From assembly GCA_025769875.1 (NCBI GenBank), contig JAGFNK010000586.1:1-32095 (forward strand): a stretch of 32,095 nt of DNA, in the 5' to 3' direction. The number at the start of each line of letters is the position of its first letter. The stretch's first letter is position 1. Source of the stretch: Russula earlei. Lineage: Eukaryota > Basidiomycota > Agaricomycetes > Russulales > Russulaceae. The notes under the pieces were generated by a model. The model saw only the letters and a list, made by a program, of their open reading frames with translations. It had not been told where the DNA came from and ran no database searches. The translations under genes and the position numbers were made by a program. Positions 1-32,095 of the stretch are shown piece by piece.

Positions 1-45
1 CTCTTTCACTAAAGAGTCGGTACTAAGATCTGATGGATCTTAACA
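1..45 (+). mobile_element. 3' end of an LTR_C family LTR (window edge)
   Basis: These 45 bases match the last bases of the solo LTR at 2384-2910: the stretch CTCTTTCACT, a GAGTCGGT core, the AAGATC...GATCTT inverted repeat and the terminal TTAACA. The rest of the LTR lies outside the window, so I cannot tell whether it is a solo LTR or the edge of a complete element. What follows (position 46 on) is not an obvious primer-binding site. Confidence 0.75.
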
Positions 46-881
46 AAGATGGCGTGGGCAAGGAGTAGAGTCCAAAGCAGTAACAAATACCAGAGAGGTA
101 TAGTTACTGGAAGAGTCGAGCAGGTACACAGGGAAGAGGCCAGAATGATCACAAGGGGACGGTCCTTAAAGGAGTATCCCAGGGATAGAGAGTGCTGTAA
201 ACAAATGGACAGTCTGAGGACTGTCCGCTACTTTATTGAGAGCTTATATACTACAAGAGAACTGCTAAATAGGGAACAAGTCCATAATCTTGTTATCAAG
301 CACAATAGAGTGATGAGTAAGAAGTCAGAGTGCACTTACTGAGCATGCTCAGTCATGCTCAGTAAGCTGCTGAGTAAGAAGGCTTCTCTTGCTGAGTAAG
401 AGCTTTCACTGTCCACATGTTCACTGCTTTAGTGCACATGCAAGCACCTGATTCATTTTCTGTTAGTTAGTTTAGGACCAGTCATTTGAGGACTTGTAGT
501 TTGTTTTAGGGAATAGTGTTATCTTATAAGGCCCTTATATAGTTCTTATAGTTCGTTCTATAGTTATTAGAGTTGGTCTAATAACGCATTGTAGGGTCTT
601 TGATACTAGGTTAGTGCCTATTGTAGAGCACCTAGAGTCATCCTAAAGGGTCCTTAGGAAGGCCCTAATACTGTCCTTTATTGCTAGAAGGGTTGTCATT
701 AAGTGGGGCTTGCTGTATATTGATTGTGCCAAGAATCGCTCGTGCAACAATGCGCACACGATATTGTGGACACCTCTACTCACCCCTTTTGCTTGTGTGA
801 ACAGGGTGACACCATAGAGGCTGGGTTTCCTCTCATAAGGAAGGGTCCTTCAGGGCCCTCTCTGGAGAATGGTTCATGACA
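46..881 (-). mobile_element. Degenerate gypsy-type LTR (LTR_D), related to LTR_A
   Basis: Read on the minus strand, the right end begins TGTCATGAACCA, close to the LTR_A start TGTTACGAACCA (15590). The stretch around 205-250 (AAATGGACAGTCTG followed by CTTATATA) matches the promoter region of LTR_A near 25250-25296. The minus-strand TATATAAG would be the TATA box. The left end cannot be placed because it runs into the LTR_C fragment at 45. The central part (300-420) is built of repeated GAGTAAG / CTCAGTAAGC words that also occur in LTR_C. I infer an old LTR in minus orientation. The 97-codon open frame at 49-342 is probably chance. Confidence 0.45.
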
Positions 882-884
882 CAT

Positions 885-1407
885 TGTTAAGATCTGACAG
901 ATCTTAGTACCGACTCTTCTGGTGAAAGAGTTGCTTGATATAGTTCAAGCACTAGACTTCGAACCCTTTGATATTATCTCAGGAAGATTGAATGTAGAAA
1001 AGAGAGGGACCTCTTTCAGTTAGAGTCTGTACTATAGTTTGTTTAGATTGTTTGACAAGATAATTGTCTTGTGAAAAGTGTGTTACTATTTTTCATGTAC
1101 CTATACTATGAGGTCCCTACACATAGTAATCACAGTCATATCCCAATGACATACACTTCCTAGGTACCAGTATCCCAACTAACAAGACTGCTGTAGCCCT
1201 GTAGGACTTGAACCTCCCACAGTCCATTGAGGGACTTGAACCTCCCTCAGTACCTTTGCTTATCTCTGAATTGACAGTACAGCCATGCCAATCAGTAAGC
1301 GCATCAGTCAGCAGATCAGTAAGCCAGATTGATAAGCGGACACATGAGTAATCACAGACAAGTCAGCAGAAACAGATGACAGTTCGAGAATCAGGAGAAT
1401 CTTAACA
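885..1407 (-). mobile_element. Solo LTR, LTR_C family, with 5-bp target duplication
   Basis: The unit is 523 bp and reads TGTTAAGATTCT...GATCTTAACA on the minus strand. It is flanked by a perfect 5-bp duplication, CACAT, at 880-884 and 1408-1412. Its first ~160 plus-strand bases are the reverse complement of 2750-2910, so it belongs to the same family as the plus-strand LTR at 2384-2910. No internal coding region is attached, so this is a solo LTR left by recombination between the two LTRs of an element. It landed three bases beyond the end of LTR_D. Confidence 0.85.
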
Positions 1408-1435
1408 CACATAGGCATTGCTTCTCCAGAGTGCT

Positions 1436-2290
1436 TGGTCAAACAGACTTCTGCATTGGAATGGAGTGGAATGTGGAAGCAGAAATGGAGTCTGCCATCC
1501 TGAAAAGATCCAAGATGTACCTGAAGTGATCAATGTCTAGTGGGTTACCCAAGCAATCACATGTAACACAGATCCTGAGGTATGATGCAATCTCACCTAG
1601 ATCTGTCAACTTGTAGTGCATAGACAAAGAATGTGGTTTGTATGCCCATAGAGGTGGGCATTGGAACTGTGAGAGTTGCCGAAGATAGTAATGTCATCAA
1701 CACAGAGGATAATGAAATAATATGCAATCCCCCTGCATCTTGGCAATGACATATGCCTGCATGAGAATGCATGCAAGTGAATGCAAGCCACTAAGAGACT
1801 CCATAAAACTATAAGTCCCATGTACATAAGGCCTGTGTAGGACCAAATAAGTGCCTTCAGTGTGATGAACCTGTGCAGTTGCTCCAAATGAATCTAATTC
1901 TCATCACCCATTGAGCTGAGAAGGGAAGGGGAACATCAACAAGATGTCCTTGGATCTCCCAATCCTATAGCACAATTGTTGCTAATCAAGAATCACGAAG
2001 ACTCAGACCTGGCCACTAATGAGAGAAGGTTTCATCAACTGCACTGCCTTTGACTTGGGTGAACCCCTGTGCAATTAAAAGGTGCACATGAAAACTCTTA
2101 ACAGATTTGCATGCTTAACACACCCATGCTGATAAGAACTATAAGATTATGGAGATCCCAGGTACCAGTTTTTGCAGGCATGTCAATCACATATGGACAC
2201 ACAGCTTGCCACTCATTGGCAGAACCTGATAAAGTGCCTGCCTGATATGTAGCCTATTGACCATGTCTGCTGTATCCAACACTGTGGGCC
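1436..2290 (-). pseudogene. Ty1/copia reverse transcriptase remnant
   Basis: Conceptual translation of the minus strand in several frames gives the landmarks of a copia-type (RVT_2) polymerase in order. Near 2210-2160 a segment reads NEWQAVC...GTWDL, like the E-W-x-A...GTWEL start of the domain. Near 2060-2020 comes a frame-shifted GFTQVKG-like stretch. Near 1720-1670 is IILCVDDITIFGNS, the catalytic YVDD block with C for Y. Near 1625-1500 is KLTDLGEIASYL followed by DIDHFRYILDLFRMAD. The reading is broken by frameshifts and stops and by missing parts between blocks. No integrase, protease or gag is visible nearby. It is an old fragment, unrelated in class to the gypsy LTRs on either side. 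Confidence 0.75.
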
Positions 2291-2383
2291 CCCCCAATGT
2301 TAATAAGGGATTTAGGTTGAACTTATTTGAAATGTAATCTAAAAATGTCTAGAATGTAAATCTGAATAACATTTAGAAGTTGT

Positions 2384-2910
2384 TGTTAGGATTCTTGTGT
2401 CCTCATCTGCTTACCTATGCTTTGGTGACTCATCTCTGCTTATTCATTTCTGCTTAGTGATTGCTTAGTGATTCACTTACTCATTGATCAGTAATCGCTT
2501 ACTCACAAGCTTACTGATGGATTACAGATACTAGGAAAGAATGATTCATGTGTGAGTCATTTCTGATACTTTTGAATTACGCCCTATGGTTTGGATACTA
2601 CTGGTTCTGTACTATGTGCACCCCAAGTTTCATACAAATCAGATCAGTAGTTATGGAGATATCATATAAATAGTCTGTTGTACCAAGAGGTCGAGCCTTA
2701 TGCTCGACTTACTCTCTTACAAGAAAGAAACATTCATCTTGTCAGCACTCTAAACAAACTATAGTGACAGCTCTGAGTAAAAGAGGCCCCTCTCTTCTCT
2801 TACATTCATTCTTCCTGAGATAATATCAAAGGATTCAAAGTTTAGTGCTTGAACTAAATCAAGCAACTCTTTCACTAAGAGTCGGTAACAAGATCAGTCA
2901 GATCTTAACA
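2384..2910 (+). mobile_element. Solo LTR, LTR_C family, plus strand
   Basis: The unit is 527 bp, begins TGTTAGGATTCT and ends GATCTTAACA. The flanks are GTTGT (2379-2383) and GTTAT (2911-2915), a 5-bp target duplication with one later change. A TATAAATAG box lies at 2665-2673, so the LTR transcribes to the right. The 3' end carries an imperfect palindrome (AAGATC-5 bases-GATCTT) shared by all three copies. It is not the partner of the LTR at 885-1407: the two are in opposite orientation and each has its own duplication. Confidence 0.82.
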
Positions 2911-3934
2911 GTTATTTACAATGTACACTGCAATAACAACACAATAATCTGACTGGATATATTGTGAATACATTTGCAATGTAGATGTCTATATAATCCC
3001 AATGATTCCTGTGATCTCATTAGGGAGATATTCCATGCAACATCCAATTTTGGAACATTCTAAGTCAATGACTCGAGTCAAAAAGACTTAAGATGTTAAA
3101 TTGACGTCAAAATCTTAACATGCAAGTCACAATGTATATGAATATCATGATATCTATTCACAACAAGTATATAACATTGCAATACATGTGGCCAACCATT
3201 AGAACCCTTCCTTATAGAGGGGCAGCCAGAGGTACACACATGGCCAACAGATGACAGAGCACGCATGCAAGCCCCCACACAGATTACAGTTCCAGTGAAG
3301 TGCATCAGGTGATGTGTGAGTGAGATCATAAGGCAGTCAAGACCAGGGGAAAGAAGGAGGAAAGAAAAAGCAAGAAGTGTTCTCCAGCTCACCGATGTGA
3401 CACGGCTTGAAGGTCAGCATGAGGCCAATAACATGTTGAAGTGGAGGTGTGAGAGATGGAAGGCAAGAGTGGGACAGTCAAAGGATGAAAGGAAAATATG
3501 AAGGTGAGTTGGAAAGGTGGAGGAGAATTGAATGCTTTGATGTCAATTTGGCTTGGAAACCACATGGCATACAGGGGAGAGATTCTCAGAACCAAAGATG
3601 CTGCTATTCTGAGATGTAGCTAGAGTCCTTATATATAAGGTGAAAACTACAAGAGAGGGAAGAATCTTCGGGGAGTGGGGGTATGAGAGATGCAAACAGG
3701 GGTCAGTGTGAGTAGAAGAAACAAAAACAAGGTCTGTATGAGGAATCCAAAATGCGTAAGGTAAACAAGATCAATCAGTAGCAAACAAGTCAAAGAAAAC
3801 AAATGGAGTTGGAGAATTCAGAGCGAAACAGAGGCAGAAAGGTAGCATATGAAGTATCAACCATGGTAATCGTGCATCATTGGGGCACTGAGCCCTTGCA
3901 TCTGACTGCGGTAACAATGGCAAAAGGTGGAAGA
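2911..3934. other. No recognisable gene
   Basis: This is AT-moderate sequence becoming purine-rich on the plus strand after about 3300. Short open frames on both strands (3096-3392, 3316-3501, 3389-3595, 3771-3977) are low-complexity and overlap each other. I see no domain, repeat boundary or RNA gene. Confidence 0.6.
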
Positions 3935-4085
3935 ATGTGTCATACTGGTGGCAGCGGGGCAACACGATGAAAGGCAATTGAGGGCAGGCTGGGCAGCAGG
4001 AGTGGAATTGCTACATGATGAAAGGAAGTCAAGAGTGGGCTGGGCAGTGGGGGTGGAATTGCTACATGATGAAAGGAAGTCAATA
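3935..4085. repeat. 51-bp minisatellite, about three copies
   Basis: Two near-identical 51-bp units (GGCTGGGCAG...GTGGAATTGCTACATGATGA) run from about 3983 to 4085. CTACATGATG recurs at 4011 and 4062. A diverged third unit starts near 3935 (GCAACACGATGAAAGG). Because 51 is a multiple of three, the minus strand shows a 17-residue repeat rich in S, C, T and P, which I regard as a by-product. Confidence 0.8.
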
Positions 4086-4109
4086 GTGGGAGTGCAAGAT
4101 GGTTGACAA

Positions 4110-4390
4110 GTTTGCAAGGTGGCAGACTGGGAAACAATGGAAGGACAAAGAAGGCAATGATGTGGTTGTTGAAGGTGCGAGGCAGTGGACTTGGAAATGA
4201 TGAAAGGTTGAGAGAAATGATGATGTGGTCAACAAGGGTGCAAGGAAGTGGGCTGGAAAGGCATGAAAGGATGAGATATGGTGGTGATGTCATTGACAAT
4301 GGCGTGAGGAAGTGTGCTGGAAAGGCATGAAAGGACGAGAAATGGTGGCATCCATGTTTTGAGAATGGTCTGGGAAACTGGTGACATCAT
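4110..4390. repeat. About 63-bp imperfect tandem repeat, four or more units
   Basis: The motif GG(C/A)(A/C)TTGGAAA / GCTGGAAAGGCATGAAAGG recurs near 4126, 4188, 4251, 4315 and 4369, giving a period of 62-64 bases. Units diverge and vary slightly in length. It follows directly after the 51-bp array and shares words with it (ATGAAAGG), so both may descend from one older repeat. Confidence 0.65.
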
Positions 4391-4901
4391 TTTTGTGAGG
4401 CATGAGGGAAGGTGGTGGTGAAAGGAATGGAAGGAAAATTGCTGGTGAGGAGAAACGCAGAGGGAGAAACTTAATAGAGAGACATGTGAGGCATAGGAGT
4501 TTGTGTTCATGGGGATCATGTTGGCAGTTAACCAATACCCCCAGATCACATGACTCCACAGCCAGCAGGAATCCACCTTACACCAGGTGATTGTATCTCC
4601 TTTGCCATGCCATTGTCACCCAGCCAAGTGGCATCACAGTCTCAGGACCCTCCATGGAGAATGTTGATGGACTCCCGAGCAGTGCCTTGGTCGCCAGGGA
4701 CAAATTCCATTCACACAGCTGTGACCTGGTCAGTTTTGCCATTGTTTATGTCAGTGGTGTGTTTAAGAGAGATAGGTGACACACCTTGACACCCGGACAG
4801 TGTTCTAAAATCTCCTCCAGCCACTTGGATAGTGAGCTGTGACGATCACCATATCCAAGAGATGAGTGCCCACCTTTGTTTTCATGTTCTCTAATGATGT
4901 A
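4391..4901. other. No recognisable gene; left flank of the hAT insertion
   Basis: Short overlapping frames only. Joined to 12342 onwards it restores the sequence that existed before the hAT-like element inserted at GGGTTGTT. Read across that junction on the minus strand I recognise no protein. Confidence 0.5.
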
Positions 4902-4909
4902 GGGTTGTT
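4902..4909. repeat. Left copy of the 8-bp target-site duplication of the hAT-like element
   Basis: GGGTTGTT directly precedes TAGTGCTGTC. The identical octamer is at 12334-12341, directly after GACAGCACTA. Eight base pairs is the duplication length of the hAT superfamily. Confidence 0.9.
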
Positions 4910-5062
4910 TAGTGCTGTCGCCGGCTCGGCTCGAAACCGTTTTGAGCTGAGCCGGAGCTGTATCTGAGCCGAGGTAAGCCGTTCAATGGCTCACGGCTCG
5001 AAACAGTGCAAGCCGTTTTGAGCCGTTTTGAGCCGTTTTGAAGTGCCAGATTTGGAGTTTTG
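4910..5062. repeat. Left TIR and GAGCCG subterminal repeats of the hAT-like element
   Basis: After the TIR come GCTGAGCCGG, GAGCCGAGG, then three consecutive GAGCCGTTTT units at about 5010-5041 and several GGCTCGAAAC words. A second short duplication, GCCAGATTTGGA, occurs at 5045 and 5069. Clusters of short motifs like this near the ends are where hAT transposases usually bind. Confidence 0.75.
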
Positions 5063-5169
5063 AAGGGCCAGATTTGGATATGGTTGCTCAATTTGGAGAG
5101 TTGTCTGCCACTTCTACATCGCAAGCAGGCTCCTCCCTAAGGCTCCCTTTCTGCCATCCTTAGTTACCA

Positions 5170-6240
5170 TTGTGGACATGTGGTCCTGTGTCTCGTCTTT
5201 TTATCTTTATATCCACCTTGACTCAAGTGCCACTCATGAGCCTTGGCAAGATCTTTGGTGCCCCTTCCCCAGCAGAGGCTGCACTGTCTCCTGCCAAAGC
5301 TGCCTGCATCCTGTCAGAAAGCTCGGCAGCAAACTTGCTGTACACTACCATCTCAAAGATCTCAGGGTTGACCTCCTGCCGCCCATCAACGTTACAGCTT
5401 ACCCCGTCCCCCCACCACTAGTCCAACAGTTGAAGCTTCTACCACCCAGACATCACTGCTCAGTCCGGACAATGGAAAGAAGAGTTGTCGCAGCACACTG
5501 AGAGTTATGGTCGAGCCCTCACGTGCACCATCAAAGCCCACCCTGGTCACAGCTCCGCGCGCAATCCAGAGACGCCATCTCGCAAAAAAGGAATCTTCAC
5601 CGAACCGTCAGACCATGGGTCATGTCCAGTGCTTCCTTCATCTGACGAGCAGGTTGCACTCGGTGACAAGGTGGATCACAAGTATCTGTCGTAAGTATCG
5701 GTGGTGCAGAAGCTTCTCCCCAATCGTGCTGCCACTGCTTCTGCCTGGACAGTGGCTGACAACCATTTTTGGGCCATGTAGCTGGTCCCAAGTTGGTAAA
5801 CTTCGGTTGGGCGCTCACGACTGCTGCCAACATCACTTCAGTCGCGACATGGGGCCATGTGCCCCCGACACCATTGGGCATAGAATGCCTGCGAGCATGA
5901 GTAAGGTGCACAAAGTTATGCAGTGGTTGCGCTCATGCAGCAAGGGCCATGGTCTCAATGACAACAGAGAAACCTCTGTGCCGCTGGGCAGGAAGCTATC
6001 TGTACGTGATGCCCTTCGTTGTCAGTGTGAACGATTTCATGTGACTGACTTGAACTCTTTGGCACTAGGATTGCGACAGATCTGAATCCACAATTCTGCC
6101 TCCAAAGAAGTCGACTACGGAGCAGCAGGAGCTGGAGATGTTGAACCACACCCAGATGACCAATCTGCTTTAACATCGACAAGTCAACTGCTACAAAGCT
6201 TGGCAAGCCGTCGACGTTGAAAGAGGAATTGTGCGTTTTT
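5170..6240 (+). pseudogene. Unidentified captured coding fragment(s)
   Basis: I do not recognise the protein. One plus-strand frame stays plausible with interruptions: 5170-5421 (a hydrophobic start, then SPAEAALSPAKAA and ISKISG), 5485-5694 (SQHTESYGRALTC, ending DHKYLS just before GTAAGT, a possible donor) and onwards about 5700-5790 (VVQKLLPNRAATASAW). Near 6130-6230 a frame gives FNIDKSTATKLGKPSTLKEE, which reads like genuine protein. Codon-like structure and lack of low complexity suggest exons of one or more captured genes. Stops and frame changes show it is not translatable now. Confidence 0.35.
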
Positions 6241-6460
6241 TCTTATTGTCAACTTTCTCCCTCCCTAGCTCGCTAATGATCAGTATCTAGCATCATGTGT
6301 AAATCTCTTGAATGGTACAAGTCCTCTCCAAACAACCCTCTGTGCGTTGCATCATCCGCTTGTCCCCACCTCCCCTCCGCTAGCATTTGTACACTTAGCT
6401 GACTTGTCCATATTATCAGGTATGACATGCACATAATCACCTACACGTCGCTGTTCTGGA

Positions 6461-7910
6461 TTGTCCAATGGAGGGCCACCAGTCTTAGCGGCAGCAACTT
6501 TACCTACAGCAGCGAATCATCCATTACCCAGAGTTCAGTTGACATTGCCTGTCATCCATCATTTCTTCCTCCCGATATTGTGCCTTCCAGTGTGGACAAC
6601 TTCGAGTGCACCCTTCTGCCCATTCCACCGCTTCCTGTTCTAACCAACTCAAAGCAGTCATCCATTGCATCGCAACATCCACATCCAGGAGTCCATGATA
6701 CAGCACCCCACATATGCAAGCACTGCTGTATGCCTTGACCCATCATCTTCCCATTCCCCCCCCAGATCACTGACCTGTGCTCTTGTATCTATCACATACA
6801 ACAGACAGACTGCCTCACCAAATTCATGGTCACAGAGATATGCTCCCAGCTCTTCGACTCGAAACTCACTTGGCCTTCCTCGCCGCCTATTGCCTCTCCC
6901 ACCTGTCTTGTACCGATGTTCTTGAAAAGTCCATGACCCTAGACCCAGATGACCCTTTCATAATTCCACCAGGTCTATCTGGGCACCCAACCATTCCACC
7001 ACATTTACTCCCTGATTTTCCTGCCAAGAAGAGGTGCGCAAGGCATCTTGCCCTGTTGCTAGACTCTGACAACCCTGACATTCGAGAATGGGCACAGGCC
7101 AAGTATCTCAAGCTTGGACGCATGGGACATCGGCTTGTATGCAAAGGCGTATTCGAAGTCAAGGTTATGTTGGATGGCACTGACTAGAACCTTGCTGAAG
7201 ACTGGAGTGCCAACAAGTGAGAGGAGGATTTGGAGAAGCTGAGGGAGCGGCTCGAGAGGGACGCGAAGAGCGCAGAGGCTGAGTGTGAAATGGTATGAGC
7301 ACGGGAGACATTTGGCAAGTGGGTCATCGATGGATGTGTTGATGCCATGTTTTGGTTTGCCGCAGACATCCTGAATGAATTGTTGAAGGAGGTCGCGTGG
7401 GATGAGGGTGAGGAGTGGGTTTTTGGGAGGAAGGAGTCAAAGAACCACCACCAAAGTCAGCCAAAATCAACCCAGAATTACGCGATCCTTCATCCACCCT
7501 GGCCACTTCCAAGACACCAGAAGCCAAGCGAATCGCGCTGAAGGCCGCAGCCTCATCCACTTCTATCGCTTCATTCGAAACTGCAGGGGCGCACAACGCT
7601 CAGAGCCAGTACAGAAGGCCAAACACGAAGCCGGAGCCGGAGCCAGTGCCTGAGCCTGCACCTCCACCAGTCCTAGACGTTGACACCAACCAGACTGAGG
7701 CAGCGGTTGATGACTCCTGTTACTGATCCCCCAGTAACCCCCACATTGCACAGCCTCATTATGAACACAGTCCGGAGAGATTCGCCCTTACCTGTCCCTC
7801 ATGCCTCTTCCTGCTGCATTCATCAATATTCTCTGAAGAGGGTCTTCTCACCTATGCCATGAACACCATCCACCCTGATCCGCTTCCAGAGTTGTCCACC
7901 CATGTCGAAT
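6461..7910 (+). pseudogene. Unidentified captured fragment with a charged helix and a P/E-rich segment
   Basis: Plus-strand pieces appear to belong together. At 6461-6643 a segment starts MSNGGPPVLAAATLP. At 6855-7187 comes LETHLAFLAAYCL...DPDDPFIIPPGLSG...PAKKRCARHLALLLDS. At 7200-7420 a charged, probably coiled-coil stretch (EEDLEKLRERLERDAKSAEA) is followed by DGCVDAMFWFAADILNE. At 7440-7726 a different frame gives PPKSAKINPELRDPSSTLAT and then PNTKPEPEPVPEPAPPP. At 7745-7908 a last frame gives ERFALTCPSCLFLLHSS. Joining needs several frameshifts or introns. I cannot name the family. A nuclear or scaffold-type protein would fit the composition, but that is a guess. Confidence 0.35.
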
Positions 7911-7994
7911 AGGTGCGACCTGACTCGCAGCTGAGTAGCAGCAATCAGACAGTCATACCATAGAACCATTCGCGTTTGCCTCAGTGTTCATGCT

Positions 7995-8710
7995 CAAGGT
8001 ATGCTGTCCCGCCTTCTAGTGGTCTTGGTCAGAATTTTTGACTTGCATCTGCCATAGCTTCTATGCCCAGAATGCTCAAGGTTTATCACCCTGGGGCTTA
8101 ACAGAGGTCTACAAAGTGATCAAATGCCTCATTGCCACAATTGCGTCTCCCCAAATTGCAATTGATGAGCGCCACACTCCAAAGTTGTACTCGTGCTTCC
8201 TGGAAAGCTTACTGGCAAAACATAAACACGACGGCATGGCCCAGGGACGTATGCCTCAACAGGGACCACCACCGCAGCAGATGCAGACCGGTTTGATTAC
8301 ACCAAGGTACCAGCAACTACCACAACTACTACAGCAACAGCGACAATGACAGCAGCAGCAACCACCCCCCCTCCCCCCCCCCCACCACAGAACACAACCT
8401 CGTCATCACTATCGTCAGGTCTTAGTGGCAACGCAGGCGCCCCAGATTTGCATCAGTCTGTGCCACAGAATAGTGGAGTGACGGCTCCACCCAATTTCAC
8501 AAATGCAGATTCGACAGAAGGACCAGGAAACTACATCCTGGAACAACCACCAGATTTCATGTTTGGTGTCGCAGGCCAACCTTATGAACTGATGGACTTT
8601 ATGTTTGACACGATCACCAGGCCTCGGAATGATGACTTGCTCGCAACTATGCAAGTGATCCAGAACCTGACATGGTGGCAGAATATGACGATGCTAGGGT
8701 CAGCAGACGC
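7995..8710 (+). pseudogene. Captured C-terminal part of a Zn2Cys6 (Gal4-like) transcription factor, probable
   Basis: A possible intron (GTATGC near 8000, CATAG before 8060) precedes an exon reading FYAQNAQGLSPWGLTEVYKV, then IDERHTPKLYSCFLESLLAK. This resembles the end of the fungal transcription-factor middle-homology region. A Q- and P-rich linker follows, with CAG and poly-C tracts at 8318-8392 that shift the frame. Then comes an acidic/aromatic tail with PDFMFGVAGQPYELMDFMFD and NDDLLATMQVIQNLTWWQNM, ending at a stop near 8698. The DNA-binding Zn2Cys6 cluster is absent, so only the C-terminal half was captured. The naming is from resemblance, and the exact paralogue is unknown. Confidence 0.45.
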
Positions 8711-8729
8711 TTGTCTTTATGTTGTCTCA

Positions 8730-9022
8730 ATCAGACTTGGGTTGACATCTAACCCTCAGAAATGGCATGAATACCTATCAGAACTTGCAACAACCTGCAG
8801 AAGGACTTTGCAGCTAAGCACACCCGGGCTTGCTACCCACCACTCACTCTGTCGCCAATGCCTCAATGCTGCCTCCTTTCAAACTCACCCCTCAATGCTA
8901 TGAAACCAACACCACCGCAGCTACAGCAACGCAACAACAACATCAACAGCAAAGTGTTTGCGCATGCTGCGCCATGCAATCCTCCCAAAGCGAAACCCCC
9001 GCTGAACACTTGCCCTTCTTAG
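8730..9022 (+). pseudogene. Short unidentified captured fragment
   Basis: A frame reads NPQKWHEYLSELATT. After a shift it continues as LQKDFAAKHTRACYPPLTLS and a Q/N-rich run (about 8910-8955). It lies between the transcription-factor fragment and RPN10 and ends abruptly where the RPN10 similarity begins (LEVLV at about 9023). I do not recognise the family. It could be another gene or the far end of the preceding one. Confidence 0.3.
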
Positions 9023-10035
9023 CCTGGAGGTGCTTGTCATGCGTGGCACCAGAGAGCTTGGCCAGATCTTCGTGGCCATGCACCAGACATCCACCAACCT
9101 CAGCCGGACGGCATTCATCCCGACCGCAATCGTGATCGCGCAGCTCGCGCTCAAGCACCAGCAGAACAAGAACCTCTGCCAGCATGTCATCGTCTTCATT
9201 GGCTCCCTGCTTGAGGACACCTCGCCTGACACCGAACGTGCCCTGGTCCGCCTCGCCAAGAAGCTCAATAAGACCAACGTTGTGCTCAACATCATCGAGG
9301 AGGTCGGCGAGGGCAGCCACAGTATCCTCCGTGCCTTTGTCAAGACCGCTTCCTCTTCCAACAACTTGTAATGTCCCCCTCCTTAAATTTCTGTAGCCTG
9401 CTTACAAGTCCAGACCACTTGTGTTTTCTTGGTCACTCGTCCTCCAGACATTACCTCGCTGTCTCACCTGGCCCACACCTCTCCTCCATCACCCTCAACT
9501 CCCCAATCCTGGCCAGCGACCGCGGCATCCCAGATGAGCTTGCCACCATTCCTGGTGGCAAGGGCGGGTGCTGCCAGCACCAGTGGTGTGTTGCAGTTTG
9601 AGTTTGGCATCAACCCCAGCCTTGGCCCCAAGTTGGCCATGGTATGTCCTCCATCCTCCCGACCCAACCCAACCTGACAACAAAACTCAGCATACGAACC
9701 AATAAAAAAAACCAAAAAAAAACACCAAGACAATCTCTGCAGATGTCCATGGAAGAGGAGGCGGCGCAGCAGGCAGCTGCCAACACCCTGCCCCAACCGC
9801 CACCAGGTGCAGCTGCGCCAGCAGCGGCTGGTCCAGACGGTGTGCCAGCACAACCTTCTCAGTTGGCAGCTGCCACCAAAGAAGGTGAAGAGGCGGATCT
9901 GCAGCAGGCGCTCGCGCTCTCTGAAGGTCGCACCATTCCTGACATTGAGATGACTGGGGAATGTGAGAGGGAAGAGGATCTGATGAAGAAAGAGATGATT
10001 GCGCCAGCCATTGTGATGAGCATGCACCCCGAGGT
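9023..10035 (+). pseudogene. RPN10: Captured RPN10 fragment (26S proteasome ubiquitin receptor), introns retained
   Basis: RPN10 (S5a/PSMD4) is a subunit of the proteasome 19S particle that binds polyubiquitin. The first ~70 residues are missing: similarity starts abruptly at LEVLV. It continues through the VWA domain: LGQIFVAMHQT, IAQLALKHQQNKN, HVIVFIGSLLED, LVRLAKKLNKTNVVLNIIEE. An intron (9368-9447, GTAATG...CCAG) precedes VSPGPHLSSI. After a frameshift near 9550 comes FEFGINPSLGPKLAM. A second intron (9642-9742, GTATGT...GCAG) leads to MSMEEEAAQQ. Two ubiquitin-interacting motifs follow: DLQQALALS and EEDLMKKEMIAPAI..MS. The conserved FEFGVDP, PELA and UIM order makes the call firm. The host genome should have its own intact copy elsewhere. 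Confidence 0.88.
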
Positions 10036-10117
10036 GGAATCAGACGTGCAGGGCATGTGGAAGGTCAGTTGGATGATTGTGCACCACCTCACAAGCCATG
10101 CGCTCATCAGGCATCCA

Positions 10118-10905
10118 GGTCTTGACCGACAACGTAAACTTGATGGTCATGAATTTGACAAACCAAGTGCGCTCGATCACCGAGGTAATGGAGGCTGTAG
10201 CGAGCGGAGACTTGACAAAGAAGGTCGCAGTTGATGTCTGTGGTGAAATGCTTGACCTCAAGGAAACCATAAACGGGATGACGGAGAGCTTGAGTGTCTT
10301 TGCTGATGAGGCGAGTCGAGTTGTACACAAGGTCGGAACAGAGGGTCGTCTGGGTGGCCAGGCAAACGTGACAAATGTCGGTGGATTGTGTATGGTTTGT
10401 CCATATCACGTCAAAGAGCTTCCTGGGACTGACGTCACGGCTTTATCTGACCGCAGGACCTGACGGACTGAGTGAACGTGATGGTGGCTAACATGAGTTG
10501 GACATAGGCAATTCTTTCCTCATCAGCCTGTTTTTCTGATGGATGAGTGCAGTTGACTCTACAAGTCTGAACCATTGCTGTAGCTATGGTGAGTTGAGGT
10601 TCATACATGGTTTGAATATGACGATGCTCTCTCAGACTGCCGTCACTTGAGGAGATCTGACCCAAAAAGTGACTGGTATATCTGTTTCTGAAGAAATCTT
10701 TCACCTGGTGAACACGATCAATGACATGATTGACCAGTTGGAATTCTTTGCCTTGGAGGTTAAAAAGGTCGTGCAAGCATCTGCCTTTGAGAGTGTGATG
10801 AGGTAGGACTGCGCCAACCTCATGGCTGTGATGTTGGTACGGAAGGCAAATTGGGCGTGCAAGCTGAAGTTGGCAATGTTCAGAATCTGGCAAGAAATCA
10901 TGTAG
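10118..10905 (+). pseudogene. Captured HAMP-repeat segment of a group III hybrid histidine kinase (Nik1/OS-1 type)
   Basis: Group III kinases sense osmotic stress through tandem HAMP domains ahead of the kinase core. Here [20 protein letters not shown], then [48 protein letters not shown] and TNVGG give about one and a half HAMP units (10118-10385). An intron-like gap (about 10388-10458, ending CCGCAG) leads to DLTD-stop-VNVMVANMS. Further on, after degenerate sequence, come VSEEIFHLVNTINDMIDQLE (10680-10745) and VGTEGKLGVQAEVGNVQ (10833-10885). No histidine-kinase H-box, ATPase or receiver domain is present. At least two stops and a frameshift mark it as dead. Confidence 0.88.
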
Positions 10906-10959
10906 GTCATTCCCTCGCCTTGTGTTCAGTCATTTGACGTCACCCTTTCTCTCCAAGGG

Positions 10960-11803
10960 AATGTCAATCAACAAGATGGCCGGCAATTTGATCACCCGAG
11001 TGCGTGAGTCGTCGACTCCACCACCACCCACTCCACCACCACAGGGCCCGTTATCCTTCAAGCCCAAGGTCCACACCTCGCTGCACCACACCACGTTTGA
11101 CTTGCTCTCGATCCGTGTCAACCCCAAACTGACACAGAGCAAGATACAGCCCATCTCGATGCTCGTGACTGCTGAGCACTACCTCTTGATGTGTTTGTGC
11201 ACACGGCTGCCATCAATGGCACGCCTGCTGCACGATGCTGGCTCTGGCACTGGCAAGGGGCGGTGCGAGGGCAAGGTCTTCGTCTTCAACAATGGCAGCT
11301 TCGTGTGTTGTGGCCTCTCGCAGGAGGACGCGATGCAGTTCAGGAGGGATGTGTTGTCGCCCGCAAAGGCTGAAATTGGTTCCTTCACTGAACCAGAGGT
11401 GGAGGAGCTGGAATTCGCCACGGATCCATCACAGTGCGTAATTCGTGGGGCCTAATAAAACTCTCAACATGCTTGTTGAATCTTTTTTTCCTTGTTCCAA
11501 TGCAGGAAGACGCAACTGCAGGGAGACCTGATCATCCTCAGGGATGGTCCACAACCTCCCCACCCAGAAAACCTTCTTGATTTGTGCCGCCGTCTGTGTC
11601 TCCCCAAGGGACGGTCCTAGTGCACTATGCGTTCTCCCAAGCCCTGTCATGCTCAACCGCTCTCTCTGCGCTCCAGGCTTCGCTCGAGGACTACCTCTCC
11701 TCTATGTCCTCACTCCCGCTGGCTCTAGAGAAGACAGGAAAACTGGGCATGAGCCGATGCGCTCTTGTCAAGAAGCTGGGCGAGCTGCTGCGCTTCCGCC
11801 TCC
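10960..11803 (+). pseudogene. Captured DUF155 (RMND1/Sif2-like) gene fragment, one intron retained
   Basis: The DUF155 family includes RMND1 and the yeast RMD1/RMD8 proteins, mostly mitochondrial or membrane-associated. Exon 1 begins MSINKMAGNLITRVRESS, has a proline run, then LVTAEHYLL and GKVFVFNNGSFVCCGLSQED (the 'G.vf.F..G..V.Wg' block), and ends EPEVEELEFATDPS. An intron at 11434-11505 (GTGCGT...TGCAG, 72 bp) is followed by QGDLIILRDG and PPHPENLLDL. After a frameshift near 11580 come YAFSQALSCSTALSALQAS and LEKTGKLGMSRCALVKKLGE LLRFR, the conserved C-terminal helix block. Similarity ends abruptly at about 11803. The kept intron shows capture from genomic DNA rather than mRNA. Confidence 0.8.
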
Positions 11804-12100
11804 AGTCATCGGGACATGACCAGGAACTCATGAGGGGATTTGTCACCGTGTTACAGCTCTCCAATCGACCTGTAGTTGTCGGCGATTGGGGACACCCACA
11901 TCTAACACTCGCATGCAACCAACATCAATTGTTACAATGTATCAATATATATCTACTTATCTGAATTCCAGTATTGTGCTTGCTGCTTCAGTACACTTGG
12001 CAGGATGTAGATGAGATTTTGAAATAAGGCAGAATCATTTTGAGGGGCCAGTGTATGGCAGTTCAGAGTTCAAGATGAGACTTCAAAACTCACTCAACTG
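11804..12100. other. Unassigned hAT interior
   Basis: A plus-strand frame gives GFVTVLQLSNRPVVVGDWG just after the DUF155 fragment, which could be a sixth captured piece but is too short to identify. From about 11920 it is AT-rich with no coding signal, leading into the right subterminal repeats. Confidence 0.4.
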
Positions 12101-12102
12101 GA

Positions 12103-12333
12103 CCAAAAGTAGAAATGGCCCAAATGGGATGGCTTGAATCGGCTCAGCCAATGAGAGGCATCGAGAGCGTTCTCAAAATGGAAAGTAGATCCAAAAGTAG
12201 AAATGGCCCAAATGGGACAGCTCGAATTGGCTCAAGCCGCAAGCCATGGCTTGGCTCGGTCCAGCTCACCCAATCTGGCCAAGCCATTGCTGAGCCGAAC
12301 TGAGCTGAGCCGAGCCGAGCCGTGACAGCACTA
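12103..12333. repeat. Right subterminal repeats and TIR of the hAT-like element
   Basis: A block starting CCAAAAGTAGAAATGGCCCA occurs at 12103 and again at 12191 (period 88), each followed by a GGCTCA-containing stretch. Then come runs of GGCTCGG / GAGCCGA words up to the terminal GACAGCACTA. The left and right ends share the GAGCCG vocabulary in opposite orientation, as expected of one element. Confidence 0.75.
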
Positions 12334-12341
12334 GGGTTGTT
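12334..12341. repeat. Right copy of the 8-bp target-site duplication
   Basis: GGGTTGTT directly follows the element end CACTA and is identical to 4902-4909. Confidence 0.9.
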
Positions 12342-14598
12342 GCCCTTTAGGGGGTGAACACATGCAAGTGCATCAGTGGATAGAACCAAGCAGCAAGATG
12401 AGGGCAGCAGGTATACAGAGTGCCCAGGCTGGGCCCGGTGCAGTGCACATTGGATTGGCAGTGTTTGTAGATGATGCAGACCACTGTAAGTTGACACAGT
12501 TGTGCCAGTGCTGCAATGAGAAAGAGCATTTGCCAAGGGGAACAAGCATAGATCGTTGGTGCTTGAGTTGAAGTCATAGGTGTAGAGGAGGCTTGAGGCG
12601 AAATGATGTCTGTGGGTGAAGGTGTTAGCAGAATGAGATATTATCGAAAGTGTTGTTGTTGAGGCAGGCAAGATGTTGATGAGAGTGTTGGTGGGTCCAG
12701 GTGTGAGCATATGATGTATCTAAGATGGGTGGGACCATTAGTGAAGACAAAACAAGATACAGAGCAATAAAGACAAATCCTGGAAACAGTGGTGGTGGGG
12801 CTCATTTGAGACAGAGGTGAGACAGTAGAGATGGAAGAGAGCTGATGAGAGCGATGTACTCAAAGTGAATTCCGCTGCCCGACTTCAAAGACAAAGTCAG
12901 GTTTATTTACCATGAAGACATTTAGTGCTAAGCATGGGTCAGCTGATATCGGACTGAGGCGAGCAAGCATGTTCTGAAGGCAGGTAGTCAGGGAAAAAAG
13001 GGTTTTGAATCCACAAGACAATGTGTGCGCTGCTAAAACAAGGCTGGTGTGCCATGGGCATGAGTCTAATCCAACAGAGAACAAAAGAAAACACTGAAAG
13101 TAGTTAGGACGTACAATCTGAAACATGGTGGGGATATGTAGCACAGTTGAGGATGAGACCGTCATGCTGAGCGATAGCAAATCTGAAGCAGAGAAAAGGT
13201 GGCTGGTACCAGAAATGAGATAAATGTACACTGTCAAAACAGTCTGGAACCCAAAAGGTGGTTGTGCATGTTGATGACAAGAGTGTCAGTGTGTCATCAG
13301 TGGTGAGCCAAATCTAGGAAAAGCAAAATCATAAGATCTAAGCAAAGTAAAGCATATGTGGAATTGAGAAATAAGGCAAAAGTAAACCATTTTGAACACT
13401 GTTCAAGGGTGGTGAGGGTGGTGGCATCGGGAGAGGCCTTTTGACTGTTTTGGGTTGGCCGGGGCTAGTCGGCAGTGGGTGATGGGGCACAAGCACGAAT
13501 GTTGATGTATTCTTGTGCAAACAGTGGGAAGCGATGGTTGAGGAACAGAACGAAGAGTGTGAATGAAGAAAAAATGATGATGGTGGTGGTGTGTGTGGTC
13601 ATGGTCATGGAGGAGGCAAGGAATCCAAGTGCCTAGTGTTTGGGTCGGTGCTGCTCATGAGTTCACTCTACGTTCTGGGGAAGCTATGGGATGTGGAGAA
13701 CACAATGATTGACATTGAGATGGGATACTATGCTCAAATGGCATGGACAAGTTTCTTCTGCTGGCATTGAGACTATGCACATGGCAGCCATAGATGTGGG
13801 CTCATGCTGTGAAGCACAACAAGGAATATATCGAGTACATCAAGACAAGCTTGGATGTGTCACAGAACACAATACAGAAGAAGTACATCTTGTCAATGTC
13901 ATCATCCATGTTATAATGTCACAAAGGAGTATCAAATTGGAGGGGGATGTGAGAGGCGAAGAGGGGAGAAACAGGCTGAGGCATCATAAGGAGTGGAGAG
14001 GAACACGTACTGAGTCTTATTGTCAGTGTATCAAAGGGACACAGGGGCAGAAACATTGTAATGAAAGTGAACTAGGAGAGGACCATCACATGAAAGGAAA
14101 CCAAAACCTGGGTACCATATTTGTGGATCTGAAACAACCTCAAGGGTCCTGCTAGAAGTCCACAAAATGGGGATGTTGAGGTGAAGGTAAAGGCATGATG
14201 CGTCAAGACGACAAGTCCTGGCTCTGAATGGCAATGGCAATGGCATTCAAGGAGCATAGGGCTTAGGTGGATTAGATGGTCAACACACAATGAAAGGTGG
14301 CTTGAGACCAGGCAAGACAGTTAAGGCTCAGTCAAAGGCAATGGAGGAGGACACAGTGAAAGAGAATGCAAAATAGGAAAGGAAGACAAGCACAAAGGAT
14401 GGATGCGAGAGATAAAAGATGAAAGATGCAAATGAGGGGATGGCTTGGGCACACGGTTGGTGGTGAAGGCTGAAGTGTGAGGGGAGTCCTTTGAGATGGT
14501 TCATGGCAGAAGATACAGAAGGGAGGAATGAGAATTGGAGGAGAGCAGTAGAGCTACTGGGGGCGACATACAATACTATGCCCCCTAAGTTGTGCTTG
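12342..14598. other. No recognisable gene; right flank of the hAT insertion
   Basis: Like 3300-4900 this stretch is purine-rich on the plus strand (GGTGAAGG-type words), and the minus strand yields S/P/H-rich low-complexity frames (for example 12347-12577, 13338-13520, 14328-14642). The longest plus frame (13709-14155, 148 codons) shows no motif I know. I see no clear LTR or TIR boundary. It is probably very old repeat-derived DNA. Confidence 0.5.
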
Positions 14599-15589
14599 CT
14601 ACTTGCGGGAGGGTGAAGATACATTTGAAGAAAGGTGAACACTGGATGATGATGTGCTGAAGGGTAATACTAGTGAATGAGACTGCTTGCTATTCACAGA
14701 AGATGGAGGTAGAAGCTGTCCTTTACACATTGTTCTGGATGATCTCTTGCTATCTGGAGCCTTGCACTTGTGGTGGGTCCTACTCGCTGTTGGATATGGA
14801 CCAAACACACTTTTGTCCTGGCTACCTTTGTCCTCTTTGTCCCACTTGGACTGGGATGCCATGTGCCTGTCTACGATATCCAAGATCAATTTGTGAGAAG
14901 AAGCCTTCAATGGATTGGGCTTGTTAGGCCCTGGAGGTTTGGATGTGTTGCTGTCCACAAGTGGATCTGAGGTAAAACTGGCATAAAAGGAACAATAAAG
15001 ATTGCGTAAATCTTTGATGATGTCCCTGCATGGTGTCTTGACAAGCGACCCAATAGTCACCTGTGAGAGTTGCAAGTTGTATAGGCAACTGAACTTTCCA
15101 GCACCGCCCATGACAATGCCATTGTCAATCTGTCTGTGTTGATCAAATACAAGTTGCATTGTCGATTTCAGGTTTTCAGGATTTAGGCATTTCATGACCA
15201 TATAAAGAAGGACTCCAGATCATCCGAGACTTTGTGTGGCCAAGTGAAAGGGGATAGCAAAAGCCCGGTTGATATGAACTGCCATGTACCCTGAACTAGA
15301 ATTTATTCAATTTGCAGTGCATAGAGGTAAAGGTCATACCATTTGAGAGGGTCCCCTTGGCTGCACATCCATATCCTCCTTCTTGAAAAGGTCCCAATCA
15401 ATCAGGATCCCTGATCCATCTTCATGGATCAGAATGTTCCCTGCACTCACATCCTGATGTAAAATTTTTGTTCTCTCATATGCTATTGCATGAGCTGCTC
15501 CAAAATAAATATTAATCAATGACAAACTTAAACATTACACCAATTCTTACCCATGATGGCATTCTGAATGACCTAGCATAGCTGCTGAG

Positions 15590-16417
15590 TGTTACGAACC
15601 AAGGCCAGGTCCTGGCCGTAGATTGTCCTATTTCACTCAAGAGAGACCTCTCTCACTTTGCATTACCGACTCCCTTCCATTTTCTGGGCTATCCCTCCTA
15701 CGGTACAAAATATCACTATTGCAAAGGCACTATAACACGACCAAGCACCCGTTTCCTAATTGGGTAATCATCGCGTGGCAGCCACATGGCCACCCAGCCA
15801 CCAAGGACCCGAAACAGTGGCACAAACTCTTAGAAACTGTTGCATAAATCATCTGACGTCATCAAGGCTCCAATGACATCATGGCTGACTGAGCGACTCC
15901 ACAGTGACCTCATAGGCTCACTAAGTGCTCCACAGTGATATCATAATGATGTCATTGCTCCACAATGATCAGTAATGTGCTCAGTAAGCCTGAAACTTGA
16001 CACAAGCAAGTTTATGCCTCTGTAGTCCTATTGGATGGTACCAAAGAGTCTAGAATAGTCCCAGTTCTTTGTAATCGATCCTGTACACTGTATATAAGCC
16101 CCAATGAAGCATGGCAGTCGTCAGACTGTCCATTTGTGATACTCTCATCTTCCTGGGTACTCCCCTGTGACCGCTCAGTCTAAAGATTCCCCTCGCCTCC
16201 AAGGTACTCTTTAACGACCGCCTTGTTTAAAGCCCCTCGTTACACTGGCCTCCAGCCTTCGCCTCTGTCTCTTGCAACACCTACCAGTCCCCATCTAGTA
16301 CCTCCTCATTGTTTGGCTCGTCCTCTTGTTCAACACCGCCTTCGCCACGTACCATCTGTTCCGACCCTTGCCCACCTGCTCCTGAGTCCTTAGTGATCAG
16401 CAGTACGTGTCTTGACA
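15590..16417 (+). mobile_element. Solo LTR, LTR_A family, inserted in the FunK1 pseudogene
   Basis: The unit is 828 bp. It starts TGTTACGAACC, ends GTCTTGACA, and is flanked by a perfect 5-bp duplication CTGAG (15585-15589 and 16418-16422). The promoter TATATAAG is at 16091-16098. A second copy, in minus orientation, is at 24968-25796. The insertion separates the N-lobe and catalytic-loop exons of the kinase. A 75-codon open frame (15623-15847) is shared by both copies, but it covers LTR sequence and I do not annotate it as a gene. Confidence 0.92.
15854..15954 (+). promoter_or_regulatory. Array of five TGANNTCA (CRE/ATF-like) motifs in LTR_A
   Basis: TGACGTCA (15854), TGACATCA (15874), TGACCTCA (15905), TGATATCA (15936) and TGATGTCA (15947) lie within 101 bases, about 140 bases upstream of the TATA box. 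TGACGTCA is the classical bZIP (ATF/CREB) site. The other LTR_A copy keeps five such motifs at 25429-25536. They plausibly act as the LTR enhancer. Confidence 0.5.
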
Positions 16418-17295
16418 CTGAGTTGATTTGAACGTACTCAGCGGCTGTCCAAGTGTCTCCAACACCAGTCAGTAATGAACATACAAGTCAACATTTGGTC
16501 AACCTAGGCACCATTTGTGTTTCCTTTTCCCTTTTGCATAGTCTTGCATCTTTGTCCTTTGCACAACAAGTGGAACTGTATTTGTGTGGTCCGGTGACAA
16601 AGGAACATTGCCAGCTTGATCAAACACCAGGATGTGAGGCACTTGCACCCCATTTAATTCCTGATACACGTCCCCTTCCTTCTGGGTCCCTTGACAATCT
16701 ATATGCCAGAAGTCCTTCAAATATACCAGTTTTGAGCTTTCAATATTATATGCAGCATATCCAAATGTGGAACAACCAAAAAGTGTCTTTGTATGCCATA
16801 TTGGCCCCACTGTGATATAAAACTTCAGCTGCTGACCATTGGCAGCATGGTCGTCATGAACAAGAAACTTGCAAAGGTCCTTGGGTTTTGCCTTCTTGAG
16901 ACCCTCATATTTGTTCAGCTTCGAAATTGCCACAGTGGCCTCATCATTAGAGACCACAGAGATGACTGTGGTGTCTTGACCATGATCCGTGTTGGAGAGA
17001 AAGTTGAGTCTCCAGATGAACTCAAACAGTGTGTCATGTTCTTCAGCCCAATTAAAAGGCTCAGAATAGATTAGACTGCTACAGTCCCATCAGAGTAATC
17101 AACTGCTTTTACTAAAGAGGACAATAGTGAAGGAGAAGAGGCAAAATTGTGAATGATGGAGAGTGGAGGCATAAGTGATCAATTGACTGCAAATTTTGTA
17201 AGCTGAATTGTTGTACTTTATTATCTGACTCTCAGTTTCCCTCTTTGTTGGATATACAATCTGTCATATAGATTAATCCACTTTACTGTGCCCAA

Positions 17296-17515
17296 GGCTA
17301 GGTAGCTCAGTGGTTAGAGCACCTGGTATATATCTGGGAGGTCCTGGGTTCAATCCCCAGTCTGGCCATTTTCTTAATTGCACCAGGATATAAGGGAATC
17401 ATGTGAGCACATGTCAACCCCCTCCTCTGAGGTCCCCAGGTTGGGTCACATAGTGTTGAACCTACAAGTTGGACCCAAGAGGGTGGCAATGACTAAGCAC
17501 CTCCTCTGAGGTCCT
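17296..17515 (+). mobile_element. tRNA-derived SINE inside a FunK1 intron
   Basis: Positions 17296-17368 fold as a complete 73-nt tRNA cloverleaf. The acceptor GGCTAGG pairs with TCTGGCC (with G-U pairs), the D stem is GCTC/GAGC, the anticodon stem CCTGG/CTGGG, the T stem CTGGG/CCCAG with loop TTCAATC, and A is the discriminator base. Box A (TAGCTCAGTGG) and box B (GGTTCAATCC) are present, giving a polymerase III promoter. The anticodon loop TATATAT has A instead of the invariant U33, so it is unlikely to be a working tRNA. A non-tRNA body follows, with CCTCCTCTGAGGTCC repeated at about 17411 and 17500. Target duplications were not found. The end at about 17515 is placed where the kinase intron sequence resumes. 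Confidence 0.65.
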
Positions 17516-18299
17516 TCTATCTGTGGTTGCATTTCACAACACTCTTACATGTAGGTGTGAGAAAAATGTCATCGCCCTTATTTTTGTTTTTGATCCACAA
17601 ATTGACCACTTTCCAGTCCAGTGGCTTCTCAGGGGGTCCTGAACAATAGATGGAGATGTCAGGTTTGAAAGGGATTGATCCATCAGGCCGAGAAGTAGTG
17701 TTGACAAATGTGAGTTTAGGGCAGAGGTGGCATGCTTTGATCATTTCAATCTCTCATGTGTGTGAGCGTGGATCCCCCTCCGGTTGTGAAAGACTTACAA
17801 AGTGTCCCTCATTCTGTGAGACTGAATTGTGTTCAGAATTGATGTTGATTGCCAGTCTATCTTGGCTTGCTTTTGGGATGAATTCCAATAAGAATTTGCA
17901 GACAGGCATAGGACCAATGAATTTCTCACATGCGTCCCCAGCCATGTCCTTATATCTGGGCAAAGCCTTTTCTTGAGGCGTGGAAGAATGGGCTTCACTT
18001 CCAGAAAGGTCACATTTGAGCGGAGTTGTTGTTGTCTTACTCCCAGTCGATGTGTGCTGGGAGTTAGGTGGCATGCTAAGTTTGGGATGGGTGTAAGACA
18101 TGCTAAGGCAAGTTGTAAAGTCAACAAGGAGAACTGCCCACCGTTGGCCAGGTGGTCAAAGGTTATTTCAACCTAATATGATATAGGTCAATTAATTGAT
18201 AATGGTTGTGGAGCCAGAGCCATGATTACATCAACTTGCCAGCTGGCGAGTTGCCGTGTACAATCATGTGGACTAACTTGTTGTCTTTGGTGAATGTGA

Positions 18300-18985
18300 A
18301 ATGATCAGGCCCTCTGAGTTGAATTTCAAAACATCACAGCATATATATATATGTTCACTTTTATATTATATTGGTGTGCACTGTGGGGCCTCAGGGATGG
18401 CATTGAATCAAGGCGACACAAAAAACTCGATGAATCTACAGTACATCATTGAAGGGGTGTTCAAGCTTTCAAATTTCAAATTTGAACATCTGAACAATGG
18501 CTGTAAGGAGTGGAAAGAGAAAAAGCTTGGTTAGCAAACAGGACACCAAAATCAGCCTGAGGCAGGGAGGGCATGCATATGAAGTCAATGATGTGCTGCT
18601 GCTGGGCATCTCTTGGGACAGTCACACTGACAAAATAAAAGCAGCAGGTCAGGGAAGAGTGAGTTGTGAAAAAATGTTTCATTGCTTAGTAAATATATTT
18701 GAAAGGATCAAGATATGTACAGAAAATTCATGTGGTTGAGGAACTAATTAAATAAAAAAGTAAAGTAGCAACTAGAATGGAGACCTTCATCTAAATCCCA
18801 GATCTGTCTGGGCCACTCAATTTGGACATCATAATAGTAACAAAATGTGTTGTACATTATGAAAGACTTCATTGGGTGGGGTCATTCAGCATAAACTAAG
18901 CACAACTCTATAGGAGTAACTATGATTAGCATGCGTGTGGTGGCACCAACTTCTCTCACATTTCTCTCTCATTTCTGCTTTGTGT
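18300..18985. other. No recognisable gene
   Basis: AT-rich sequence with short frames. A stretch at 18448-18500 (GAAGGGGTGTTCAAG then a TTTGAACAT palindrome around AAATTTCAAATTT) resembles 22190-22235, suggesting a small dispersed repeat. Around 18785-18825 a faint echo of the SINE 3' tRNA arm is visible but too weak to call. Confidence 0.4.
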
Positions 18986-18989
18986 AGTG

Positions 18990-20180
18990 GTTGTTAATGC
19001 TCAAGTGATCCCACTTGGGTTGCCATTAGAGCAGATTGAGAGAACGCAATCATGGTTCAGAGGGTATTCTGAGCCCTTTGAAACAATATCCCACTGGTTA
19101 TTTATGCCAACCATCCAGTATTGATAGCTATTGGTGGACGTGTGAAGGTGGACATAAAGATGTCCCCTTTTGGCTTGAGGAACTGTGGGTGGTGACATAA
19201 TGTTTGTATTGGACTTAGCAAAATACCAGGTAGTGTAACCACTTCCAGAGTTAGAAGTGAATGAACATTGGCAGGCCTGGTAAGGGGGTGAGAAGCCTGC
19301 CGGCTACGTATTGATGGATACACCAGTAGAGCACCATGACAATGATGCTGGGTCAAGCTCAGTCTGCAACCAAGACATCAGCGTCCTAATATATTGATGA
19401 GAGGGCAGTGAGAATAGCAGTGAGATGAAACACAGAACCATCTCACCCTCGTAACTGTGCATCTGTCAGCTTTGTGATGCCAAAGAGAGCAGGCACGATG
19501 CCTTGCTTTGCTTGAGGAGAAATGGCCAATGTGTTGAGCTGAGCATTCAAAATCTGGCAGAGGTCATCATCACCAAAATTTCCCACAATCAGACTAGTTA
19601 TCATATTGCCAGTACTGTTAGGGGAGGATGTAGAGCAAGGGGCAACATCATTGACAGGTCGTCTAGTAAGAGTCACAACTTGATTGATTGAGTAGGCAGC
19701 AGAGACCGTTGAGCACATGTTACTCACTCCATGGCTTTGGCCAAGTTTGTAAGCTGGCCATCATGTTCCAGATTATATCATCTCATCATGAACCTCTGCC
19801 GGAGAATTGTCTAAATAATAGAATGCAGGTCAGCACCAATATCAAGATGAAGACTAAGAGGTAGTAGTATAGATAGAAACCTTTGTAGCCTTCAGAAACA
19901 TGTCAGTGCTATCAAGTTGCACTGAGAAACAGTCATTGTTGTTGCTTGAGTGGTCCATAGCAACAACCAGCAGGGTGCAGTACAATGAGGGATGGAATGG
20001 AACTTGGAAATTGTAAGGGCCTGAAATGGATGAACTGGGCTGTTCATCTCGATGTTCAATTTATTGGCATACATAGACAAAAATTGCTGCACAAATACAG
20101 AAATCTAAGGGGCACCATTGTCTTCATTTCTCGGTTATGTTCAATTCCAACTATTCCTGTTCCATAATTGTGTAATCATA
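18990..20180 (-). pseudogene. Unidentified decayed gene
   Basis: I do not recognise this protein. Protein-like segments on the minus strand, in order, are: SSNNNDCFSVQLDSTDMFLK (about 19945-19885), a segment starting MCSTVSAAYSINQVVTLTRR and ending PALFGITKLTDAQLRG (19720-19446), and SGYTTWYFAKSNTNIM then GHLYVHLHTSTNSYQYWMVG and EYPLNHDCVLSICSNGNPSG (19250-19005). Gaps between them contain intron-like donors and acceptors and stops. It lies on the same strand as the WD40 and FunK1 pseudogenes. It could be one multi-exon gene or two remnants. Confidence 0.4.
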
Positions 20181-20346
20181 GATACTATGCATCCGGAGAC
20201 TCATACGTCTCTGAATTGTAGCTATGATACTGGCTGCACACTCACCCTCAAGCTTTTCCTCATGGCTGCTCATTTGAAATGTTAAACATGGACACATGCA
20301 CAAATAGAAAACTAAGCAATCAAGTGCACAAGCCTTCCAAGACAGA

Positions 20347-20392
20347 CATCATCATCATCAGCATCATCATCATCATCATCATCATCATCACC
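20347..20392. repeat. (ATC/CAT)n microsatellite
   Basis: About fifteen CAT/ATC triplets with one CAGCAT interruption. It is intergenic, just downstream of the stop of the WD40 pseudogene, and would be length-polymorphic. Confidence 0.9.
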
Positions 20393-20439
20393 CATAGATT
20401 CCCAGAGCTGAGCACTGAGCTGCCACATGCTCACTGTCA

Positions 20440-22093
20440 TCATTGCTCTTGCCCAAAGTCCTCTGCAATGAGCCCTCTGATTGCAACCTCAACAATGTCA
20501 AAACGCTCAGCTTCACACCCATAACCCTGCATGCCACCTGGCAAATAGATGGACCAAGCATTCCAGTTCCAGAAGGCAACAAAGATGGCTAGACCAAGAA
20601 GCATGATGGCTATCACTGAAGCTCGCTTCTGCAAGATATGGGTCAGCTGGTCACAGCACATGTAGCATATCATGATATTACAACAACAGTCGGCCCCTGA
20701 ACTGACTTCTTTGTCACCTGTTGTCCAGGTTCTGCATGCTTTTTCACTTTGCGATCTTGAATCCAATACCGAATCACTGTCTCCAAGCCCCTCTCAGCTA
20801 CGCCGGTCACAATTTGTAGGTGCTCCAAGCAGAGGAGTAAGCCTGAGCAAAGCACAGTCATGTGTGAGTGTCTAAACCAGAACAATGTTCTACCAAATAC
20901 GCACCACAGCCTGCACAATGTCTTCAGCTATTGAAGATGATTAATAAACACACTTTTGTTCAAAAATGTCAAATTGCTTGCATTCATGTGGAAGTTTCTC
21001 TATCAAGCTCCAATCCTTTGTACTTGTGATTTGGGTGCATCTATAGGATGTTCCTGACAGAACATCATTGCCAGCATGGATGAATGTCAAGGGTAGAATG
21101 ACATTCTCTGGCATTGGATGCATTGTGGTGTGCTGGAATGGGGCATCTACAAAGTGATTGAAAGTCAGGGAATACCAGTCAATGCCATCATAAAGGTTTA
21201 TAACAGCCAGCGTCTTCTCATCAGGGGATACTGCCAAACAGCCTCTATGTGTCCATCAATCTCAGGAGCATGGGCAAGAGGCAGAAGAGGGGCATTGTAC
21301 ATTTTACATGAACACAGATGGATGTGCCATTTGATCTCAAAGGTATTCAGATTCCATGCACTAAAGAGTCAGATAGGTTAGAGAGATCTGTTGTAAATTA
21401 TGGAGAACTCACATCACGCCATGGTTTAGATATGTCACCAGCAGGATGTCATCATTAGCTCCTAAGAAATGGAGGGCCTGCACCATAGGCTCTGGCAGTT
21501 CTCTATCCAGCTCCGAAAACTTAGGCAGATCCAGGAGGAGAGCTGCTCTTTCATAAGTAGCTGTTCATTAGAATCAGTACCTGGGCCAGCCAGCAGTCAT
21601 GGGAGGCATGGTTCAAACAAACCGATGGTCGCTTGCTTGATCAGTTTGATGATGTTGCTGGAACCAATGGCCAACCAAATCCCACTCTGTGCCATGCAGT
21701 GAATTGGGCCAGGCATGCTATTGAGGGAATGATAGGCTGAATTTCACTGTACCCAGAATGTTTCAGTTTAATCAGTTGTTGCTTGAACATAGCCAGGCAA
21801 TGAGAAACACTTACATCTGCCAACTTTTCAAGGCATAGCGTATGCATGTCACCACTTGCATTGCCAGCAACCACAGTATAGCCAAATTGAGAATGCCAGA
21901 GTAATGTTGTCACTGGCGCCTTGACTTGAAATCAGTGAACCTCCTGTCCACTTCCATGTCCCTCGAAGATGATGACAAGACCATCATCAGCACCGCTGGC
22001 AAACAGTGAACCATTGTGTGAGAACGCTAGAGTATTGATGGAGTCATAATGTTTGTTAAGAGTCTTCTTCAGCATATAGTGGTTCATTGACAT
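20440..22093 (-). pseudogene. WD40-repeat protein pseudogene with C-terminal membrane segment
   Basis: From a minus-strand ATG at 22093, blades read HYDSINTLAFSHNGSLFASG ADDGLVIIFEG, then after a TGA APVTTLLWHSQFGYTVVAGN. After frame changes come IHCMAQSGIWLAIGSSNI, LPKFSELDRELPEPMVQALH FLGANDDILLVTYL, an intron (GTGAGT...TTTAG, about 21410-21361), SPDEKTLAVINLYDGIDWYS, ENVILPLTFIHAGNDVLSGT and LQIVTGVAERGLETVIRYWI. The tail (20640-20540) has a hydrophobic run ASVIAIMLLGLAIFVAFW and ends GLIAEDFGQEQ-stop at 20440. GH-starts and WD-ends of blades are worn but the S-P-D-x-K / S-G-x-x-D-G pattern is clear. Related basidiomycete proteins have a similar long propeller, and their function is unknown to me. 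At least three frame breaks and one stop argue for a pseudogene. Confidence 0.7.
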
Positions 22094-22796
22094 AGAATGA
22101 CAGATAACACGATAAGACCTGCATAGGAGGGTTCAAGTTAGATTCGGGGGTATTGATTTTAGTTTATATTCATTCAGATGAACAACTCATTGAAGGGTGT
22201 TCAAGTTTGGACATTTGGACAGTGGTGGTTAGATGTGACTTGGGCTGCCATAACATCCTATTTGATAGGACAATGGTCAATGAATGATCCATGGGGTGGA
22301 TAAGTAGCGGATTCTGACCCTGTTCAGGCCACAACTGGCAGACAACAATTATTAGAAAAAAAAGACGGGTTTCCAACGATGCAATTGTTTATGTTACACA
22401 CACTTGGTAAATGCCTGGGACAGTGGTCTCTGCTGTGGGAACTGGGATCTTTCAGCTCTCATGAGATGAGAAGGTCTACAGAGCTCAAAAGGGACATCTA
22501 TGCTGGGCCTATGCCAAGGATACAATTGTGGCCCAACGTCTAGATATGTTCCATTTCCATCACACAGCTGGGTTGACTGTGACATGAGAATATTCCCTAC
22601 ATAAGTGCATACTAAATAATATTTTAATATGGAAATACTTTCCAGGACAGGTCCAATCCAAGTCCATTGCTAACAGGCCAGGGTTGCGTCACATTCATTG
22701 TATAAAAAGCTCGGCTATGTAGTAGAAGACCAGATGTTGAGAAAGAGATTGCAACTTATTGTACTCCTGCCAGTAAAATTGAAATGCTTGAGAATG
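22094..22796. other. No recognisable gene
   Basis: Minus-strand frames at 22170-22376, 22394-22585 and 22695-22880 show no known motif. A plus-strand TATAAAAAG occurs at about 22701 with nothing evident behind it. It ends at the left edge of the LTR_B element. Confidence 0.45.
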
Positions 22797-23679
22797 TGTC
22801 ACAGTAACTAGCCATGTCAGTTCACAAGTGGAAAACAAGTTGATGATAGAGAGGTGTTCAAGAAACGGGCTGGTTCCCATGTATAATGAGTAAGGATCCC
22901 TGCAGCGGTTGAAGTGTTTTATGCTAAACAGGTTATGGCCAATAGACCCTTCCTAGTACAACTCGGTCCGTTGAGAAGCTAGGGTAAGTTTGTAATGGGA
23001 TAGACTAGGCCTGATTCCACTAGCTATATGTGTTCAAGTCCGTCGGGGACCTTGAAAAATGCAGAGAGAGTAGAGGAAGGTAGGTCTTAAAGGAGGAGAG
23101 CTCTTCTCAGGGGAGTGAAGAGAGACTCTTAGGAAAGGAAGGGAAAGGCGAAGAGTAGATGGTGGATGGTGTGTTGAGAGTTGATGAAATGGAGAGGTGG
23201 TTGTGGTTTAAGTTTGTGAGAGTGAAGTGGGTTGCAGAAGAATATGTTGGACAAGAGTAGGTTGAATTCTACAAGAGACCAAGCTTAGGGCTTTGGTCAC
23301 AAAGTACTGAGCTTATATATATAGGAGAAGCGCAGCAATAGCTGCGCTTTGACTATGCTACTAGTATAGTAGGAGTCATAATAAGTATAAGTCATAGGAA
23401 GAAGGCCACGAATGAGTCAGAACCAAGTAGCTGTGCTGCACAGTAGGTGCGCAGCATTGCACAGTCGAAACTAAGAAGTGAATATAAATGGAAAGAGAAC
23501 CAAACAAAGGGAAAGTAATAGCAATCCAGTGTTACCTGGACGTGTATGGATCACATGATAACACAGAAGGGATCACAAGACGTAAGAGATCATGAGACTA
23601 GTAAGTAAAGGGATGTACGAAAGCAAGCAGTCCATAGCAAAAGGTAAGCGGTAAACATAAAAGGAAAATGGTGTAACAT
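22797..23679 (-). mobile_element. 3' LTR of the LTR_B element
   Basis: 883 bp. On the minus strand it starts TGTTACACCATTTTCC and ends GTTACTGTGACA. It is highly similar to 30551-31431; in the first ~300 plus-strand bases I count by eye about 16 differences, nearly all transitions. It contains the TATATATATA box at about 23315-23324 and a perfect 8-bp stem hairpin (23329-23348) just upstream of it. Confidence 0.92.
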
Positions 23680-23693
23680 CACCCCCCCATCAA
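23680..23693 (-). promoter_or_regulatory. Polypurine tract
   Basis: On the minus strand GATGGGGGGGTGA abuts the TGTTA start of the 3' LTR. This is the expected place and composition for the plus-strand DNA primer of a retrotransposon, and it confirms which LTR is 3'. Confidence 0.75.
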
Positions 23694-23730
23694 GGCCCCT
23701 AGAAGTGAGAACAATGACGATAAGGCCAAC

Positions 23731-24889
23731 CTACTTTTCTCCATGGCTGGTCCGACTTCGCAGATCGTACCCTTTTTGTTTTATGATCTCCTCTGTTGGG
23801 ACAGTTTGGTTGAATGTGCCCCAGTTCACCGCAATGAAAGCAGGATTTTCTGGAGTGATGGGAGGAGGTTGGTGGGAGTCTGGGAGAGTCGGATGAGAAG
23901 GATGAGCTAGAGAGCTGGAAGGAGTCAGCGGAGGAAGACGAATCGAGTCACATACGTTCCTATAGGCGACTACCATCTTCTTCTTCGTCTGATCTGTCTT
24001 GCCACCTGAGATTGAGGGTAACCCGATTGAGAGTATTGGCGGCGGCAAGGGTTTGTTTGACTTCTCTAAGGTGCCCTTGATGTTTGAGTATTTAAGCAAA
24101 GAGGAGGCGTATGGTTTGTCTCCTTTTGAGGATCTCTGCTGTCCTGTATCTGTATGATTTGACTCCTGCTGTGAGGGAGGGGTCATTGTCATCCTCAATG
24201 GCCCTATTGACAAAGTTCGTGTAAGGCTGATCAGCGAGGAGCATGTCCCACTGCTCCTCGTTGGGGATTGGGATGGGCCAGGCAGCGGGGATTGGTGTGA
24301 ATACTCGAGAGAAGATGGGGGCTCCCTTGCCAAGGGTAGCATGGATGAGGGGTTCTGGTCGAGCGTCCAACTCGACAAGAAACCAGTTTGCCCTGTACAT
24401 GGTTCCTCCAAGGTACTCAGGGACTGCAAAATCAACAAGGGGGTAGTCCGAGGAGGGGATCCAGTCAGGGCTGGGTTGTGGAAGGCGAGGGGCATCAAAG
24501 AATTTGGCAGCCTCGAATTGTTCAGCAAGGGAGAATGGGGATGGAGTGTGTGCTGGGAAAAGGTTAAGTCCCAGGGCATTGTAATCAGATCCGAGAAGGG
24601 TGGAGGAGAGGGAAACGGATGGTGGAAGAGGGGAGAGACAGACTCGGGTGACAGCGTCATCGTCGTCCTCATCGCACTCGTAGGCAGGGGGGTTTTTGAA
24701 GGGTAAAGACCTTCTTGCCAGTTGGGGAGTGGGGGAGGCAATGGTGATGTCGTCGGCATAGGATAGAGTGGGGGAAGGGTAGGTGAGAACAGGGGAGGCA
24801 CAAGTGGGGACTGGGGATGAGGGACAGTAGGCAGGGGATGTGTAGGTTAGGATGGGTGAGGATGGAATATAAACTGGGGATTGAGACAT
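23731..24889 (-). pseudogene. Additional ORF downstream of pol in the LTR_B element (function unknown)
   Basis: From the ATG at 24889 (MSQSPVYIPSSP) an uninterrupted 265-codon frame runs to 24092. It has a P/S/Y-rich N-terminus, an acidic patch (YECDEDDDDAVTR), then a more globular part (FDAPRLPQPSPDWIPSSDYP, MYRANWFLVELDARPEPLIH, NEEQWDMLLADQPYTNFVNR). A second minus frame takes over at about 24115 and continues to a stop at 23731 with NPAFIAVNWGTFNQTVPTEE and a basic end GYDLRSRT. I infer one protein of about 385 residues split by a frameshift or an unrecognised intron. No transmembrane segment is seen, so it is not a typical env. The solo LTR_A now separates the ORF from its presumed TATA box. 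It is not part of standard gag-pol. Confidence 0.65.
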
Positions 24890-24967
24890 TGGCAAATGTG
24901 AGAAGAGGTAGAGTTTGAAGGTGAAGAAGGTGGAGAAGGAGTTTGGTAAGTAGAGTGGATGAGATGG

Positions 24968-25796
24968 TGTCAAGACACGTACTGCTGATCACTAAGGACT
25001 CAGGAGCAGGTGGGCGAGGGTCGGAACAGATGATACGCGGCGAAGGCGGCGTTGAGCGGGAGGACAAGCCAAACGACGAGAAGGTACCAGATGGGGACTG
25101 GTAAGTGTTGCAAGAGGCAGAGGCAAAGACTGGAGGCCAGTGCAGCGAAGGGGCTTTAGACAAGGCGGTCGTTGAAGAGTACCTTGGAGGCGAGGGAAGT
25201 CTTTAAACTGAGCGGTCGCAGGGGAGTACCCAGGAGTATGAGAGTATCACAAATGGACAGTCTGACAACTGCCATGCTTCATTGGGGCTTATATACAGTG
25301 TACAGGGTCGATTACAAAGCACTGGGACTATTCTAGACTCTTTGGTACCATCCAATAGGACTACAGAGGCATAAACTTGCTTGTGTCAAGTTTTAGGCTT
25401 ACTGAGTGCATTACTGATCATTGTGGAGCGATGACATCATTATGATGTCACTGTGGGGCGCTTAGTGAGCCTATGAGGTCACTGTGGAGTCGCTTAGTCA
25501 GCTATGATGTCATTGGAGCCTTGATGACGTCAGATGATTTATGCAACAGTTTCTAAGAGTTTGTGCAGCTGTTTCAGGTCCATGGTGGCTGGGTGGCCAT
25601 GTGGCTGCCACGCAATGATTACCCGATTAGGAAATGGGTGCCTGGTCATGTTATAGTGCCTTTGCAATAACAATATCTTGTACCACAGGAGGGATAGCCC
25701 AGAAAATGGAAGGGAGTCGGCAATGTAAAGTGAGAGAGGTCCTTCTTGAGTGAAATAGAACAATCCTTGGCCAGGACTTGGCCTTGGTTCATAACA
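24968..25796 (-). mobile_element. Solo LTR, LTR_A family, nested in the LTR_B element
   Basis: The unit is 829 bp. On the minus strand it starts TGTTATGAACC and ends GTCTTGACA, flanked by a perfect 5-bp duplication GATGG (24963-24967 and 25797-25801). The minus-strand TATATAAG is at about 25289-25296. It inserted in the leader of the extra ORF after the host element was already in place. Differences from the copy at 15590 are largely C/T and G/A. Confidence 0.92.
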
Positions 25797-25849
25797 GATG
25801 GCAAGCAAGTTGTAGAAGATGCTCTGCTGTCTCGAGTTCTGGAGGAGGG

Positions 25850-25857
25850 TTTTTATA
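25850..25857 (-). promoter_or_regulatory. TATA box overlapping the pol stop codon, probable promoter of the extra ORF
   Basis: On the minus strand TATAAAAA begins within the last sense codon of pol (GTA), and the TAA stop (25855-25853) is part of the box. Leaving out the nested LTR_A and its duplication, the ATG of the extra ORF is about 127 bases downstream, a reasonable leader length. Confidence 0.5.
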
Positions 25858-28800
25858 CATGAGCTCGTCCACCCGCAGGGGAATTTGTCTTTGAGTTCAA
25901 GTATTCTTTGAGTAGAGCCGGAGCATGAAGGTCAGCAGAATTGACCCATGAGCACTCCGAAACCAGGTAACCTTCCCAATGAACAAGGTATTGTGTCCTG
26001 CCTCGGTACTTCCTGTCTCCAATGATAGCAGCAATTTCATATTCTTCTTCTCCTTGTACAATGTCAGGTGGTGGTCAGGTAAAAGCTTTGCCATATGCCC
26101 CTGTTTCAGTGAATGGCATGAGAAGATCCACATGAAACACATTGTGGATTTTCATTGATGGGGGCAATTTGATGCGATATGCCACTGGTGTGATTTGTTG
26201 TATCACCTCAAATGGTCCATAACGCCAAGGGGCAAGCTTCTTTGATGGGGCCTTGACCACCAGATTGCGTCCATCCAGCCACACGAGTTGTCCTTCTTTG
26301 AGCTTCCTTGGTTCTTCTGATGGTTTGATACGTTTCAGAAGTTCCTCCTGCACCCTGGATCGTACCTGTTCCATGATTTTGAGACGTGCTTCAGCCTCAG
26401 GAACAGATATGTCCATTGTTGTCCATTTGGCAGTTGGATTGAAACCAAGAAGAAGTTCATGTGGTGTGTGCCTGGTGCCTTCATGTCGCCAAGTATTGTG
26501 AGCAAACTCAGCAATAGGAAGTAGTGTGTGCCAATCATTTTGCCGTCCATTTATGAATTCCCTCAGATAAGTCTCTATCCAGAGGTTCATCCACTCAGTT
26601 TGTCCATCCGTGCGTGGGTGAAAGGCAGTGCTCAAATTTTGTTTGATCCCTGTGGCTTTACAGATGGCCCTGGTGAAGTTTTCTTTGAAACGGGGGTCCC
26701 TGTCAGAGATGATTCTCTTGGGAATTCCGAACCATGGAAATAGATTAGCCAGGTACTTGATGGCAATGCCCAGGCCATCTATAGTTTTATTGCAGGGAAT
26801 AAACTTTGTGGCCTTTGAACAGCCTTGATCGACGATAGTAAGAATGGAATCATATGATCCGGACTTTGGAAGATCCGTGATAAGGTCCATTGAAACATAT
26901 TGGAAGGGGCCAGCTGATACATTTGTATCAAATGGTTGGAGTGGCGCATGTTTCAGGGTGGTGATGGCTTTAGATTCTTGACATTTAGCGCATCCCTTGA
27001 TGTATTCTTCCACAAATAGACGGAGTCTGGGTCCTTTGTATTTCCTTCTTATAAGATCCCAGGTGTTAGCGATGCCAGGGTGTCCTCCCACTGGGGAATC
27101 ATGGACTTCCTTCAAGACTTCCCGTCGTAAAATGGGGTCATCAGGTAGGTAAGTACATAAGGGGAGTGACTTGTGTGAGTAAGCTTTGCATGCAAAAGCT
27201 TCCTGGTTATCGCCAAAGGTACGGTTAAGGGTAGGAGCACAAGCTTTAGGGATGTTTGCCATCTGCAAGTGCTCATTGAAGACATGATCAGGTAGGAGTG
27301 TGATAGCTTTGTTATGGATGTTTTCTCCTTTGTGATCAGGTTGTCGTGATAGAATGTTGGCAACAGTGTTAGACTTTCCAGGAATAGTCGTCAACTTGAA
27401 GTTGTATTCCTGGAGAAGGGCCATCCACCTTGCTTGACGTGGTGAAAGGTCCTGGGGTTTGCGGAAGTAGGCCAGATTGGCATGATCTGTGCGAATAGTT
27501 ACTTCATGACGTGCCCCAAGTAGCCAGTGTCGATATTCTTTAAGGACAGATACTATAGCGAGTAGTTCTCTGTCATGGATATCGTAGTTCCTTTCTGCTG
27601 GTAGTAGGGATCTTGAAAAATATACCAGAGGATGGATACCATCTTCAAATTGCTGAGATATAGTGGCTCCCAGAGCGAAAGAAGTGGCATCAGCATCCAC
27701 AATGAAAGGTTTGTTGAAGTCTGGGTTGCGAAGAACAGGGTAATGAGTGAAGATATTCTTGAGAATATTGAACAAAGATTCCATGTAATTATCCCAGACC
27801 TAGGGTTTGTTCTTCTTTGTGAGCCAGACTAGAGGTTGAACAATATCTGAATATTTTGGAATGAAGTTTCAATAGTAATTCCCAAATCCAAGGAAAGAGC
27901 GTAGCTCATGTAGATTGGTAGGGGCCTTCTAATCACAAATTCCTTTGACTTTGATTGGGTCCATCTTGATCATTCCTTTGCCAATAATGACGCCAAGATA
28001 GTCAATTTCTTCTTTGTGGAATTGACATTTCTTAGGTTTAAGGAAGAGGTCATTATCTTGAAGCTTCTTAAAGATGCAAGTAACGAGATCTTTGTGATTC
28101 TCCCATCCTTTAGATGCTTGTGTGGCGATGATGCCATCGTCCATGTAGATGTGGAACTCTATATCATGATGATTGAGTTCTTCTCTAAAGATATCATTGA
28201 CCATAGATTGGAAGATGGCCGGGGCGTTAGTGAGACCAAAGGTCATCACCATTGGTTCGAATAAGCCCTTGTTTGTTTTGAATGCTGCCTTCCATTGATC
28301 ACCGTCTTTGATGCATATGTTGTTATAACCCCATTGTACGTCAAACTTGGTGAAGTATTGTTTACTTCCTAAGCAAGTGATGATTTCGGGAATGAGAGGA
28401 AGGGGGGTTTTGTTTTCAACAGTGATTGCATTAAGACGTCTATAGTCTTGGACGTAGTGTCATTTACCATCTTTCTTGCCTACAAAGAAGCAAGGAGAGG
28501 CATATGGTGATTTTGAAGGACATATATATCCTTTCTCCAAATGTTCCTTTAGGAATTCATCTTGGGCCTGTTGTTCCACTGGCGCAAGGGGGTAAATCTT
28601 ACAATTGAGCGTAGATGGAGCATCAGGGATTAGGTCTATGGCATGATCCCAAGGTTTGGAAGTAGGAAAGTGATGAGAGGCTTCCTCAGAAAAGAGCCTT
28701 TCAAAGCAATGATAGTCGGGAGGAACTAAATCCTTTCAGTCCTTCTTGTCTTGATCAGCTGCTTGCGCAGCTAGTTGGGTAGAAGTGCTAATCTTTGCTA

Positions 28801-29296
28801 CTCTGATTGGAGTAGGATCAAAGCATGGGGGTATTGGAAGCCGCTTGATCCATTTGTCAGCATCCCAAGTGGAGGCTACGACAGTATCCTCAAGGGTTCC
28901 TTTGGTCCAATCGACAGCAGGGTTGGTAGCACGGAGGAATGGGAAGCCAAGAAGCATGTCATCGGTTGTTATTTCAGCAATATAGAAGTGCATTTGATGT
29001 TCTTGTCCTTTGAATCGAATGTAAAGATCGACTGCTTCAGTGACAGTTCCAGCTTTGTTGTGAGTACCATCTACATTGCGCATTACTTTTGGCTTTTGTA
29101 GAGTGGTAACTGGGAGTTTATAGCAAGTGATGATATTCTTGTGGATGAAATTGTCAGTTGCTCCACTATCAAGTAGAGCAACGAGATCGGCCCTTCGTCC
29201 ACTAGTGCGTATTTGAACAGGAACTTTGATTGAATTAAGTCTTGCTACAAATACATCACTAGGGAAGACAGCTCGAATTAAGGCCAGGTAATTCAA
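25853..29296 (-). pseudogene. pol: pol polyprotein: protease, reverse transcriptase, RNase H, integrase, chromodomain (six nonsense codons)
   Basis: One minus-strand frame is open from 29296 to 25853 except for stops at 28736, 28460, 27929, 27869, 27800 and 26075. Protease: LLDSGATDNFI near 29165 and DMLLGFPFLR. RT: YPLAPVEQQAQDEFL, YRRLNAITVENKTPLPLIPE, FGLTNAPAIFQSMVNDIF and the catalytic HIYMDDGI near 28150. RNase H: VDADATSFALGATIS, DRELLAIVS, IRTDHANL. Integrase: zinc-binding HDSPVGGHPG...CAKCQ, then the D,D,E triad in SMDLITDLP, ISDRDPRFKENF and DGQTEWMNL. A GPFEVIQQITPVAYRIKLPP linker (GPF/Y-type) and a chromodomain (EEEYEIAAIIGDRKYRG, QYLVHWEGY) follow, the latter behind the TGA at 26075. 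Catalytic residues survive, so decay is recent relative to the domain structure. The first codon used is TTG because pol is normally read on from gag. Confidence 0.93.
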
Positions 29297-29557
29297 GCTG
29301 GGGGAAAATCCACGCCATTATTGACCATGGCAGTAGCCCATGAGCAATGTTGTTCTTCAGAATATCCAGACATTATAGCCGCAACTTCCTCAGGAGATGG
29401 TCCTTCATTATAAGTTTGTGTCTCCTGTTGAGTAGGTTGTTCGGCTGTTTGATCATCAGCAGGATTTTCCTGATAATATTCGGTTGGTTGTTCGTCAGTT
29501 TGAGCTAAACGAACATGGGTGTTGACCTGTTCTTCAGGGTAATACAGTTCCTGGTAT
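29297..29557 (-). pseudogene. gag-pol linker in a shifted frame
   Basis: A different minus frame is open here and reads EPDEYQELYYPEEQVNTHVR, then a Q/E-rich stretch, EVAAIMSGYSEEQHCSWATA and NGVDFPPA. Gag and pol themselves share one frame, so two compensating frameshifts, one near 29575 and one in the C-run near 29302, bracket the linker. Restoring one base at the C-run would give continuous reading into pol. The element probably had a single gag-pol frame. Confidence 0.6.
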
Positions 29558-30535
29558 TCATCTGGTTCTATAACTAATTTTAACCAGACGTGTTTTCATA
29601 GGAACTGATTTGAAGGTGGTCGACTTGTTAGGACAATTGCGTGCAACATGTCCTTGTTTAGAGCAAAAGAAGCAACAACCTTCGACTTGATGTTGTTTCT
29701 TCTCTTGCTCAGTAGTGGCCACTCTAGCGTGGTCAACATCCATTGGAACAACTTGATTGTTGCCCCTAGGAATAAATTGACTAGTAGGGTTCCTTGGTAC
29801 AAAGGTAGGATTGACCCCAGGAGGCGGTCCAGGAGGAGGATGGAATGTAGTGTTGGTAGGGTGGAAGTTAAGGAATCGTTGGGGATTACACGCAATATTG
29901 TGTATATCTCCTATATAGCTAGTGTTAACCCAATGGTCCACATTAGGGCCCCTTATAAAGGATAGATAAGCGTTAACTCGTCTATAAGGATTGTTGAAGA
30001 GAGAGTTTTCATCATTCATATTGCGAAAGATGGCAAACTCTCTCATGAATTTGGAGGATTGGGAGCGGTCTCCATCAAAGATAGATGGTGGGTTTCCCCT
30101 GACTGCTCCATTAGAAGGGATTAGGACTATGGCAGCCATAGCTGGAGTAGGTGAAGTAGGAGGTGAAGGTGGATATTGAAAGAGTTGATACTGGGGGTCT
30201 GATTGATCCCAAGTTCCTAAACCATGTTCTTTGTTGTCGAGAACAAGGCCTTCGTGAGTAGCGTATTCAAGGTGAAGTCCGACTTCTTGTCTATCAAGTT
30301 TATACCAATGTCCGTTGATAAATTCAATAGGGTGGTAAAGGTTTTCAATGCGGAGGTAATATCCTACTTCGGGTTCAGTGGGGTGCCAAAAGGCTTTACC
30401 AGTGATACATTCGGGTAGGTTGTCTTGATTATGTCGAGTGACGGTTCAGTGTTGAAGAGGGTTAGATGAGGAAGCTGGTTCAATAGAGGGTTTGAGGATA
30501 GCAAGAGTATTCGAGGTAGAAGCCGTGGTGAAACA
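29558..30535 (-). pseudogene. gag: gag (nucleocapsid) with a nonsense codon and an internal deletion
   Basis: The longest ATG frame is 30139-29558 (193 residues). The same frame continues upstream without an ATG, through a TGA at 30446-30448, to about 30530, reading FWHPTEPEVGYYLRIENLYH and FINGHWYKLDRQEVGLHLEY, so the true N-terminus is longer. The body has PPSIFDGDRSQSSKFMREFA and GPNVDHWV. It then jumps to CNPQRFLNFHPTNTTFHPPP, so roughly the central capsid part of a usual gypsy gag is missing. The nucleocapsid keeps a CCHC zinc knuckle (CFFCSKQGHVARNC, CX2CX4HX4C). The frame ends at a TGA where a frameshift precedes the linker. Confidence 0.85.
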
Positions 30536-30537
30536 TT

Positions 30538-30550
30538 AAGCTTGGTCTGA
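30538..30550 (-). promoter_or_regulatory. Primer-binding site, self-priming type
   Basis: Directly inside the 5' LTR the minus strand reads TC then AGACCAAGCTT. This is complementary over 11 bases to AAGCTTGGTCT, which lies in the LTR about 30 bases after the TATA box, where the mRNA should start. In Tf1/sushi-type elements the first ~11 bases of the mRNA prime reverse transcription this way. No tRNA 3' end (such as initiator Met, TGGTAGCAGAG complement) is seen here. Confidence 0.7.
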
Positions 30551-31431
30551 TGTCACGGTAACTAGCCATGTCAGTTCACAAGCGGAAAACAAGTCGATGA
30601 TAGAGAGGTGTTCAAGAAACGGGCTGGTTCCCGTGTATAATGAGTAAGGATCCCTGCAGCGGTTGAAGTGTTTTATGCTAAACAGGTTATGGCCAATAGA
30701 CCCTTCCTAGTACGACTCAGTCCGTTGAGAGGCTAGGGTAAGTTTGTAATGGAATAGACTAGGGCTGGTTCCACTAGCTATATGCGTTTAAGTCCGTTAG
30801 GGACCTTGAACAATACAGAGAGAGTAGAGGAAGGTAGGTCTTAAAGGAGGAGAGCTCTTCTCAGGGGAGTGAAGAGAGACTCTTAGAAAAGGAAGGGAAA
30901 GGCGAAGAGTAGATGGTGGATGGTGTGTTGAGAGTTGATGAAATGGAGAGGTGGTTGTGGTTTAAGTTTGTGAGAGTGAAGTGGGTTGCAGGAGAATATG
31001 TTGGACAAGAGTAGGTTGGATTCTACAAGAGACCAAGCTTAGGGCTTTGGTCACAAAGTACTGAGCTTATATATATAGGAGAAGCGCAGCAATAGCTGCG
31101 CTTTGACTGTGCTACTAGTATTGTAGGAGTCATAATAAGTAGGAGTCATAAGAATGAGGCCACGAATGAGTCCGAACCAAGTAACTGTGCTGCACAGTAG
31201 GTGCGCAGCATTACACAGTCAAAACTAAGACATGAATATAAATGGGAAGAGAACCAAACAAAGGGAAAGTAACAGCAATCCAGTGTTACCTGGACGTGTA
31301 TGGATCACATGATAACACAGAAGGGATCACAAGATGTAAGAATCACAAGACCGGTAAGTAAAGGGATGTATGCAAGCAAGCAGTCCATAGCAAGAGGTAA
31401 GAAGTAAACGTAAAAGGAAAATGGTATAACA
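30551..31431 (-). mobile_element. 5' LTR of the LTR_B element
   Basis: 881 bp. On the minus strand it starts TGTTATACCATTTTCC and ends GTTACCGTGACA. It carries a hairpin (31083-31102), TATA box (about 31067-31077) and predicted start (about 31040). It retains more CpG than the 3' copy at many of the differing sites, while some go the other way. Confidence 0.92.
31029..31077 (-). promoter_or_regulatory. Core promoter of LTR_B: TATA box and predicted transcription start
   Basis: Minus strand: TATATATATA (31068-31077), about 28 bases, then AAGCTTGGTCTC (31040-31029). The start is predicted at about 31040 because these first bases match the primer-binding site. The same layout is present in the 3' LTR at about 23275-23324. 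Confidence 0.6.
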
Positions 31432-32095
31432 ATCAAAGTGTAATTTATCAAACAATTATCACTTGGTAGTGACCATGTCTAACCTTATCTAGATGCTTGG
31501 CAGTCAGACATTGCAATATAATACTTATGTAAATTATTCACTATGCTACAAAACTGGATCCATGAGAGTAAGAGGAAATGAACACACGTCCCATTTTTTG
31601 CTTAAAGTGAGCACATGCATCGCTATTTTGGAGTGGCCCTGGCAGCCATAGGGAGGTGATGAGTGGTAGGTATGTGAGAAACAATAGGCTAGAAATGATG
31701 GATGCATCTTTAGGTAGGAGAACATGAGGAGTGAGCGATAGAGCCATAAAATTGATATGGCTCATGCTCTGGTGTGTGAATGTGCCAGCACTGTGCTGTC
31801 ACTATAAGAGAGGGAGTTTAGAGATAGGGAGATGAAAAACAAAATGTGCACGAGGGTGGTAGTTATACAAAAATATTTTTGTTTGCTAGCCTTGCACACT
31901 GGGAGAGAAGGAGATGAATCTGAGGGGATGTTCACAAGGCATGAAATGGAGGGAGAGGGAGGGCACATACCATTTTGCATTGAAAAAGGAAGGGCGTACA
32001 AGAGGATCAAGGGCGACAAGAGGATGACAAAAAATAAGCACACAATTGCTTAGTAAATATCTTTGATAAGCAAGCTTCCAGATGATTGAGGTAGC
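31432..32095. other. No recognisable gene
   Basis: AT-rich near the LTR, then plus-strand purine-rich sequence like 12342-14598. Minus-strand frames 31541-31765 and 31762-32043 are S/L-rich and show no domain. The sequence runs off the window. Confidence 0.5.

Follow-up and report, generated by a model that had tools for sequence, protein, structure and literature searches.

Positions 4910 to 12333 of the window, the whole 32,095-bp stretch of Russula earlei DNA analyzed here (contig JAGFNK010000586.1), hold what is very probably a non-autonomous hAT-family transposon carrying a patchwork of pieces from five genes, likely built stepwise by template switching in gap repair within older members of its family and likely mobilized by a sister transposase such as that on contig C19. 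Its features are as follows:

4902..4909, no strand: left target-site duplication GGGTTGTT (sequence reading and duplication check at 17 end pairs)
4910..12333, + strand: whole non-autonomous hAT-type element, 7424 bp (inverted ends, duplications, related empty sites)
4910..4933, + strand: left terminal inverted repeat TAGTGCTGTCGCCGGCTCGGCTCG (end-pattern search and end reading)
4934..5866, + strand: left part (sequence comparison with family members and host contigs)
5867..6465, + strand: first piece (a) of a gene resembling a fungal transcription factor (dispersed repeat family matched by 6044-6465)
6465..7973, + strand: piece of an Arg/Ser-rich host gene (86% to an open 926-aa frame on C141)
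7971..8826, + strand: piece b, C-terminal part of the transcription-factor-like gene (21 further genome places at 80-86%)
8969..10044, + strand: RPN10 3' part, introns retained (host gene at C541/C182)
10043..11009, + strand: Nik1-type histidine kinase, HAMP part, joined in one reading frame with RPN10 (host gene on C75)
11006..11798, + strand: DUF155/RMND1-like gene fragment, joined in one reading frame with the kinase piece (host gene on C243)
12103..12333, + strand: right subterminal region, family-conserved, containing the inverted repeat at 12311-12333
12334..12341, no strand: right target-site duplication GGGTTGTT (sequence reading and duplication check)

The ends of the element read TAGTGCTGTCGCCGGCTCGGCTCG on the left and, reversed, TAGTGCTGTCACGGCTCGGCTCG on the right, and both start with TAGTGCTGTC. 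Inverted ends of hAT transposons are short and start like YARNG, which TAGTG at both ends of the element matches. As an earlier sequence-only reading had proposed, the same inverted repeat, with GGCTCGG-rich subterminal zones, stands at either end. A search of the genome (66.6 Mb) found the pattern TAGTGCTGTC-N(1-3)-GGCTCGG at 72 places, 35 forward and 37 reverse, and a control pattern at none. The perfect 8-bp bracket in that reading also stood, with GGGTTGTT on both sides; its span of 4902..12341 includes the duplications, and the element proper runs from 4910 to 12333. Ends were paired where their orientation and a distance of ~14 kb or less on a single contig allowed it and their flanks were available (C87, for example, was left out). 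Perfect 8-bp duplications, as are characteristic of hAT elements, flanked 13 of the resulting 17 loci, the window element included. The duplication at C186 matched at 7 of 8 positions, and that at C788 was an identical octamer shifted by one base (1/8 in register). At C88 and C110 both ends were present and the duplication was absent (2/8 each), and these two pairings were rejected for lack of it. No target-sequence preference was evident by eye among the 13 perfect duplications.

These ends also bear on whether the gene pieces are instead carried by a transposon of another superfamily, such as a MULE, P element, or Helitron. Such an origin has in its favor that 8-bp duplications are not unique to hATs, P elements making them too, and that gene carriage is a classic trait of MULEs and Helitrons. 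Helitrons, however, lack inverted ends and target duplications, and the window element has both. The 13 of 17 perfect 8-bp duplications and the TAGTG ends argue against another superfamily, as does a 10.1-kb sister element at C19:57626-67745 that combines the same ends and a perfect duplication with a Dimer_Tnp_hAT domain (PF05699, E 9.3e-15). We consider this alternative very unlikely.

The C19 element is the kind of same-ended hAT that the earlier reading had suggested looking for, its dimerization domain being found in the 1251 bp of its transposase region that were read. No transposase had been seen in the window element, and our searches agreed: the window was absent both from 147 hAT matches (150 of 260 candidates scored) and from the sequences that matched the C19 transposase region (all 19 candidates scored). 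DNA of that region occurs on 17 contigs, one with a 75-bp match only. On six of these contigs (C19, C1366, C110, C22, C20, and C122) a family end was located no farther than ~7 kb away; end searches found none nearby on the other 11, a point against the link. We infer that a C19-type transposase acts on the ends of the window element.

Four further full copies of the mosaic were found in Russula earlei (C587, 96% identical to the window element; C173, 95%; C25, 94%; C284, 95%). Because each of the five copies is framed by its own perfect 8-base duplication, all distinct, they show that the mosaic moved as one unit, its cargo being carried to several sites as in a Pack-hAT. Between C173 and C284, 35 of 7325 sites differ (0.48%), yet the duplications of these two copies are not the same, and transversion divergence over the ten pairs of copies was 0.11-0.29%. 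The window copy exhibits heavy C>T decay at CpG; such copies may decay by CpG-directed mutation after methylation. The joined flanks of the window element matched five places (C129 twice, C231, C53, and C80) at 85-91%, each in a single alignment spanning the junction. One octamer, GGGTTGTC, stands at the junction of three of these related empty sites (C231, C53, and the first place on C129). A point against is that the C80 site falls 47 bases short of the query. Together, the related empty sites place the boundaries where they had been claimed. Loci with the same ends and other cargo, also sought on the strength of the sequence-only reading, include C19, with its transposase region and perfect duplication, and C788, with its offset duplication and another DUF155 gene.

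Counterparts with open frames were found for four of the five pieces, on separate contigs (C141/C405, C541/C182, C75, and C243), and the transcription-factor piece had no single donor. For four of five pieces, then, a non-autonomous element holds host coding DNA between inverted ends with the donors elsewhere, the arrangement of Pack-TYPE elements and Pack-hATs. Within the left part, 5182-5673 is common to other family members (e.g., C18, C367, and C261) at 88-90%, and 5509-5960 has an 82% relative at C541:20175-20610 and C182:18456-18891. This relative, which corresponds to element positions 600-1051, precedes RPN10 by ~3.65 kb on C541/C182, the order that the two have in the element. The left-part stretch and the RPN10 piece could therefore stem from one neighborhood, and not all pieces need separate capture. 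The shared order also favors a segmental duplication, or a pseudogene cluster between chance repeats, for which adjacency of the parental genes in the same order had been named in advance as the sign. Apart from that caveat the donors lie on different contigs, the others being on C141, C75, and C243. Given these separate donors, the five different perfect duplications of the five copies, and the related empty sites, we rejected segmental duplication for the mosaic as a whole and regard its probability as very low.

The RPN10, Nik1-type HAMP kinase, and DUF155/RMND1-like pieces were all borne out. The window has clear matches to HAMP (PF00672, 2.9e-9) and DUF155 (PF02582, E 1.4e-14); its VWA_2 and UIM matches are weak (0.048 and 0.068, both below the Pfam cut-off), and RPN10 identity was confirmed via the host protein P0147, which has VWA and UIM domains. 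The factor piece, described earlier as a probable Zn2Cys6 factor, matches a dispersed repeat family only. Its transcription-factor affinity held, since the C84 copy of that family has a Fungal_trans domain (PF04082, 3.7e-7); no Zn cluster was seen for the piece, and the factor frame of the window (8226-8900) had no Pfam match. The exons that the first reading left unnamed include 1.5 kb of the Arg/Ser-rich host gene, a second copy of which, on C405, is 99% identical to that on C141.

The RPN10 piece aligns to host DNA in one alignment of 1076 and 1075 bases, more than the coding length of that part (P0147 residues 60-350). Since the RPN10 and Nik1 pieces still have introns, genomic DNA was captured. 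The retained introns stand against entry of the pieces by serial nested insertions or as spliced transcripts rather than by genomic copying in gap repair. The pieces are, moreover, joined edge to edge, and the Arg/Ser-rich piece does not interrupt the factor repeat but takes the place of ~0.55-0.64 kb of it. A precedent for the transcript route exists in the histone H3-carrying fungal hATs, which took up a transcript or retrocopy according to the available part of PMC6710886, and none of the sequences read here shows a gap-repair intermediate. On balance we judge the nested or transcript route unlikely. Under genomic copying in gap repair, capture may have proceeded by microhomology-guided template switching: judged by eye on diverged sequence, the junctions share CGGA at RPN10-Nik1 and CGC at Arg/Ser-factor, and the microhomology at two of the four is about one base only.

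Matches across the RPN10-Nik1 joint occur on C19, C1366, C110, and C1344, all of which have transposase DNA, and on C614. The RPN10-Nik1-DUF155 order is common to C909/C8 and C1172; C1172 has a right end, and no family end was found within the ~4.6 kb examined at C909/C8. Other lineages have a different DUF155 gene (e.g., C788) and probably hold AAA and MAP-kinase pieces. Among 10 further frames of other members, Pfam detected an AAA fragment in one (C810) and no match in nine. In the order that we infer, an ancestor with transposase would have acquired the RPN10 tail and the Nik1 stretch, a fusion that both transposase-bearing and transposase-less members now have. In one branch, the transposase would then have been lost, DUF155-A would have replaced the kinase 3' part, and the 1.5-kb Arg/Ser-rich piece would have entered the transcription-factor piece, after which this branch would have spread in a recent burst.

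Three of the four tested gene-gene joints are in frame (at least three of four is expected by chance in ~11% of cases), six public gene models span the RPN10-Nik1 joint (P0055, P0058, P0060, P0066, P0079, and P0115), and four of five copies have an open Nik1-DUF155 frame. These observations are consistent with chimeric frames that are under selection and expressed as genes, whether of the element or of the host. Such a function is nevertheless unlikely, given that none of the five copies keeps the frame across the fourth joint, the Nik1-DUF155 frame is broken in C173, every copy has stops in its Arg/Ser-rich piece, and the window copy is heavily decayed.

A multi-gene hAT carrier in a basidiomycete had been called little or not described, which was too strong as put. 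The available portions of the reports on ascomycetes describe capture and multiplication of a host gene by hAT elements: a histone H3-carrying hAT of Pyrenophora tritici-repentis has a transposase form and a shorter form, with an extra ORF of unknown function (PMC3538342), and that of Pseudocercospora fijiensis has ~9.5-kb elements, 8-bp duplications, and C>T decay attributed to RIP (PMC6710886). These elements share with ours inverted ends and host-derived coding sequence. As described there, they carry one identified, transcript-captured host gene, whereas the Russula element, in a basidiomycete, combines five genes, introns, and cargo that varies among lineages. Plant Pack-TYPE elements, including Pack-hATs, are likewise non-autonomous, with inverted ends, captured coding DNA, and, for hAT, 8-nt duplications, in the portion available (PMC8903248); they are described for maize and rice, and neither "fungi" nor "fungal" occurs in the main text. 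In the available part of the animal study, 208 of 370 Pack-TIRs are hAT, with gene pieces within hAT ends, breakpoint microhomology, and a proposal of template switching; few cases there are multicopy (e.g., 3/23 in frogs), in contrast to the multi-donor mosaic amplified as a unit here (PMC8277862). Host-gene capture by a basidiomycete DNA transposon is indicated for Pleurotus ostreatus by a title cited in PMC4905642; that case concerns Helitrons, unlike the Russula hAT with its inverted ends and 8-bp duplications. The portions available of PMC4905642 give the DNA transposons of that species as Helitron and Tc1-mariner, and gene capture there and in PMC10799480 concerns Helitrons. No title or abstract on a basidiomycete hAT with captured genes was found among open-licence papers. 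Against these sources as far as available, the multi-gene, intron-retaining basidiomycete mosaic is new.

With this element, Pack-type gene capture now includes a hAT mosaic in a basidiomycete that combines several genes and keeps introns. A single genome offers the host genes, the shared fusion, several lineages that differ in cargo, related empty sites, and recent copies, which makes it possible to work out how and in what order capture took place. A bolder and rather improbable reading is that this hAT family of a mushroom acts as a standing machinery for exon shuffling, in which transposase-bearing members already have the RPN10-Nik1 fusion (in frame in the window's lineage), branches swap in regulatory genes (a MAP kinase, an AAA ATPase, two DUF155 genes, and the Arg/Ser-rich gene), and some chimeras would be expressed proteins. 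The finding also shows that transposon chimeras are among the annotated proteins of Russula earlei.

The element, a nonautonomous hAT-type transposon carrying pieces of five genes that all share one orientation, lies between two copies of an octamer. Contigs of the Russula earlei assembly are given below as C plus a number (the window being C586) and public protein models as P plus a number. The features of the window are as follows.

4902-4909 and 12334-12341: target-site duplication GGGTTGTT
4910-12333: the element, 7424 bp, between the two octamers
5867-6465 and 7971-8826: factor pieces; the C84 copy of the gene family to which they belong has a Fungal_trans domain (PF04082)
6465-7973: Arg/Ser-rich piece, 86% identity to the host gene on C141
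8969-10044: RPN10 piece, 82% DNA identity to C541:24261-25335 and C182:22521-23595
10043-11009: HAMP-containing piece of a Nik1-type kinase, 85% identity to C75:134117-135038
11006-11798: DUF155/RMND1-like piece, 81% identity to C243
22797-31431, minus strand: LTR retrotransposon

Compared by eye, both ends of the element begin with the same ten bases, followed by GGCTCGG-rich sequence, and the terminal repeats align over about 24 bases, interrupted by a single gap and a single mismatch. Across the 66.6-Mb genome there are 72 occurrences of the end pattern TAGTGCTGTC-N(1-3)-GGCTCGG, compared with none of a control pattern. Searches with the left and right ends returned at least 73 and at least 79 matching pieces, respectively, both lower bounds because only 40 candidates were scored in each search (of 95 for the left end and of 129 for the right). 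At 17 loci both ends were paired, and 13 of these (C586, C587, C173, C25, C284, C261, C367, C18, C142, C205, C1032, C389, and C19) have perfect octamer duplications; the letter-level reading covered the ends of C261, C367, C18, and C142 and the smaller part of C19. The C186 duplication matches at 7 of 8 bases, that of C788 is an identical octamer shifted by one base, and the flanking octamers of C88 and C110 showed no match. A second right end lies at C25:122229-122247, 761 bases past the one belonging to the copy on that contig.

When joined at one octamer, the window flanks matched C129 (twice), C231, C53, and C80 at 85 to 91% identity, each in one alignment over 835 to 837 of the 837 query bases. 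Four of these five related empty sites are 0 to 4 bases shorter than the query stretch, and that on C80 is shorter by 47 bases. The single octamer GGGTTGTC stands at the junction on C231, C129 (first place), and C53. Because the joined flanks match several places, the element was inserted in another repeated sequence; the same genome search did not find an allelic empty site.

Among the best 40 of 364 candidates, which were scored, the element aligned over its full length among C586, C587, C173, and C25, C284 aligned as two pieces, and partial copies were present on C29, C1137, C562, C1081, C129, and C1277. The cargo of the five copies moved as one unit. Across their ten pairs the difference is 0.48 to 5.25%, with transitions making up 77 to 95% of changes; the C173 and C284 copies, at separate insertion sites with unlike duplications, differ at 35 of 7325 sites. 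Transversion distance is 0.11% for C173/C284 and 0.23 to 0.29% for the other nine pairs, as might be seen after an amplification burst. The window copy has 174 private changes, 160 of them C>T/G>A; CpG sites account for 134 of the latter. Contig pairs that are nearly identical or identically flanked (C405/C141, C541/C182, C8/C909, C810/C22, and C129/C1277) suggest that the assembly retains both haplotypes in part. Copy counts may therefore include alleles and, since only the best candidates were scored and some alleles are seemingly separate, are approximate.

Open-frame counterparts of four of the five genes in the cargo lie elsewhere in the genome. The RPN10 counterpart on C541/C182 has a matching frame of 284 amino acids without a stop; the host protein, P0147, has 350 amino acids with VWA and UIM domains, and its gene was read at the letter level over 101 bases at the 3' end only. 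The counterpart on C75 shows the domain order HAMP, HisKA, HATPase across successive frames. The Arg/Ser-rich host gene on C141 is an open frame of 926 amino acids; its named relatives, from Russula, Lactarius, and other Russulales, are annotated as hypothetical proteins. C405 holds a second copy of this gene, 99% identical and probably the allele. In the element this piece replaces about 0.55 to 0.64 kb of factor repeat and contains stops in all five copies. The factor-like sequence is in its own right a dispersed repeat, reaching 3.8 kb or more (C84, C16, C480, and others), three copies of which are 84 to 87% like a fourth over 2.9 to 3.9 kb. Among the best 40 of 364 candidates, piece 7971-8826 had at least 21 further matching places (80 to 86%), and no single donor could be named.

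Upstream of the host RPN10 gene, at a distance of about 3.65 kb, is a relative of element positions 600-1051 (C541:20175-20610 and C182:18456-18891); the two keep the order that they have in the element. A similar pair on C85 (118136-118517 and 120033-120422) resembles this arrangement. The near-identical loci on C909 and C8 each hold an RPN10-Nik1-DUF155 block, and family ends were not found within the approximately 4.6 kb examined. Elsewhere in the window, the LTR retrotransposon has direct repeats at 22797-23678 and 30551-31431 (94.7% alike) and, between 26075 and 27796, RNase H and integrase domains. An 830-bp dispersed repeat forms an inverted pair (15590-16418 and 24967-25796, 92% alike), and a minus-strand frame at 16499-17089 has a Pkinase_fungal domain (E 1.4e-7).

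The RPN10 piece aligned with host genomic DNA in a single alignment (1076 versus 1075 bases), longer than the 873 coding bases computed for P0147 residues 60 to 350, and is spliced in P0141, a public model of the window contig. In host gene and element alike, an intron follows the Nik1 residues GMWKV; the P0060 model removes it by splicing. Since introns were kept, the sequences indicate that genomic DNA, not a transcript, was captured, at least for these two pieces. By eye, the joints share CGGA (RPN10|Nik1), CGC (Arg/Ser|factor), and about one base (factor|Arg/Ser and Nik1|DUF155). Reading frame is kept at three of the four tested joints, the exception being Arg/Ser|factor, out of frame in all five copies; as at least three would be in frame by chance about 11% of the time, this by itself carries no significance. 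A stop interrupts the Nik1|DUF155 frame in C173; the remaining four copies have that frame open. The RPN10|Nik1 joint is spanned by six public models (P0055, P0058, P0060, P0066, P0079, and P0115).

This kind of element is already known from published hAT gene carriers and Helitron capture. Published work reports 471 H3-bearing elements in P. fijiensis, with capture of a transcript or retrocopy argued (PMC6710886), Pack-hATs in maize and rice (PMC8903248), hAT as 208 of 370 Pack-TIRs in animals, with microhomology at breakpoints (PMC8277862), and Helitron gene capture in fungi (PMC4905642, PMC10799480). Within open-licence papers, a literature search found no basidiomycete hAT of this multi-donor, intron-retaining form with cargo varying between lineages.

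Cargo differs within the family. Members on C97, C366, C788, and C861 carry 1.46 to 1.50 kb of another DUF155 gene, the one on C119 (89 to 91% identity); this gene and the C243 gene do not match at the DNA level. DUF155/RMND1-like genes form a small family, from which one transposon family captured the C119 and C243 genes separately and at different positions. The member on C810 has an AAA fragment 1.2 kb inside its right end, the left end not being seen. Public model P0167 joins a factor piece to a MAP kinase; we infer, in part from a match at C541:808-1062, that it belongs to a C541 family member.

A sister element at C19:57626-67745 has both family ends, a perfect duplication, and, on the opposite strand, a region with a hAT dimerisation domain. 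DNA of this transposase region is present on 17 contigs (one match being only 75 bp), at least six of them also having a family end no more than about 7 kb away. A match through the RPN10|Nik1 joint (79 to 81%) was found on C19, C1366, C110, and C1344, all with transposase-region DNA, and on C614; the HATPase part of the kinase occurs at at least 12 right-end loci, 84 to 88.5% identical to C75. Given the fusion in members with transposase DNA and the HATPase part at right-end loci, the RPN10-Nik1 fusion probably predates the loss of the transposase in the window's branch.
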